Shown here: positions 1-64,000 of the stretch, piece after piece
Numbering within the stretch: the stretch's first letter is position 1
Layout of the letters: every line of letters begins with the position of its first letter
Assembly: GCF_016888135.1 (NCBI RefSeq)
Contig: NZ_JACSWB010000147.1
Location: forward strand, 62,001-126,000
DNA length: 64,000 nt
Source: Leptolyngbya sp. CCY15150
GTDB lineage: Bacteria > Cyanobacteriota > Cyanobacteriia > RECH01
Direction: 5' to 3'
Translations under genes and position numbers: made by a program
The notes under the pieces: generated by a model
Told to the model about the DNA's origin: nothing
Database searches by the model: none
Seen by the model: only the letters and a program-made list of their open reading frames with translations

Positions 1-791
1 TGGGTGAAGTTATCGCCTTCAATACGGTATTCGATGGTAGGTTCGACGGGCAAAAGCTGCACGGCGTCGTAGCCAATGTAGTTCTCTTCTGCGCCGGTGA
101 GCGGTAGCCCTTGGTCTAGCTTGTCGGAAATCTGACGATACAAGTCCGTCAACCCTGCTAGATAGCCGGTGGGGGAGGCGGTGGTGATGTGTAGTTGCAG
201 GATATTACGGGGCGCTGGAACGCGGGGAATGGTGCCTTCTTCGTCACACTGAGAGGTGCGGCGCAGGTAGTCGAGATCGGCGCGCTGCTGCTGGATGGAA
301 TCCATGTCGTAGAGTTCCGCAGGCGCAAAGACACCGTAGGGCATGGAAACGGCCAGGGGATCGCGAATAATCCGCAGGTAGTGGTGGGGACTGAGGGCCC
401 GTAGCCAGTAGAACGAGCCGGCCCGATCGCGCCGTCCAGGCTGCATTCCCGCCAACACGCCCCAAATGTATTCTCCCTGCTGCATCAGCGGGATGCGATC
501 GCACTGGAAGCGTACGGTCTGTTCGGGGGCCTGAAAGTCGATGGCATCTAGGGGGGTGAATATTTCTAGAAAAATATCCCGTTCCGACTGGATGACTTCA
601 CTGGCGAGTCGCGGTGTCCAGAAGCCAATTTCGGTGAGACCGTCTGGTCGGTAATGGGCTCCCAGTCGCCGTGCCAACTGTTGACTTTTATGAAAATAGG
701 TTTCATCCGAATCGTTAACGGCGATCGCCCAGTCGAGGAGGGCTTGGGTTTCGTCTTCAACTAAAGCAATCTGAGTGGCAGTGGTGACCAT
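1..791 (-). CDS. glucosylglycerol hydrolase-like protein (partial, N-terminal part)
   Basis: Seen: an open frame of about 263 residues starts at the ATG at 791 and runs off the left edge of the window. The visible part has phrases such as EIGFWTPRL and SFYWLRAL. I match these from memory to the cyanobacterial GG hydrolase family (Synechocystis Slr1670 type); no search was run. Such enzymes hydrolyse glucosylglycerol to glucose and glycerol and are thought to prevent its build-up at low salt. Context supports the call: it is divergent from ggpS across a 452-bp intergenic region, the arrangement I recall from Synechocystis. The catalytic domain lies mostly outside the window, so active-site residues cannot be checked. 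Confidence 0.6.
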   Translation of the reverse strand, partial: MVTTATQIALVEDETQALLDWAIAVNDSDETYFHKSQQLARRLGAHYRPDGLTEIGFWTPRLASEVIQSERDIFLEIFTPLDAIDFQAPEQTVRFQCDRIPLMQQGEYIWGVLAGMQPGRRDRAGSFYWLRALSPHHYLRIIRDPLAVSMPYGVFAPAELYDMDSIQQQRADLDYLRRTSQCDEEGTIPRVPAPRNILQLHITTASPTGYLAGLTDLYRQISDKLDQGLPLTGAEENYIGYDAVQLLPVEPTIEYRIEGDNFT

Positions 792-1243
792 GAAGCAAAG
801 TTCTGAAGAATGCGGGTAGCAACGTCTAAAAACTTGGAGCAGCCAATGCCCTTGCCCTGGCACTTCCTAAGTCTAGAACGTTGCTCTTGAGTGTACCCTG
901 CTTGCTCCTATTTGCCCTCTATCCCGTGGGAGATGGTGTTCAGGAATTGTGCAAGGTGTGCAGATGCCACTGGGGTAATGTTGGTGACATGGGAGCCAAG
1001 AACCTCTCCCTGGGATGATGACAGGATGCGAAAGCGATCGGATGATACTGTTACGTCATCTGGTGCAAAAAAACGCTGAGGGGATACCAGATGAAACCGG
1101 TGTATCAGTTATCCATGTTCCGTTATGGTGCAGTCCAACCTAAGACCGGTTGACTACAATGACCCCCAAGAGTATCCGCTGGACGTCTGTTCGACGTCTA
1201 TCGCTCGTGACTCTAGCAGCTTGACCATTTAGGAGAGAACTCC
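792..1243. promoter_or_regulatory. divergent intergenic region between GG hydrolase and ggpS
   Basis: A 452-bp gap must hold the promoters of both the GG hydrolase (minus) and ggpS (plus). A near-direct repeat of GACGTCT (TGGACGTCTGTTCGACGTCTAT, read in two halves) lies at about 1191-1201, some 50 bp before ggpS. AGGAGAG at about 1232-1238 is the ggpS ribosome-binding site. A GTG-initiated 62-codon frame at 891-1079 sits where the small regulatory gene ggpR lies in Synechocystis, but I cannot show homology. No clear sigma-70 boxes were identified. Confidence 0.4.
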
Positions 1244-2764
1244 ATGAAATCCTCCCTTGTGATTCTGTATCATCGTGAACCCTATGATGAGGTTTATGAG
1301 AATGGAACACTCCATTACCGCGAGAAGAAAAGCCCTAATGGCATTGTTCCTACCCTAAAAAGTTTCTTTGCCAACGCAGAGCGCAGCACTTGGGTTGCAT
1401 GGAAGCAGGTCAACCCTCGCAAAAAAGAACCGTTTCAAGCTGAAATTAGCCCAGACGGAGCCAGCGATAGCTGTGTGGTGCGGCGGATTCCTCTGACGCC
1501 CGATCAGGTGAAAAACTTTTACCACATCACCTCGAAGGAAGCGTTTTGGCCGATTCTCCACTCCTTCCCCTGGCAGTTCACCTACGACTCATCGGATTGG
1601 GAGAACTTCCAGCACATTAACAAGCTTTTTGCCGATGCTGCCTGTGAAGACGCAGCAGAAGATGCCCTAATTTGGATCCACGACTATAACCTGTGGCTCA
1701 CGCCGTACTACATTCGGCAGAAGATGCCCCACGCTAAGATTGCCTTCTTCCACCACACTCCCTTCCCTGCTGCGGATATTTTCAACATTCTGCCTTGGCG
1801 AGAAGCGATCGTCGATAGCCTGCTGTGCTGCGACCTGTGCGGCTTCCACATTCCTCGCTATGTCGAAAACTTTGTCAGCGCGGCCCGCAGTTTGCGTCCG
1901 GTTGAAATTACCCGCAGAGTGCCGGTGGATCAAGCCTTTACGCCCTTTGGCACAGCTCTGGCTGAACCCGAGGTGACGACTCAAGTTCGCTATGGCGATC
2001 GCTTGGTGAACTTAGATGCCTTCCCGGTGGGCACTAACCCGCAACTGATTCAGTCCATTTTACAAAAGCCAGAGACGGCTGAGCGAATTGCCAACATCCG
2101 CCGTGAGGTGGGCAATAACAAGCTGATTATGTCCGCAGGGCGGGTAGACTACGTGAAAGGTACCCGAGAAATGCTCTGGGCCTACGAACGACTGCTAGAG
2201 CGGCGATCGGATCTGCACGGCAAAATTAATCTGATCACCACGGCGGTGCAGCCTAACCAAGGAATGCGGGTGTACAAAACTGCCCAGGGACAGATTGAGC
2301 AGTTGGTGGGTAAGATTAACGGTCGGTTTGCCAAACTCAACTGGACGCCGATTATCCTGTTTACCACACCCATTCCCTTTGAAGAACTGATTGCCTATTT
2401 CAAGGCGGCGGATATTGCCTGGATTACGCCGCTGCGGGATGGTTTGAACCTGGTGGCCAAGGAATATGTGGTGGCCCATGAAGGCCAGGATGGTGTCTTG
2501 GTGCTGTCGGAGTTTACCGGTTCGGCGGTGGAACTACCTGACGCTGTTCTCACTAATCCCTACGCTTCTAGCCGCATGGATGAGTCGATTAACGAAGCGT
2601 TGGCGATGTCACCGGAGGAACAGAAGGTGCGCATGGGACGCATGTATCAGGCGATTAAACGCTACGACGTGCAGCAGTGGGCCAATCACCTATTCCGGGA
2701 AGCCCGAGCCACGGCGATTTTGGGTGAAGAGCCGGCGGAGCAAGAAGAGCCAGCTTTGGTCTAA
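1244..2764 (+). CDS. ggpS: glucosylglycerol-phosphate synthase
   Basis: A 506-residue GT20-family glycosyltransferase. It transfers glucose from ADP-glucose to glycerol-3-phosphate, giving glucosylglycerol phosphate, the precursor of the osmolyte glucosylglycerol. Seen: WIHDYN (144-149) and FHHTPFP (169-175) of the trehalose-phosphate-synthase fold, AGRVDYVKG (298-306) and PLRDGLNLVAKEYV (396-409) of the nucleotide-sugar site. Length and N-terminus agree with known GgpS of about 500 residues. A strong AGGAGAG ribosome-binding site precedes the ATG. glpD and gpsA follow on the same strand and supply or use glycerol-3-phosphate, which fits this assignment better than trehalose synthesis. The dephosphorylating partner (GgpP) is not in the window. 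Confidence 0.93.
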   Translation: MKSSLVILYHREPYDEVYENGTLHYREKKSPNGIVPTLKSFFANAERSTWVAWKQVNPRKKEPFQAEISPDGASDSCVVRRIPLTPDQVKNFYHITSKEAFWPILHSFPWQFTYDSSDWENFQHINKLFADAACEDAAEDALIWIHDYNLWLTPYYIRQKMPHAKIAFFHHTPFPAADIFNILPWREAIVDSLLCCDLCGFHIPRYVENFVSAARSLRPVEITRRVPVDQAFTPFGTALAEPEVTTQVRYGDRLVNLDAFPVGTNPQLIQSILQKPETAERIANIRREVGNNKLIMSAGRVDYVKGTREMLWAYERLLERRSDLHGKINLITTAVQPNQGMRVYKTAQGQIEQLVGKINGRFAKLNWTPIILFTTPIPFEELIAYFKAADIAWITPLRDGLNLVAKEYVVAHEGQDGVLVLSEFTGSAVELPDAVLTNPYASSRMDESINEALAMSPEEQKVRMGRMYQAIKRYDVQQWANHLFREARATAILGEEPAEQEEPALV

Positions 2765-2785
2765 AACCAATCTCTGAAGAGGCAA

Positions 2786-2815
2786 GGGTGGGCATTGTCC
2801 TGACATAGCCCACCC
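2786..2815 (+). terminator. stem-loop after ggpS
   Basis: Perfect 8-bp inverted repeat GGGTGGGC / GCCCACCC with a 14-nt loop, 21 bp past the ggpS stop. No T-tract follows, so it may be a weak terminator or an mRNA-stabilising hairpin separating ggpS from glpD. Confidence 0.5.
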
Positions 2816-2894
2816 AGCGATATCGGTGACCAGGGCTGGGAGATCCGGTTACAGCGATTTAGACAGCCGGCATGGCTGAATCGATAGATGATTT

Positions 2895-2979
2895 GCCCTC
2901 ATCCCCACCCCTTCTCCCTGGGGAGAAGGGGGCTAGAACTCTTGTCCCCTCTCCCTAGGGCTAGGGCTAGGGAGAGGGC
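2895..2979. repeat. palindromic MITE/REP-like element, copy 1
   Basis: This 85-bp element begins GCCCTCATCC, carries a CTTCTCCC...GGGAGAAG hairpin and a CCCTCTCCCTAG...CTAGGGAGAGGG hairpin, and ends GAGGGC. The same GCCCTCATCC terminus and CTC-rich hairpins occur at 40697-40786, with a shorter relative at 34704-34726. It sits in the 410-bp gap between ggpS and glpD. Rich in CCCTCTCCC-type words, it resembles widespread non-coding bacterial palindromic repeats. Confidence 0.7.
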
Positions 2980-3042
2980 GGACTGAGCCATTCATCCTTG
3001 TATTCAGCAACGCCAGATATCCCTTAATGCCATCAAAATACT

Positions 3043-3066
3043 CCTCTCAGTAGAGGACATTATAAA
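3043..3066 (+). promoter_or_regulatory. possible glpD promoter with small operator palindrome
   Basis: CCTCT-CAGT-AGAGG (3043-3056) lies directly before TATAAA (3061-3066), a plausible -10 element about 110 bp upstream of glpD. No good -35 was found. This is a suggestion from spacing and symmetry only. Confidence 0.25.
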
Positions 3067-3174
3067 GTTAACGAGGTATGCTCAAGGGGCGGGACGCTAG
3101 AGTAGTGGATCCTATTCATTGCCAGAGTAAGGGTTGAGTAAACTCCCAGTTACGGGTCAATTGAATCAAGTATC

Positions 3175-4887
3175 ATGCGCGATTTTCAAGCCATTCAGAC
3201 TACAGCCTACGATATCGTCATCATTGGCGGCGGAATTAATGGAGCGGGTACGGCCCGAGATGCTGCCCTCCGGGGTCTCAAGCCGCTCCTGATTGAAAAA
3301 AATGACTTTGCTGGCGGCACCACCAGTTGGTCTACTCGGTTGGTGCATGGTGGATTAAGGTACTTAGAATATTTTGAGTTTCACCTAGTACGCGAATCGC
3401 TGCGGGAACGAGAAATCTTGCTGCAGGCGGCTCCCCACTTGGTGAAACCGATTCAAATGACCATTCCCATTTACCGTGATGGTTCGCGGCGCTACTGGGA
3501 AATTCAGGCGGGTATGTTACTCTATGACATTCTTAGTTTCGATAAGACACTGCTGTCCCATCGAATGTTATCTGCCACCAAGTTTCAGCAGCATTTTCGC
3601 ACCGCCAGCTCCGATCAGCTAACGGGTGCGGCTCAATATTATGATGGGCAAGCTGAATATGCGGAGCGTCTTTGCTTAGAAAATATCCGTTCTGCAGCGG
3701 CAGCCGGTGCGACGGTGTTGAACTATGTCGCGGTGACGGCTATTCCCTGCAAGGGCGATCGCATTTCTGCCTTGACCTGTGAGGATCAGCTCACCGGCGA
3801 AACCTTTGATGTGCCCATTGGCCCGAAGACCGTGGTGGTGAATACCTCTGGGCCCTGGGTGGATCAGGTCTGTCAACTAGGTCGTCAGGGCGATCGCCCC
3901 CGACCGATGACCAAAGCACGCAAAATTGGCGGAACGAAGGGTAGCCATATTGTGGTTGATGCCTTTCCTGGCGCTCCAGATACGGCTTTTTATGTGGAAG
4001 CAAGGACGGATGGTCGTCCCTTCTTCATTGTGCCCTGGCTGGGAATGTATCTGATTGGTACGACCGATCTGCGCTATGAAGGTAATCTCGATCGGGTTAA
4101 AGCAGATAATGATGAAATTGATTATTTGCTTAACGAAACCAATCGAATTTTCCCCGTGGCTGATCTGTGTCGTGATGATGTGAAGTTCACCTACTCCGGT
4201 GTGCGTCCTTTACCTTATAAGGAAAGCAGCAAGGCGGGTAGCATCACGCGGGATCACATTTTATTCGATCACCAGGTCGATGGCATTCAGAATCTAATTT
4301 CCCTGATCGGCGGCAAGCTCACCACCTATCGCCAAGTGGGTGAAGAAATGGTGGATAAAGCCTGCCGTAAGCTACAGCGCAGCATTCCGCCTTCGCCCGC
4401 CCGCACGGTGCCCCTGCCGGGAGCTATCCGACCTCAGGATTCACGCATCGGCGAAGCGATCGCTCACTATGAAGCCTATGTATCCCGTGAGTCGATCCAC
4501 CATCTCTTTAAGGTCTACGGCGCTTTGGCAACAGAGGTGCTAGCTCTGATCGATGATGCGCCAGATTTAGCTGAGCGCTTGATTCCCGAACTACCCGACA
4601 TCCGTGCCCAGGCTGTCTATTCGGTGCAGGCTGAATATGCCCATACCCTGGTCGATATCTGCCGCCGTCGTACCACCTTGGCCATGCGCCACAACTACGG
4701 GTTTGATGTGTTGCCTGCCATAGTGGAAACCTTGATGACCCACTGCGGTTGGGATGATGATCGGTGTAATCAAGAGTTGGCCGACTATGCCACCTACATG
4801 ACCGACAACTGCATTCCCGACTACGCGATCGCTGCCTCGGATCAGGCCCAGCTCCTCCCTTCACTGTCCATGGCTGACCGATCCTAG
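3175..4887 (+). CDS. glpD: FAD-dependent glycerol-3-phosphate dehydrogenase
   Basis: A 570-residue protein of the GlpD/GlpA family, which oxidises glycerol-3-phosphate to dihydroxyacetone phosphate and passes electrons to quinone at the membrane. Seen: the N-terminal dinucleotide-binding motif IIGGGINGAG (residues 16-25), the family signature GGTTSWSTRLVHGGLRYLE just after it, GTTDLRYEG near the middle, and GGKLTTYR towards the C-terminal domain. Length is normal. gpsA starts 68 bp downstream. Glycerol-3-phosphate dehydrogenase genes near ggpS are known from other cyanobacteria. In GG metabolism it would recycle glycerol-3-phosphate formed from GG breakdown or control the pool available to GgpS. 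Confidence 0.92.
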   Translation: MRDFQAIQTTAYDIVIIGGGINGAGTARDAALRGLKPLLIEKNDFAGGTTSWSTRLVHGGLRYLEYFEFHLVRESLREREILLQAAPHLVKPIQMTIPIYRDGSRRYWEIQAGMLLYDILSFDKTLLSHRMLSATKFQQHFRTASSDQLTGAAQYYDGQAEYAERLCLENIRSAAAAGATVLNYVAVTAIPCKGDRISALTCEDQLTGETFDVPIGPKTVVVNTSGPWVDQVCQLGRQGDRPRPMTKARKIGGTKGSHIVVDAFPGAPDTAFYVEARTDGRPFFIVPWLGMYLIGTTDLRYEGNLDRVKADNDEIDYLLNETNRIFPVADLCRDDVKFTYSGVRPLPYKESSKAGSITRDHILFDHQVDGIQNLISLIGGKLTTYRQVGEEMVDKACRKLQRSIPPSPARTVPLPGAIRPQDSRIGEAIAHYEAYVSRESIHHLFKVYGALATEVLALIDDAPDLAERLIPELPDIRAQAVYSVQAEYAHTLVDICRRRTTLAMRHNYGFDVLPAIVETLMTHCGWDDDRCNQELADYATYMTDNCIPDYAIAASDQAQLLPSLSMADRS

Positions 4888-4955
4888 CTGCAGGTTAACC
4901 CAAGGGGTCACCATGAACCCCGCCTGACCTATTGAGTTCTAGAGGATAATTATCT

Positions 4956-5975
4956 ATGAGTCACGAACCAACTTCGACTCACGCCGACGGTTTAGCCCAC
5001 GAAGCACATCAGAAAATTAAGACCATGATCACAACGAAACCTGCTACGCTGACAGTCTTGGGAGCAGGAGCATGGGGATCGGCTTTGGCAACCCTGGCTC
5101 GCGAAAATGGCCATCAGGTTCGAGTTTGGTCACGGAGTTTAGACATCAGCTTAGAGGATGCGATCGCTGGCGCTGATATTATTCTCTCCGCCATCTCTAT
5201 GAAGGGTGTGCCGACGATGATTGAGCGCTTAAAAGCGATGCAGTTGCCGGCCCATGTGGTGTTGGTGAGTGCGACGAAGGGGCTCGATCCCTCCACAACC
5301 CGTACCCCATCTCAACTGTTCCAAGATGCCTTTCCCCAGCATTCCATCGTCGTGCTGTCGGGGCCCAATCTGTCTAAGGAAATTGACGCAGGTCTACCGG
5401 CGGCCACTGTGGTCGCCAGTTCTGACACCGCAGCGGCGGAGCGGGCGCAGCAGCTCTTTTCCTCCGATCGCTTCCGGGTCTATACCAACAACGACCCGAT
5501 TGGTACGGAGCTGGGCGGTACCCTGAAAAACGTGATTGCGATCGCGGTTGGGGTTTGTGATGGTTTGAACCTAGGCACCAATGCCAAGTCTGCCCTGATT
5601 ACCCGCGCCTTGACCGAGGTGATTCGGGTGGGTACGCACCTAGGCGCACAGCCGGAAACCTTCTTTGGTCTCGCCGGCTTGGGCGATATGCTAGCCACCT
5701 GCTCTAGCCCCCTCAGCCGTAACTACCGCGTGGGTTATGGTCTCGCTGAAGGCAAAGCCCTAGAGCAAATTCTAGACGACTTGCACAGCACCGCAGAAGG
5801 GGTGAATACCACCAACGTGCTGATCGACCTAGCCAACCGCGAGATGATCCCAGTCCCCATTTCCCGGCAGGTCTATCGCCTGCTGAACGGGAAGATTACG
5901 CCCCAGCAAGCCGTGGAAGCGCTCATGGAGCGAGATCTGAAACCGGAAAGCTGCGATACCCTAGTCAATGCTTAG
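4956..5975 (+). CDS. gpsA: NAD(P)-dependent glycerol-3-phosphate dehydrogenase
   Basis: A 339-residue soluble enzyme that reduces dihydroxyacetone phosphate to glycerol-3-phosphate, for phospholipids and here also as acceptor for GgpS. Seen: Rossmann motif GAGAWGSALA (36-45), SGPNLSKEI, and the active-site segment GGTLKNVIAIAVGVCDGL containing the conserved lysine. GAGGATAATT precedes the ATG at 4956, giving about 23 residues more than the usual N-terminus. The internal ATG at 5025 (residue 24) is the alternative start. It lies between glpD and a sugar permease, all on the plus strand, probably one operon. Confidence 0.93.
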   Translation: MSHEPTSTHADGLAHEAHQKIKTMITTKPATLTVLGAGAWGSALATLARENGHQVRVWSRSLDISLEDAIAGADIILSAISMKGVPTMIERLKAMQLPAHVVLVSATKGLDPSTTRTPSQLFQDAFPQHSIVVLSGPNLSKEIDAGLPAATVVASSDTAAAERAQQLFSSDRFRVYTNNDPIGTELGGTLKNVIAIAVGVCDGLNLGTNAKSALITRALTEVIRVGTHLGAQPETFFGLAGLGDMLATCSSPLSRNYRVGYGLAEGKALEQILDDLHSTAEGVNTTNVLIDLANREMIPVPISRQVYRLLNGKITPQQAVEALMERDLKPESCDTLVNA

Positions 5976-6060
5976 GCGATCGCTCCTCTCGTAGCCCGTC
6001 TAGGTGGAGATGGGTTGGCGATCAGAGCGGCGGGTGCTGGGCTGATCGCCGTATCGCTGC

Positions 6061-7446
6061 ATGATGGTATCGTTTGTGTCTCAGTCTAATCGTCTCAATT
6101 TCTGGCAACTGTGGAATATGAGCGTTGGCTTCTTTGGCATCCAGTTCGGCTGGGGGCTACAGATGGCCAACACTAGCGCTATTTTTGAATACTTGGGAGC
6201 CAATGCTCACCAAATTCCCATCCTATGGTTGGCAGCTCCCCTCACGGGGCTGATTGTCCAGCCGATTATCGGCAACCTCAGCGACAATACCTGGTGCGCC
6301 CTAGGACGGCGACGCCCCTATTTTTTGGTGGGAGCCATTTTTAGCTCCATCGCCTTGATCGGGATGCCCAATGCATCCAGTCTGTGGATAGCAGCGGGAA
6401 TGCTCTGGCTCTTGGATACGGCATCCAATGTCAGTATGGAACCGTTTCGGGCTTTTGTGGGGGATCTTTTGCCTGCCGATCAGCGTACCCAAGGCTTTGC
6501 GATGCAGAGTTTGTTTGTGGGGCTAGGAGCGGTGACGGCGTCGGCGTTGCCCTGGGTGTTGAGCCACGGGCTGCAGGTGATCAGTCCTCCAGAAAATCAC
6601 GCCATTCCTCCCTCGGTGACCCTGTCGTTTTACATTGGGTCAGCAGTATTTTTGGGAACAGTGCTGTGGACGGTGTGCAGCACCACCGAGAAGCCACCGG
6701 TGGACATGGAAGCCTTTCAGCGTCAGCAGAAGCGCCGTCTTGGCGTCCTAAAAACCCTAATTTCCATCAAACGAGCGATCGCCCATATGCCCCAAACCAT
6801 GCGCCAATTGGCCTGGGTGCAGTGCTTTAGCTGGTTGGGGATGTACTGCCTATTTCTCTACTTTCCGCCCGCCGTCGCCCACAATATTTTCGGCGCAGTA
6901 GACGAAGACTCGCTGCGCTATGCCGAAGGCATTGAATGGGCAGGGCTTTGTATGGCTGCCTACAATGCGGTGTGTGTGGGTATATCCTTTGCCCTACCTA
7001 AGATTGCTCGACAGATTGGTCGTCGCTTCACCCACGCCCTCTGTCTGCTCTGCGGGGCGATTGGTCTATTGTCGTTGATGTTCATTCACGATCAATATCT
7101 CCTACTGGCCTCGATGGTCGGCGTGGGCATTGCCTGGGCCAGTATGCTAGCCATGCCCTACGCCATGCTGGTGGGTTCCCTGCCGCCGCGTAAGGGGGGA
7201 ATTTACATGGGAATTTTCAACTTTTTTATTGTCTTACCGGAAGTAGTAGCATCCCTAGGCTTTGGCTGGGTGATGGTCAATCTGCTCCACGAAAACCGCC
7301 TGTGGGCCGTTGTTGTCGGCGGTGGCTCGATGCTGATGGCGGCACTCTTGACCCTACGCGTCAAGGAAGAGCAGGCCCAGGAGCGATCGCCCCAGTCTTC
7401 TGAGCCTGCTAGTTCCTCGGCGCTGCGCCCTGCCAATATTGAATAA
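6061..7446 (+). CDS. MFS permease, GPH/sucrose-transporter type
   Basis: A 461-residue integral membrane protein with about twelve predicted hydrophobic segments. The loop motif LGRRRPYFLVGA after the second helix is characteristic of the glycoside-pentoside-hexuronide / plant-type sucrose symporter branch of the major facilitator superfamily. The tail after about residue 440 is hydrophilic. It starts 85 bp after gpsA on the same strand, so it is likely co-transcribed with the GG genes. Inference: it moves sucrose, GG or a related glycoside across the cytoplasmic membrane. The best-known GG importer is the unrelated ABC system GgtABCD, so this would be a different route. Substrate unproven. 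Confidence 0.8.
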   Translation: MMVSFVSQSNRLNFWQLWNMSVGFFGIQFGWGLQMANTSAIFEYLGANAHQIPILWLAAPLTGLIVQPIIGNLSDNTWCALGRRRPYFLVGAIFSSIALIGMPNASSLWIAAGMLWLLDTASNVSMEPFRAFVGDLLPADQRTQGFAMQSLFVGLGAVTASALPWVLSHGLQVISPPENHAIPPSVTLSFYIGSAVFLGTVLWTVCSTTEKPPVDMEAFQRQQKRRLGVLKTLISIKRAIAHMPQTMRQLAWVQCFSWLGMYCLFLYFPPAVAHNIFGAVDEDSLRYAEGIEWAGLCMAAYNAVCVGISFALPKIARQIGRRFTHALCLLCGAIGLLSLMFIHDQYLLLASMVGVGIAWASMLAMPYAMLVGSLPPRKGGIYMGIFNFFIVLPEVVASLGFGWVMVNLLHENRLWAVVVGGGSMLMAALLTLRVKEEQAQERSPQSSEPASSSALRPANIE

Positions 7447-7466
7447 CTCCAGGTTGACTGGAAGCC

Positions 7467-8666
7467 TTAGGACACGGCCATAGGCTGATAGCAAATGCCA
7501 GCGGCGGCAAAGCGATCGAGGGCTTCCTGAAGGCGATCGCACTCGGCGATGAGACTAATGCGCACATAGCCTTCTCCACCTTTACCAAAGGCATTCCCCG
7601 GCGTGACGACTACACCGGTTTGCTGCAGCACAGACAGGGCAAAATCGGTGGAGCTAATTCCCGGCGGGCAGGGTACCCAGAGGTACATGGTGCCTTTGGT
7701 TTTGGGGACTGACCAGCCTAGTTTTCCCAGACCTGCAATGAGGAAGTCGCGGCGGGTGCGGTAGCGGGTTTGCACCTCTTCTAGGTAGATATCCGGCAGT
7801 TGCAGGGCAGTTTCGGCAGCCCGCTGCAGGGCCGCAAAAATGCCGTAGTCTAGGTTGGTCTTGAGGGTGCGCAGCCCTTGGATGACGTGGCGGTTGCCGA
7901 CGACAAAGCCGACCCGCCAGCCGGCCATGTTGTAGGTTTTGGAGAGGGTGTGGAACTCGACGCCGAGGTCTTTCGCACCGGGAATTTCTAGCAGGCTGGT
8001 GGGTTGATAGCCATCAAAGGCCAGCTCGGCATAGCAGAGGTCATGCACCAGCAGAATTTCGTAGTGGCGAGCAAAGGCGACGATCTCTTCAAAGAATTCG
8101 CGGGGGGCGGTTGCGGCTGTGGGGTTGCTGGGGTAGTTGAAATACAGAATCTTGGCCTGTCTGGCCACGTCTTCGGGAATAGCGGAGATATCGATCAGCC
8201 AATCCTTTTCGGCGGAGAGCATCAGGCTATGGATTTTGCCGCCAGCAATCAGGGGGCCGCGAAAGTGGGCGGGGTAGGCGGGGCTGGGCACCAGCACCAG
8301 GTCTCCAGGATTCACATAGGCGATCGCTAGGTGGGTTAACCCTTCTTTGGAACCCAGCAACGGCAAGGCCTCCCCATCGGGATCCAGCTCGACGTTGTAG
8401 CGGCGGTAGTACCAGTCTGTGATGGCGCGGCGAAAGCTGGCGGTGCCTTCAAAGGGAGGGTAGCCGTGATTGCTAACGTCTTGTAGGGCTGCCATGGCGG
8501 CTTCGACTACGGGCTGCGGTGTGGGGCCATCGGGGTTGCCCATCCCCAGATCAATCAAATCGAGACCCTGTTCCCGCGCCTTGGCTTTCAGCTCATCCAG
8601 TCGGGCAAATACGTAGGGCGGTAATGCACTGAGGCGATCGGCCTGATGAATCCAGTCTAAACCCAC
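7467..8666 (-). CDS. class I/II PLP aminotransferase (aspartate / LL-diaminopimelate aminotransferase type)
   Basis: A 399-residue fold-type I PLP enzyme. Seen: NPDGPTPQ near the N-terminus, FNYPSNPTAATA (the conserved Asn-Pro-Thr cofactor segment), HDLCYAEL, and SKTYNMAGWRVGF with the Schiff-base lysine. Such proteins are often annotated as LL-diaminopimelate aminotransferase or alanine/aspartate aminotransferase; sequence alone does not settle the substrate. The gene begins inside the last 10 bp of the preceding dehydrogenase gene (8657-8666), so the two are translationally coupled. It faces the MFS gene convergently, 20 bp away. Confidence 0.85.
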   Translation of the reverse strand: MGLDWIHQADRLSALPPYVFARLDELKAKAREQGLDLIDLGMGNPDGPTPQPVVEAAMAALQDVSNHGYPPFEGTASFRRAITDWYYRRYNVELDPDGEALPLLGSKEGLTHLAIAYVNPGDLVLVPSPAYPAHFRGPLIAGGKIHSLMLSAEKDWLIDISAIPEDVARQAKILYFNYPSNPTAATAPREFFEEIVAFARHYEILLVHDLCYAELAFDGYQPTSLLEIPGAKDLGVEFHTLSKTYNMAGWRVGFVVGNRHVIQGLRTLKTNLDYGIFAALQRAAETALQLPDIYLEEVQTRYRTRRDFLIAGLGKLGWSVPKTKGTMYLWVPCPPGISSTDFALSVLQQTGVVVTPGNAFGKGGEGYVRISLIAECDRLQEALDRFAAAGICYQPMAVS

Positions 8667-9862
8667 AACTGTCCCTCCTGCTCCGTATAACGTGGTTGAT
8701 CTGTGGTGGGGCGATCGCCCTCTGGATGACGTACTTCCGAGATGGGCGTGGTGGTAGACACCATGGCCGCCATCAGTTGATCGGGGGTGACCGTAAACGG
8801 CAAGTGATGGATGTCAGACGCCTCAGCACAGGCCACCTCGGCTGCTTGGCGCAGGTCGGCAATGGTGATGGATTCTAGACCTAGGTCGTCCAAGGTTTGG
8901 GGGAGCCCGAGGGTGCTATAAAACTGCTGAAGCTGCTGGCGGGCTGAAGCTGCTAGGCGACTGCCCTGCACTAATTCCTCAAGGCGTAGCTGCACGAGGA
9001 TGCCAAAGGCTACCTTCTCGCCGTGGAGGGTGCCGTGGCTTTGCAGGAGATGGGTAAGACCGTTGTGGACGGCATGGGCCGCCACGGTGCGACATTGGGC
9101 TCCGCCAATGCCACCGATGACGCCTGCCAGGAGAACCGTCGCATCCACCACGTCGCGCCACTCTTCACCGCCTGGATTCTCTAGGGCAGCGGCGGATTTT
9201 TGGAACAGCAGGTCGCGCAAGACCCGAGCTTGCTGCACCGCTGCCACAATCAAGGTTTGTTGGGAATGACCGCTGCTCACCGAGGCTTCATACCATTTGG
9301 CGATCGCATCCCCAATGCCGGCAACCAGGGTACGGCGCGGCGCAGTTTGCACCAGGTCGTAGTCCAGCAGCAGCAGATCGGGGCAGCGATCGAGGCTGAC
9401 GTCGTAGAGAAATGCGCCTTGGTCAGAATAGACGTTGGACAGCGCTGTCCAAGCGGCACAGGTGGCGGCTGAGGTGGGAATCGTGACCACGGGTAAGCGG
9501 GCCTGATGGGCGACGAGTTTAGCGGCATCTAGGGCTTTGCCGCCGCCCACACCCAGAATCACATCGGCTTGATGCTGCTCACGGGCCTGGTGTAGATGGG
9601 CTAGGGCCGATTCGCTACAGTCGTCGCCATAGGCCGCCTCGGCGATCGCCAACCCCTGTTGGACGAGGCTTGGGTGTAGATCTGGAGCGACTAGGGCCAG
9701 GGTGCGATCGCCGCCAATGATCAGCGGCCGTTGACCGATCTGGGCCAGGATGGAGCCTGCCTCAGCCAAAAGACCTGCCCCACGCATAATACGGGCTGGG
9801 GCCACCATCAGGCTAGGAAAGATGGCTGGAGAAGAAGCGGATTGAGGCGATAGACGAGTCAT
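8657..9862 (-). CDS. glycerol dehydrogenase family (iron-containing alcohol dehydrogenase fold)
   Basis: A 401-residue protein related to GldA, which oxidises glycerol to dihydroxyacetone with NAD. Seen: the NAD-binding GVGGGKALDAAK, IPTSAATCAAWTALS, and the three metal ligands expected in the family: Asp in AGIGDAIAKWYEA, His in HAVHNGLTHL and His in HGTLHGEKVAFG. All are intact, so it should be an active metal-dependent dehydrogenase. A later start (ATG at 9808, MVAPARIMRGAG) would match GldA more closely. It overlaps the downstream aminotransferase by 10 bp. Closeness to the GG locus makes glycerol or glycerol-derived compounds plausible substrates, but this is inference. Confidence 0.75.
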   Translation of the reverse strand: MTRLSPQSASSPAIFPSLMVAPARIMRGAGLLAEAGSILAQIGQRPLIIGGDRTLALVAPDLHPSLVQQGLAIAEAAYGDDCSESALAHLHQAREQHQADVILGVGGGKALDAAKLVAHQARLPVVTIPTSAATCAAWTALSNVYSDQGAFLYDVSLDRCPDLLLLDYDLVQTAPRRTLVAGIGDAIAKWYEASVSSGHSQQTLIVAAVQQARVLRDLLFQKSAAALENPGGEEWRDVVDATVLLAGVIGGIGGAQCRTVAAHAVHNGLTHLLQSHGTLHGEKVAFGILVQLRLEELVQGSRLAASARQQLQQFYSTLGLPQTLDDLGLESITIADLRQAAEVACAEASDIHHLPFTVTPDQLMAAMVSTTTPISEVRHPEGDRPTTDQPRYTEQEGQLWV

Positions 9863-10096
9863 AGACGGGATGGGGTCGTAGGAGACGGCTAAGATACCCT
9901 GCAGTGTGGGAGAGCGATGTCTCCCGCCAGGCTAGGGCGATCGCAATCAATGAAGGCAAGACTATCCATGGGGCGATGGATCCAGCGCAGGTTTGTGTAC
10001 TGGATGACATCAGTCTCAAGTAAAGACCAATTTACTATACTCAATGGTTACTTGCGGAGACTTTCTTGGATTGGCAGCAAGGTTCAGCGGAATCGC

Positions 10097-10627
10097 TTAG
10101 GAGTCGGTGTTGGGTGCTGGCGGAATGGCGGCGAGGCGATCGCTGTAGATGGTGACGTCTAGGTTCTCATCGGTACGATCTCGGAGCGATCGCTTGATTT
10201 GTCCTAACACCAGCGGCTGGGAAACGCCTTCCTCAGGATGGAGCACCGTGCGGGCGAGGATGGTGAGCTGGCGATCGCCGCCGCGACCGAGGCGACCGGG
10301 GGAGAATAGGTTGCTGGCGGCCTGTTTGAGGGTGGCGTCCAGTTCCGTCTCGGTGATGGTGGCGGGAACAACAATCACCGCTTGGGTTGCACCGGAATCA
10401 AACACGGTGACGTAGCGCACCGCACCGGGCACGCTAGTCGGCACAATCGGCCCCAAACTGAGGGCGAAAAGCCCCCCCGTGAGAACGCCCATAAAGCCCG
10501 TAACCCCCACAAGACGAAAGCGAAACCCCCACTTGAAGGCAAAGCTCAAGAGCATCAAGCCTGCAAAGGCCAGGGTCGTGATGCCAAACCATTTCGCAAT
10601 CACCAAAAAATCAGCCGTACTTAACAT
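10097..10627 (-). CDS. ycf51: Ycf51 family protein
   Basis: A 176-residue protein with two N-terminal membrane segments (about residues 8-30 and 38-60) and a soluble C-terminal domain. The phrases FKWGFRFRLVGVTGFMGVL, PGAVRYVTVFD and LGRGGDRQLTI are those of the Ycf51 (DUF2518) family, conserved in cyanobacteria and some plastid genomes; function is not established. Length is typical. No close operon partner: sufU begins 105 bp upstream in coordinate order on the same strand. Confidence 0.88.
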   Translation of the reverse strand: MLSTADFLVIAKWFGITTLAFAGLMLLSFAFKWGFRFRLVGVTGFMGVLTGGLFALSLGPIVPTSVPGAVRYVTVFDSGATQAVIVVPATITETELDATLKQAASNLFSPGRLGRGGDRQLTILARTVLHPEEGVSQPLVLGQIKRSLRDRTDENLDVTIYSDRLAAIPPAPNTDS

Positions 10628-10732
10628 AAATCCTCACCCTATCCCACTAAAACTAATTGTTGATGGCGTTATTGCTCATGGCGCGATCGCCCCTAGAAGG
10701 TTCACCTACAGGTCAATACGGCCTGGAGCACC

Positions 10733-11209
10733 TTAAAGATCTTCGTTGCTGACAAACTCAACTGCCTCGGTCTGTCCTGCCTGTTCGAGGGCGGCCTTCA
10801 GGGTATGCCAACCCAGATTGGCGCATTTGATCCGCACTGGAAATTGCGCCACCCCCTGCATGACATTCAGCTTGCGCAACTCTTTTGGGAACTCCGCATC
10901 GCCTTTCATCATGGCTTGAAACGTTTGCACCATCTCCAGCGCTTCCTCACAGCTTTTGCCCCGCAGCGCCTCGGCCATGAGATCTACCGACGCCATGGAA
11001 ATAGCGCAGCCTTCGCCCTCAAATTTCACATCGTCGATGGAGCCATCGGCCTCGTTGAGCTTAAGGCTGAGTTCGATGGTGTCGCCACAGGAGGGATTAT
11101 GCCCGCGCTGGTGGCGATCGACGGGGCTGGTGGTGCCGCGATTGCGGGGTTTTTTGTACCGTTCCAAAATCACGGTTTGGTATAGATCCCGGAGATCATT
11201 CAATGCCAT
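10733..11209 (-). CDS. sufU: SUF-system iron-sulfur scaffold protein SufU/IscU-like
   Basis: A 158-residue IscU-fold protein. Seen: three conserved cysteines in PSCGD (Cys41), GEGCAIS (Cys68) and RIKCANL (about Cys129), and an extended loop between the second and third that is typical of SufU rather than IscU. SufU binds zinc and takes sulfur from the desulfurase SufS in Gram-positives; in cyanobacteria the main SUF scaffold is SufBCD, with SufU and Nfu as accessory proteins. No other suf genes lie nearby. Confidence 0.88.
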   Translation of the reverse strand: MALNDLRDLYQTVILERYKKPRNRGTTSPVDRHQRGHNPSCGDTIELSLKLNEADGSIDDVKFEGEGCAISMASVDLMAEALRGKSCEEALEMVQTFQAMMKGDAEFPKELRKLNVMQGVAQFPVRIKCANLGWHTLKAALEQAGQTEAVEFVSNEDL

Positions 11210-11295
11210 GGTTGCCTTGGGGGTGCTAGGATACCTGCTCTGATCCTATCAGGGTTACGAGCATTCGGGGGCCGGGGCGATCGCTCTCGGGGCGA

Positions 11296-12048
11296 CTAAT
11301 TGCCCTGCTGGGTAGGGCGCAGGAGAATATCGTGCACCTGCACATGGGGCGGCTGGGTGAGCAGATACTCTAGGGCATTGGCGATGTCGTTGGGGCTGAG
11401 CACTGGAAACTGGTCGTAGGTGGTTTGGGCTTTCTGAGCATCTTGGTAATACTTGGCCGCAAACTCCGTTTCCACATAGCCAGGGCTGATGGACGAGATG
11501 CGGATTGATGATCCGGCAGCCCGCAGTTCCTGCCGCAGACCCTCGGTGAGCGATCGCACCGCAAACTTGGTACCGGAATAGAGCCCGCTAATGCTGGGCA
11601 CGCGATAGCCAGACATGGAGCTGATGTGGACAATATGGCCGCGATCGCCCCTGGCTTGCATATCCTGCAGGGCTTCCCGAGTGCAGATGCAGAGGGCCAG
11701 CACATTCACCTCCAGCATCTCTCGCCAGGCCTCGGTGTCGCCGGTCATCAAGGGCGCATTGTGCCCCAGACCAGCATTGTTCACCAAAATATCGACACCG
11801 CCCCACTGGCGGCGCAGACTGGCAAACATCTGGAGAATGTCCGACTCTTGGCGCAGGTCAACGGTCTGGGCTAACACCTCTGCTCCACCCTGCCGCAAGT
11901 CGCTTGCCAACTCATCTAAGCGATCGCTGCGCCGGGCACAGATCGCTACCCGACAGCCGGCCGCCGCCAACCGCCTTGCCAGCGCTGCGCCGATGCCGCT
12001 AGATGCACCGGTGACCAACGCCACTTGTCCTGCTAGAGATGACCCCAT
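11296..12048 (-). CDS. short-chain dehydrogenase/reductase
   Basis: A 250-residue classical SDR. Seen: cofactor motif TGASSGIG, NNAGLG, HISSMSGY with the catalytic serine, and YSGTKFAVRS with the YxxxK pair. ARRSDR after the second strand suggests NADP preference. The ATG at 12048 has GGAGG about 6 nt upstream and is preferred over an in-frame TTG at 12069. Substrate cannot be read from sequence. ilvE starts upstream on the same strand with a 60-bp gap, so co-transcription is possible. Confidence 0.88.
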   Translation of the reverse strand: MGSSLAGQVALVTGASSGIGAALARRLAAAGCRVAICARRSDRLDELASDLRQGGAEVLAQTVDLRQESDILQMFASLRRQWGGVDILVNNAGLGHNAPLMTGDTEAWREMLEVNVLALCICTREALQDMQARGDRGHIVHISSMSGYRVPSISGLYSGTKFAVRSLTEGLRQELRAAGSSIRISSISPGYVETEFAAKYYQDAQKAQTTYDQFPVLSPNDIANALEYLLTQPPHVQVHDILLRPTQQGN

Positions 12049-12108
12049 CCTGAACCTCCGATCCCACAAACCGGTATGGTAACAGGTTCATGGTTATCTG
12101 CGAATCCG

Positions 12109-13023
12109 CTAAGCGATCGCCACTCGGGTAATCCAAGACTCATACTGGGGATCCCGCCCTTCGGTGATGGCGGTGAGCTTGTCGCGCAGGAGGGTGGTGA
12201 TGGGGCGATCGCTCGACAGCTCATAGTTTTCAATCCGGCGCACCGGGGTGACCTTGGCCGCCGTACCGCTGAGGAAGACTTCATCGGCAATCAGCAACTC
12301 GGTTTTATCGATTGCCCGTTCAATCACCGGAATGCCCAGATCCTGCGCCACCGTGAGCACGCTATCGCGGGTGATGCCTTCCAAAATATCTTGATCAAAG
12401 CCGGGGGTGATCAGCTTGCCCTGACGCACCATGAAAATATTCATCCCCGAGGCTTCACAGACCTTCCCCTGGGTGTTCATCAAAATGGCTTCGTCAAACC
12501 CTGCCGACACCGCTTCCGTTTTGGCCATAGACGAGGTGATGTAAGCGCCGCTAATTTTACCCCGTAGCGGCAGGCTGCGATCTTCCTGGCGATACCAGGA
12601 ACTAATCCGGCAAGCCACCCCCTCCGGTGAGAGATAATCCCCCAGCTCTAGCCCATAGATAAAGAAGTCTTTTTCGACGTTATGCAGCCGAGGCGCAATA
12701 CCGAGATCCGAGGTGTAGACAAAGGGGCGAATGTAGAAAGATGTGCCAGGCTGATTTTTTTGCACAAACTCCACGATGGTGGCGGCAATCTTGCTGGCGG
12801 GCAGGTCGTATTGCAGGAAACGGGCGCTATCGCTGAGGCGCTGGGCATGGCGATCCAGCCGGAATAGTAAGGCATGGCCGGGATGTTGAGGATCGGGGAT
12901 GCCCCGCAGTCCGCCAAATGCCCCAGTTCCGTAGTGCAGCGCATGGGTGGCGATCGATAGGTTGGCGTCCGCAAAGGGAACAAACTCATTTTTAAAGTAG
13001 GCAACGGGCAGAAAGGTGTGCAT
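12109..13023 (-). CDS. ilvE: branched-chain amino acid aminotransferase
   Basis: A 304-residue fold-type IV PLP enzyme catalysing the last step of valine, leucine and isoleucine synthesis from the 2-oxo acids. Seen: HALHYGTGAFGGLRG near the N-terminus, the lysine in RGKISGAYITSS (Schiff base), EASGMNIFMV, and GTAAKVTPV at the phosphate-binding end. Length and motif order are standard for IlvE; D-amino-acid transaminases of the same fold lack this combination. Confidence 0.92.
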   Translation of the reverse strand: MHTFLPVAYFKNEFVPFADANLSIATHALHYGTGAFGGLRGIPDPQHPGHALLFRLDRHAQRLSDSARFLQYDLPASKIAATIVEFVQKNQPGTSFYIRPFVYTSDLGIAPRLHNVEKDFFIYGLELGDYLSPEGVACRISSWYRQEDRSLPLRGKISGAYITSSMAKTEAVSAGFDEAILMNTQGKVCEASGMNIFMVRQGKLITPGFDQDILEGITRDSVLTVAQDLGIPVIERAIDKTELLIADEVFLSGTAAKVTPVRRIENYELSSDRPITTLLRDKLTAITEGRDPQYESWITRVAIA

Positions 13024-13488
13024 GGCAACGACTATCCTCTAAACGATGGGCGAATGATCGACGGACATCGGTCAGCCGAAGCGCCGATCATTCTAGGAGC
13101 GATCGCTCTAAACTCCTTGGCTAGACACCCTGGGGCCGTGCAGCATGGAGACGGTCTCCGGAGCGACCAATGATGCAATTCTCTAACTAATCCTATCCTG
13201 AATCGTTGACTGGCAAGACTTGCGGTAGTGAGTATCTTATGAAGGAGATTCCGGTTAGCAGGGTCTAGGATGGAATTCCTTTGTGCCACCCCCAAAGGTT
13301 GTCTGTTGAGCCAGGGGTGATCCCAGGCGATCGCTCATCATGGAGAGAACCGGTTGGATCGGTGACTTGGATTCGGTGACTTGGATTCGGTGACTTAGAT
13401 CAGTGACCCTGCCGAGTCTTCGGTGACCCTGCCGAGTCTCATGCCAAACCTCAAACGTTCTTAACATGTCCCACGACGGTTGACTCCT
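13024..13488. other. 465-bp divergent gap with short tandem repeats
   Basis: This region separates ilvE (minus) from the COQ4-like gene (plus) and should contain both promoters. I see no gene. It holds the tandem repeat described at 13360-13440. No promoter boxes are convincing. Confidence 0.6.
13360..13440. repeat. two adjoining tandem repeats sharing a CGGTGAC core
   Basis: Three units of CGGTGACTTGGATT (14, 14 and 13 bp; the third has TTAGAT) occupy 13360-13400. They are followed directly by two 20-bp units of CGGTGACCCTGCCGAGTCTT type at 13401-13440. Both repeat classes share GGTGAC, so they probably arose by slippage from one seed. The block lies 50 bp before the COQ4-like start codon. 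Confidence 0.85.
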
Positions 13489-13968
13489 ATGGCTTCCCTC
13501 GACTCTTCCTTAACGCTGCGTGATGGCTTGGAACGCTACTACCTCGCCAATCCGGATGTGCCCCGTGGCCAAGATATTCAAGTGGGCTGGCTGCATATTC
13601 CCTGGCAAGACCTGCAAAAGCACGACATCATGCATGTGGTTACCGGCTACAGTACGGCGCTCAAGGATGAGCTGCAGTTGATTGGCTTCTTGCTCACGGC
13701 GCTGACCTGGAAACGGCCTTGGTATTTCTACCTGCAAAGCTTGGGGGTATTTGCGGAACTGTTGGGGCGATCGCTCTTGGGGCGGCGCTATGGGGCAGAT
13801 TACTACTGGCCCTGGCACGTCTGTCGTTACTACAGGCTGGGCATTCAGCAGGGGCTGAGGGTACGCAAAAAGATTGATGCTTACCTCGATCCGGATCTGA
13901 TGATGGATCACAGTCTGGGTTCGTTGCGGCAGGAATATGGTATTCGCAATGCCGGAGCTTGGGACTAA
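13489..13968 (+). CDS. COQ4-like protein
   Basis: A 159-residue protein with the exact COQ4 family metal-binding signature: His45-Asp46-x-x-His49, eleven residues, then Glu61. Eukaryotic and proteobacterial COQ4 act in ubiquinone synthesis, recently linked to removal of the ring C1 carboxyl group. Cyanobacteria make plastoquinone, not ubiquinone, so the role here is open; a quinone-head-group reaction is a reasonable guess. The ATG at 13489 follows a TTG in frame at 13480, which is less likely. It stands alone between ilvE and murD, on the plus strand. Confidence 0.8.
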   Translation: MASLDSSLTLRDGLERYYLANPDVPRGQDIQVGWLHIPWQDLQKHDIMHVVTGYSTALKDELQLIGFLLTALTWKRPWYFYLQSLGVFAELLGRSLLGRRYGADYYWPWHVCRYYRLGIQQGLRVRKKIDAYLDPDLMMDHSLGSLRQEYGIRNAGAWD

Positions 13969-14212
13969 TCAACCAGCCGTCTTATGTTGACGATGTTGAC
14001 GGGTAGCTTGTCCAATCTGCGCAACTCTGGATGGGAACGAGCTGCTCTAATAAGACGTGGTTGACCCTGTTTTCAACCAGCTTGGGCAAGATCTCCATCC
14101 TGAAAATGGCTGCTTATCAGCGCCATCCTACCCGTCGGGACAAAATCTCGGTACAATGCTGAGACTGAAAATTTTGCCGCCCATGCGGTGAACTGCCCCA
14201 AGGAAAGGGTCT

Positions 14213-15562
14213 ATGCCGAATGCAGATGTGATTGGCTTGGGAAAATCAGGACTAGCGGCGGCGCGCTTGCTGGCTCGCCAAGGCTGGACGGTGACGCTCA
14301 GCGATGCCAAAACTTCCGATGCGCTGGAACAAACGCGATCGCTCCTCGCGGCGGAGGGCATCACGGTGCGCCTCAATCACCGTTTGGATCCCAGTCAATC
14401 CCAGAGCGATCGCATTGTCGTGAGTCCCGGTGTGCCCTGGGATCTGCCAATGCTCCAGCAGGCCAGGGATATGGGGATTGAAACCATGGGGGAGATGGAG
14501 CTAGCTTGGCGATCGCTCTCCGACCGTCCTTGGGTGGGCATCACGGGCACCAATGGTAAAACCACCACCACGGCGCTGGTGGCGGCGATTTTTCAAGCGG
14601 CGGGGTTCCATGCTCCAGCCTGCGGCAACATTGGCTATGCGGCCTGTGAGCTGGCTCTAGCGGAGAAACCGCCGGACTGGGTGATTGCGGAGGTGAGCAG
14701 CTATCAGATCGAATCCTCCCAAACCCTCGCCCCCCACATCGGCGTATGGACAACCTTCACCCCCGATCACCTCAGCCGCCACCATACGTTGGCCAACTAC
14801 GACGCCATTAAAGCCAAGCTGCTGCACCAGTCCCATCATCAGGTGCTCAACGGCGATGATCCTTACCTACGACGCACCGGGGGCGATCGCTTTCCGTCGG
14901 CCTGTTGGACGAGTGTGCAGGGCAAGGCGCAGGTGGTCGCCCATCCCGAACGGGGAGTGTATCTAGATGACGGCTGGGTGATGGCTGGGGGGCAGCCCAT
15001 CGTCCAAGCTAGCGATCTGCGCATGGTGGGATCCCATAATCTTCAGAATTTGCTGATGGCGGTGGCGGTGGCCTGGTTGGCGGAGATTGACCGGGAAGCG
15101 ATCGCCCATGCCATCCAAACCTTCCCCGGTGTGCCCCATCGCTTGGAGCATATTGCGACCTGGCAGGGCATTGACTTTATCAATGACAGCAAAGCCACCA
15201 ACTACGACGCAGCGGAGGTGGGCTTAGCGGCGGTGGCGGCTCCGGTGGTGTTGATTGCCGGTGGGGAGGCTAAGGCGGGGGAGGATGGCGCTTGGCTCCA
15301 GCGCATTCAGGACAAGGCCATTGCGGTGTTGCTGATTGGCGATGCGGCTCCGTCCTTTGCCGATCGCCTGCAGCAGGTGGGCTATGGTGCCTATGAGGTG
15401 GTGGGAACGATGGAGGCAGCGATCGCCCGGGCCAAGATCCTCGCGCCCCAAAGCGCGGCAAACACCGTACTGCTCTCCCCCGCCTGCGCCAGTTTTGACC
15501 AATATCCTAACTTTGAAGCCCGAGGCGATCACTTCCGCCAGCTCTGCCAGACCCATTTGTAG
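14213..15562 (+). CDS. murD: UDP-N-acetylmuramoylalanine--D-glutamate ligase
   Basis: A 449-residue cytoplasmic Mur ligase that adds D-glutamate to UDP-MurNAc-L-alanine using ATP. Seen: [16 protein letters not shown] at the N-terminal nucleotide-binding domain, the ATP P-loop [27 protein letters not shown] and the C-terminal domain phrase [22 protein letters not shown] precedes the ATG. Length is normal. No other mur genes are adjacent, unlike the dcw clusters of many bacteria, as is usual in cyanobacteria. Confidence 0.95.
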
Positions 15563-15665
15563 GTACGAACCCAGCGTCCTAACCAGTTAGCGATCGGGTG
15601 CGAACGATTGGAGATCTGACGGATCAGATCCATCCCGGAGTTCGGCTTTCCCTCCACCCTAGCTA

Positions 15666-17403
<1,738 letters not shown>

Positions 17404-17430
17404 TCCATGGCGGTCGAGTGACCCAGCAAG

Positions 17431-17459
17431 CGGAGGGGCGATCGCCCCTCCGTTTTGTG
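17431..17459 (+). terminator. intrinsic terminator of groL, built around a HIP1 site
   Basis: Perfect 22-bp palindrome centred on GCGATCGC with GGAGGGGC/GCCCCTCC flanks, immediately followed by GTTTTGT. It is a strong stem with a T-rich tail, 28 bp past the groL stop. Confidence 0.85.
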
Positions 17460-17599
17460 CTATCTACCCTTTTGCGGTATCTACAATCTGACAAGGCTTG
17501 ATTACAATGGAAGCAGCACCCTATCAGAATGACTAAGCTCTTCTCGGGGCATTTCATTGCCCTGACCCTTGTCCATGCTATTGAAATTTCTCTAGGTCT

Positions 17600-18166
17600 A
17601 TGACAGCTCAAATACTAGTTGAAAAAACAAAATTAGAAACGCCACCCCTGACCTTGCACTATCTGGGCGATCGCGTTCTGCGGCAGCCAGCCAAGCGGAT
17701 TGCTAAGGTGGATGACTCTGTACGGCAATTGATCAAAGAGATGTTGCAGACCATGTACAGCGAAGATGGCATTGGTCTAGCGGCTCCTCAAGTGGGGGTG
17801 CATAAGCAACTGATTGTCGTGGATTGCGATCCAGAAAATGCAGCTTCGCCTCCCCTAGTGCTCATCAACCCGGTGATCAAGTCTTCATCCCCCGAAACCT
17901 GTGCCTACGAGGAAGGTTGTTTGAGTATTCCCGGTGTGTACCTCGGGGTGACGCGCCCGGAGGTGATCGAGGTGGCCTATAAAGATGAGAATGGTCGTCC
18001 TCAGCGGTTAAAAGCAAAAGGACTGCTGTCCCGCGCAATTCAACATGAAATCGATCACCTCAACGGTGTCATGTTTGTGGATCGGGTAGACAATGGTATT
18101 GCTTTGACCCAAGCTCTGGATAAGCAGGGTTTCTCGATCCAGGCAGTTCAGGCCATTTCGGCGTAG
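17600..18166 (+). CDS. def: peptide deformylase
   Basis: A 188-residue metalloprotease that removes the formyl group from new polypeptides. All three signature motifs are present: GIGLAAPQVG (motif 1), EEGCLSIPG (motif 2, metal-ligand Cys) and QHEIDHLNG (motif 3, HExxH-like with His ligands). An N-terminal extension of about 20 residues is usual in cyanobacterial copies. It is separated from groL by a terminator, so has its own promoter in 17460-17599. Confidence 0.93.
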   Translation: MTAQILVEKTKLETPPLTLHYLGDRVLRQPAKRIAKVDDSVRQLIKEMLQTMYSEDGIGLAAPQVGVHKQLIVVDCDPENAASPPLVLINPVIKSSSPETCAYEEGCLSIPGVYLGVTRPEVIEVAYKDENGRPQRLKAKGLLSRAIQHEIDHLNGVMFVDRVDNGIALTQALDKQGFSIQAVQAISA

Positions 18167-18239
18167 TTCCTGATGGTGGGTTGATACCTGAGTTGTCGCC
18201 TGAGTTGTCGTTGGTTGTTATATAAGGACAAGATCTGTT

Positions 18240-18437
18240 GTGACTCCAAAAAGTGGTGCGTTTTTAGCGGTATCCTGCGTGGCGGCGATCGCTGCGGTAG
18301 GTTCTGTGTTTGAACTATCGTCGGGTACTCCCCAACTAGGGGCTGCACCCACCTCGATTATCCTCGCCCTGAGCATTCCGCTAACCGTCGTTATGTTCTT
18401 GGCGGCCGTGCGCGACGCGAAAGCGAACCAGGGTTAG
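18240..18437 (+). CDS. small two-helix membrane protein
   Basis: A GTG-initiated 65-residue frame with AAGGACAAG about 8 nt upstream. The protein has two hydrophobic segments (about residues 7-25 and 38-57), separated by a short polar loop and ending in a charged tail RDAKANQG. Composition and ribosome-binding site argue it is real; I do not recognise the family. It follows def by 73 bp on the same strand and converges on chrA with only 19 bp between stop codons. Confidence 0.55.
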   Translation: MTPKSGAFLAVSCVAAIAAVGSVFELSSGTPQLGAAPTSIILALSIPLTVVMFLAAVRDAKANQG

Positions 18438-18456
18438 AACGCTAGTTGTCCCTAGA

Positions 18457-19686
18457 CTAGGAGCCGACTAGGGTACCGACCAGTAAACCCATGACTGCCC
18501 CCGCTGGTACGAGCTGCCATGCGGGGGTTTTAAAGCGCAATAGGGCCACCAGGGCGGCGATCGCGATCGCGATGGTGATCCCGGACAGCACCACCGTGTC
18601 TTGGGTAAAGGCTGTTTGGGCTAAGGGCACCGATGCGGCGGCCACGGCCCCAATCACAGCGCTGGTCACTCCCCGCAAAAAGGCCCGCACCCAGGGACTG
18701 CGGCGGATGCGAGACAGGATGGGTGAAGCCAGCATAATGAAGGCGAAGGATGGCGTAAAGATGGCGATCGTGGCGATCAGGGCTCCCACAACCCCCGCCA
18801 CTTTATAGCCCACAAAGGCTGCGGTGATCACCACGGGGCCGGGCGTAAGCTGACCAAGGGCAACACCGTTGATAAATTCAGTACGGGTGAGCCAATGGAG
18901 GTGATCCACCACCTCAGCTTCTAAGAGCGGAATGATCACGAGGCCGCCGCCAAAGATGAAGCTGCCCACCTGCAAGAAAAAGCTGGCTAGTGGCAGGGCA
19001 TAGTCCTGCAAGCGCTCCAGACCCCAGAAACTAGATAGGGCTAAGACTTCCCCCGGAACGCCTACGGTTGCTAGGGTCAACGACATGGTGGGCAGGAGCG
19101 GCAGCAGCCAGGCCGAGTTGACGGGAGGATTGGGCGGTGTGCTCATTCTCGGGCCGTAGATCACCAATCCCAAAATGCCAGCGATGATGAACGTCAGCAG
19201 CACATTGATGGACAGGGCCAGCATAACCACGATGGTCGCGATCGCGATCGCCCCTCCTATCCAGTCCCGTAGGGTACGTTTGGCCAACTTCCAGCAAAAG
19301 CCGACGATGATGGCCACGACGACCGGGGAGATGCCTAAGAACAGATATTCTAGCTGGGGCAGGCTTTGAAACCGAAAGTACATCCAAGACAAAAACACCA
19401 GAATTAGAAACGCTGGCGTGATGAAGCATAGCCCGGCAATCAAGGCACCAAGCTGTCCGGCACGGACATAGCCGATGTAAATGCCTAGTTGGGTAGAGGC
19501 TGGCCCCGGCAGCATTTCACAAATCGCTAGCCCTTCCGAGAATTGCTCCGTCGTCAACCACTGCCGCTGCACTACCACTTCATCAAGCTGCATGGCGATG
19601 TGGGCTTGGGGGCCGCCAAACCCGGCTGCGCCCAAGCGCAGAAAGAGTTGAGCCAGGTCTCGGAGGCGATCGCGTTTCGTGTTCAT
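18457..19686 (-). CDS. chrA: chromate transporter, two-domain ChrA
   Basis: A membrane protein of about 409 residues made of two tandem CHR domains. Seen: FLRLGAAGFGGPQAHIAM begins the first domain and GSFIFGGGLVIIPLLEAEVV the second; each is followed by a PGP motif (MLPGPAST, LTPGPVVI). ChrA exports chromate and may also act on sulfate-like oxyanions. The ATG at 19686 is preferred; a frame opening at 19728 would add 14 residues. Neither has a clear ribosome-binding site. It stands alone, convergent with the small membrane protein gene. Confidence 0.9.
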   Translation of the reverse strand: MNTKRDRLRDLAQLFLRLGAAGFGGPQAHIAMQLDEVVVQRQWLTTEQFSEGLAICEMLPGPASTQLGIYIGYVRAGQLGALIAGLCFITPAFLILVFLSWMYFRFQSLPQLEYLFLGISPVVVAIIVGFCWKLAKRTLRDWIGGAIAIATIVVMLALSINVLLTFIIAGILGLVIYGPRMSTPPNPPVNSAWLLPLLPTMSLTLATVGVPGEVLALSSFWGLERLQDYALPLASFFLQVGSFIFGGGLVIIPLLEAEVVDHLHWLTRTEFINGVALGQLTPGPVVITAAFVGYKVAGVVGALIATIAIFTPSFAFIMLASPILSRIRRSPWVRAFLRGVTSAVIGAVAAASVPLAQTAFTQDTVVLSGITIAIAIAALVALLRFKTPAWQLVPAGAVMGLLVGTLVGS

Positions 19687-20262
19687 GAAGTTTGTCGATA
19701 GGAAGATGGGGAATGCCGAGGTGATCATACCAGGGGTAGTTGTCCATGGCGGATCGTTAGCAATACAGTTGACTAAGAACTGGAATGGATGAGATAGCGC
19801 GTCGCCCTCTCGGCATGTTGCCGATGAACCCGCAATCTTTTGTCATCTAAATATCAACACATAGTCTTGATTCAGCGTTGCTCTTGATCATGACCCTAAA
19901 AGCCAGGATTGCCATGAGATGGGGCGATCGCGCTGATAGTTGATGGAGATCGCAGCAGATCCTGTCTGGAATCATCGTGAACCTTGTTGTAGATCACACT
20001 CAAGGCACCCTGAATCCCAGACAATGAAAATAGATTCATGTGGTAGCAATTGTAACGGTTAGCTTACAAATTACGGTTATATACCGAATGCGGATGCTAA
20101 CAGCAAGCGCGATCGCCCCATGAAGCTAAGAGATTCAGGACTCTACACCCTCGTAGGAACCATCCAGTTCTCGCATTCTCGCTTCCTTGATTGCTCTCTT
20201 CATTCTGAGGCTGTCTCCGAAGCTCCCAGTTCGATAGGTTTAGGCTCTGAGGAGGATCCACC
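19687..20262. other. 576-bp divergent gap between chrA and a secreted-protein gene
   Basis: No gene is supported here; short frames lack ribosome-binding sites or family features. At about 20051-20085 the direct repeats AACGGTTA and TACGGTTA lie before GGTTATATACC, an AT-rich palindrome that could be part of a promoter for the gene at 20263. No transcription signal is certain. Confidence 0.4.
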
Positions 20263-20808
20263 ATGCATTCATCCACCCGTTCCATGCAAGCACCCGCTCC
20301 ATTTCGCCGCATTCAAACTGCTCTACTGACAGCCGCTGTTAGTCTTGGGCTTGGAAGTGTGCTAGTAGGCCTTGCATCAAGTTCAAGCCATGCATCCGAC
20401 CTGGTTCCATCCCAAGCCTTGGCGCAGGCGGGTGAGACGATTGTAGATGATGGCATTTATTTGTATGGACAGTCTGCAGAACCAGAGCAAGCAGGAGCTG
20501 CCTACATGGTCTTTGAGTCGCGCAGCGATCGCGTGGTGGGTGCTTTTTATATGCCCCATTCGTCCTTTGACTGTTTTTATGGCAGTGCAGAACCAGATCA
20601 GCTTGCCTTGATGGTTGTGAATAGCTACGAACAAGATGCAGCCTATCCCTTTGATGTGGCGTTACAGGGTAACAGCGATGTTGCCAGCAGTGTCGGTGGG
20701 GCGATCGCTCCCATCACCCTAGAAGGATTCCAACCGATCGCCACCCTCAGCGAGAATGATTATCGTATCTTAGAGGTCTGCCAATCCCAATATGGGGATC
20801 AAATTTAA
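20263..20808 (+). CDS. secreted protein of unknown function
   Basis: A 181-residue protein with GAGGAGGA upstream of the ATG. The N-terminus has basic residues, then a hydrophobic core (about residues 21-41) and a small-residue stretch ending HASD or ALAQA, a typical signal peptide. The mature part includes YMVFESRSDRVVGAFYMP and a C-terminal YRILEVCQSQY, with two cysteines likely to pair outside the cytoplasm. Similar exported proteins occur widely in cyanobacteria, but no function is known to me. No operon partner. Confidence 0.75.
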   Translation: MHSSTRSMQAPAPFRRIQTALLTAAVSLGLGSVLVGLASSSSHASDLVPSQALAQAGETIVDDGIYLYGQSAEPEQAGAAYMVFESRSDRVVGAFYMPHSSFDCFYGSAEPDQLALMVVNSYEQDAAYPFDVALQGNSDVASSVGGAIAPITLEGFQPIATLSENDYRILEVCQSQYGDQI

Positions 20809-20880
20809 GCTGTCTAGAACTGGAGCTTGGAGACTGCATAGGTTATTTTTGAGTCTGATTAGGTACCTTAGCTAACCCTT

Positions 20881-20963
20881 TCATGGCTCCTGTACCCATT
20901 TTTGCAGTTCCTCATCAGGTTCATTGAAGGCGCGATCTTTGACTAGATAGTTCGCGATCGCGC
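20881..20963 (-). pseudogene. decayed C-terminal fragment of a second NACHT-like protein
   Basis: The minus strand reads DRAFNEPDEELQKWVQEP then a stop (TGA at 20883-20881). This aligns with the extreme C-terminus of the NACHT protein upstream on the same strand, DRALNDPDEQLREWAQEQ. DNA similarity is also visible (GGTTCATTGAAGGCGCGATC versus GGTCATTGAGGGCGCGATCG). No start or upstream domain was found, so it is a remnant. It lies 78 bp beyond the toxin gene stop. Confidence 0.65.
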
Positions 20964-21041
20964 AGCAGATCCAGAGCTTTGATATGGACAGAATAGGTAG
21001 CCTTTCGAGGTATTTCTCTGCCCATCGCTGTTACCAATCAT

Positions 21042-21326
21042 TTAGTACACATCGTCATGGGAACCAAGATTTAATAGCAGAATGGATTGCTCTTGCGTCT
21101 CTACGTCATTCACAAACTCAAACAAGACTCTCAGTTTGTAATCAATTGAAGCTGACCAAATTCCAGCCAAATCGCCTGTTAGTTTATGGGTTTGTAAGCT
21201 GGGATGAAACGGGTTCTCGGAAAGTTGATTCAGCGTTTGTTCAATTGCAGAGCGTAAATCTGGGTTACGTTTTACTAGACGCTTAAAAGCTCTCAACGAT
21301 TTGGGAGTCCAGCCAATTTGTCTCAT
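21042..21326 (-). CDS. RelE/ParE-superfamily toxin
   Basis: A 94-residue basic protein with the RelE/YafQ layout: an N-terminal helix SLRAFKRLVKRNPDL, HKLTGDLAGIWSASIDYKLRVLFEF in the middle, and a C-terminal ILLLNLGSHDDVY. Such toxins cut mRNA on the ribosome. It overlaps the antitoxin gene by 4 bp (ATGA type), the usual type II toxin-antitoxin coupling. It lies directly downstream of the NACHT gene, on the same strand. Confidence 0.85.
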   Translation of the reverse strand: MRQIGWTPKSLRAFKRLVKRNPDLRSAIEQTLNQLSENPFHPSLQTHKLTGDLAGIWSASIDYKLRVLFEFVNDVETQEQSILLLNLGSHDDVY

Positions 21327-21541
21327 TGATCTAGCTCGGCCATAAAATCGGCAACAGAACCAAATTGCACTTGTCCCTGAGCATATTCTTGACGAACTTC
21401 AGCAATCTCACGCATTAGTATTTTTCGTCGCTGCTCGATGAGGCGCTTCTGAAGAAGTTCGAGTAGAGCTTCCTGATCATTTAGTGATAAGGTTTCGATT
21501 GTTTCAATTGCTCTCTGAAAAGTAGAAGATTGTTCCGTCAT
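21323..21541 (-). CDS. antitoxin partner of the RelE-type toxin
   Basis: A 72-residue acidic, mostly helical protein (IETLSLNDQEALLELLQKRL...) ending ADFMAELDQ. It precedes and overlaps the RelE-like toxin gene by 4 bp, the standard antitoxin-first arrangement. No ribbon-helix-helix or helix-turn-helix domain is obvious, so it may neutralise by wrapping the toxin. It starts 29 bp after the NACHT gene stop and could be read through from it. Confidence 0.8.
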   Translation of the reverse strand: MTEQSSTFQRAIETIETLSLNDQEALLELLQKRLIEQRRKILMREIAEVRQEYAQGQVQFGSVADFMAELDQ

Positions 21542-21570
21542 CGCGATACTCCAAAGTGGACTAAAGATTT

Positions 21571-24561
21571 TTACTGAATTGTATCTGAATCCTTACGATT
21601 TTTCCATTTGACTAACTGTTCCTGTGCCCATTCTCGCAATTGCTCATCGGGGTCATTGAGGGCGCGATCGTGTAACAGCCGCTCAGTTGTTTGCAAATTC
21701 ATAGGATAGTGTGTAATCAAGGTCTCTATCGCCGTTAAAAGTATTAAACCTCTATAGTACCTATCCATCTCATCAGTCTGAGGAACTGGTATCTTCTCCT
21801 GTACAACTTCACACATAAAACGGAAGGTTTCAGGATGAGTTGGGAAACTCTCAGCAATTGTTTGTACAACTACAGACTTCATGAAAGCTTCAAAACACTC
21901 GCTTTGCTGGTGTTTGTAAAACTGTCCTCTAATAATGGAAAATATTTCAGGTGTGTTACTGTAAAACTTTCCCATAACTTCTAGAGCACGGCACTGTGCT
22001 TCTATCCACTCATCTTCTAGATTGCGCTGAAACCAGAATAATGTGTCGGGATTATCTCGATAATATTTTGCAATTACATGGTATGAAACCTGCAGAGTAT
22101 CCTCACTATCTTGAGCATGTTTCTTTAACCAATCAATTGTGTCTGGGTGATCATGGAATCTGTGAGCAACTTCAGATATTACTGTTTGTGGAACAAGAGG
22201 GTAATCACTATTTACCTGAGATTTAAGCCATTCTAAAGTGCCTGGATCAGAATAAAAATTCTTGGAAATCGTTAATATAGCTGACATTGGTACATAACAT
22301 AGTTTTTGTCCATAAATCTCTTTGAAGAGATCGTTTTTTTGAGGGTATTCTTCTTCGAGCGAGACTACCTCTGTCCAATCTAGTAATTCTTTGAGCCATG
22401 AGAGGCTATCAGAATAGTTTTTTCCAATTCGATGCAAGACTGCTTCTGCTGCATCCTGACTTAGTGGAGCATAAGGCTTTAGTATCGCACTCTTCATTCT
22501 CTGTAGTAAGTCTTGGCGTAATTCTTTCAATTCAGTATTTTTAGAAACTTCGGAGAGACAATCACAGGCTAAGGTCAAGTATCGTAAGTCATGAACTTTG
22601 ACTTCTGATGCCTGTATACGCTCCGGCTTTTGAGTAAGTAAAAACTCAATTAGCTGCTTAGAGGAATTTGGATCAATTATGCTACACACTAAACGTAATG
22701 GCTCATCCCAGCTTTCATCTTGCCAGTGCTGCCCAAAAAACTTATCTCGAAGTTGCTCAAAGGTGAGGATGCCTTGTTTCTCAAAGCGATGAACAATTTC
22801 AACGGCACAAAAATACTCTAAAAAGGTGCGATGCATGAAGCCATAGGTGTCGGCTCCACGGTCGCAGAGGATGAAGTTGCGATCGCGCAGTTGTTGAATC
22901 AACCGATTAGCTTTTTCGCGGGGTTCACTGAAGCCCTGATCGCGCAAATAGTCGGTCAAAATGCGGGTGAGGCGATCGGCACTGATGAGATTTCCCCTCA
23001 GTCCGTCTTCTCCTGCCTGCATCTCATAGGCAATCAGGCGCAACATCTCCTGCTTTTCCCGTCGTCCGATCGCATCCATCGGAATCGGCAACCGCTTGTG
23101 ATCCACATCCCAGTGGTAGAGCAATACTCGCGAAGCCTGGTCATAGAGGTCGGCGCGATCGCGGGGTAACTCCTGCCGCCGATTTAAAATTGCCATCATG
23201 GTCAGCAATAGCGGATTGTCTGCTAGGTTAGCGATCGCCCTAGAATTAGCAATAGCATCCTTCAATCGCTGTTTCAGCCGCACTTTGTCAGGATCGCTGC
23301 CCATCGACAGGTCATACCAGCGATCGATAAACTTGTGGACTTCGTCGGTATCTAGGGATTGAATTGTGAAGTGACGGAACTCGCTGTGCCGGAGGCGATC
23401 GGGGTTATAGCCGATGATGCGAGACGTGACTAACACCTGTGCGTTGGGATATTGCTGGGAAAAGCGAATGATGTCGTCGATGACGGTTGCTTGAGAGGTG
23501 CGATCAAATACCTCGTCCAGACCATTAAACATCACCAGCGTTGGGTTTTCTAACAAATGCTGATGCAGTTGATGTTGATCAAACTGCCAATCTACGCCCC
23601 GACCGCTATGGAGGAATTCAAGGAAGTCGGTCGATGGATTGAGGGCGAATTCTCGTAACTCGATCAATAGTGGCAATTTTTCGGTTTTGCCCTCGACCCA
23701 TTCCAGGGCGAGATAGTGCAATAGGCTGGACTTGCCCGCTCCTGGGTCGCCTAAAATCACCGCCCGCTGAGAGTCGGCTACGGCTTCTAACACTTTTTGT
23801 GCAGGTTGCGTCAAGAAGTCGGAGTTCTCTGAGAACTCCGACTTCTGCCGGAGATCGAGTGGCAGGTCGTAGCGCATGGGAGGCAAGGCTTCCCGCACCG
23901 TTTGCTCAATGAACATTGCCCAGAGCTTGATGGCATCAACGCGATCGGTACTGTCGAGGGTGTAAAGCTTCAGATAGCCATAGCTGGCCTGCAAACTCGC
24001 TCGATAGGTCTCGATATCAAATCCGGGTGAACGTTGTGCGGTATTGCGGGCAATGTCTTCGAGTAGGTCAGAGTTCAGAATATCCCGCAACTCTGGACTC
24101 GCTTTAACAATGCCTTTGACCTCGTACATATATTCTTTGCAAACTCCCCGCCAATCAAACTCTTCTGATGGAAACTGCCATCCGGAGCCTTGATCCTGTT
24201 GGGCCCAAATTTGCTCTAGCTGGGCATCATCAATTTTTTTACAATCCTTTTCAAAGGCTTTTCCCAGGATGGGACGCACCGCTGGATCTTGCACAAATGT
24301 CTTGATTGTTGCCCGATAGTGATGATGAATACTGGTGTCAGGAACGTCGTTAAGCTGAAGCTCTTTAATGAAGCGCTTGATGAAATAGCCAATAGCTTCG
24401 TTCATAGGCGCTTTTAGTTCTGCGGCCTTGAGTCGGCTGACTCCGCCACTCAAGCAAGCCTTGAAGAAATCTTGAACATAGCTCTCTAGAGCAGGCTTGC
24501 CCAATTCTGCAAAGGCCCACTTACCCACTTCTATTGCTGGGACTGCCAACCATTCCAACAT
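21571..24561 (-). CDS. NACHT-domain STAND NTPase with C-terminal helical repeats
   Basis: A 996-residue protein (from ATG 24561; a TTG at 24630 would add 23). An N-terminal helical region of about 235 residues is of unknown function. The NACHT NTPase follows: Walker A GDPGAGKSS (Lys277), Walker B VMFNGLDEV (343-351), VTSRIIGY sensor, and FMHRTFLEYFCAVEI of the winged-helix end. The last 300 residues hold imperfect repeats with a core like PDTLxWLK (DPGTLEWLK, HPDTIDWLK, NPDTLFWFQ). NACHT proteins are signal-sensing switches; several bacterial ones give phage defence. Codon and base use are more AT-rich than neighbours and HIP1 is absent from 20962 to 22878. A 33-bp palindrome is embedded in frame at 23814-23846. 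Confidence 0.88.
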   Translation of the reverse strand: MLEWLAVPAIEVGKWAFAELGKPALESYVQDFFKACLSGGVSRLKAAELKAPMNEAIGYFIKRFIKELQLNDVPDTSIHHHYRATIKTFVQDPAVRPILGKAFEKDCKKIDDAQLEQIWAQQDQGSGWQFPSEEFDWRGVCKEYMYEVKGIVKASPELRDILNSDLLEDIARNTAQRSPGFDIETYRASLQASYGYLKLYTLDSTDRVDAIKLWAMFIEQTVREALPPMRYDLPLDLRQKSEFSENSDFLTQPAQKVLEAVADSQRAVILGDPGAGKSSLLHYLALEWVEGKTEKLPLLIELREFALNPSTDFLEFLHSGRGVDWQFDQHQLHQHLLENPTLVMFNGLDEVFDRTSQATVIDDIIRFSQQYPNAQVLVTSRIIGYNPDRLRHSEFRHFTIQSLDTDEVHKFIDRWYDLSMGSDPDKVRLKQRLKDAIANSRAIANLADNPLLLTMMAILNRRQELPRDRADLYDQASRVLLYHWDVDHKRLPIPMDAIGRREKQEMLRLIAYEMQAGEDGLRGNLISADRLTRILTDYLRDQGFSEPREKANRLIQQLRDRNFILCDRGADTYGFMHRTFLEYFCAVEIVHRFEKQGILTFEQLRDKFFGQHWQDESWDEPLRLVCSIIDPNSSKQLIEFLLTQKPERIQASEVKVHDLRYLTLACDCLSEVSKNTELKELRQDLLQRMKSAILKPYAPLSQDAAEAVLHRIGKNYSDSLSWLKELLDWTEVVSLEEEYPQKNDLFKEIYGQKLCYVPMSAILTISKNFYSDPGTLEWLKSQVNSDYPLVPQTVISEVAHRFHDHPDTIDWLKKHAQDSEDTLQVSYHVIAKYYRDNPDTLFWFQRNLEDEWIEAQCRALEVMGKFYSNTPEIFSIIRGQFYKHQQSECFEAFMKSVVVQTIAESFPTHPETFRFMCEVVQEKIPVPQTDEMDRYYRGLILLTAIETLITHYPMNLQTTERLLHDRALNDPDEQLREWAQEQLVKWKNRKDSDTIQ
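23814..23846. repeat. 33-bp perfect palindrome inside the NACHT gene
   Basis: Two 16-bp arms (left arm AGAAGTCGGAGTTCTC) with a single T at the centre. It encodes QKSEFSENSDFL in the linker just before the NACHT domain (residues 239-250) and keeps the frame open. Confidence 0.95.
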
Positions 24562-25222
24562 AGGGAGATGAAGCGACTGAACACTAGCTTTACTATGGCA
24601 TCTATCGTATGGAGGTGTCAGTGATCGCAATCAAACCATGGTTAGCAGTCTTGTCCTGTGGCATTTTGCTAGCGCAGCCAGGTGGATGAAGCACAGGGGC
24701 ATGGATTCAACCTATATGTAATAGCGATTCCCTACGGCTTTCATCTCGGTTTAGGGCAGGGTATCCGAGGGCTTAATGCAGCGATCGCATTTATTCAATG
24801 CAAAATCTGCATATCTTTAGCGAAAATGTAGTTAAGGTTACGAAACTTGTTTGGTTCTGCCTTTAACCTATCTACAACGTCATCACTAGCGTTTAGTCTT
24901 TCATTAGCCTAAATAGTGTGGTGGCACATGATTTAGTTCTTAATTACTTAACTTGTTTTGAGGGAGGCACTTGTCGTACATCTGCTTAAGTTTACGTTGA
25001 CTATCAAGTCATCATGCCAGCATCATAAACTGAAGGGACAGGGCTCTAGGCTCACGTCTTGGATGTTTGATGACCGCTTGGTCATGCCACTGCGATAGAA
25101 ACATTTTATGCAGTGCATTATTTAAAGTACGGCAGCCATGACCAATTTGTCTGTAGTTAGACAAAAAACGTTACACCGATCGCCATTGGCGTCCGTTTGG
25201 TGTTATTTACGAGGGCAACGTT
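24562..25222. other. intergenic region and long leader upstream of nirA
   Basis: The NACHT gene and nirA are divergent here. The only supported signals are the NtcA box and -10 element at 24828-24869; they imply a nirA leader of about 345 nt with no gene visible in it. GAGGG at 25211-25215 precedes the GTG start of nirA. Confidence 0.7.
24828..24869 (+). promoter_or_regulatory. NtcA-activated promoter of the nirA operon
   Basis: GTAGTTAAGGTTAC at 24828-24841 is an exact GTA-N8-TAC NtcA site. TAACCT at 24864-24869 fits the TAN3T -10 consensus and lies 22 bp further on, the spacing of class II NtcA promoters where NtcA replaces the -35 box. NtcA with 2-oxoglutarate activates nitrate genes when ammonium is scarce. 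Confidence 0.85.
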
Positions 25223-26779
25223 GTGACCAACGTCATCGGCACATCCGTCCAAGAGACGGCCACACTGAATAAATTTGAAAAGCTGAAGGCCGAGAAAGAT
25301 GGTTTGGCTGTCAAATCAGAATTAGGGCATTTTGCTCAGGTTGGCTGGGAAGCGATGGATAAAACCGATCGCGATCATCGGCTCAAGTGGCTGGGTGTGT
25401 TCTTCCGTCCAGTCACGCCAGGCAAGTTTATGCTGCGACTGCGGATGCCCCACGGGCTGATTACGAGTCAGCAGTTTCGGCTCTTAGGCGCGATTATCCA
25501 ACGCTATGGAGATGACGGCAGTGGGGACATCACCACCCGTCAAAATATCCAGCTTCGCGGGATCGGCTTGGAAGATATTCCAGGTATCTTTGAGCAGCTT
25601 GAAGCGGCTGGACTCACCTCCGTACAGTCGGGTATGGATAATGTGCGCAATATCACCGGATCACCTGTTTCTGGCATTGATGCCCATGAGTTGATTGATA
25701 CTCGGGACTTGGTGCAGCAGGTTCAGGATATGATCACCGATCGAGGTCAAGGAAATCCAGAGTTCACGAACCTTCCCCGTAAGTTCAATATTGCCATTGA
25801 AGGGGGTCGAGATAACTCGGTTCATGCTGAGATCAACGATATTGCCTGTGTGCCAGCCTATCGGGATGGGGTGTTGGGCTTCAATGTTTTGGTGGGAGGG
25901 TTTTTCTCCGCCAAGCGCTGTGAAGCGGCAATTCCTCTCGATGCTTGGGTGTCGCCGGAGGATGTGGTGGCGGTATGCCGTGCCATTTTGGAGGTATACC
26001 GGGATCACGGTCTGCGGGCCAATCGTCAAAAGTCGCGGCTTATGTGGCTGATTGATGATTGGGGGCTAGAGCGATTTCGGGCTGCGGTAGAGGAGCAGAT
26101 GGGGCGATCGCTGCTTCCGGCTGCTCCTAAGGATGAGTTGGACTGGGATAAGCGCGACCATATTGGCGTCTATCCCCAAGCCCAAGCTGGTTTCAACTAC
26201 CTGGGTATTCATATCCCTGTGGGTCGATTGTATGCCTCAGATATGAATGAGCTGGCTCGCTTGGCAGAGGTCTATGGAACGGGGGAACTGCGACTCACGG
26301 TGGAGCAGAATGTCATCATTCCCCATATCCCTGATTCTCGCCTAGAGGCTTGTTTAGCTGAACCTCTATTGAGCGATCGCTTTTCGGTGAATCCAACTCC
26401 TCTGATGCGATCGCTGGTCTCTTGCACTGGAGCCCAGTTCTGTAACTTTGCTCTGATTGAAACCAAAAGCCGAGCTGTTGCTCTGGTGCAGGAGCTAGAG
26501 GCCGAGCTAGAGATTCCTAAGTCGGTGCGGATGCACTGGACGGGGTGCCCCAACTCCTGCGGTCAACCGCAGGTTGCAGAGATCGGTTTGATGGGCACGA
26601 AAGCTCGGAAAAACGGTAAGGCAGTTGATGGTGTTGATATTTACATGGGTGGCAAAGTGGGTAAGGATGCCCACCTCGGCACCTGTGTGATGAAAGGAAT
26701 TCCCTGTGAAGACCTCAAGCCTGTGTTGACGAAGATTCTGATGGATACCTTTGGTGCTCAACCTAAGGTGTCTGCCTAG
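25223..26779 (+). CDS. nirA: ferredoxin-nitrite reductase
   Basis: A 518-residue siroheme / 4Fe-4S enzyme that reduces nitrite to ammonium with six electrons from ferredoxin. Seen: the four cluster cysteines Cys401 and Cys407 (SCTGAQFC) and Cys442 and Cys446 (TGCPNSCG), the duplicated NiR/SiR half-domains, and TRQNIQLRGI. GTG start with GAGGG 8 nt upstream. It is the first gene of the nirA-nrtABCD-narB operon, 119 bp before nrtA, and driven by the NtcA promoter. Confidence 0.95.
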   Translation: MTNVIGTSVQETATLNKFEKLKAEKDGLAVKSELGHFAQVGWEAMDKTDRDHRLKWLGVFFRPVTPGKFMLRLRMPHGLITSQQFRLLGAIIQRYGDDGSGDITTRQNIQLRGIGLEDIPGIFEQLEAAGLTSVQSGMDNVRNITGSPVSGIDAHELIDTRDLVQQVQDMITDRGQGNPEFTNLPRKFNIAIEGGRDNSVHAEINDIACVPAYRDGVLGFNVLVGGFFSAKRCEAAIPLDAWVSPEDVVAVCRAILEVYRDHGLRANRQKSRLMWLIDDWGLERFRAAVEEQMGRSLLPAAPKDELDWDKRDHIGVYPQAQAGFNYLGIHIPVGRLYASDMNELARLAEVYGTGELRLTVEQNVIIPHIPDSRLEACLAEPLLSDRFSVNPTPLMRSLVSCTGAQFCNFALIETKSRAVALVQELEAELEIPKSVRMHWTGCPNSCGQPQVAEIGLMGTKARKNGKAVDGVDIYMGGKVGKDAHLGTCVMKGIPCEDLKPVLTKILMDTFGAQPKVSA

Positions 26780-26898
26780 CCGCTCTGTTCTAGGCAGTTC
26801 AGCACATCAGGCTTTTTCAGTGATCGGGCAGAAGGCGATCGCCCTTTCTCGATAGTTCTATTTCCATTATTTGATAACGAAGGATCAGGAAACCGCCC

Positions 26899-28206
26899 AT
26901 GACTCGACTTTCTAGACGCAAGTTTATTTTGACCGCTAGCGCTACGGCTGCGGGTACATTTCTTCTTAACGCTTGCTCATCTGGATCCGATAGCGACACT
27001 TCGACGGTCGAGGCAGTAGATATCGATCCGGCTGATGCGCCAGAAGTAACCGCAGCAAAACTCGGCTTCATTGCCCTCACCGACTCGGCTCCCCTGATCA
27101 TTGCTCAGGAAAAAGGTTTCTTTGCTAAATACGGCATGACCGAGGTATCGGTTGAAAAGCAGGCATCCTGGGGCACCACCCGTGACAACCTGGTGCTGGG
27201 GTCTGAAGGCGGCGGCATTGACGGAGCCCATATTCTCACCCCTATGCCTTACCTGATTTCTGAAGGTATTGTCACCGACGGGCGCAAGGTTCCCATGTAT
27301 ATCCTGGCTCGTTTGAATGTGAATGGTCAGGGAATTTCCTTATCCAATGACTATCTCGACTTGGAAGTTGGCGTTGATAGCAGCCCGCTGAAAGAGGTCT
27401 TTGCTGAACGGAAGGCAGCGGGACAAGAAGTTAAAGCAGCCATGACCTTCCCTGGCGGCACCCACGATCTGTGGATCCGCTATTGGCTAGCGGCAGGCGG
27501 TATTGATCCCGATAACGATGTCTCCACCATTGTGGTGCCACCTCCGCAAATGGTTGCCAATGTGAAAGTGGGCAACATGGATGCTTTCTGTGTGGGAGAA
27601 CCTTGGCCCTTGCAAACGGTTAACCAAGAGATTGGCTATAATGCCCTCACCACGGGTGAACTCTGGAAAGATCACCCAGAAAAGGCGTTCGGTATGAGAG
27701 CTGACTGGGTGGATCAGAACCCCAATGCCGCTAAGGCTCTGCTGAAGGCTACCTTAGAAGCTCAAATTTGGTGTAGCCAGGCAGAAAATAAAGAGGAGAT
27801 GTGTCAAATCTTGTCCAAGCGGGCCTGGTTTAACGTACCCTACGATGACATCATCGATCGCTCTGTGGGTACCTTTGACTACGGTACGGGCAAGGTACTC
27901 GACCAACCTGACCTGATGCAGAAGTATTGGGAAGATAATGCGTCTTATCCTTACAAGAGTCATGACCTTTGGTTCCTCACCGAAAATATCCGCTGGGGTT
28001 ACCTGCCGCCGGATACGGACACCGCTGCTATGGTTGATGCCGTGAACCGCGAAGATCTATGGCGGGAAGCAGCGATCGCCATTGGACAAGAATCGGCGAT
28101 TCCGGCTGACCCCTCTCGTGGCCTTGAAACCTTCTTTGACGGCATTCAGTTTGATCCAGCCGATCCACAGGCTTATCTCGATAGCCTAGCCATTAAACGA
28201 GTGTAG
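26899..28206 (+). CDS. nrtA: nitrate-binding lipoprotein of ABC transporter
   Basis: A 435-residue solute-binding protein for nitrate/nitrite, anchored outside the cytoplasmic membrane. Seen: a twin-arginine-like SRRKFIL (5-11), hydrophobic stretch and lipobox LLNAC with lipidated Cys26, then a serine/aspartate linker. The substrate-binding domain carries AKLGFIALTDSAPLIIAQEKG and GGTHDLWIRYWLAAGGIDP. A similar domain is fused to the ATPase NrtC downstream. A hairpin after the stop may hold back transcription so that nrtA mRNA exceeds that of the membrane genes. Confidence 0.95.
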   Translation: MTRLSRRKFILTASATAAGTFLLNACSSGSDSDTSTVEAVDIDPADAPEVTAAKLGFIALTDSAPLIIAQEKGFFAKYGMTEVSVEKQASWGTTRDNLVLGSEGGGIDGAHILTPMPYLISEGIVTDGRKVPMYILARLNVNGQGISLSNDYLDLEVGVDSSPLKEVFAERKAAGQEVKAAMTFPGGTHDLWIRYWLAAGGIDPDNDVSTIVVPPPQMVANVKVGNMDAFCVGEPWPLQTVNQEIGYNALTTGELWKDHPEKAFGMRADWVDQNPNAAKALLKATLEAQIWCSQAENKEEMCQILSKRAWFNVPYDDIIDRSVGTFDYGTGKVLDQPDLMQKYWEDNASYPYKSHDLWFLTENIRWGYLPPDTDTAAMVDAVNREDLWREAAIAIGQESAIPADPSRGLETFFDGIQFDPADPQAYLDSLAIKRV

Positions 28207-28211
28207 CTCTC

Positions 28212-28256
28212 CAGCCCCCTAGGGCGATCGCATCGTTCTAGGGGCTGCTTCTTTAT
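28212..28256 (+). terminator. hairpin after nrtA (partial terminator / stabiliser)
   Basis: CAGCCCCCTAG / CTAGGGGCTG stem (one bulged base) followed by CTTCTTTAT, 5 bp past the nrtA stop. Its position inside the operon suggests attenuation that lowers nrtBCD expression relative to the binding protein. Confidence 0.65.
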
Positions 28257-28329
28257 CAGCCCTTGGTTTGAGTTTGGATTCCGACGCCTAGTTCTACCCA
28301 ACGTGTTTTAACTTCGAGAGGTATCTGTG

Positions 28330-29175
28330 ATGACTGCACCTGTAAGCATGAAGCGCCGACGATCTAAATTTGCTTTTCAACCGCTTGTTCAGTGGGCCTA
28401 TAAACGACTCAAGGACTTGGTTCCCCCAGCGATCGCCGTGGTGATCTTTTTGGTTGTGTGGCAACTGTTAACCATGAGTCCAGATGCTAATCTTCCCAGC
28501 CCGGTTCGCACCTTAGAAGATACCTGGGAGCTAATTGTCGATCCCTTCTTCGATAACGGTGGAATTGATAAAGGTCTGTTTTGGCAAATTCTGACCAGCC
28601 TGCAGCGGGTTGCCCTAGGGTTTTCCTTGGCGGCGGTAGTGGGTATTGGGCTAGGCATTCTGGTCGGCACCAATAAGTTAATGTATCAAGCCCTGGATCC
28701 CATTTTCCAGGTGCTGAGAACCGTTCCGCCCTTGGCCTGGCTGCCGATTTCCTTGGCAGGGTTTCAGCAGGCGAATCCCTCGGCAATTTTTGTCATCTTT
28801 ATTACCGCCATCTGGCCAATTATTATCAACACCACGGAAGGGGTGCTGCAAATTCCCCAAGACTACAACAACGTCTCTCGGGTTTTGCGCCTGAGCCGCA
28901 CCACCTACTTTTTCAAGGTGCTCTTTCCGTCCACCGTTCCCTATATTTTTACCGGGCTGAAAATTGGCATTGGTCTTTCCTGGCTCGCCATTATTGCTGC
29001 AGAGATGCTGATTGGTGGCGTTGGTATTGGTTTCTTTATCTGGGATGCTTGGAACAGCTCTCGGGTCAGCGACATTATCATCGCGATTATCTACGTGGGT
29101 ATTGTGGGACTCTTGCTGGATAAATTCATCACCTATCTCAGTAAACTAGTTGTTCCTGAAGAGCAGAAAAGCTAA
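28330..29175 (+). CDS. nrtB: nitrate ABC transporter permease
   Basis: A 281-residue inner-membrane permease with about six hydrophobic segments after a basic N-terminus. The EAA loop region FFKVLFPSTVPYIFTGLKIGIGLSW contacts the ATPase subunits; shown here only as a landmark near residues 195-219. Start at ATG 28330, with an in-frame GTG directly before it at 28327. Forms the channel of NrtABCD with the ATPases NrtC and NrtD. Confidence 0.93.
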   Translation: MTAPVSMKRRRSKFAFQPLVQWAYKRLKDLVPPAIAVVIFLVVWQLLTMSPDANLPSPVRTLEDTWELIVDPFFDNGGIDKGLFWQILTSLQRVALGFSLAAVVGIGLGILVGTNKLMYQALDPIFQVLRTVPPLAWLPISLAGFQQANPSAIFVIFITAIWPIIINTTEGVLQIPQDYNNVSRVLRLSRTTYFFKVLFPSTVPYIFTGLKIGIGLSWLAIIAAEMLIGGVGIGFFIWDAWNSSRVSDIIIAIIYVGIVGLLLDKFITYLSKLVVPEEQKS

Positions 29176-29321
29176 GCGATCGCCTGTTTGATGGATCTGG
29201 CTGTTCTCAGTAGTTCAGATTCCACGAACGGTAAAGCTAGTTGTTCTCAAGCTTATATCTCCAGTACCACGAAGCTTTGCGTATTCAACCGTTTCTCTAT
29301 GGCTGAGGCCGAGTATCAACC

Positions 29322-31325
29322 ATGTCTATTTTCGTTGAAATTGACCACGTCGATCGCACCTTTTCCCTGCCAGACGGTGGGCAATACATCGCCCTCAAAA
29401 ATATTGAACTGAAGATCCAAAAAGGGGAATTTGTCTCCCTGGTGGGGCATTCGGGCTGCGGCAAGTCTACTCTGCTCAATATCCTGGCGGGTCTTGATCA
29501 ACCTAGCCAAGGTGGCGTCATCCTCGAAGGACGGCAGGTGACGTCGCCGGGCCCCGATCGCATGGTGGTCTTCCAAAACTATTCCCTCTTACCCTGGCTG
29601 ACGGTTCGCGAAAACATTGCCTTGGCGGTGGATGAGGTGATGAGCCACTTGCCCAAGGGTGAACGGCGTGGCATTGTCGAACATCATATTGACCTGGTGG
29701 GCTTACGGGCTGCGTCGGATAAGCGCCCCACCCAAATTTCTGGCGGTATGAAGCAACGGGTGGCGATCGCCCGCGCCTTGGCGATTCGTCCGAAACTGCT
29801 CTTGTTGGATGAACCCTTTGGTGCCCTAGATGCTCTGACGCGGGGCGGCTTGCAGGAACAGTTGATGCGCATCTGTGAAGAGAGTCAGGTCACCTGTGTC
29901 ATGGTCACCCACGATGTTGATGAAGCGCTGCTGCTGTCGGATCGGGTGGTGCTGCTGACCAATGGCCCGGAAGCCCATATCGGGCAGATGATTGAAGTAC
30001 CGTTCCCCCGTCCTCGCAGCCGCATGGATGTGGTCAACCATCCTAACTACTACAGTCTGCGCGGTGAAATTGTCTATTTCCTCAATCAGCAGAAGCGGGC
30101 CAAGCAGCGCCGGGCTCAGCCAGCGGTGGCGATCGCTTCCAATGGTCTAGAAAAGGTCAACCTCGATCTAGGCTTCATTCCCCTCACCGACTGCGCGCCC
30201 CTGGTGGTGGCTAAGGAAAAGGGATTCTTTGAGAAGCATGGCCTCACCCAGGTGACCCTAAACCGTGAACCGAGCTGGAAAGCGATCGCCGAGGGCGTTG
30301 GCAGCGGTCGTTTAGATGCGGCTCAGATGGTGGCGGGTATGCCCCTAGGGTTGACCTTGGGGATGAACGGTCAGCCGCGCCTACCGGTGGTGACGGCGAT
30401 GACCCTGTCTCGCAACGGGAATGCCATTATTTTGAGCAAGTCCTTCTTGGATGAAGGCGTGCGCAGTCTTAGCGACTTTAGGGAAGCGATCGCCCGCACC
30501 CCCGATCGCACCCATACCTTGGGCGTGGTGCATGGCTCCTCCATGCACAACCTGATGCTGCGCTATTGGCTAGCCTCTGGCGGCATTGATCCCGATCGCG
30601 ATGTGGGCCTGGTGGTCATTCCGCCGGCGCAGATGATCTCGAATTTGAAGACTGGCAATATTGATGGCTATTCCGCTGGAGAACCTTGGAACTCCCGCGC
30701 TATTCAGGAAGGGCTGGGGTATGCCATTCAGGTAGACTCGGAAATTTTGCCCGAGCATACTGAAAAGGTGCTGGGTGTGCGGGAAGATTGGGCCAACCGC
30801 TACCCGGAAACCCATCTTGCGTTGGTGAAAGCGCTGCTGGAAGCCTGCGACTACTGCGACGATCGCCGCAACCGCGAAGAAATCCTAGAGCTGTTGAGCC
30901 AGCCAGACTACATTGGGGCAGACCCGATGCATATCCGTCCTGGCTTCCTAGATCCCTACGATCGCGGCATGGGCGAGGATCCCCAACTGATTTTGAACTA
31001 CAACCAGTTTTCGGTGCGGAAAACCAACTATCCTGACGAAGTGGAAGCCCTGTGGACGCTCACCCAGATGGCCCGTTGGGGCATCGTGCCCTTCCCTCGT
31101 AACTGGATCGAAGTGCTCGCTCGCACCCGTCGCATTGACGTGTTTGGCCAGGCTGCTCGTGAAGTAGGACTGCTGGATATTGGGCGCGATCGCAATCCAC
31201 TACATCTGTTTGATGAATCAACCTTTGACCCCGATAACCCCATCGATTACCTCAAGAGTTTTGCTATCAAGCGTGACCTACAAATCGAAGAGATCGCCTT
31301 AGATCAACTGACGTCAGTGTCCTAG
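29322..31325 (+). CDS. nrtC: nitrate ABC transporter ATPase fused to NrtA-like domain
   Basis: A 667-residue two-part protein. Residues 1 to about 250 are an ABC ATPase: Walker A GHSGCGKST (42-50), signature SGGMKQR, Walker B LLLLDEPFGALD. After a basic linker (about 250-275), the rest resembles NrtA (LGFIPLTDCAPLVVAKEKGFFE, read as two adjoining motifs; YWLASGGIDP). The C-terminal domain is known in NrtC as the regulatory part through which ammonium inhibits uptake. The fusion is normal for cyanobacterial nitrate transporters. Confidence 0.95.
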   Translation: MSIFVEIDHVDRTFSLPDGGQYIALKNIELKIQKGEFVSLVGHSGCGKSTLLNILAGLDQPSQGGVILEGRQVTSPGPDRMVVFQNYSLLPWLTVRENIALAVDEVMSHLPKGERRGIVEHHIDLVGLRAASDKRPTQISGGMKQRVAIARALAIRPKLLLLDEPFGALDALTRGGLQEQLMRICEESQVTCVMVTHDVDEALLLSDRVVLLTNGPEAHIGQMIEVPFPRPRSRMDVVNHPNYYSLRGEIVYFLNQQKRAKQRRAQPAVAIASNGLEKVNLDLGFIPLTDCAPLVVAKEKGFFEKHGLTQVTLNREPSWKAIAEGVGSGRLDAAQMVAGMPLGLTLGMNGQPRLPVVTAMTLSRNGNAIILSKSFLDEGVRSLSDFREAIARTPDRTHTLGVVHGSSMHNLMLRYWLASGGIDPDRDVGLVVIPPAQMISNLKTGNIDGYSAGEPWNSRAIQEGLGYAIQVDSEILPEHTEKVLGVREDWANRYPETHLALVKALLEACDYCDDRRNREEILELLSQPDYIGADPMHIRPGFLDPYDRGMGEDPQLILNYNQFSVRKTNYPDEVEALWTLTQMARWGIVPFPRNWIEVLARTRRIDVFGQAAREVGLLDIGRDRNPLHLFDESTFDPDNPIDYLKSFAIKRDLQIEEIALDQLTSVS

Positions 31326-31341
31326 ACGTTCTGTTTACCGG

Positions 31342-31376
31342 GCTGGAGGGATGGGTTCTATCCATGCTCCTCCAGC
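31342..31376 (+). other. intercistronic hairpin nrtC-nrtD
   Basis: GCTGGAGG (31342-31349) and CCTCCAGC (31369-31376) form an 8-bp stem with a 19-nt loop in the 88-bp nrtC-nrtD gap. The loop itself contains ATGG/CCAT complementarity. TCTCTAG rather than a T-run follows, so processing or mRNA stability is more likely than termination. Confidence 0.5.
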
Positions 31377-31413
31377 TCTCTAGTGTTCTCAAGCCCTTAA
31401 TCCTTCAATCCTC

Positions 31414-32253
31414 ATGCAAATGTTAGATAGTGCGGTTCGTAGCTCCAACCCTTCTCAACAAACAGAACCTTATTTGGTCTTGGATAAGATCACCAAAATC
31501 TATCCGACGGCCAATGGCCCTTACGTAGTTCTGGATGGTATCGATCTAACGGTGAAGGAAGGGGAGTTTGTTTGTCTCATTGGCCATTCCGGCTGTGGTA
31601 AATCCACTCTGCTGGATATGGTGGCAGGCTTCCGGACGCCATCCTCCGGGGAGGTGCGGTTGCAAGATCAGCCAATTACCGAACCTGGCCCCGATCGCAT
31701 GGTGGTGTTTCAAAACTACTCCCTCCTGCCTTGGTTAACCGCCTATGAAAATATTTATCTAGGCGTCGATTCTGTCTTTCCAGATAAATCTAAGGCAGAA
31801 AAGTCCCAGATTGTCCATGAACACCTAGCCATGGTGGGTCTTGATGAGGCGGCTAACAAAAAGCCTAGCGCCCTGTCTGGCGGTATGAAGCAACGGGTCT
31901 GCATTGCCCGAGCCCTGGCTCTGCGTCCGAAGGTGCTGATCTTGGACGAACCCTTTGGCGCGCTGGATCCGATTACCCGCGAAGAATTGCAGGAAGAGCT
32001 GCTGAAAATCTGGCATGCCCATCGCACCACCGTGTTGATGATTACCCACGATATTGATGAAGCGCTGTTCTTGGGCGATCGCTTAGTCATGATGACCAAC
32101 GGCCCCGCCGCCCGGATTGGCGAGGTCTTGGATATTCCCTTCGAACGCCCTCGCGATCGCGGCCGTTTGATGGAAGCACCAGACTACTACGAGTTGCGCA
32201 ACCACGCCCTCGACTTCCTCTATCGTCGTTATGCCCACGATGATACCGAATAG
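31414..32253 (+). CDS. nrtD: nitrate ABC transporter ATPase
   Basis: A 279-residue ABC ATPase without the extra binding domain of NrtC. Seen: Walker A GHSGCGKST (57-65), SGGMKQR signature, LILDEPFGALDP Walker B and D-loop, ITHDIDEALFLGD with the switch histidine. It pairs with NrtC to drive nitrate uptake. Third transport gene downstream of nrtA, 88 bp after nrtC. Confidence 0.94.
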   Translation: MQMLDSAVRSSNPSQQTEPYLVLDKITKIYPTANGPYVVLDGIDLTVKEGEFVCLIGHSGCGKSTLLDMVAGFRTPSSGEVRLQDQPITEPGPDRMVVFQNYSLLPWLTAYENIYLGVDSVFPDKSKAEKSQIVHEHLAMVGLDEAANKKPSALSGGMKQRVCIARALALRPKVLILDEPFGALDPITREELQEELLKIWHAHRTTVLMITHDIDEALFLGDRLVMMTNGPAARIGEVLDIPFERPRDRGRLMEAPDYYELRNHALDFLYRRYAHDDTE

Positions 32254-32265
32254 CTAGGGCGAGAG

Positions 32266-32300
32266 TCGGTCGGGTTGAGTCACCCTTGGCTCCCGACCGA
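32266..32300 (+). other. intercistronic hairpin nrtD-narB
   Basis: TCGGTCGGG (32266-32274) and CCCGACCGA (32292-32300) form a perfect 9-bp stem with a 17-nt loop in the nrtD-narB gap. No T-tract follows. It is the third such hairpin in the operon. Confidence 0.5.
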
Positions 32301-32363
32301 TGCTCCCTAGCTCGGGTGTATGTCTAGAAACCTTGAGCGTTGGCAGAACGGAGAGAATCACGG

Positions 32364-34532
32364 GTGGCAGATTGTGTGAAAACGTTATGTCCTTACTGTG
32401 GTGTGGGTTGTGGCCTGGAAGTGGTGCCGTCCCCTGGCGGTGTGGGTAAGGTCAGGGGCGATCGCTCTCATCCATCGAGCTTGGGACAGGTATGCGTGAA
32501 AGGGGCGACGGTGGCGGAATCGTTGGATTGCGATCGCTTGCTCTACCCGATGATGCGCGAATCTCTGGATCAGCCATTCCGGCGCGTCAGTTGGGATGAT
32601 GCTTACCAGCGAATTGTCGATCATATCCAAACCCTGCAGCGCACGGTCGGCAGTGATGCGATCTGTATGTATGGGTCGGGACAGTTCCACACGGAGGACT
32701 ACTACACGGCCCAGAAGCTGATCAAAGGCTGTTTGGGTACCAATAATTTTGATGCTAATTCGCGACTCTGTATGTCCTCGGCTGTGGCGGGCTATACCTA
32801 TAGTTTGGGCTCGGATGGCCCGCCCTGTTGCTATGAGGATTTAGAGGAAACCGACTGTGCGTTTCTGATCGGCACCAACACCGCCGAATGCCACCCGATT
32901 GTGTTCAACCGTCTGCGCAAGCACCACAAGCGCAACAAGCATGTCAAGCTGATTGTGGTCGATCCGCGCCGCACTCCCACCGCCGAGGCAGCGGATCTGC
33001 ACCTAGCCATTCGCCCCGGCACTGATATTGACCTGATGCATGGCATTGCCCATCTGCTGCTGCAGCGCGGCGATTTAGACGTACCGTTTATCGATGAATG
33101 CACCAGCGGCTTTTCCCAGTATGCCGACGTACTGCGCCATTATCCGCCCGAGCGCGTAGCCGCCACCTGCGGTATTCCTTTGGACGATCTCCAGCAAGCG
33201 GCTGATTACTGGGGGCAGGCGAAACGGGTGCTGTCGCTCTGGTCAATGGGGCTCAACCAGTATGCCGAAGGCACGGCTAAGGTGTGCAGCCTGATTAATC
33301 TACACCTGATGACCGGCAATATTGGCAAGCCGGGCACCGGCCCCTTCTCGCTAACGGGGCAGCCCAACGCTATGGGGGGGCGCGAAGCCGGTGGCCTATC
33401 GCACCTGTTGCCAGGCTACCGCTCGGTGAAAAATCCCGACCATCGCCGCCAGGTTGAACAGCATTGGCAGGTGCCGGAAGGGCAGATATCTCCCACACCG
33501 GGCCGTTCCGCCTGGGAGATGATTCGCGGCCTGGAAAGCGGCGCGGTGAAGATGCTCTGGGTTGCGGCGACCAACCTGGCCGTGAGTATGCCCGACCTGC
33601 AGCGCACCCATGCCGCCTTGAAGCGATCGCCCTTCACGGTCTATCAAGATGCCTACTATCCCACGGAAACGGCAGCCTACGCCCATGTGCTCCTACCGGC
33701 GGCCCAGTGGGGCGAAAAAACGGGCACCATGACCAACTCCGAGCGACGGGTCACCCTTTGTTCTGCTGTACGTTTGCCGGTGGGTGAAGCCAAGGCTGAT
33801 TGGGAAATTTTTGCCGAGGTGGGTCGCCGTCTAGGATTTGAGCAGCAGTTTTCTGCGACTACGTCGTCCGAGGTGTATGCCGAGTTTGTGCAACTCACCG
33901 GCGATCGCCTCTGTGATATGACCGGCATCAGCCACGATCGCCTGCTGGAGCAAGGGCCCGTGCAATGGCCCTATTCCCAGCAATCCACCGACTGGCAGAA
34001 AAGCGATCGCCGCCTCTATACCGATCGGCATTTTCCCACCCCCGACGGTCGGGCCCGATTTGCGGCGGTTCATGCTCGCGGTCTGTCAGAACCCAGCGAT
34101 CCTGACTATCCCCTCGTGCTCACCAACGGTCGCCTCTACGGCCATTGGCATACCCAGACCCGCACCGGTCGGATTGCGAAAACCGCCGCCATGCACCCGG
34201 CTCCGTTCCTAGAAATTCACCCCAAAGATGCAGCTCCTTTCGATCTACAGGAAGGCGATTGGGTGGAGGTGCGATCGCGGCGCGGCTTGGTTCGCCTGCC
34301 GGTGACGATTACGAAAGCGATCGCCCCCGGTACGGTCTTCATGCCCATGCACTGGGGCGCAATCTGGGCCGATGATGCCGAGGTGAATGCCCTAACTCAC
34401 GCGGCCCTCTGCCCCACCTCCCTGCAGCCAGAACTGAAGGCCTGTGCGGTGAACCTTATCCCTGTGCGTCTCGTGGAGGAGGCGATCGATCAGCAACGTA
34501 TTCCCCAACCCTCACCGTTACTGAATTGCTGA
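32364..34532 (+). CDS. narB: ferredoxin-dependent assimilatory nitrate reductase
   Basis: A molybdopterin-guanine-dinucleotide enzyme of about 722 residues reducing nitrate to nitrite. Seen: N-terminal 4Fe-4S cysteines 9, 12, 16 and 44 ([15 protein letters not shown]), NSRLCMSSA with the probable molybdenum-ligand cysteine, and [17 protein letters not shown] at 32364 with GGAGAG 7 nt upstream gives the usual NarB N-terminus; a TTG at 32340 would add 8 residues. Last gene of the nitrate operon. No FAD or extra FeS domain, as in other cyanobacterial NarB, so ferredoxin is the donor. Confidence 0.94.
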
Positions 34533-34896
34533 GCTCCAGTCCGGCTCTGCACCCCCTGAACCTCTGATCCATTGGGTGCCCAATCTACTGTTTATGGCAG
34601 ATGATGGGACGATGGATAAAATACTTATTGCTGACTCATCACAGCCCATGTTGTCCAATCTAGAGCATCCCTTCAAGGTGAATAGCGCCGCCCAAACTCC
34701 AAACCCCTCTCCTGAGGGGAGAAGGGCTAAGATCAGTGGGTGGTCTAATTTGGAAGAGCGCTAGCGGGAGATATGCTGCAACTCTTTTGTGATGGTGGGA
34801 TATTCTGACGAACACTCGCCAGACTAGCTAACTATACTGATGAGAGAATTAGGGCTTAATCTCCTTGATATCGTCACCCATGGGACGATGACTCTA
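34533..34896. other. 364-bp gap with a short palindromic repeat
   Basis: The gap between convergent narB and the haloperoxidase gene contains a hairpin CCCCTCTCCTGAGGGGAGAA-type element at 34704-34726, related to the repeats at 2895 and 40697. A 62-codon frame crossing it lacks gene features. No strong terminator for narB was found. Confidence 0.5.
34704..34726. repeat. short relative of the CCCTCTCC palindromic repeat, copy 2
   Basis: CCCCTCTCC-TGA-GGGGAGAAGGG forms a hairpin. The surrounding text lacks the GCCCTCATCC end found in the other two copies, so it is a partial or diverged relative. Confidence 0.5.
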
Positions 34897-36333
34897 TTAG
34901 TAATGGGGTTGACGCGGCCCGATGACCGAAAGGTTGAGACCATTGGTGAAAATATCCTCGGCAATCTTGATGCCCAGGGGCATTCCTCCAATATTTTGAG
35001 ATGGATCGGGGTTGCCAGAACTATCGACGGCAAAGGCATCAAACATCCAATGCACACCGATATAAACTCGGCTGAGTCCATTTTCCACAATCATCTGCCA
35101 TAGACCATCTGGAAAGCTGCGTACATGGCGAGGACGCACCGTACCTTGACTATCCGTGGTTATGCCATTGAATTCCTCGGAGACAAAGGTTAATCCATCA
35201 AACAGGTTGTCGCTACCGCAGCCGGTAGTGCCGTAGAATAATCGAGTCATCTGTAGCGCCGCTGCTCCAAAGGTAGCATGACCTGAGGGATAGGCAGGAA
35301 AGTTAGGCGTGAAATTGTTGGTGGGTGTGGGTGCATTGCTGCGAGGCGCGCCTAGGGGTAGCCATGATGGATCAGCATTCTCAGATAACTCACCGCTTTG
35401 CCCGGTGCCACTGGGGCCTAGGGAGCGATCGCCCTCTCGAATGCCCACAATAGGACGCCATAGGTCATGGATATATTTTTGATCCCAAGCTAAGATGCCG
35501 GCATCGCCCATAGCCACGTTCACCAAGGCAAAGAGCCGCGCATTTTGGTCTACAGTATTGCCGCGAGCGATCGCGACCTTACGAACAATCTGGTTATAGA
35601 GCCGAGGTGGAGTACCTAGCTCAGCTGCACCGTCGTAGCCCCAGTAGACACCAATCAGCGTTTCGTTCGGCGTGCGTGGTTCCAGATCATTGGGTAGAGT
35701 GCCCATCAAGTCTGGTGCAATACCCTTGCCCCGTACTTGCCGTAGGGCTTGGCGATAGTCATCACTGTCTAAGGCTGGGGGAGCGTCTAATTCGTGGCGA
35801 TTGGTAACTGCAAAGCATCGGGATTCTGCACCGTAAAAGGGTGCATGGAAACCTTGGGTTAGGTTATCTGGATCCAGGCGATGGGCACCGGGGACTAACG
35901 ATGCGGTGTAATTGGCATCGCTAGAGCTTGGATCCTCCTGCCGTTTTTCTAGAATCTTCTGGGCTACAAGGCGTCCATAATCATAGCCATCTTGCAGATT
36001 GTCGCCGCTTAGATCAGCCTGCGCTAATTTGGTGTCAAAAAAGGCTTTTTGGCTGGGAAATAATAGAGATAAGGTTGTGTGGGCAGCCATGGCAACCGCA
36101 GCATCGGCAGAAGCATTGGCCTGAGGCTTAGGCAAACCAGGTAGGTAGGGAGATAGATTGACGGGAGCATGGGGATTGCCGCGTACGCCAGCATAGGCAT
36201 CATACATGGCTAAGTGGACAATGGCTAAGGCTCGTGAACTGAGCGTGGGGCCGGTTTGCTCCCCTGCTCCATTGGTGTGGCTGACACGATTGGCTTCAAG
36301 GGCAACGTCATTCCAATATAAAATTGGATCCAT
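34897..36333 (-). CDS. vanadium-dependent haloperoxidase family protein
   Basis: A 478-residue protein with the vanadate-binding set of the haloperoxidase/PAP2 superfamily: Lys286 and Arg293 in KYIHDLWRP, Pro-Ser-Gly-His 349-352, Arg422 and His428 in SRVYIGVH. All ligands are present, so vanadate or phosphate binding should be intact. ATG 36333 has AGGAGAA 6 nt upstream; the frame stays open to 36507 but that extension lacks support. No signal peptide is evident. Haloperoxidases oxidise halides with hydrogen peroxide; acid phosphatase activity is the other possibility. It is divergent from the ada-like gene. Confidence 0.85.
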   Translation of the reverse strand: MDPILYWNDVALEANRVSHTNGAGEQTGPTLSSRALAIVHLAMYDAYAGVRGNPHAPVNLSPYLPGLPKPQANASADAAVAMAAHTTLSLLFPSQKAFFDTKLAQADLSGDNLQDGYDYGRLVAQKILEKRQEDPSSSDANYTASLVPGAHRLDPDNLTQGFHAPFYGAESRCFAVTNRHELDAPPALDSDDYRQALRQVRGKGIAPDLMGTLPNDLEPRTPNETLIGVYWGYDGAAELGTPPRLYNQIVRKVAIARGNTVDQNARLFALVNVAMGDAGILAWDQKYIHDLWRPIVGIREGDRSLGPSGTGQSGELSENADPSWLPLGAPRSNAPTPTNNFTPNFPAYPSGHATFGAAALQMTRLFYGTTGCGSDNLFDGLTFVSEEFNGITTDSQGTVRPRHVRSFPDGLWQMIVENGLSRVYIGVHWMFDAFAVDSSGNPDPSQNIGGMPLGIKIAEDIFTNGLNLSVIGPRQPHY

Positions 36334-36697
36334 TGTAGTTCTCCTGGACATTAGTAAAGGGGGCGTTGATTCAAGACCACGAGGGCGGATGAGATGATGC
36401 AAAAACCGGCCCAGGTAAGCGGCGATCGCTGGTAGGTTGAGCATACGTACCTGGGCGATGTGAGGTGCTAACCGTGGACGACGGCGATCCTGTTGAACGA
36501 TATGCAAGCTGCGACCTCCAGCAATCCTTGCCTGGACTCTTCAACGATAGAAACGCGACCTAGGGGTTGGCAGTACCCCCAGGGGTACTCTTTCGCTTCT
36601 GAAGGGACAGCCTGAACCTAGACAGCAAGAAACGGGTGGTGGAATTGTCCAGCCATCAGTACAGTGAGGGTGATAGAGAGCGGCACTAGACGACACT
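36334..36697. promoter_or_regulatory. divergent region between haloperoxidase and ada-like genes, with a palindrome
   Basis: AGTACCCC-CA-GGGGTACT at 36572-36589 is a perfect 8-bp-arm palindrome about 240 bp upstream of the haloperoxidase start and 110 bp upstream of the ada-like gene. It could be an operator for either. AGGAG at 36339-36343 (minus strand) is the haloperoxidase ribosome-binding site. Confidence 0.4.
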
Positions 36698-37555
36698 ATG
36701 ACCTCTTCAGCGGATACCAAGCTCAATCAGCAGGACACTTACGAACGCATCGCGGCGGCGATCGCGTTCCTGCGGCAACACCATGCCGAACAGCCTGACC
36801 TGAAGGCGATCGCTGCTCATCTACATCTCAGTGAATCTCACGTTCAGCGCTTATTCACCCAATGGGTTGGCATCAGTCCTAAACGATTTTTACAATATCT
36901 GACGGTGGGCTATGCTAAGTCAAAGATTCAGACCAGCAAAAATTTGCTAGATCTCACCCTTGATGCTGGCTTATCGAGTCCGGGACGCCTGCATGATTTA
37001 TTTGTCAACCTAGAGGCTATGTCTCCTGGAGAATATAAGTCTGGCGGTCGTGGCTTGCAGATTCGCTATGGTATCCATGGGACACCGTTTGGTTACGCCT
37101 TAATTGCTCTCACCCATCGAGGGATATGTAATCTGATATTCTTAGAAGAGAGTGATGTAGATGCGGCCATATCGTATTTGCAGACAGAATGGCCAGCCGC
37201 AGAACTGATTCTGGATCCGGCAACGACGCAGGAGGTGAGCGATCGCATTTTTACCCCCCTTGCAACTCATCCTACGCCTTTGACGGCCCATGTGAAAGGC
37301 ACCAATTTTCAGATTCAGGTCTGGCGATCGCTCCTGATGATTCCTCCGGGCGGCTTAGCAACCTATGGTGGGATGGCTAAGATCCTGGGTCGTCCTACCG
37401 CAGCAAGGGCAGTGGGGACAGCGATCGGGCGGAATCCTGTGGGCTATCTAATTCCTTGCCATCGAGTGATTCGTGAGTCGGGAGACTTAGGTGGCTATCG
37501 GTGGGGGCTGGAGCGCAAGGCGGCATTGCTGGGCTGGGAAGCTAGCCGCCTGTGA
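36698..37555 (+). CDS. AraC-type HTH / methylated-DNA--cysteine methyltransferase fusion
   Basis: A 285-residue two-domain protein. Residues 15 to about 112 form an AraC-type double helix-turn-helix (DLKAIAAHLHLSESHVQRLF, shown at 20 residues). Residues about 120-285 are the methyltransferase with active-site PCHRV (Cys254) and the DNA-binding helix RAVGTAIGRNP. It lacks the N-terminal zinc/Cys domain through which Ada senses phosphotriester damage. It should repair O6-methylguanine and may also bind DNA. Known bacterial proteins have this same truncated arrangement. No alkB or alkA is adjacent. Confidence 0.9.
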   Translation: MTSSADTKLNQQDTYERIAAAIAFLRQHHAEQPDLKAIAAHLHLSESHVQRLFTQWVGISPKRFLQYLTVGYAKSKIQTSKNLLDLTLDAGLSSPGRLHDLFVNLEAMSPGEYKSGGRGLQIRYGIHGTPFGYALIALTHRGICNLIFLEESDVDAAISYLQTEWPAAELILDPATTQEVSDRIFTPLATHPTPLTAHVKGTNFQIQVWRSLLMIPPGGLATYGGMAKILGRPTAARAVGTAIGRNPVGYLIPCHRVIRESGDLGGYRWGLERKAALLGWEASRL

Positions 37556-37617
37556 TGATGATGCAAGCTGCAGTTGTTGCGATCGCTGCTCCAGCTACTG
37601 TGGACGCAGGCGGAACG

Positions 37618-39006
37618 CTATGGCTTGATAGATACTATCGCTGTTCGGCGACCTGTGAGGCGATGAAACCGCAGAATAGAAATTAGACCAGCAACTGCAA
37701 CGCCGATTGACTGCCCAATCCATAATCCCACTCCTTCAAATCCTAGGATAAACCCAAGACCATAGCCGCTTGTGAGACCCACACCCCAAAAAGCTAGACC
37801 GCTGATCAGCATAGGAATACGGGTGTCTTGAAGTCCATGGAGCGCTCCCATGGCTACGCGCTGGATGCCGTCTAACAGTTGGGCGATGGATGAAACAAAT
37901 AACATCGGTATCGCTAAGGCGAGAACCCGAGCATTATCTGGATGATCGATGTCGATATAGATGCCAATCACCTGCCGACGATAGATCACTAAAGCGATCG
38001 CTGTGACGAACATAAATAATCCGGCAATCACCATACCAACATAGCCCGCTCGGCGCACGCCCTTCATATCCTTCTGCCCCAGCCACTGACCTACACGGGC
38101 TGTCACGGCGTAGGACATTCCTAGGGGAACCATGAAGATAATATACATGGTTTGGTAGACGGTTTGATGGGCGGCAAGGATATCGGTTCCTAGGATACCC
38201 ATGAGGAAGGTGACGGTGGCAAATAAGCCATATTCTAGAGCAATGGTGATGGCGATCGCTCCTCCTATGGTGGTTAGCTTCTGGAGAATTTTGAGGTTGA
38301 CGTGATGGAAGTTTTGCAGAAATCGATAGTTTTTGAGCTGCGGATGCTTGAGAGTATAGATGAGAAATAGGATAAACATAAACCAAAAGCTAAGCCCACT
38401 GGAAAGCCCTAGTCCAGCTAATTCCATGCGGGGAAAGCCAAGTTTACCAAACCCCAGCACATAATTACCCGTAATATTGACCAGGGTGCCGATGATCACA
38501 ATAATGATCACAACATTGGCTTGGGACAGGGCTGACGCATAGCCTCGCAGCATAGCAAAGCCCAACGCTGGAAAAATTCCCCAGACAATAAACCTGAAGT
38601 AGGGAGCAGCACGGGTGGCGATCGCTTCCGGTTGTCCAAGGGCCAGCAAACCTGCATCCAAGTGACTGATGATTATCATTAAGGGCAGGGTGAGGATGAT
38701 GGCCAGCCACAGTCCTTGGCGAGCAATATGTTCGACTCGTGCTGGTTGTCCGGCTCCATAGGCCTCGGCAACTAGGGGACTGACTGCCATCACGATACCG
38801 CTGACCGTCGTTAGGCAAAACTGGAACATGGTGGATGCCAGCCCTCCCGCTGCAAGGCTTTCGGTGCCTAAACGCCCCATCATGATCGTATCCACCAGAC
38901 CAACCGTGGCCTGGGCGACCTGGGCACTGGCTAGCGGAATAGCCAGCATGAAAAATCCTCCTATATCCTTGCCAAGGGGCGATTGTTTGACTGCGTTAGC
39001 GATCAT
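37618..39006 (-). CDS. MATE family multidrug/cation efflux protein
   Basis: A 462-residue membrane protein with twelve hydrophobic segments in two halves. Seen: AQATVGLVDTIMMGRLGTESLAAGG near the first helices, a NorM/MATE landmark, plus the matching second-half segment LMGILGTDILAAHQ. These pumps use sodium or proton gradients to export organic cations or metabolites. Substrate unknown. It converges on the methyltransferase fusion gene and no regulator lies beside it. Confidence 0.9.
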   Translation of the reverse strand: MIANAVKQSPLGKDIGGFFMLAIPLASAQVAQATVGLVDTIMMGRLGTESLAAGGLASTMFQFCLTTVSGIVMAVSPLVAEAYGAGQPARVEHIARQGLWLAIILTLPLMIIISHLDAGLLALGQPEAIATRAAPYFRFIVWGIFPALGFAMLRGYASALSQANVVIIIVIIGTLVNITGNYVLGFGKLGFPRMELAGLGLSSGLSFWFMFILFLIYTLKHPQLKNYRFLQNFHHVNLKILQKLTTIGGAIAITIALEYGLFATVTFLMGILGTDILAAHQTVYQTMYIIFMVPLGMSYAVTARVGQWLGQKDMKGVRRAGYVGMVIAGLFMFVTAIALVIYRRQVIGIYIDIDHPDNARVLALAIPMLFVSSIAQLLDGIQRVAMGALHGLQDTRIPMLISGLAFWGVGLTSGYGLGFILGFEGVGLWIGQSIGVAVAGLISILRFHRLTGRRTAIVSIKP

Positions 39007-39186
39007 GTCCTAGCTCATGCTACAAAATGTATCAATGTCTTACACTCTAGTGAACATTGGCGACATTAGACGACCCTTGCTGTCTAAAGTGCTTGTCCAT
39101 AATGCTGACACCAAAACAGGAGGCGATCGCCTTAGTAGAAATTGAGGATTATCCTGTAGCTATGGCTTACACTCTGCGCTATGGCC

Positions 39187-39720
39187 CTAGTCAGGCAAAC
39201 CTAGATCGGGACTGGGGCTGCTGAACATACCCAACCACCACGGAACGAGAAAGACTAGGCCGCTGGCGGTGAATAATAGTCCCAAAACAAGCGGGACATA
39301 GGTGGCTCGGTTGACCCCCGGATGCAGCAAGGCCTTCTCAGGATCATGGGGATCGTAGTAAACATCGATGGGTTGACCCAGCTTGTAGTCCTGTCGGGCG
39401 GCGTTTCTAGCCTCTTCCCTTTGGCCATAATAGCGTGAACTTGCATTGACGCCCGTCCCCAAAGAATAGCGATCGCTTGTGTAGTCCTGTCCCTCAACGT
39501 GATAGGTATATCGAATGGTGTAGTGGTATTGTTTGCGTGCCGTTGCTCCTTGACCAGAAAGGCGACCAACCACCTGAATGCTGTTTACCTTACCCTGCAC
39601 CGATGGCCAATCTTGACTAAGACGGGCTTCTTTCAAGAAAAAAATGCCGAATCCAAGGAGCGTAACACCGAGCAGCGTAATGCCCCCAAACGTACCAGGG
39701 ATGATCCAGGCATCACTCAT
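39187..39720 (-). CDS. DUF3592 membrane protein
   Basis: A 177-residue protein with an N-terminal hydrophobic helix (about residues 8-28), a soluble middle, and a C-terminal helix pair (about 140-165). WPSVQGKV near the start, YTIRYTYHVEGQDYTSDR and VYYDPHDPEKALL are the DUF3592 pattern. Function is unknown; such proteins have a small beta domain between membrane helices. Not clearly in an operon. Confidence 0.82.
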   Translation of the reverse strand: MSDAWIIPGTFGGITLLGVTLLGFGIFFLKEARLSQDWPSVQGKVNSIQVVGRLSGQGATARKQYHYTIRYTYHVEGQDYTSDRYSLGTGVNASSRYYGQREEARNAARQDYKLGQPIDVYYDPHDPEKALLHPGVNRATYVPLVLGLLFTASGLVFLVPWWLGMFSSPSPDLGLPD

Positions 39721-39765
39721 GGTTGATTCTCTCCCGCCGGTATGGTTGTCATAGTATTCTCAGTC

Positions 39766-40428
39766 TTAAATAGGTTTTTGTTGAATCATAGCCCAGTAGG
39801 TATCGGGCCCGGCTGGCACCTGAAAGGAAATATCCCGCAGTTCCAGGATCTGAAAACCCGTGCGCTGAATTAGCGATCGCCACGCACTTTTGCCTAGGGT
39901 ACTGTAGTGATTTTGATTATCCTGATGACGACAGCTTGTATCAGGAGCTGGGACTTCAATATAGAGATAGGCACCGGGTTTCATCACCCGAAAGATTTCG
40001 CTCAGGGTGAAATAAGGAAAAATGCTGTGCTCTAGGCAATGACGGCACCAGATAAAATCAAAGGTGGCATCGGGAAAGTCTAGGAACGATTGATCCATCT
40101 CATAGACCTCGTACCCTTTGTCTTGACAAACGGCGACATCTTTAGGGTTCAGCGTAATGCCGACAGGTTTGAGATTTCGCTGTAAAAATAGCTCTAGCGC
40201 CACCCCTTGACCACAGCCAATATCCAGTACCGCTGCCCCGTCGGGTAAGGTGTATTGGCTGAATACTTCATCAATCATCCGCTGGGTGATCGCCGTATGT
40301 AGCCCACTGGGCGGTTCTGGATAGGTATCCGACTTAATTTTGTCGAAAAACTGCTCTAGCTTTTCAATGTCCGAGGGGTTTAGCTTCATGGTTTCTGAAT
40401 CAGGCAGCACATCTAGGGTAGCTGACAT
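39766..40428 (-). CDS. class I SAM-dependent methyltransferase
   Basis: A 220-residue protein. Seen: SAM motif I VLDIGCGQGVALELF, an acidic residue ending strand 2, and FDFIWCRHCLEHSIFPYFTL of motif post-II, typical of Methyltransf_11/23 proteins. Substrate unknown. It is divergent from the TPP riboswitch transcript with only about 70 bp between, so both promoters share 40429-40499. Confidence 0.85.
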   Translation of the reverse strand: MSATLDVLPDSETMKLNPSDIEKLEQFFDKIKSDTYPEPPSGLHTAITQRMIDEVFSQYTLPDGAAVLDIGCGQGVALELFLQRNLKPVGITLNPKDVAVCQDKGYEVYEMDQSFLDFPDATFDFIWCRHCLEHSIFPYFTLSEIFRVMKPGAYLYIEVPAPDTSCRHQDNQNHYSTLGKSAWRSLIQRTGFQILELRDISFQVPAGPDTYWAMIQQKPI

Positions 40429-40499
40429 AGATGTCGGGGTGGGGTGACAACGTAAATCTGGGGGCGATCGCCCTTCAATGGTACGATACTATCCAAGAA

Positions 40500-40584
40500 G
40501 CTAGGGGTGCCTAGGGCGCAAGTCCGGGCTGAGATTACACCCTCAGAACCTGAGTCTGGGTAATACCAGCGGAGGGAAGTGTGG
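40500..40584 (+). ncRNA. TPP riboswitch (THI element)
   Basis: All conserved blocks are present in order: GGGGTGCC, GGGCTGAGAT, ACCCTCAGAACCTGAG, CTGGGTAATACCAGCG and GAGGGAAG. They fold into the P2/P3 and P4/P5 arms that bind the pyrimidine and diphosphate of thiamine diphosphate. TACGATACT just upstream (about 40481-40489) could be the -10. It governs the plus-strand symporter gene that starts at 40838; the mechanism (termination or start-site masking) is not clear from the leader. Confidence 0.95.
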
Positions 40585-40696
40585 ATTGTGATGGTTTGTA
40601 ACGTCAACCGTGTCGTCGGTGGTTCATGACGTCACCGGTAGACAGCCTAGAACAGCGACCCAGTCTCTAGACAGGGTGGGTGCATTCCACGTTGTA

Positions 40697-40786
40697 GCCC
40701 TCATCCTAAATCCCCAGAGCGGGAGAGGGACTTTGAATCCAGCTCTCCTTTTCTCTTTTTGGGAGAAGGGGTTGGGGGATGAGGGC
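40697..40786. repeat. MITE/REP-like palindromic element in riboswitch leader, copy 3
   Basis: A 90-bp element with perfect 10-bp terminal inverted repeats GCCCTCATCC / GGATGAGGGC and inner CTCCTTTTCTC / GGGAGAAGGGG-type pairing. The left terminus is identical to that of the element at 2895. It lies between the TPP riboswitch and the symporter start, inside an open frame that would otherwise look like an N-terminal extension. Confidence 0.85.
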
Positions 40787-40837
40787 CAACAGGTACCCCT
40801 AGCGTCCTGTTGTGTCGTTTTTGAGAGGGTTCGTGGG

Positions 40838-42325
40838 ATGTCCATTGGGGCGATCGCACTGGTCGTTACGCTGGTGACGACGGCGGTTTTTTCGTTAATT
40901 GGCATTGTTAATGCCAGTCGGCACCGCATTAATTTGGAAGACTATATGGTGAGCCGCAATCGCTTTGGCGGTTGGATGGCCTTTGCGACGGTGGTCGCGT
41001 CCACCATGGGCGCATGGATTTTGTTCAGCCCCCCCGAGGTGGGAGCCACTAGCGGCGTAGCGGGGATTGCCGGCTATTGTATTGGGCAGGCTGTCCCGTC
41101 GATTGGCTTCGTGTGGATTGGGCCGCGCATCCGCCAGCTCATGCCCCAAGGCCATTCGCTGAATGAATATGTGCTCCACCGTTTTGGCAATGCCATGTAT
41201 GCCCTAACGCTGCTGATCATTGCCTTTTATATGCTGGTCTACCTGGTGGCAGAATTAACAGCGATCGCCAAGGCGGTGAATATCCTGGCTGATGTACCGC
41301 TGGGATGGACAGCCTTGGTGGTGATCACCGCCACCTTTGTCTACACCACCTATGGCGGGCTAGGAGCCACCATTTTCACCGATGCTATTCAGTTTGTGAT
41401 CATCACGCCCTTGCTGTTGATTGTGCTGGCGATCGCGGTGGGCAACCTCGGCGGCATCACAGCAGCGTTAGAACCAGTGCGCCTCAATGCTCCAGAACTG
41501 TTGAGCTTCAGCAACGGCCCAGCCATCAAGTTTGGTCTGACTTTGGTGATTGCCATCATCTCTGCGGAAATGTTTAACCAAGGTAACTGGCAACGTATCT
41601 ATGCCTGTCGCACCGACAATACCGTGCGGCGATCGTTTTTGGCATCAGGGCTGGTGATCTTACCCATGCTTTGCATTTCAGGGTTGCTGGGCATCTTGGC
41701 CATGCATTTTGGCTTCAACAGCGACATTGCCTTCTTCTCCCTGCTGCAGGAGTTAGCAATTCCTATCTGGGCGATCGCCCTCGTGCTGATCTTAGCCTTA
41801 GCCTTGGTGATGAGCAGTCTCGATAGCTTACTGAATGGCCTCATCAGCGTATTGATTCTGGATCTACGGCGGCTGTTGCCCCAAAGCAATGAGAATGGCC
41901 TACTGCGCCTCTCGCGGATTTTGACCGTAGCCATTAGTATTCCCGTCATTTTGGTGGCTGCCCAGGGCTATAACGTGCTTTATTTATTCCTGCTCGCCGA
42001 TTTGGTCTGTGCTGGAGCCTTGTTCCCAGTCTTGTATGGTCTCTATAACCGCAGGATTAATGGGATGACTGCCTTGGTGAGCAGCGTGGCGGGAATTGGC
42101 GTGGGTGCTATCTTTTTCCCGAAACCCGACTTTAGCCCTTGGAACAATGTGCCTTTTGCCGGTGACTTGCTTGTCAGTTTCTCAGCACCGATTGTGGTCT
42201 CTGTGGCTGTGGTGTTGATCTGGAATGCGATCGCCCCTCAATCAGACACCGCAGCGGACTTTGAATTTAGCCGCCTGAAAACCGATGTCAAGGCCTACTC
42301 TGAGGTTCTGCCAACCCAGGACTAA
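40838..42325 (+). CDS. sodium:solute symporter under TPP riboswitch control (predicted thiamine or precursor uptake)
   Basis: A 495-residue SSS-family permease with about thirteen membrane segments. Seen: YMVSRNRFGGW at the first loop, YTTYGGLGATIFTDAIQF and SSLDSLLNGLISVLILDL, standard SSS landmarks. ATG 40838 begins the first helix. The frame is open back to 40610, but those 76 residues include the palindromic repeat and are not membrane-protein-like, so I reject them. The TPP riboswitch upstream indicates a role in thiamine supply. SSS transporters under THI elements have been proposed before as thiamine or pyrimidine (HMP) importers; substrate is unproven. Confidence 0.85.
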   Translation: MSIGAIALVVTLVTTAVFSLIGIVNASRHRINLEDYMVSRNRFGGWMAFATVVASTMGAWILFSPPEVGATSGVAGIAGYCIGQAVPSIGFVWIGPRIRQLMPQGHSLNEYVLHRFGNAMYALTLLIIAFYMLVYLVAELTAIAKAVNILADVPLGWTALVVITATFVYTTYGGLGATIFTDAIQFVIITPLLLIVLAIAVGNLGGITAALEPVRLNAPELLSFSNGPAIKFGLTLVIAIISAEMFNQGNWQRIYACRTDNTVRRSFLASGLVILPMLCISGLLGILAMHFGFNSDIAFFSLLQELAIPIWAIALVLILALALVMSSLDSLLNGLISVLILDLRRLLPQSNENGLLRLSRILTVAISIPVILVAAQGYNVLYLFLLADLVCAGALFPVLYGLYNRRINGMTALVSSVAGIGVGAIFFPKPDFSPWNNVPFAGDLLVSFSAPIVVSVAVVLIWNAIAPQSDTAADFEFSRLKTDVKAYSEVLPTQD

Positions 42326-42419
42326 GATCTAACTGAAGGGGCAATTTCCACCGCAGATTGCTAGATGATGGATAGGCGTTGCTGACTCATACCCTGATCC
42401 AGCAGCGTCTCTAAATTGA

Positions 42420-42449
42420 TTGACAATAATATGCTAAAAATGGCATATT
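42420..42449 (+). promoter_or_regulatory. promoter and operator of the HigB/HigA-like pair
   Basis: TTGACA (42420-42425), 17-18 bp, then CATATT (42444-42449) form a good sigma-70-type promoter. A perfect inverted repeat AATATGC / GCATATT (42428-42434, 42443-42449) overlaps the spacer and -10, the expected place for autorepression by the antitoxin. Transcription would begin at or next to the ATG at 42456. Confidence 0.65.
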
Positions 42450-42455
42450 TGAGGT

Positions 42456-42833
42456 ATGAGTGCATCGTTAAAGCCAATTGAATGGGTTGGACGTTCTCTT
42501 GAGGATTTGAAAAGATTCCCAGAGGATGTTCGGCAAACTGTTGGGTACGCCTTGTATTTAGCCCAAAGTGGTGAAAAGTATCCCTCAGCCAAGCCACTTA
42601 AAGGATTTAAGGGGGCTGGAGTATTGGAGGTTGTAGAAGATTTTGACGGAGATACTTATCGAGCTGTCTACACGGTGAAACTTGCTGGTGTGATCTACGT
42701 CCTACACGCGTTTCAGAAAAAATCAAAGCAAGGCATTGCTACTCCTAAACAGGATATTGAGTTGATCGAAGCACGGCTGAAACGAGCCAGAGAACATTAC
42801 TCGCAGAATTATAATCAACAGCAAGGAGAGTAA
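42456..42833 (+). CDS. HigB/Gp49-type toxin (RelE superfamily)
   Basis: A 125-residue basic protein with the phage-Gp49/HigB layout: PIEWVGRSLEDLKRFPEDVR at the N-terminus, KPLKGFKGAGVLEVVEDFDGDTYRAVY in the middle and VLHAFQKKSKQGIATP near the end. These are ribosome-dependent RNases. The toxin gene comes first, with the helix-turn-helix antitoxin 3 bp downstream, the order typical of HigBA rather than RelBE. AT-rich compared with flanking core genes. Confidence 0.87.
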   Translation: MSASLKPIEWVGRSLEDLKRFPEDVRQTVGYALYLAQSGEKYPSAKPLKGFKGAGVLEVVEDFDGDTYRAVYTVKLAGVIYVLHAFQKKSKQGIATPKQDIELIEARLKRAREHYSQNYNQQQGE

Positions 42834-42836
42834 GAT

Positions 42837-43166
42837 ATGACTCAAGAAATTGGAGTACAAGCCAGCAGTGGTAACGTGTTTGCAGATTTGAGTTTGGAGA
42901 ACGCTGATGAATTGCTGGTCAAAGCAGAACTTGCTCGTAGGATCAGCAGCATTATTACGAAGCAGCAGATGACTCAAGCTGAGGCAGCGGAGATGTTAGG
43001 AATTGACCAACCTAAAATCTCAGCATTAGTCAACGGAAAGTTAGCGGGCTTTTCGACTGCACGATTGTTTCGCTTCCTAAATGCATTGGGGCAAGATGTG
43101 GAAATTGTAGTGAAACCTAAGTCTCATGCCCAAGCTCAAACCCGCGTTGTTGTTTCGTGCTTTTGA
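42837..43166 (+). CDS. HigA-like XRE-family antitoxin
   Basis: A 109-residue protein with a Cro/CI helix-turn-helix (MTQAEAAEMLGIDQPKISAL, residues about 45-64) followed by RLFRFLNALGQDVEIVVKP, the usual tail of antitoxins paired with Gp49-type toxins. Starts 3 bp after the toxin stop. It should neutralise the toxin and repress the promoter at 42420-42449. Confidence 0.88.
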   Translation: MTQEIGVQASSGNVFADLSLENADELLVKAELARRISSIITKQQMTQAEAAEMLGIDQPKISALVNGKLAGFSTARLFRFLNALGQDVEIVVKPKSHAQAQTRVVVSCF

Positions 43167-43445
43167 ATACTAACAGATAACCTTTTGGTGGTCGGTGTGC
43201 ATGGGCAATGTTAGACTGCTATCGCTTGCTTCGAGGAATTTATGAACATGGTGCGTTCCCAAAATCTATACGGTTGGGTAGTAAGGTTTGCAATAGGGAA
43301 CTAACCCTACAAGATCGGTGATCGCACTAACGCTCAGGTTGAGCAGCGGCAGATAACCTTGAACTTAGCACCAAACACTTCCAATCATCCGCTGCATTTG
43401 AATTGTTAGCCTATTCTAATCTAGATGAGTATGCAGCCGTTATAT
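43167..43445. other. gene-free region holding attC-like structures
   Basis: Lies between the antitoxin stop and the 3-prime end of the ATPase gene. The main structure is the attC-like stem at 43327-43409. A weaker pair CTAAC (43170-43174) / GTTAGAC (43210-43216) also occurs; its right arm matches the attC core consensus GTTRRRY. CAGATAACCTT occurs twice (about 43175 and 43350). Confidence 0.5.
43327..43409. other. integron attC-like recombination site
   Basis: An 83-bp imperfect palindrome. Outer boxes CTAAC (43327-43331) and GTTAG (43405-43409) pair, then 11- and 9-nt unpaired spacers, then inner boxes GCAGCGG (43343-43349) and CCGCTGC (43389-43395) pair, leaving a 39-nt variable end. Two short paired boxes separated by an unpaired spacer, with CTAAC/GTTAG outside, is the attC design. 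The outer boxes fit only part of the full RYYYAAC/GTTRRRY consensus. It follows the 3-prime end of the toxin-antitoxin genes, where a cassette attC should be. Confidence 0.55.
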
Positions 43446-45590
43446 CTAATCAGATTCAGGAAAGTAGTCTTCTTTAGCTTTATCTGTAAGTTTGTAAACT
43501 CGCTGACCAGTTTCGCTCTCTCTTGAAATTAAGCCCCTTACTTCATCTAATTTCTTGGCTCTCCAGCCAACTAATTGATGAGAACAATCAAGCTCCTCAG
43601 CTATTTCTTTCGGCTTGGGTGAGTTCTCTGATTTGTGAATTTCGTAGAGAATTCCAAGTTCCACATCAGGTAAAAGTTTAGCATTATCTACCCTCGAAAG
43701 CTCTGCTTCTATAGTTTCAGAGTTAGCAACAACTCTTACTGGATTTTGGCAATCTGGGCACTTCATATTAGTAAATTCAAGAAACTGAAGCTGATCAAAT
43801 GGAAAGTTGCGGTTGCATTCAGGATTAATACAAATAATCCGTTTTGATGTTCTTAAAAAACTTTCAATTATGTTATTAAAATCGAATGGTCTAGAAATTA
43901 AATATTTCCTATGTTCAGCTCCTTTAGGATAACCCCACCTCAATCTGTACTTAACGCACAAGCCATAATTTAAGCAGTAGACAGATTGCTTTCCACGATC
44001 TCTACCGCTCATCTCATTATACTTGCTTACGAAAAAGTTTAACTCTAATGTTTTGAGAAATTGTTCGTGTATTGGATTAAAAATAAAATGACTTGTGTAT
44101 GGATTAGTTCTGACTACTTCATAAATAACTCCTGATAGTTCATTGGTTCTTATCTTGCTCTGAATGGTTTTTAATTCTTCTACAAAGATTAGTAACAACT
44201 CTCTCAGTTGAAGTATAGATATTTTCTCCTCAAATGACTTAAGAGAATAAGTCGTATTATGAAAAAATGGTTCGATTGTTAGCTCATAATATTTTTCGGC
44301 AGCATCTTCTAAAGATGCCTTGGTGATAGGATTACCATAAGCAACTTTACTCTCATAGCAGTAGTAAAGAATGTAGCCAATAATTCTTGGTACATTCATC
44401 GAAACCTGAAATATACAACCATAATATTCTTCAATGCCTTCCTTCCTAGTATCAAAAAAATATTCGACAGGTTGATTGGTAAAATGCTCTACCCGCCTCT
44501 CAATGAGCCTTCGAGTAAAATCAATAGACTTCTCTTCCATAACACTCTTGTTGACTCTAGTAGAGTAAAGATCATAGAAATCAAGGCTTATTTTATCAAT
44601 TTTTCCTTGGTCAATTTTTCCAAAGTAAACCCTGTTGGGATACGCTGCTACTTTGAACTTGATAAACTCCTCTGACCAATTGTTCAGAGGTGCCAAAATA
44701 ACGTCTACAAAAACTCGCATGGAGTGGTCAGGAATCTCTGAGAAATCGTCAAGGAGAATTACAAGGCTCCGAATTTCTAGCAAAGAAAGTATATCTTTAA
44801 GTTGATTTATAAAATTTTTAATTTGAAAAACCTTTAGAAAGACATCGGAGAATTGCTCTTCTAACTCAGACAAATTCTTCCTGGAATCTTTAGTAGTTCG
44901 ACTAATCGAAGAAGAAGCATCAATTCCCAAGTCTGTTGGACTTGCCGTTCCCATAAGCCTGCTGTCTTTGCTTGATGCTATTTCATTTGCTTTCTCAGCA
45001 GATAACTTTCTACTAATCGATATTTGTTGTAGAGATGGAACTTCAATCAATTTAAGATGATCATTGTTGTCAATAATCTCGTTCAATTTTTTTAGTTTCT
45101 CTGTGACATTTCGCACTCCTCCAATTCCTAAGGCTTGCTTTATTTTTTCCAAAAAGCTATCTGATTTCTTTTTGATTTCTTCCAGCAAAGAACGCAAAAT
45201 GCTTTGAATAAAATTTCTTTCAAGAATATACTTGCTTAATGCATCATCTGATATAGTTCCATCTAAATGCTCTATATTAATAAAGTCAGTCTGAGAAGAC
45301 TCAAAAACAGTTTTTGCGTCAATGTAGCAGGATAGAATGTTGCTTTTCTTCCTGTACTCTCTTTGTAGCTTCAGAAAAATTGTAGATTTACCAGTTCCTT
45401 TTCTTCCAATTAGAAAGGTTGTATTGTCTGTTAAACACGCTTTCAAAATTTGCTCATTTGGCAGTAAGTCAGTATAAAGAGTCTCAACAAGATCTTTTCC
45501 TGCTTCGTCAGTTATTTCAGCTCTTCTATACTTCTTTAGCGAATTTACTGCCGCAAAAAAATTGTCTTTATCAGTTTTAGAGTAAGACAT
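43446..45590 (-). CDS. P-loop ATPase with zinc ribbon and winged-helix C-terminus, function unknown
   Basis: A 714-residue protein (ATG 45590, AAGGA just upstream; a TTG at 45608 would add 6). Seen: Walker A GRKGTGKST (62-70), a helical insert rich in Lys/Ser, Walker B LVILLDDFSEI (276-286), a zinc ribbon Cys587-x4-Cys592...Cys611-x2-Cys614, and a C-terminal winged helix (about 640-710; PKPKEIAEELDCSHQLVGWR). It resembles STAND/ORC-like ATPases and possibly the Sll1717 group; I cannot prove the family. The gene is much more AT-rich than its neighbours and has no HIP1 site. A role in DNA-linked sensing or defence is inference. Confidence 0.75.
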   Translation of the reverse strand: MSYSKTDKDNFFAAVNSLKKYRRAEITDEAGKDLVETLYTDLLPNEQILKACLTDNTTFLIGRKGTGKSTIFLKLQREYRKKSNILSCYIDAKTVFESSQTDFINIEHLDGTISDDALSKYILERNFIQSILRSLLEEIKKKSDSFLEKIKQALGIGGVRNVTEKLKKLNEIIDNNDHLKLIEVPSLQQISISRKLSAEKANEIASSKDSRLMGTASPTDLGIDASSSISRTTKDSRKNLSELEEQFSDVFLKVFQIKNFINQLKDILSLLEIRSLVILLDDFSEIPDHSMRVFVDVILAPLNNWSEEFIKFKVAAYPNRVYFGKIDQGKIDKISLDFYDLYSTRVNKSVMEEKSIDFTRRLIERRVEHFTNQPVEYFFDTRKEGIEEYYGCIFQVSMNVPRIIGYILYYCYESKVAYGNPITKASLEDAAEKYYELTIEPFFHNTTYSLKSFEEKISILQLRELLLIFVEELKTIQSKIRTNELSGVIYEVVRTNPYTSHFIFNPIHEQFLKTLELNFFVSKYNEMSGRDRGKQSVYCLNYGLCVKYRLRWGYPKGAEHRKYLISRPFDFNNIIESFLRTSKRIICINPECNRNFPFDQLQFLEFTNMKCPDCQNPVRVVANSETIEAELSRVDNAKLLPDVELGILYEIHKSENSPKPKEIAEELDCSHQLVGWRAKKLDEVRGLISRESETGQRVYKLTDKAKEDYFPESD

Positions 45591-45865
45591 GCTTCCTTGT
45601 TTGCCCAAAGTCGTTGATAGCAGCTATAGCATTTACTGTAAAGCATCATCTATAGGTTCCAAGCCGCTCATGTGCCTACTACTATGTGAATAGGCATAGC
45701 ATTTGCCGTCTAATGGCTCTCTGAGGGTAGATAGACTACGAATACCCTGCATAATAGCCCTTTGTAGGGTAGATAGACAGCAAAGATCCGTAAATCTTCC
45801 ATTTTGCTGTTAAAGGTACATATGTATTGTTAACACTGTATTGGATACTTGTCTGTGGAGTTGTC

Positions 45866-45964
45866 ATGGCGCATCGTCGTTCTAGGAAGATGTTAGACCA
45901 AGTGCGTGAAGCCATGCGTCTGAAGCACTACTCTTGTCGAACAGAGCAAACCCACATAGCTTGA
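45866..45964 (+). pseudogene. N-terminal remnant of an integron-type tyrosine recombinase
   Basis: ATG to TGA frame of 32 residues reading KMLDQVREAMRLKHYSCR and then TEQTHIA. This matches the start of the SAM-like DNA-binding domain of integron-type integrases (LLDQVR-x-RLKHYS-x-RTEQTY). The TGA falls where those proteins have the tryptophan of YxxWI, so a TGG-to-TGA change may have ended it. Nothing recognisable follows in any frame; the catalytic domain is gone. Confidence 0.65.
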
Positions 45965-46311
45965 ATCTGTTCTAACCCATTTGGCCGTCGATAGACAAGT
46001 ATTCTGATGGTTTGGCCCATCTCTGGGAACCCCTGATCTCTCGTTGGAAATCTTGCTCAAAAGCTCATTCAACTAGACCTTCACCACGGGAGCAACCAGC
46101 TCATAGATCTTGGTAGATCTCGATGGTTATAGACCCTGCCCGAGGACTTCACAAGAGACAGGTGCACTTCGACCCTACTTAGAGTAGGGTTAGAGCATAG
46201 CTCATCATCATTGAGGAAGATGTTGCCCCAGTCCCCGTTGATCAAGCCTGCATCCTCCTCCCTATAAGGCAGTCTGCCGTTCGTGCATTGTGTTCTGAGT
46301 CCGGTCTAGGG

Positions 46312-46331
46312 TAGCCTAGCCTAGCCTAGCC
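46312..46331. repeat. (TAGCC)4 microsatellite
   Basis: Four perfect TAGCC pentamers 30 bp before the cobH start codon. The number could vary by slippage and would alter the cobH 5-prime leader. Confidence 0.9.
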
Positions 46332-46360
46332 TCCTAAGCCACGATGAGACTCGTCTCTGA

Positions 46361-47023
46361 ATGGTTCAATCCCTTTATGACATCCCCTGTTTTATGGAAT
46401 GGCACATTACAGATGCTCAAAGCCTGAGAATTATTGATCAAGAGATTGGCGATCATCCCTTCTCTCCATCGGAGTATGAGGTGGTGCGCCGTGTCATCTA
46501 TGCCACGGCAGATTTTGACTATGCGTCGTTGATTCACTTCTCCCACCAAGCTTTACAGGCGGGGGCAGCAGCTTTGGCGGCCCGGAGCACCGTGATTGTG
46601 GATGTACCCATGGTGCAGGTTGGCATCATGCCCAATATTCAAGCCAGTTTTGCCAACCCCGTGTATTGCAGCATGGAAGCAATTACACGGCCGCAGCGGG
46701 ACAAAACTCAGGCTGCTTGGGGCATTGAGACCCTGGCGCGGCGATACCCGGAAGGCATTTTTGTGGTGGGTCAGGCCCAGACGGCCCTGTCTGCCATTGT
46801 GGGGCTGTTGGAAGCGGGGGATATCAAGCCAGCGTTGGTGGTGGGTACGCCAGCGGGCTTTGTGGGATTGGAAGACATGAGCGATCGCCTCTCCCAAACC
46901 CAAATTCCTCACATTCTCATCCGTGGGCGCAAGGGAAGCTCGGTGGTGGCGGCGGCGATCGTCAATGGTTTGGCGGCGCTGGCTTGGCAGGCCTATGGCC
47001 ACACATCCAATGGCGTTGGCTAA
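46361..47023 (+). CDS. cobH: precorrin-8X methylmutase
   Basis: A 220-residue CobH/CbiC enzyme that moves a methyl group from C-11 to C-12 of precorrin-8X to make hydrogenobyrinic acid in cobalamin synthesis. Seen: the catalytic histidine in SLIHFSHQAL, VDVPMVQVGI and VVGTPAGFVG...IRGRKGSSVVAAA of the family C-terminus. ATG 46361 is used; ATG 46394 (MEWHITDAQ) is the alternative and fits shorter homologues. No other cob genes and no B12 riboswitch are nearby. Confidence 0.9.
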   Translation: MVQSLYDIPCFMEWHITDAQSLRIIDQEIGDHPFSPSEYEVVRRVIYATADFDYASLIHFSHQALQAGAAALAARSTVIVDVPMVQVGIMPNIQASFANPVYCSMEAITRPQRDKTQAAWGIETLARRYPEGIFVVGQAQTALSAIVGLLEAGDIKPALVVGTPAGFVGLEDMSDRLSQTQIPHILIRGRKGSSVVAAAIVNGLAALAWQAYGHTSNGVG

Positions 47024-47127
47024 CAAGGCCAGTTGGCTGAGGCCTGCGTTAACCTAGGAGTCGATGTCATGCAATCGGGTGCATCATGGTGATCACGAAT
47101 AGCCCATGATTGAAACTATGCCGACCT

Positions 47128-49728
47128 ATGCCGACCCAGCCAGCTCGTTCTGATGGAAGGGGCGATCGCCCAGCAGCGACGACCCATCGAGAAAGCACCA
47201 TTCTCTCCGTATCTCAGTGGACACGCTGGGGGCGCTATGGGTTTGCGGGGGCGATCGCTGTCTTGGCGGCGGGCTTAACGGCATTGGATGTGGGGCTGGT
47301 GCAGGCGTTGGAGCGGCAGGCCCAGTCGTTTTACTTTGAGCTACGCGGCCCCGTGCCTCCGCCGGATGATGTGGTGATTTTGGCCATTGATGAAGCCTCG
47401 TTGTCCCAGGGTGAATTTTATAACAGTGATCCCAAACGCTACGCTCACCTAGAGGTTTTGCAGAGTTGGCCCTGGCCACGGACAGCCTATGCCATTGCCA
47501 TCGAGAAAATTTTAGATGCGGGCGGGCAGGCTGTTGCTCTCGATATTGTGTTTTCGTCGCCGAGTAGTTACGGGGCTGAGGATGATCAGCGCTTTGCGGA
47601 GGCGCTGACGAACCACGCTAGCCAGGTGGCTCTCGCGGCGCAATATACCCAAACCGATAGTGCGCAGGGGATGGTCACCCAATTGACGATGCCGCTTCCA
47701 GCGCTGCGATCGCCCCAATCGGTGCTCGGTTCGATCAATTTTTACCTGGAACCCAACGGGCAAATTCATCGCTTTGGTGAACAGTTTTTAACGGAGCTAA
47801 TTCGTAACTCACCCCCGGCACAGCAAGCCGCCTATCGCCAACTGGGCAGCACCCTGCCAACCTTGGCAGAGGCGACGGTGCAGGCATCCCAACGATCTTA
47901 TTTATCTTCCCATGGCGATACGCTGTTCTTTTATGGGCCAGCTCAAACCTTTACCCACATCCCGTTTTGGTATGTGCTGGATCCAGATACCTGGGATACC
48001 TATCTGCAAGGTGGTAACTACTTTAACGACAAGATTGTGATTGTGGGCTCCACGGCAGCGATTCATCAAGATTTTTATCCCACCCCGTTTAGTGAAAGCT
48101 GGTTCTATCGCCAAGCTATGCCGGGGGTGGAGATTCATGCCAATGCGATCGCTGCCTTGGTAGAAGGGCGGACGTTGCGATCGGCTATTCCTCAGGCACC
48201 GTTGCGGGGGATGGTGGTTTTGCTGGGGATCGTCGGCGCGGGATTCCTCGTCATCCAACGGCGGCAGCCGCTGTCGGGGTGGGGCGTTGCCATGGGGCTG
48301 GCGATCGCTTGGTGGATCACGGGTTATATGGTGTTTGTTCATGGGCAGTTGATTGTGCCAACGGCGGTTCCTGTGGGGGCGATCGCCTTGATTGGGTTTG
48401 GGCAACTGCTGTCGGGAACTGCCCAAGAACAGCTACGCAAGCAGCAACTGCGCAATACCCTCAAGCAATATTCTGCATCGCCGATTGTGCAGGAAATTAT
48501 CAGTCAGCAGGATGATTTGCAAGACCTGCTGCGGGAACGAGAGCGAGAGCTGGCTGGAAAAGTGCTGGGCAGCCGCTATCAAATTGTTAACGTTTTAGGA
48601 TCGGGTGGCTTCAGTGAAACCTACACGGCGCGGGATATGCAACGCCCAGGAAATCCGATCTGTGTGGTGAAGCAGCTTCAGGTGAAAACAGATAATCCTA
48701 AAACGATCCGTCTTGCTCGGCGCTTGTTTAGTACAGAGGCGGAGACCTTAGAAAAGCTAGGGCACCATGATCAAATTCCGCAACTGATGGCTTTCTTTGA
48801 GGAAGCTGGAGATTTTTATCTGATTCAAGAGTTTATTGCAGGGCGATCGCTGGCTGAGGAGTTTCGCCAGCGGCATAGTTTTCCTGAGTTTTATGTGGTA
48901 GATATGATCACCGATCTGCTGCGCATTCTAGACTATGTGCATCAGCAGGATGTGATCCATCGAGACTTAAAACCGTCTAATATTATCCGTCGCCAGTCGG
49001 ATCAGCGCTTGGTGCTCATTGATTTTGGGGTTGCCAAAAAAATATCCACCCAATTAGCTGAAAGCAGCAGCGATACTAAATTTACGGTTGCAGTGGGCAC
49101 TCCCGGCTATATGCCTGGCGAACAATCGGCTGGCCGTCCCCATTTTAATAGCGATATCTATGCCCTAGGCGTCATTGCTATCGAAGCTCTGACAGGGCAA
49201 AATCCCCGGATGCTGCACCATGATTCTAAAACAGGTACGATCCTTTGGAAGCACCGCGTGCCAGGGCTGACGCCAGCATTAGCTACAATCGTTGATCGTA
49301 TGGTACATCATGATTTTACGCAGCGCTATAAGACTGCTCAAGAGGTGCAGGCAGCGATCGCTCCCATGATTTCAGATATGAGTGACGTGATTTTAGGGGA
49401 GTCTGAGGACGATGATCATCTATCCTTACCGCCTCATAGCTCGAAGCGATCGCTCCATCCATCCCAGCTTCAAACTGTGATAGCTGACTATAGTCAAGAT
49501 AACCTATTGGCGTTTGATAGTGAAGGAACCACTATTTTTCCCGACCAGACGGTGACCCTAGAGGACGGTTCGGAGGAGCCGGTTCCACTTGATAAGGGGG
49601 TAACAGATCATGTTGTAACAGAACCGTTAACAGGGCCCTATGCTTCAACGGAGCCATCTGCACCCTATCTGAATCAAACGGTGGATCAGCAGGATACGCA
49701 AGTCGATGATGAAGATCTCCATCTTTAG
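47128..49728 (+). CDS. CHASE2-domain serine/threonine protein kinase
   Basis: An 866-residue membrane kinase (ATG 47128; a TTG at 47110 would add 6). Order: cytoplasmic tail, first membrane helix (about 36-57), extracytoplasmic CHASE2 sensor (about 60-355; VVILAIDEASL, GGQAVALDIVFSS), three membrane helices (about 358-430), short coiled linker, then a Hanks-type kinase: Gly loop GSGGFSETY (491-499), Lys515, HRDLKPSN (611-618), DFG (632-634). The substrate loop reads GTPGYMPGEQ. A charged tail of about 110 residues ends it. It has all catalytic residues and should signal an external cue to cytoplasmic targets. Confidence 0.93.
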   Translation: MPTQPARSDGRGDRPAATTHRESTILSVSQWTRWGRYGFAGAIAVLAAGLTALDVGLVQALERQAQSFYFELRGPVPPPDDVVILAIDEASLSQGEFYNSDPKRYAHLEVLQSWPWPRTAYAIAIEKILDAGGQAVALDIVFSSPSSYGAEDDQRFAEALTNHASQVALAAQYTQTDSAQGMVTQLTMPLPALRSPQSVLGSINFYLEPNGQIHRFGEQFLTELIRNSPPAQQAAYRQLGSTLPTLAEATVQASQRSYLSSHGDTLFFYGPAQTFTHIPFWYVLDPDTWDTYLQGGNYFNDKIVIVGSTAAIHQDFYPTPFSESWFYRQAMPGVEIHANAIAALVEGRTLRSAIPQAPLRGMVVLLGIVGAGFLVIQRRQPLSGWGVAMGLAIAWWITGYMVFVHGQLIVPTAVPVGAIALIGFGQLLSGTAQEQLRKQQLRNTLKQYSASPIVQEIISQQDDLQDLLRERERELAGKVLGSRYQIVNVLGSGGFSETYTARDMQRPGNPICVVKQLQVKTDNPKTIRLARRLFSTEAETLEKLGHHDQIPQLMAFFEEAGDFYLIQEFIAGRSLAEEFRQRHSFPEFYVVDMITDLLRILDYVHQQDVIHRDLKPSNIIRRQSDQRLVLIDFGVAKKISTQLAESSSDTKFTVAVGTPGYMPGEQSAGRPHFNSDIYALGVIAIEALTGQNPRMLHHDSKTGTILWKHRVPGLTPALATIVDRMVHHDFTQRYKTAQEVQAAIAPMISDMSDVILGESEDDDHLSLPPHSSKRSLHPSQLQTVIADYSQDNLLAFDSEGTTIFPDQTVTLEDGSEEPVPLDKGVTDHVVTEPLTGPYASTEPSAPYLNQTVDQQDTQVDDEDLHL

Positions 49729-49805
49729 TGCCGCCCACTCTGCTGACCAAGTGCTTCCTTTGGCCCCTTCGGCGTTCCTACAGAGTAAGATTCCGCCCCG
49801 GAGGA

Positions 49806-51116
49806 CTAGCGTGTTAGGTCAGCGATCGCTTTAGGAACTCCAGACGTCAACACCTCATGCCCCGTTTCGGTGATCACGAGATCGTCTTCAATGCGAATGC
49901 CGATGCCGCGCCAGGGTTCGGGCACCTCGGGCTGTCCTTCGGCGAGCTGGATGGTGGGTGAGACATAAATGCCTGGCTCCACGGTGAACACCTGCCCTGG
50001 TTCGAGCTGATGGGACGTTTCCCCATGCTGATAAATGCCCACATCATGGACATCGAGCCCTAGCCAATGTCCAGTACGGTGCATGTAAAACGGCTTATAG
50101 GTTTCTTCTGCAATTAAGGTATCGCGATCGCCCACCAGCAGACCCAGATCAAGTAAGCCGTCTACAATCACCCGCACGGCGGTTTCATGCATCGCCTGGT
50201 AGGGTTGACCGGGTTGGGCCAGGGCGATCGCCTGCATCTGTGCTTCTAGGACAATTTCGTAGAGCAGGCGCTGTTCATCGCTGAAGCGGCCGCCTACGGG
50301 AAAGGTGCGGGTGATGTCAGCGTTGTAGTAATCCACCGCGCAGCCAGCATCAATCAGCAGCAGGTCGCCATCTTGCATCTGGCGTTTGTTTTCGGTGTAG
50401 TGCAAAATGCAGGCGTTGTCTCCCGATGCCACGATGGAGGGATAGGCGGGCCCCATGGCTCCTGCCAGGCGGAAGCTATGCTCAATTTCTGCCTGCACCT
50501 GATATTCGTAGCACCCGCCTCGGGCATAGTCCATGGCCCGACAGTGGGCCGCGGCGGAAATGGTGGCAGCCTGGTGCATCAGGTTTAGCTCTTGCGGATC
50601 TTTGATCTGCCGCATTCCGTGGACGATGGGGCCCGGATCTTCGAGTGCAATGGGCCCCTGACCCGTGCGAGGATATCGCCGCAGACAGTGCTGCCAAAGC
50701 TTCAACATTTTGGTATTGAAGCTCTGATCGCGTCCGAGGTGGTAATAGATGCGATCGGCCTTTTCCACATATTGAGTTAGCTTGTCCGACAGCTCGGTGA
50801 TGGAATAGACCTCATCGGCCCCGTAGCGCTCTTTGGCCGCTTCCACGCCGACGCGATAGCCCGTCCAGGTTTCCCGCTCCGGATCCTTAGGTTGCACAAA
50901 CAGCACGTAGCGATGCTGATCGTGGTGGGGCGCAAGGACGGCCACCGCCTCTGGTTCGTTGAAGCCGGTGAGATAGTAAAAGTCGCTATCTTGACGGAAG
51001 TTGTACTCCACATCGTTGTGCATGACGGCCATGGGCGCACTGCAAAAGATGGCGGTGCCCTGCCCGATTTTGTCCATCAGGCGATCGCGTCGTTGGCGGC
51101 ATTCGGCTTGGGTCAT
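49806..51116 (-). CDS. pepP: Xaa-Pro aminopeptidase (M24B)
   Basis: A 436-residue dinuclear-metal peptidase that removes N-terminal residues before proline. Seen: N-terminal AMP_N domain (MTQAECRQRRDRLMDKIG), then the pita-bread catalytic domain with metal ligands in DAGCAVDYYNADITR (two Asp), HRTGHWLGLDVHD (His), FTVEPGIYV (Glu) and IRIEDD (Glu). All five are intact. Stands alone, divergent from the GGCT-fold gene. Confidence 0.93.
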   Translation of the reverse strand: MTQAECRQRRDRLMDKIGQGTAIFCSAPMAVMHNDVEYNFRQDSDFYYLTGFNEPEAVAVLAPHHDQHRYVLFVQPKDPERETWTGYRVGVEAAKERYGADEVYSITELSDKLTQYVEKADRIYYHLGRDQSFNTKMLKLWQHCLRRYPRTGQGPIALEDPGPIVHGMRQIKDPQELNLMHQAATISAAAHCRAMDYARGGCYEYQVQAEIEHSFRLAGAMGPAYPSIVASGDNACILHYTENKRQMQDGDLLLIDAGCAVDYYNADITRTFPVGGRFSDEQRLLYEIVLEAQMQAIALAQPGQPYQAMHETAVRVIVDGLLDLGLLVGDRDTLIAEETYKPFYMHRTGHWLGLDVHDVGIYQHGETSHQLEPGQVFTVEPGIYVSPTIQLAEGQPEVPEPWRGIGIRIEDDLVITETGHEVLTSGVPKAIADLTR

Positions 51117-51410
51117 GGGTGGTGCTGGGAAAACTGGCTGAAATTTATACGCAATAGCCTAGCGCAAGAACCCCGGTTCGGGCAGATTCGTCCGGCGATG
51201 GGGGATGAGTTCAATCGCAGAGCGATCAAAGCTACAGAAACCTGGAGGGCGATCGCTCCCCAAGGACTCAAACTACGGTTTGCCGGTCGGGATACGAGGG
51301 TTTATAATCAGAGCACTAGAGCGAGGTGCGTTAACTCGCTATCATAGGCTATCAAGCAACCGCCTAGCGTTCGTGGCAAACGTCTAGTTTAGATGGGGCT
51401 CGGCGGTTGA

Positions 51411-51986
51411 ATGCTCGAAACTCAGTCTCCCCTTACCCTATCCGCAGCTATGCAATACCCATCTGAGCGTGATGAGAGTCATCCTGTACCCATGACCAGG
51501 GATGCATTTTTCTACTACTTTGCCTACGGATCCTGCATGTGCCCGGTGGATCTCAAGCGATCGCTGGGAGAATCAACCCATGCCTATGTGCTCGGCCCTG
51601 CGGTTCTTCAGGGCTATCGGCTAGGCTTTTTCCGGCGATCGCGTCTGCGTAACTGCGGTGTGCTGGACGTAGTGCCTGATGCTAGCGCCACCGTGGAGGG
51701 CGTGCTCTATCGGCTGCCCATGCATCTAAGCGATCGCCTCGATGAACGGGAAGAGGGCTATCAGCAAGCTACTGTGGCCATTCACCAAGGCGATCGCATT
51801 TACCCTCACGTGCGCACTTACAGTGTGATCGAGAAGTTAACCGAAGAGCACGCTCCCAACGATTGGTACTTCAACGTAGTCTTGCGGGGCGCGGTGACCT
51901 GCGGTCTATCGGAGCAATATTGCTGGCGTTTATTCCACCACATGCACCACCTGCAGCAATCTCAAGTGACTCTGCGGTCGGCCTGA
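51411..51986 (+). CDS. gamma-glutamylcyclotransferase-fold (AIG2-like) protein
   Basis: A 191-residue protein with the substrate-loop motif YFAYGSCM (36-43), a GVLYRLP strand and LDEREEGYQQ, where the family keeps its catalytic glutamate. Enzymes of this fold release 5-oxoproline from gamma-glutamyl compounds. In cyanobacteria the substrate is uncertain. ATG 51411 gives an N-terminal tail of about 27 residues; ATG 51492 begins closer to the fold and may be the true start. The oligopeptide-type permease gene follows 45 bp later, on the same strand. Confidence 0.8.
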   Translation: MLETQSPLTLSAAMQYPSERDESHPVPMTRDAFFYYFAYGSCMCPVDLKRSLGESTHAYVLGPAVLQGYRLGFFRRSRLRNCGVLDVVPDASATVEGVLYRLPMHLSDRLDEREEGYQQATVAIHQGDRIYPHVRTYSVIEKLTEEHAPNDWYFNVVLRGAVTCGLSEQYCWRLFHHMHHLQQSQVTLRSA

Positions 51987-52031
51987 TTCCCCAAGAGCGT
52001 CAAGAGTCTTGGTAGAATCATCCCAGAGTTG

Positions 52032-52928
52032 ATGAACCCTGTGACCCAAGCGAAATCTAGCCTGCCGCCTTTACTTCAGCGAGCGATCGCCCCCAGCCTC
52101 TCCACCCGGTTCATGTGGGCGGGGATTGTGATTACGACCTTCTTTGTGGTCATTGCCCTGCTGGCCCCTTGGTTTCAAGACTGGGGTCTGCTGCAGGATC
52201 CCTTCAAGGTGCCCCTAGAAAATCCGATCCATTCGCCTCCCTCCGCCGACCATTGGTTTGGCACCGATCGCAAGGGATATGATGTGTTTTCCCGTACCCT
52301 GTTTGGCACCCGAGCGGCGCTGCACGTGGTCTTGCTGGCGACAACGCTCAGTTTGTTGGTGGGTGTGCCCCTGGGCATGGTCAGCGGCTATCTGGGAGGC
52401 CGGGTAGACCGGGTGATGCTCTTCTTCATGGACACGCTCTACACCTTGCCAGGGCTACTGCTGTCTGTGACCTTAGCCTTTATGGTAGGACGGGGGGTGT
52501 TGAATGCAGCGATCGCCCTCAGTATTGCCTATGTGCCCCAGTACTACCGCGTGGTGCGCAATCACACCGTGAGCGTCAAGACGGAGCTGTTTATCGAAGC
52601 TGCCCAGGCCATGGGGGCTTCCACCTGGACGGTGCTGTCTCGCTACCTGGCTCTAAACGTGATTCAAAGTGTGCCGGTGCTGTTCACCCTCAATGCGGCG
52701 GATGCGGTGCTGGTGCTGGGGGGGCTAGGCTTCCTCGGCCTAGGGCTGCCGGAGCAAACGCCAGAATGGGGCCAGGATCTGCGGCAGGCCCTAGATGCTC
52801 TGCCCACCGGCATCTGGTGGACGGCTATGTTTCCAGGGCTAGCGATGACCAGTCTGGTGGTAGGCCTATCGCTGGTGGGCGAAGGGCTGAATGACTGGAT
52901 CAATCCCCTGGTACGCCGCGAGCGCTAG
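52032..52928 (+). CDS. ABC transporter permease, OppC/DppC type
   Basis: A 298-residue inner-membrane protein with six hydrophobic segments. Seen: HWFGTDRKGYDVFSRTLFGTR, the typical OppC/DppC periplasmic loop, and the EAA loop EAAQAMGASTWTVLSRYLALN (given as landmarks near residues 185-205). Partner permease, ATPases and binding protein are absent from the neighbourhood, as is common for dispersed cyanobacterial oligopeptide transporter genes. ATG at 52032; a TTG directly before it at 52029 is unlikely. Confidence 0.9.
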   Translation: MNPVTQAKSSLPPLLQRAIAPSLSTRFMWAGIVITTFFVVIALLAPWFQDWGLLQDPFKVPLENPIHSPPSADHWFGTDRKGYDVFSRTLFGTRAALHVVLLATTLSLLVGVPLGMVSGYLGGRVDRVMLFFMDTLYTLPGLLLSVTLAFMVGRGVLNAAIALSIAYVPQYYRVVRNHTVSVKTELFIEAAQAMGASTWTVLSRYLALNVIQSVPVLFTLNAADAVLVLGGLGFLGLGLPEQTPEWGQDLRQALDALPTGIWWTAMFPGLAMTSLVVGLSLVGEGLNDWINPLVRRER

Positions 52929-53074
52929 ACTGCTGATTCATGTTTCCCCAATCAAGGAGAAGGTAGGGGATCGGCAGGCTACGTCGGGATAGCCGCGATC
53001 GGTGGCTTGTCCTGATTGGACTCCTAATTCCAGCCCACCGTGGGCCATATCCAGCAACGACAACGAGGAAAACT

Positions 53075-53983
53075 GTGGGGCAAACGTCATCTATTCAACA
53101 GGTGTTCGGTATTGACTTGGGCGGCACCGCCATTAAGCTAGGCTGTTTTGATCGCCAAGGAACCTGCGATCGCTCGCTTACGATTCCCACGCCCCAACCG
53201 GCGACGCCTGAGGCGGTGCTGGAAGCCTTGCTGGGGGCGATCGCGACCCTAGATCCCGACTATCACTGTGGGGCGATCGGTTTAGGTACACCGGGGCCGG
53301 CCGATGCGGCAGGACGGGTGGCTAAGGTGGCGATTAATCTAACGGGCTGGCAGAATGTGCCTCTGGCGGATTGGCTAGAAGCGCGCACCGGACGACCGAC
53401 AGTCTTGGCCAATGATGCCAACTGTGCCGGGCTGGGGGAAGCCTGGCTAGGGGCCGGGCAGGGTATTGCCAACTTGATTGTGCTCACCTTGGGCACGGGG
53501 GTGGGTGGCGCGGTGATTCTCAATGGTCAGCTTTTTGTCGGTCACCAAGGGGCGGCTGGGGAACTGGGATTGATTACCCTCAACCCCGATGGGCCGCCCT
53601 GCAACAGCGGTAATCGCGGCTCCTTGGAGCAATATGCTTCCGTCCAGGCCATTCGCCGCCGCACGGGGCTAGAACCCGATGAACTGGGCCGACGGGCGGC
53701 CGAGGGTGATGGGGAAGCGATCGCCTTTTGGCAAGCCTACGGGCGAGATCTGGGGGCAGGGTTAGCCAGTTTGCTCTATGTGCTGACGCCAGAAGCGGTG
53801 ATTCTTGGCGGCGGCGTCAGTGCTAGCGCCCCTTTCTTTTTTCCCAGTATGCAGGCGGAGCTAGAGCAGCGGGTGTTGCCAAGTTCACGGCAGGGGCTAC
53901 AGGTGTTGACGGCCCAGTTGGGTAATCAGGCGGGGATGGTGGGCGCGGCCCAGCTCGCCTGGCAATCACTACGATCAGCGTGA
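53075..53983 (+). CDS. ROK-family sugar kinase (glucokinase type)
   Basis: A 302-residue protein. Seen: phosphate-binding GIDLGGTAIKLG (12-23), ANDANCAGLGEAWLG with the catalytic aspartate, TLGTGVGGA and the adenosine motif ILGGGVSAS. GTG start with GAGGA upstream. Unusual: the zinc-binding CxCGxxGCxE signature of ROK proteins is reduced to PPCNSGNRGSLEQ, keeping one of three cysteines. Cyanobacterial ROK glucokinases often lack part of this motif. Glucose is the likely substrate. Confidence 0.87.
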   Translation: MGQTSSIQQVFGIDLGGTAIKLGCFDRQGTCDRSLTIPTPQPATPEAVLEALLGAIATLDPDYHCGAIGLGTPGPADAAGRVAKVAINLTGWQNVPLADWLEARTGRPTVLANDANCAGLGEAWLGAGQGIANLIVLTLGTGVGGAVILNGQLFVGHQGAAGELGLITLNPDGPPCNSGNRGSLEQYASVQAIRRRTGLEPDELGRRAAEGDGEAIAFWQAYGRDLGAGLASLLYVLTPEAVILGGGVSASAPFFFPSMQAELEQRVLPSSRQGLQVLTAQLGNQAGMVGAAQLAWQSLRSA

Positions 53984-54022
53984 GGGATACCTGAAACCTT
54001 CTGGGCTGTTCGTCAGTCTCCT

Positions 54023-54058
54023 CTGTATCAGTTGCTGTATCAGGTGCTGGATCAGTGG
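54023..54058. repeat. 3 x 12-bp tandem repeat
   Basis: CTGTATCAGTTG, CTGTATCAGGTG, CTGGATCAGTGG in direct succession, shortly after the ROK kinase stop. Confidence 0.85.
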
Positions 54059-54157
54059 GCTCATGGTTCATTCAGGGTTGCTGTCGAATAGGACGAGCCC
54101 GATCCACGTATGCGATTCCCCAAGCTGATCCCTCACGTTGATCCCCAACTGGATTCA

Positions 54158-54193
54158 CCCATTCGATCCACCCATTCGATCCACTCGATCCAC
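54158..54193. repeat. CCCATTCGATCCAC tandem repeat
   Basis: Units of 14, 13 and 9 bp sharing TCGATCCAC, about 100 bp after the previous repeat. Probably slippage-derived. Confidence 0.85.
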
Positions 54194-54671
54194 CGCCAGG
54201 GTGGTGTTAGTCTGGATGCGAGACCATAGGGGCGATCGCCCAACATGAGACTTCCATGGAGGATAGGTCTGCTCTCGATCACGCTGACCCATCTTACGGG
54301 GAGGCAAGACGGCGAGACAACTAGCTGCGTTTTATCCATGCTGAGGTACTGTTGAAAACAGCATGTGTCATGTTGAGGGGGGCCGTAGCTATGTCAAGAC
54401 AGGTTCCCATTTGCTGAAATCATCACCTAAATCTCCGCTACCTTACCGTTGTCGTACTAACATCTGTTCGTCGATGATCAGTCATAGCATCTCCATACTG
54501 CCAAGTCGCTGCAGGATCCCAAGATTCTCCATAGAGCTGATGGTCTATCGCGACTGGGTTGGGTCAGGCTAAGATCGAGTCGCCTCGATCGCCTTACCTG
54601 TGTGTATCTACATCACATGTCTCTGTCCTACCGCTCCTGTTCACGTACCTTGTCAGATTTTTAACTTGGCT

Positions 54672-55691
54672 ATGGGCTTCACTTCTTGGGTATTTCTGAT
54701 GGTTGGCATTGGTGTCGGGCTGATCACACGCCCCCAGCTTTCGCGGTTGCTCGAACGTTCCCAATCTGACCAGCCTGAACAAGTGGAGATACACCGCTCG
54801 GATGTAGAGGCTAGTCATCCTGATGTGGTCATCCATCAAGCGGTGCAGGAGGCGCTGCTGGCCTACTATCTCGCTGCGGAGATGAACCAGTTCCGAGCTG
54901 GCTTTTTGGCGCGCACGTCCCATGAGCTGCGATCGCCCCTCAGTTCGATCATCAGTCTGCATCAACTCATTTTGACGGATTTGTGTGAAGACCACGACGA
55001 GGAACGCGACTGTGTCAATCAAGCCTATGGGGCAACTCAAAAGCTTTTGGCGTTGCTAGATAGCCTAATTTTGGTCTCAAAAACAGAGTACGGCACGGTT
55101 CAGCAGTCGCTGCAAAGTGTTCAGCTTGCAACCGTGCTGGATGAAGCCTATGCCTTAACCAACCTGCTGGCCAAGAACCGAAATTTGCGCCTCTCAGTGG
55201 ATGCTGTGGATCCAGAGATCTGGGTACAGGCAGATCCTCGGCGACTACAGCAGGTTTTGGTGATGCTGATTGATATGCCCATCATGCTGATGGAGGAGGG
55301 AACCATCCATGTTTCCATTCACCCCCAACCGGATCAGCAGCAGGTGGAGATCTGGATTGACGACTATCGTCCGCCCAGTGCTTGGCGAGAACCCTTGGAT
55401 TTTATGAATGCCAGCCCTCCGCCAGAACGCCTAATGCATCAGATTCTTCAGGGCATTCGCCACCAAACGCCGCTGCCCCTAAGCCCATCCCGATTCCAGC
55501 CTGGTAGCCCGCGTCTGCCCGTGTCGGTGGGCATGGCGCTGATGATGTGTCAAATTTTGCTCGACAGGATGAACGGACGGCTGGAGCTACTCGAAACACC
55601 GCTGGCGGATGCAGACCCAACGTCAACCCTTGAGTCTGCTGGGCGATCGCGCTTGGCCTGTTATCTGCCTATGGCCCTAGATACTCCCTAG
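54672..55691 (+). CDS. histidine kinase-like protein with degenerate ATP-binding domain
   Basis: About 339 residues from ATG 54672; a GTG at 54600 would add 24. An N-terminal membrane helix (about 3-20) is followed by a HisKA dimerisation domain with SHELRSPLSS (phospho-acceptor His84). The ATPase region begins normally (ADPRRLQQVLVML), but where kinases have the N-box NLLxNAxKF it reads MLIDMPIMLM, and no DxGxGI box follows (IDDYRPPSAW instead). So it likely cannot bind ATP-Mg normally. It is convergent with the OmpR-type regulator gene, 20 bp apart. Confidence 0.75.
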   Translation: MGFTSWVFLMVGIGVGLITRPQLSRLLERSQSDQPEQVEIHRSDVEASHPDVVIHQAVQEALLAYYLAAEMNQFRAGFLARTSHELRSPLSSIISLHQLILTDLCEDHDEERDCVNQAYGATQKLLALLDSLILVSKTEYGTVQQSLQSVQLATVLDEAYALTNLLAKNRNLRLSVDAVDPEIWVQADPRRLQQVLVMLIDMPIMLMEEGTIHVSIHPQPDQQQVEIWIDDYRPPSAWREPLDFMNASPPPERLMHQILQGIRHQTPLPLSPSRFQPGSPRLPVSVGMALMMCQILLDRMNGRLELLETPLADADPTSTLESAGRSRLACYLPMALDTP

Positions 55692-55711
55692 CCATGGCAG
55701 GCACGACTAGC

Positions 55712-56524
55712 TTAACGTTCTGCTAGTCGGGGAAAAGGATGCTCGTTGGCGATCGGACGATGGTTAAACAGGGGGCGATCGCTGGTGCCGTTGGTGGTGC
55801 CATGGCTAGCTGCGGTGATCGATGTCGGGCGATCGTGGGACAGCACATCCACATTAAACCGATAGCCTACATTCCGTACGGTTTGAATGAGATTGGGCTG
55901 ACGGGGATCAACCTCGATTTTCTTACGCAGGGAAAGGACATGGGTATCCACCGTGCGATGGTTATCGATGGCATCGGGCCAGGCCCGCCGCAGCAGTTCT
56001 GTCCGGCTCAGGGGCAGCCCCCCAGCTTGGGCCAAAACATAGAGTAAACTAAACTCTTGAGGGGTAAGCTCAATCGATTCTTCATTCAACCGCACGCGGC
56101 GATGAATTAAATCAATCTTTAGCTCTCCGTAGTTGAGGGAGTCAGGAGCAGAAACCATCCGGCTACGACGCGATAAGGCGTCTACCCGGGCCAAAAATTC
56201 CTGCATCCCAAAGGGCTTGGTTAGATAGTCATCTGCCCCTGCCCGTAACCCCGTCACAATATCTGATTCAGTCGTGCGGGCTGATAACATCAGGACGAAT
56301 GCCTGCTGCTGACTCTGTAGCCATCGGCAAAATTCGAGCCCGTCACCGCCAGGCAGTTCAGAGTCCAGCACCACAAGGTTGGGTTGCCTAGTCTGAAATG
56401 TCTCGCGGGCTTGATGGAGATCCGCCGACTGGTAAACCCAGTACCCCGTTTGTTGCAGATGCCAACCGAGTAGCGATCGCAAATGGGGGTTTCCTTCAAC
56501 AATCTGGATGCAAACAGCGCCCAC
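55712..56524 (-). CDS. OmpR-family response regulator with atypical receiver
   Basis: A 270-residue regulator. Receiver: VEGNPHLRSLL replaces the usual acidic pair, leaving Glu10-Gly11; phospho-acceptor Asp54 in VVLDSELPGGDG and the lysine in LTKPFG remain. C-terminal winged helix (about 125-225): LTPQEFSLLYVLAQAGG, RRAWPD, VDTHVLSLRKKIE, IQTVRNVGYRF. A 45-residue polar tail follows. Missing the second acid suggests weak or absent Mg-dependent phosphorylation, as reported for some cyanobacterial regulators such as NblR; I cannot confirm orthology. Convergent with the degenerate kinase. Confidence 0.88.
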   Translation of the reverse strand: MGAVCIQIVEGNPHLRSLLGWHLQQTGYWVYQSADLHQARETFQTRQPNLVVLDSELPGGDGLEFCRWLQSQQQAFVLMLSARTTESDIVTGLRAGADDYLTKPFGMQEFLARVDALSRRSRMVSAPDSLNYGELKIDLIHRRVRLNEESIELTPQEFSLLYVLAQAGGLPLSRTELLRRAWPDAIDNHRTVDTHVLSLRKKIEVDPRQPNLIQTVRNVGYRFNVDVLSHDRPTSITAASHGTTNGTSDRPLFNHRPIANEHPFPRLAER

Positions 56525-56744
56525 GGTAAATACTTGTTTGAAGTTGCGTTCACAAGCGTAACAGAGCAGTTGTCATGGTTTTGTAACCGCTGTTACCCTC
56601 ACCCTGCGGGGATCATATGCTAGGGCGATCGCTCCTTGGGTGAACCGGTTGAGTTGACGCGCTGGTGCAATCACGGCATACTCTGAAAGCCAGTGCGCTG
56701 TACTGGACTTGGATGCTGTGTCTTTTCTAGATCCCCGAGCCAGA

Positions 56745-57473
56745 ATGGTTATCGATTGGTTTTATCCTTACCCGCCGCTGTTGTCTGGGCGGTTAATCAA
56801 CCGTTACAAACGCTTCTTTGCCGACATCGAGCTGGATAGTGGTGAGGTGGTGACGGCCCATTGCCCCAATACGGGCCCGATGACCGGGGTTTATTTGCCG
56901 GGGAACCGGGTGCAGGTATCGAAAAGCGATAATCCTAAGCGCAAGCTGGCCTACACCTGGGAGTTGATTGAGGTGGAGGATACGGTGCCCACCTGGGTGG
57001 GAGTGAATACGGGGTTGCCCAATCGGGTGGTGCGATCGCTGTTGGACTATCGCGGCCTACCGGAACTAGGCGACTACACAGACATTCGCCCCGAGGTGCC
57101 CTACGGTATAGACGGCAAAAGCCGCATTGATTTTGTCCTGCAGCCGACGGAGGGCGATCGCCCCCTCTACATTGAGGTGAAAAACACCACCTGGGTGCAG
57201 GGGAGCCTGGCCCTGTTTCCCGACACGGTGACCACCCGCGGGCAAAAACATTTGCGGGAACTCATCCATATCGCCGAAACGGCTCGCCCCGTCATGCTCT
57301 ATTTCATCAACCGAGGCGACTGCGATCGCTTTTCCCCCGGTGATGTGGCCGATCCCACCTACGGTCAGCTTCTACGAGAGGCGATCGCTGCCGGGGTAGA
57401 GGTTCTGCCCTGCCGCTTTGATGTGACACCAGCCGGGATCAGGTATCTGGGTCTAGCGACCCTGGAACTTTAG
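56745..57473 (+). CDS. sfsA: SfsA family DNA/RNA nuclease
   Basis: About 242 residues from ATG 56745 (MVIDWFYPYPP, matching family N-termini); a TTG at 56709 would add 12. Seen: RYKRFFADIELDSGE, HCPNTGPM, SRIDF and the nuclease-type acid/lysine segment YIEVKNTT. SfsA was named sugar fermentation stimulation protein and was later assigned nuclease activity. Single gene, plus strand. Confidence 0.92.
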   Translation: MVIDWFYPYPPLLSGRLINRYKRFFADIELDSGEVVTAHCPNTGPMTGVYLPGNRVQVSKSDNPKRKLAYTWELIEVEDTVPTWVGVNTGLPNRVVRSLLDYRGLPELGDYTDIRPEVPYGIDGKSRIDFVLQPTEGDRPLYIEVKNTTWVQGSLALFPDTVTTRGQKHLRELIHIAETARPVMLYFINRGDCDRFSPGDVADPTYGQLLREAIAAGVEVLPCRFDVTPAGIRYLGLATLEL

Positions 57474-57538
57474 CGTACCAACGCACATCGTCTCAGACGC
57501 AGAACACTGCCTTGCCGGGAGGCTAGGGTTGGGAGATG

Positions 57539-58030
57539 CTACCGATAATTCACAAACTGGAGTTCAACCGGCAAGTCTTCCTGGCGGAGCCGCTGCATAA
57601 CCAGTTGTAGGTCATCCTTGGATTTGGCCGAGACCCGGACTAAGTCGCCTTGCAGGGCGGCCTGCACTTTTTTGAACTCGTCGCGAATGATCTTCGACAG
57701 TTTTTTGCCCAGTTCTTTATCAATGCCTCGCTGCAGCTTGATCTCTTGCCGCACGCGATTACCGCTGGAGGATTCAACTGAGCCGTAGTCAAAAATTTTC
57801 AGCGATAGCCCCCGCTTCACGGCCTTAGTTTGCAGCACCATGTGAATCGACTGCAGGGTGAAGTCGCTGTCGGTGGTAATCGTGAGCAGATCTTCTCCTA
57901 GATCCATCTCGGTCTTCGTATCCTTGAGGTCATACCGGGTGCGAATTTCTCGCATGGCTTGGTCTACTGCATTGACCATTTCCTGGTGGTCAAAGTCGCT
58001 GACAATGTCAAAGGATAGATTGGAAGCCAT
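57539..58030 (-). CDS. YajQ family cyclic-di-GMP/nucleotide-binding protein
   Basis: A 163-residue protein of two ferredoxin-like folds. Seen: [20 protein letters not shown] at the start, RYDLKDT, and the C-terminal [14 protein letters not shown] and [11 protein letters not shown]. YajQ homologues bind cyclic di-GMP or RNA/tRNA. Length is exact for the family. Converges on sfsA, 65 bp apart. Confidence 0.92.
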
Positions 58031-58253
58031 AATCTCGCTGAGCTGTTCTCAATGCAACAAAGCCCCTGATGGTTCATCAGCAGGCCACAGGTTTATAGTA
58101 CCGGAGAGGTTGTCCTCTGGCACCGAATGGTTATTAGACCGGATGATCTAGGTTCCTAGGCTGAGCAAGATAGAAGAACGAAGACAGAAGAACGAAAAGG
58201 AATTTCAGGACAAAAGGTTTCCTGCCTTAGCAACTAGACGGTTTACTCTTGCT

Positions 58254-58712
58254 TCAGAGTACTAGGCTGCGCAAGCTGATCACAAATAGGGTGATGATCC
58301 CCAAGTTGCCCACGCCAAACATCATCGATCGCGCCCAGGGTACATCCAAAATGTAAAAAATTGGATAGAGCGATCGCGCTGCCAGATAGGCGAGGGCGGC
58401 GATCGCTGCCAGGGAACTGGTCTGCTGCGTCACGTAGGCCATCAGGGCAGCAGCGGCGAAGATCATGAAGGACTCGAAGGCGTTTTGATGGGCCCAGGTT
58501 GCCCGCTGAGCGTAGGGAGGCAGTTGATCAAACTGGGCGCGGGGAGCCGATGAGTTGTAGCCAGCTTTCAAGCGCCCATAGCCCACCACAAAAAAGGGTA
58601 GATAGATCAACAAAGCAGCGATCGCTACGCTGTACAGCAAAATTGTGGGGGTTGAGACTGTCTCAACGAACGAAAGTGCCATGCTCTGATAGGTATAGGT
58701 CATGTTGCCCAA
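58254..58712 (-). CDS. MAPEG family membrane protein
   Basis: A 152-residue protein with four hydrophobic segments and the central RATWAHQNAFESFMIFAAA, the conserved MAPEG motif (membrane-associated eicosanoid/glutathione metabolism). Bacterial members are mostly uncharacterised; some have glutathione transferase activity. ATG at 58712; ATG 58679 (MALSFVETV) is an alternative that starts at the first helix. Confidence 0.85.
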   Translation of the reverse strand: MGNMTYTYQSMALSFVETVSTPTILLYSVAIAALLIYLPFFVVGYGRLKAGYNSSAPRAQFDQLPPYAQRATWAHQNAFESFMIFAAAALMAYVTQQTSSLAAIAALAYLAARSLYPIFYILDVPWARSMMFGVGNLGIITLFVISLRSLVL

Positions 58713-58756
58713 ACTGTTGGGACTCTAGGGAATGGGTGGATAGTCCCCTAGAGTTC

Positions 58757-59272
58757 CTAGTCTAGGTAAAACAAGGTGACGAGCCGCCGCTGATCCTCTG
58801 CATCCTGGCAGGTTTTGAGCAGGGTGCGGCTATCGTGGAAGGCAAAACAAATGAGCTGCTGGCACCGAGAGATGATCTCCTCGTTGCAGATCGCGCTAGC
58901 CTCTGCTAGGGGCAAGTCATCATGGGCTGGGTTGGTGACGAGGTGCAGCACTTTTTCAAGCTGCTTGCGCGATTCCTTGGGCTGGCGATCGAGGCTTTGG
59001 GGCAAAATCACCGTCAACAAATTGGGATCGGCACGCATGGCCCCCCGGATGGCGGCAGAATTTGTCCCGGTTGCGCCGGAGGTGAGAAGTTGGTTGCCGC
59101 CCAACACCAGCGCGTAGCTCATGAGTTCAATGAGATACTGATGGGTCATGGGCACATGCCGCGAACCCAGTATCGCGATCCGCTTAGCTCCGGTCTGTTG
59201 GATCGTCGCAAGTTCTTGTAAAAACTCGTCTACCTTCGGCAGGTCTTGCGGTAGGTCTACTGATTGACTCAA
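58757..59272 (-). CDS. DprA/LOG-like Rossmann-fold protein
   Basis: A 171-residue protein. Seen: RIAILGSRHVPMTHQYL and LLTSGATGTNSAAIRGAM, the nucleotide-binding parts of the SMF/DprA-lysine-decarboxylase-like (LOG) fold. Cyanobacterial homologues are often labelled DNA recombination-mediator protein A, but the protein lacks the additional domains of DprA, so a role in recombination is unproven. 44 bp upstream in coordinate order of the MAPEG gene, same strand. Confidence 0.7.
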   Translation of the reverse strand: MSQSVDLPQDLPKVDEFLQELATIQQTGAKRIAILGSRHVPMTHQYLIELMSYALVLGGNQLLTSGATGTNSAAIRGAMRADPNLLTVILPQSLDRQPKESRKQLEKVLHLVTNPAHDDLPLAEASAICNEEIISRCQQLICFAFHDSRTLLKTCQDAEDQRRLVTLFYLD

Positions 59273-59437
59273 AGACGTTAAACACGCTGAAACAACGCAG
59301 CTATTTTAGCAGGTGTTGCGGCCCGAAAGCAGGAAATGATCGGGGCGATCGCTCGAATCATCAGGCGATCGCATGCTTGAAGTACAGCCTGGCTATGGGC
59401 TATGGGCAGGACATGATCGGGGCGATCGCTCCCATCG

Positions 59438-59701
59438 TCAGGGTTCATGGGACGGGTGCGTCTCAGTATCGGCAGGCGGCGGTACCGGATCGTAGCCACC
59501 AGGATGGAGGGGATGACAGCGGGAGACGCGCCGCAGGGCCATCCAGCTCCCTCGTAGAGGCCCAAAGCGAGCGATCGCTTCCATGGCGTATTGGGAGCAG
59601 GTGGGCTGAAAGCGACAGACGGGAGGAAAGAGGGGAGAAATAATCAGGCGATAGAGGCGAACGAGCCCAATCAACAGGGACGTAGCGAGGGATTTCAGCA
59701 T
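59438..59701 (-). CDS. yidD: membrane protein insertion efficiency factor YidD
   Basis: An 87-residue small protein: N-terminal amphipathic helix ([16 protein letters not shown]), then the family motif [11 protein letters not shown] with two cysteines and a third in [15 protein letters not shown]. YidD assists YidC/Sec in inserting membrane proteins. ATG 59701 is preferred because [12 protein letters not shown] fits family starts; a GTG at 59719 would add 6. The usual neighbours rnpA and yidC are not present here. Confidence 0.93.
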
Positions 59702-59761
59702 GAAGGATGGGAGGCGCACTATGACCAGTGTAGCTGTGCAGCAGGTGTTTATTTGGGCCGT

Positions 59762-60808
59762 TTATTGGGGCTGACGTTCTAAAATGTCGTGGATATATAG
59801 CTCCTGCACCAAAATCATGCCCACCAGGGCCAGGGGGGTAGCAACTAGCACCCCCAGCGGGCCAAACAGCAACCCCATGGCGACCACTGCGGTCAGCGTC
59901 AGTACCGGCGGCAAGTCGGCGGTCTTCATCTGCACGATTGGGGTGAGCACATTGCCCTCTACCTGCTGCACGATCAGGTAAAACACCGCCACGTACAGGG
60001 CCATCATGGGCCCTACGGTAAACCCCATGAGAATGGCGGGCACCGCCGACAGCAGTGCCCCTACCACCGGAATAAACTCAAATAGCCCAGTCAGCACCCC
60101 TAAGGCCAGGGCCAGGGGCACGCCCAGTAGGTGCAGGCCGACGCCGATGACTAGGGCGACCAGCACCATTGACACCAGTCGCCCCAGCAGCCACATTTTG
60201 AGACCGTTGATTACCTGGTCGATCACCTGGCGGGCACGGGGACGTCCCTGGAGAGGCACCAACTGCACCAGGCTAGACCGGTAGAGATGGGCATCGACGG
60301 ACAAAAACAGGGCGGTGAAGAAAATAAAAAACAGGTTAGCCAAAATACCAAAACCTTCAGCAAAGGCTCCGGTCAATCTATTCAGAGTGTTTTGTATGCT
60401 GGGCAGGTTGCTGGTGTCGTTCAGGTCGTCGATTACTTCGGGGGGCATGTGATCGCTCCAAGGCCCCGAGGTGATAAAGTCTTGCAGCGAAACGAGGGCC
60501 GTCTCGACCTGCTCGACTAGATCGCCAAATTGCCCGATCACCGCCGGTACTAGCAGCACTAGGCTTAGCCCTAGCAGCACCAGTGCGATCGCCAGCACCA
60601 CCCCCAGCGACCAGGGATGGGGGATGGGAGTCAAGCGTTGTACTTGTCCCGCTGCGAACCGCAGGGTGATCGCCAGCAGCACCCCTAAAAACAGCATGAG
60701 CAACACGTCGATTAAGACCCACAGCAGCAGTCCTAAGACTCCCAGTAGGGCCAGGGCCATGGTGATTAGTACTATTCGTTGCAGATCGGCACCGCTATTT
60801 TTGGCCAT
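59762..60808 (-). CDS. AI-2E family transporter (UPF0118)
   Basis: A 348-residue membrane protein with seven or eight hydrophobic segments. The C-terminal landmark VVGALLSAVPAILMGFTVG and VEGNVLTPIVQ are typical of the family (YdiK/TqsA/PerM). Members export autoinducer-2 or act as Na/H antiporters; no basis exists here for choosing. Lies 60 bp beyond yidD on the same strand, possibly co-transcribed with it. Confidence 0.9.
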   Translation of the reverse strand: MAKNSGADLQRIVLITMALALLGVLGLLLWVLIDVLLMLFLGVLLAITLRFAAGQVQRLTPIPHPWSLGVVLAIALVLLGLSLVLLVPAVIGQFGDLVEQVETALVSLQDFITSGPWSDHMPPEVIDDLNDTSNLPSIQNTLNRLTGAFAEGFGILANLFFIFFTALFLSVDAHLYRSSLVQLVPLQGRPRARQVIDQVINGLKMWLLGRLVSMVLVALVIGVGLHLLGVPLALALGVLTGLFEFIPVVGALLSAVPAILMGFTVGPMMALYVAVFYLIVQQVEGNVLTPIVQMKTADLPPVLTLTAVVAMGLLFGPLGVLVATPLALVGMILVQELYIHDILERQPQ

Positions 60809-61010
60809 AGTGCCCCTAGGATTGCCCCTGAAGATTGGTTGTTGGTTGTTCCAATGCGCGGTTCATGTCCGCTTACTTCATAGAAAACTGTTGCGATCGC
60901 TCTGCCACCCCCCCTAGGAGAGAGGTGAGGCTAAATGCTTGCCAATCGTTACGTTCTCCTACGTACTAACCGATCATCTCCGTCGAACTTAGGTCAACCG
61001 GGGGAGCATG

Positions 61011-63935
61011 TTACTCAGATTCAGAGAACGGCTCGGTGACGCCTGTCCAATTAAAGTCATTGATTTGAAGCCCGAAGGAGCCCGTCTCACGGGTAGGGCT
61101 GTAGCGCAAAAAGATGGAATAGGTGCGTCGCTGATATTGCAGGAGAAGATCGGTATTGATTTCTTCTTGCTCGGTTAGGTTGTAGGAGGTTTGGAAGCCG
61201 ATTAAGACCGGCCCAAAGAGCTGCATGACTAGTCCACCGGATAGCACTTGGCGATCGCGCAATTCGTCAAAGATAAAGGGCGACTTGGGGCCCTCCGGCG
61301 TGATGGAGTAGGTGAGGTTAAAGGCTAGATAGTCGAAGGCATCATCGGAGAGATGGCCTAGCTGCCCGCGCACGCCGATCGCGGCGGTGATCCCTGCCTG
61401 GGTATCTCCACTGCTGTAAAAGCCCGTAAAACCTTGGAGACGGGTGATGAGATCAAGCGAAGGAACGAGAGGTGTGGGTGTAAACCGCAGTCCTTCCTCT
61501 CGGGTCGCGGGTAGGGCCTCCCCTGTCCATAGGCGAAAGCTACGGGAGAGGGTGAAGCCAGCTTCATAGCGGGTGAGGGTGGCGCGGTTATTGGTGCGTG
61601 GGCGAGGAGGCAGAAGATCCTCTCGACGCTCTTCACGAATGTTGGCGTTAATGCGGTTGATGCTGGCTTGATAGGTGAGGTTGATCCCCGTATTGCCGAG
61701 TTGATAGGTCGGGGACGTGAGCAGTAGCCCGTAGCTCCACTGTACGTTTTGGGAGCCTAGACTACCGTTGAAGACGCGATCGCGGTAGGCAGACTGGAAC
61801 GAGAGGGTATGGCGGTTAATAGACTGACTAATGCGAAGCTGAGCCCGGATGCGTTCGTCGTAGTCCTCTTCTTCAAAGTTGAGGCTGGTAAGTTCGACTT
61901 GCCCCGCTAGGCGAGTGGTGGGGCTAAGCTGCATGTCGAGCCGCCCCGTCACGCCGTAGAGCGATGAGTCTGATAGATCAAACCCTTGATCAAAAGCGCG
62001 CTGAATATAAAACTGCGGCGTAATCTGGACGCGAATCAGGGGCTCGTTGAGCACTTCGAAGGTGCGCTCGATAAAGACTCCGTCGCGATCGCGTTCATCA
62101 ATACCGATGGAAATGGGCAGGGGGCTACTGCGCTCTTGGTCGTCAATAATGACGCGATCGCGGAGGAGCGGTAGGGAAAATCCTTGGTCGAAGACCATGC
62201 GCGGATTGCGGGCCCGAATTTCGCTGCGTGTGGGCGATAGGCGGGTAAAGGTCACCAGGTTGGAGCGAATCTCTAGTTCTGGAGGAGAGAAAGGATCGTT
62301 GGTGAGCCGCACGTTGGTGGCTGTCCAACCGCCGGGGTAAAACTCGATCTGCTCGGCTTCAAAGCGAACACGTTCAACGCCTCCACCCGTTTGTTGTCCT
62401 ACTATGCTGCTGCCTTCACCGATCGACAAGCTGCTGGTGGAGTTGACGGTGAGGGGTAAGAAGTCTTCAGTGGTTTCTGATTCGGGATCCTCGGCGAGTA
62501 GGTCGCCATCAGCCGGTCGAGGGGTTGCCGGGGGATCGTCGGTGGGAGATGTTTGACCGCTGGCATTGAAGACGGTGCCTTCTCGGCGCACGAAGTTATA
62601 CTCCATGCGATCGCCCTGGAGCAGTTGACCGGGTTCGATGTAGACTACGTTGCCATCGGCGACGGCTAGCCGATTGACCAAATTAACCCGCAGGCGATCG
62701 GCCTGCAGAATCGAATCTTGGTAACGCATTTCCACGTTGCCTTCGGCCACAAAAACCTGCTGGGTTTCATCAAAGTCTTGGCGGTCGGCGGTGAGTTCTA
62801 CGATGTCTTGAGCTGGTTCAACCGGGATGGGAGCATCGCTGGGGATGGGGGGCTCGGTTGCTGGAGGCGGGGTGGACGGGTCGGGGATCACCAAGGTGGG
62901 GCGATCGCTGTCTTCGGGTGGAAGAACCTCGTCAAGCTCGTCGGTTACCTCCGGGTCTAGCCCAGGAGGCAATGTGGGTAGGGTGGGGCGATCGCTGTCT
63001 TCAAGCTCGGGAAGATCCTCCCGTTCAAACTCAAGATCTGGCGGCAGGCTTGGCAAGGGTGGACGATCATCGTCCGGTATCTCCGGTAGGTCTTCGTTGG
63101 GCAAGTCCTCAATCGCGTCGGGGATCGCGTTGGGGATCGCGTCGGGTTCGTGGGATGGCGTGGAAGGAAAGGGAGCAAAAATTGGATCGGGACGAGTCAG
63201 ATCGGTTTCAGAGGCAGGCGCATCATCGTCCTCTGCTGTCTCTTGCTCTTCAGAAGAGGGCTGAGCTGTAGGTAATTGCGTAAGCTGTCGCTCTAGTTGC
63301 TCCAGCAATGCACTGGGCATGGGTAGAGTGCTGAGCCCATGGACGGGGCTATCCGGCGGCAGTTGATGAGAGGTCAACCCATCGAGTTCTGGCAGAGACG
63401 TTGGGGATGTAACCCTGTCTGGTTCAGGGGTGGCGGACGAGGGCATCGTCGCTAGATCGGAGGTTGATGTGCCGGATGGAGACGCTGTCCCTTGATCTAT
63501 CCCTTGGCTTGGACTGACCGTGGCTGGTTGAGGCGTGAACGGCGCATCTGCATGGGGATAGTCCCATGTGCTTATGGATGGAGTTCCTAGCTCCTCCAAG
63601 GGCGTTAGGCTGACGGTCAGACCAGGATCCGCCTGCCAGGCTGACGGCTGTAGCTCTAACGGTGGCCCTAAAACCGATGGCGGCGCGGTTGGGGCGTTGG
63701 CGATCGCAGGTAGGTCAGGCGTTGTGCTGGCAGGAAGCCGCTCAGCCGTAACGATCAGCTCGGGTGGCGAAGGAGCAGGGATAATCGCTGGATCGATGGC
63801 ATGGAGATAGGCATTGGCAACAGTCGCTGTCGGCGTTTGGCCCGAAGCCGAGTCTGATTCATTGGACTCTGGGGATTCTAAAACCCTGACAATGGGAGGC
63901 GGGGGAGGTGGCTCAACCAGATATGGCATAGACAT
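61011..63935 (-). CDS. DUF3769 outer-membrane protein (LptD/OstA-like)
   Basis: A 974-residue protein. Residues 1 to about 370 are low-complexity, rich in Pro, Ser, Asp and Glu, with repeats of a DSDRPTLP(T/S)LPP type between about 260 and 345. Then an OstA-like N-domain (ADRQDFDETQQVFVAEGNVEM read in two halves; ADRLRVNLVNRLAVADGNV), and a C-terminal half of alternating strands ending FLRYSPTRETGSFGLQINDF, as in beta-barrels. In cyanobacteria such proteins are the presumed LptD equivalents that place lipopolysaccharide in the outer membrane. No signal peptide is seen at MSMPYLVEPPPPPP; an N-terminal export signal is missing or non-standard. Confidence 0.85.
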   Translation of the reverse strand: MSMPYLVEPPPPPPIVRVLESPESNESDSASGQTPTATVANAYLHAIDPAIIPAPSPPELIVTAERLPASTTPDLPAIANAPTAPPSVLGPPLELQPSAWQADPGLTVSLTPLEELGTPSISTWDYPHADAPFTPQPATVSPSQGIDQGTASPSGTSTSDLATMPSSATPEPDRVTSPTSLPELDGLTSHQLPPDSPVHGLSTLPMPSALLEQLERQLTQLPTAQPSSEEQETAEDDDAPASETDLTRPDPIFAPFPSTPSHEPDAIPNAIPDAIEDLPNEDLPEIPDDDRPPLPSLPPDLEFEREDLPELEDSDRPTLPTLPPGLDPEVTDELDEVLPPEDSDRPTLVIPDPSTPPPATEPPIPSDAPIPVEPAQDIVELTADRQDFDETQQVFVAEGNVEMRYQDSILQADRLRVNLVNRLAVADGNVVYIEPGQLLQGDRMEYNFVRREGTVFNASGQTSPTDDPPATPRPADGDLLAEDPESETTEDFLPLTVNSTSSLSIGEGSSIVGQQTGGGVERVRFEAEQIEFYPGGWTATNVRLTNDPFSPPELEIRSNLVTFTRLSPTRSEIRARNPRMVFDQGFSLPLLRDRVIIDDQERSSPLPISIGIDERDRDGVFIERTFEVLNEPLIRVQITPQFYIQRAFDQGFDLSDSSLYGVTGRLDMQLSPTTRLAGQVELTSLNFEEEDYDERIRAQLRISQSINRHTLSFQSAYRDRVFNGSLGSQNVQWSYGLLLTSPTYQLGNTGINLTYQASINRINANIREERREDLLPPRPRTNNRATLTRYEAGFTLSRSFRLWTGEALPATREEGLRFTPTPLVPSLDLITRLQGFTGFYSSGDTQAGITAAIGVRGQLGHLSDDAFDYLAFNLTYSITPEGPKSPFIFDELRDRQVLSGGLVMQLFGPVLIGFQTSYNLTEQEEINTDLLLQYQRRTYSIFLRYSPTRETGSFGLQINDFNWTGVTEPFSESE

Positions 63936-63950
63936 CTTAAGGGCAAACTA

Positions 63951-63985
63951 AAGGGCAGCTCAACAAATCATCACAAGCTGCCCTT
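63951..63985. terminator. stem-loop upstream of the DUF3769 gene
   Basis: AAGGGCAGCT (63951-63960) and AGCTGCCCTT (63976-63985) form a perfect 10-bp stem with a 15-nt loop, 16 bp upstream of the DUF3769 start codon. It may end a gene lying beyond the window or be a leader hairpin. Confidence 0.55.
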
Positions 63986-64000
63986 CTTCAACATCATCTC

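Follow-up and report, generated by a model that had tools for sequence, protein, structure and literature searches.

Cyanobacteria are usually thought to make all of their own vitamin B1 (thiamine), and they count as suppliers of B1 in aquatic food webs. Why, then, does Leptolyngbya sp. CCY15150 carry a TPP riboswitch in front of a transporter gene, which solute would this transporter bring in, and how is it connected with the organism's own thiamine pathway? We addressed these questions by computational analysis of a stretch of 64,000 nucleotides (hereafter the window), of the host genome, and of related loci in other genomes.

According to excerpts of Sun et al. (2013; PMC3766115), the TPP riboswitch regulates only thiC in all cyanobacteria studied (14 surveyed). 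Tee et al. (2021; PMC8546630), as excerpted, note that neither a thiamine transporter system nor thiamine auxotrophy had so far been reported for cyanobacteria, and they predict auxotrophy in toxic Microcoleus via loss of thiD, tenA, and thiK. Uptake of B1 by cyanobacteria has already been suggested by another route, since excerpts of a Baltic study record expression of the B1 transporter gene omr1 in Nostocales (PMC12442306). ThiV is known from SAR11 and algae, and its occurrence in cyanobacteria seems to be unreported; in the literature searched, with most subscription journals outside its scope, we found no description of ThiV or of a TPP-controlled symporter in cyanobacteria, and none of predicted cyanobacterial pyrimidine auxotrophs.

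The TPP aptamer and the symporter gene

A cmscan search of the whole window gave a single Rfam match, the TPP aptamer of Table 1, which spans the full length of the model and scores above the gathering threshold of 54.3 bits. The original prediction, made from the letters alone, had described a THI element preceding an SSS permease, and this was borne out by the RF00059 score (61.2 bits) together with a PF00474 match of the gene product at 83.9 bits (cut-off 22.8). The start that it gave, 40500, already belongs to the 5' strand of the aptamer, whereas the match itself begins at 40493. The symporter frame is intact from its ATG at 40838 to the stop at 42325, and 243 nt separate the aptamer from this start. 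A longer frame of 571 aa from a GTG at 40610 was rejected because it is not conserved, alignments of the orthologues beginning at residue 1 of the 495-aa frame. Comparison with the 96% identical orthologue of Leptolyngbya sp. DLM2.Bin15 (L003) gave a dN/dS of 0.042 over 494 codons, and the symporter is, by this measure, under purifying selection.

The gene upstream of the locus, a methyltransferase gene (39766-40428), runs in the opposite orientation, and the next downstream gene is part of an apparent toxin-antitoxin pair; the symporter is therefore probably the sole gene of its transcript in the window. The pair consists of Gp49-like (PF05973) and HTH_37 genes in tandem at 42456-43166 (+), right after the symporter, an arrangement that we take to resemble a HigBA-type toxin-antitoxin pair. 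Terminator scoring of the sequence returned no intrinsic-terminator-like site between 40594 and 40838, so that the sequence gives no support for a transcript ending before the symporter, and a terminator of the ordinary intrinsic kind was rejected for this interval. Terminator-like sites were scored at 40862-40885, within the symporter coding sequence.

Table 1. Features of the riboswitch-symporter locus (positions in the window)
Feature	Position	Strand	Basis
TPP riboswitch aptamer (THI element, RF00059)	40493..40594	+	61.2 bits, E 1.4e-9, model 1-105
5' strand of aptamer P1/P2 (GCTAGGGGTGCCT)	40500..40512	+	predicted pairing with 40791-40803 when TPP is absent
Interspersed palindromic repeat in leader	40690..40792	.	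41 matches in host genome, query included
Hairpin CAACAGG/CCTGTTG	40787..40812	+	inverted repeat I5; forms in fold of 40785-40860
Anti-aptamer segment AGGTACCCCTAGC, just upstream of Shine-Dalgarno	40791..40803	+	minimum-energy fold
Probable Shine-Dalgarno sequence GAGAGGG	40823..40829	+	sequence; 8 nt upstream of ATG
SSS-family sodium:solute symporter, probably ThiV/SSSP-type, 495 aa	40838..42325	+	PF00474, clade 100/99, AlphaFold model

Conservation of the riboswitch-symporter pair in cyanobacteria

A search of genome contigs yielded 34 cyanobacterial relatives, 60-96% identical, and a TPP aptamer reached the Rfam gathering score upstream of the orthologue in 33 of them. The one miss (L031) was recovered by model R1. 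Of the 24 aptamers that went into R1, 20 belong to this cyanobacterial symporter family, so that its hits are partly by construction. The class was sampled with 242 cyanobacterial genomes drawn from a larger group. Matches at an E value of 1e-20 were obtained in 59 of these genomes; five held only paralogues of 23-27% identity and were dropped, which left 54 genomes with an orthologue at least 48% identical. R1 placed an aptamer upstream in 53 of the 54, matches that are again partly by construction because some of the 242 genomes are the same assemblies as the named loci (e.g., G144 and L014), and this proportion rules out a chance pairing of aptamer and symporter. The exception without a TPP aptamer is the G201 orthologue, at 48% identity. 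At seven paralogue loci of other cyanobacteria, where about 500 nt or less of upstream sequence is present, R1 found no aptamer (0/7). In G033 (L143), the symporter orthologue is broken up into two frames that overlap, next to an intact thiC, and is an apparent pseudogene.

Thiamine biosynthesis genes and linkage to thiC

The host genome (G000; 5.75 Mb, 99.96% complete) carries thiC, thiG, thiE, thiD, and two tenA genes, one of which adjoins thiD on contig C244. The original prediction had proposed a search for thiC and thiE, and both were found. Its suggestion that thiamine or a precursor is taken up by an organism that also makes thiamine is supported by the TPP element ahead of the SSS gene and by the presence of thiC, thiG, thiE, thiD, and tenA, with uptake itself being predicted. 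From this gene set, the window's organism is predicted to be a prototroph with salvage. The genome has two TPP aptamers, the window's and one on contig C218 ahead of thiC. The TPP riboswitch of cyanobacterial thiC shares its aptamer class and its genomes with that of the symporter; however, the aptamer match of the host thiC ends 6 nt before the start codon (L001), whereas that of the symporter lies 243 nt away from its gene, and an anti-aptamer segment is found close to the Shine-Dalgarno sequence there. In one genome of the sample (G142), thiC is present, yet no TPP aptamer was found.

The symporter had also been set apart from thiamine synthesis genes, a separation that did not hold among the relatives, in most of which it sits a short way 5' of thiC and often shares a switch with it. 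In 31 of the 46 genomes with both genes, thiC follows the symporter on the same strand at a distance of at most 6 kb, and in 22 of these the distance is no more than 600 nt; thiC is on another contig in 12, the window's genome included, and far away in 3. A second TPP aptamer precedes thiC in two of the 22 close loci, and none was found in the other 20, which suggests that riboswitch, symporter, and thiC form one unit in these 20 loci.

Loss of thiC in carriers of the symporter

By PF01964, thiC was absent from 12 of the 242 genomes, and tblastn with ThiC agreed for all 12. Together with G124, in which tblastn detected only a 39-aa thiC relic with a stop, the thiC-less genomes number 13. The relic in this Pegethrix genome lies at about 1584-1700 of L119 and contains an internal stop, and both the riboswitch and the symporter are kept. 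The symporter was present in 8 of the 13 thiC-less genomes against 46 of the 229 others (Fisher p 0.002), and in 6/9 against 42/215 (p 0.0037) among genomes with at least 90% completeness and at most 5% contamination, shared ancestry being ignored in both comparisons. Within the best-sampled family (f24), the counts were 6/6 and 14/21, a difference that was not significant (p 0.15).

The eight thiC-less carriers, which include Elainella saxicola E1 (G144, L014) and Pegethrix bostrychoides GSE-TBD4-15B (G124, L015), have lost thiC in seven cases and retain the relic in the eighth. In each of the eight, thiG, thiE, and a full ThiD match are still present, and seven of them have tenA; thiG was found in 35/35 and thiE in 17/17 cases. 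Because a sister of the thiC-less genome keeps thiC in each of the genera g61, g66, and g85, the distribution points to separate losses of thiC in these three genera. An SSS orthologue is missing from five thiC-less genomes (G012, G080, G174, G197, and G234), all of which retain thiE and thiG, so loss of thiC is possible without the symporter. One of these, G197 (99% complete), is without thiC, TPP aptamer, symporter, and tenA and has thiG, thiE, and thiD.

Relationship of the symporter to ThiV

In tblastn searches against plasmids, haloarchaeal relatives (32-44% identity) and a Halomonas relative (36%) were found, followed by a drop to about 27% or less. At five of the six haloarchaeal loci examined (six of the eight hits H1-H8), tenA lies upstream on the same strand, where it stands alone (Haloferax) or precedes a second TenA-family gene; the sixth locus has no tenA. 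The Halomonas gene has a TPP aptamer upstream, and none was found at the haloarchaeal loci, as in the excerpts of McRose et al. (2014; PMC4260697), where a Halobacteria clade belongs to SSSP and its members lack the riboswitch. The cyanobacterial, haloarchaeal, and Halomonas rows join at 100/99 in a 38-row tree that has several long branches and no SAR11 or algal rows, and PutP, PanF, an SGLT-like protein, two alphaproteobacterial symporters, and cyanobacterial paralogues fall outside that clade.

Its nearest relatives outside the cyanobacteria being tenA-linked genes of haloarchaea and a Halomonas gene under TPP control, the symporter is probably, as judged from sequence and gene context, a ThiV/SSSP-type importer. 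Members of this class in SAR11, marine algae, Methylobacillus, and Halobacteria likewise belong to the SSS family, have thiamine-gene neighbors and, in bacteria, a TPP riboswitch; the corresponding figures here are an aptamer at 53/54 loci and thiC within 6 kb in 31/46 genomes. The likeness to ThiV is drawn from the haloarchaeal and Halomonas sequences, SAR11 and algal ThiV being compared by description only. While SAR11 is a thiC-less auxotroph, the cyanobacterial hosts mostly keep thiC, and their symporter is tied to it.

PutP and PanF have the SSS superfamily in common with the symporter, but both identities were rejected, since its scores of 64.6 and 46.5 bits miss the respective NCBIfam equivalogue cut-offs of 515.5 and 328.05 bits and both proteins stand outside its clade. 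The AlphaFold model of the symporter (pLDDT 84) matched CHT1, DUR3, SiaT, and NIS at Z 32-34 in VIA-align. It has the same fold as CHT1 (Z 34.2, rmsd 3.3, 447 aligned) and SiaT (Z 32.8, rmsd 3.1, 448 aligned), and its identity to SSS proteins of known structure (SiaT, vSGLT, and CHT1) is about 15-20%. In TM8 it carries Ser-Ser, in contrast to Ser-Thr in PutP, and this pair presumably represents the sodium-site residues. Residues R40, G58, Y131, A138, T141, and D388 each occur in 26/26 clade rows and are rare outside, and E139 is uniform in 25/26 and also rare outside. The ThiV signature given in excerpts of PMC11452348 comprises Tyr78, Asp139, and Phe254 in SiaT numbering; its candidate equivalents are Y80 (TM2), E139 (TM3), and F246 followed by N,Q (TM6). 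The TM3 candidate is Glu rather than Asp, in the same 25 rows, and the F246 position is not Phe in haloarchaea.

Predicted substrate

We consider it likely that the locus is a cyanobacterial thiV, namely, a TPP-riboswitch-controlled sodium symporter that imports HMP or amino-HMP and thereby tops up a complete de novo pathway. Both sodium coupling and substrate are what we infer from family, gene context, and pathway logic. The eight carriers that lost thiC but kept thiD, thiE, and thiG argue for HMP or amino-HMP rather than whole thiamine, and this pyrimidine moiety is most likely the substrate. ThiD would phosphorylate the imported HMP, ThiE would couple it to the thiazole, and TenA would convert amino-HMP to HMP. 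The original prediction, which named thiamine or HMP, stands with regard to a thiamine-related importer, uptake itself being predicted, and is narrowed by the thiC-only loss in the eight carriers, which favors the pyrimidine precursor over whole thiamine.

An import of whole thiamine, or of thiamine and HMP about equally, by a gene that the riboswitch shuts when TPP is ample would be compatible with TPP control, which fits any thiamine-related solute, and SSSP has been proposed for thiamine or HMP in the excerpts of PMC4260697. We nevertheless regard it as unlikely. Whole-thiamine import would make thiD, thiE, and thiG dispensable, yet the thiC-less genomes keep all three, and the haloarchaeal relatives adjoin tenA. 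Moreover, excerpts of PMC11452348 present ThiV as the likely HMP transporter of SAR11 and describe uptake, likely through ThiV, as HMP-specific in a strain unable to use thiamine.

Predicted control by the leader

In the minimum-energy fold of the window's leader, a 13-bp helix joins 40500-40512 of the aptamer to 40791-40803. Across the family, GCTAGGGG is present in 52/53 aptamers, and CCYCTAGC or CCCTAGC occurs no more than 110 nt from the start in 30 of the 53 leaders, against 0.7 expected from dinucleotide shuffles, with start codons uncertain where the match does not begin at residue 1 (e.g., L139, L135-L137, L141, and L142) and for L059. The anti-aptamer segment is able to pair with GAGGTG in many relatives. 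In 15 of 28 leaders (the 30 motif leaders except one without a recognisable Shine-Dalgarno sequence and one duplicate), the Shine-Dalgarno sequence became more accessible once the motif was blocked, to a level beyond the 95th percentile of the control blocks, a modeling result that supports translational control in the symporter family. At low TPP, pairing of the aptamer's 5' strand with CCCCTAGC beside the Shine-Dalgarno sequence would leave the ribosome site open, and the importer would be made. When TPP is plentiful, the aptamer would close and the anti-aptamer segment would be freed; in relatives with CACCTC/GAGGTG, the freed segment could then cover the Shine-Dalgarno sequence and shut off translation.

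The window's leader is not among the 15 responsive ones, and blocking of the motif makes little difference to its Shine-Dalgarno sequence, which is largely open in both cases (0.79 and 0.76). Folding of this leader gave no clear on/off switch over 40822-40831, where the unpaired values ranged from 0.18 to 0.78 with the aptamer locked and from 0.08 to 0.93 with the aptamer free. The description of the element as textbook suits the aptamer but not the expression platform, where a repeat is present and folding gives no clear sign that the Shine-Dalgarno sequence is sequestered. The repeat is present in L042 and absent from L003 and L041.

It is conceivable that this inserted repeat, which has 41 matches in the genome and sits between aptamer and gene, has altered the leader so that it no longer switches and the symporter is constitutive or silent; the Shine-Dalgarno sequence, open in both modeled states, would agree with this. 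However, the 13-bp anti-aptamer helix survives the insertion as the minimum-energy pairing, the insert folds on itself, an insert-free sister has the same downstream segment, and the protein is under purifying selection, all of which make a defunct switch rather improbable. The hairpin at 40787-40812, an alternative to the anti-aptamer helix, is a possible weak off-state element in the modeled folds; a five-T run lies a few bases 3' of this hairpin, which was not scored as a terminator.

Although SSS members carry many solutes and the haloarchaeal relatives are annotated 'sodium:proline symporter', transport of a non-thiamine solute (e.g., an amino acid or a carboxylate), with TPP control as a wider metabolic link, is most improbable in view of the widely missed PutP (64.6/515.5 bits) and PanF (46.5/328.05 bits) cut-offs, the position of both proteins outside the clade, and the thiC and tenA neighbors.

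Implications of a proposed cyanobacterial HMP importer

If the symporter is an HMP importer, its distribution bears on the view of cyanobacteria as B1 producers. We are somewhat inclined to think that not all cyanobacteria are B1 prototrophs, and that in several filamentous genera a riboswitch-controlled HMP importer, in one unit with thiC, let thiC be lost repeatedly. This would have given rise to pyrimidine auxotrophs (e.g., Elainella saxicola E1) that depend on their neighbors, whereas their sisters, including the window's organism, would switch between making and importing HMP. As the importer occurs in about one-fifth of the sampled class (54/242) and thiC is gone in some carriers, the question of who supplies and who consumes B1 precursors becomes testable in culturable strains. 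Bacimethrin, an HMP mimic that excerpts of PMC12345177 describe as released by Microcystis, might also enter cells through this importer.

Other genes in the window

Three further genes surround the locus. The product of 34897-36507 (-) has a vanadium chloroperoxidase N-terminal domain and a sub-threshold PAP2 match, and that of 36698-37555 (+) is Ada-like, with an AraC-type HTH fused to an O6-methylguanine-DNA methyltransferase domain. Beyond the toxin-antitoxin pair, 43446-45608 (-) encodes a large protein with a weak, below-cut-off match to the Sll1717 P-loop ATPase family.
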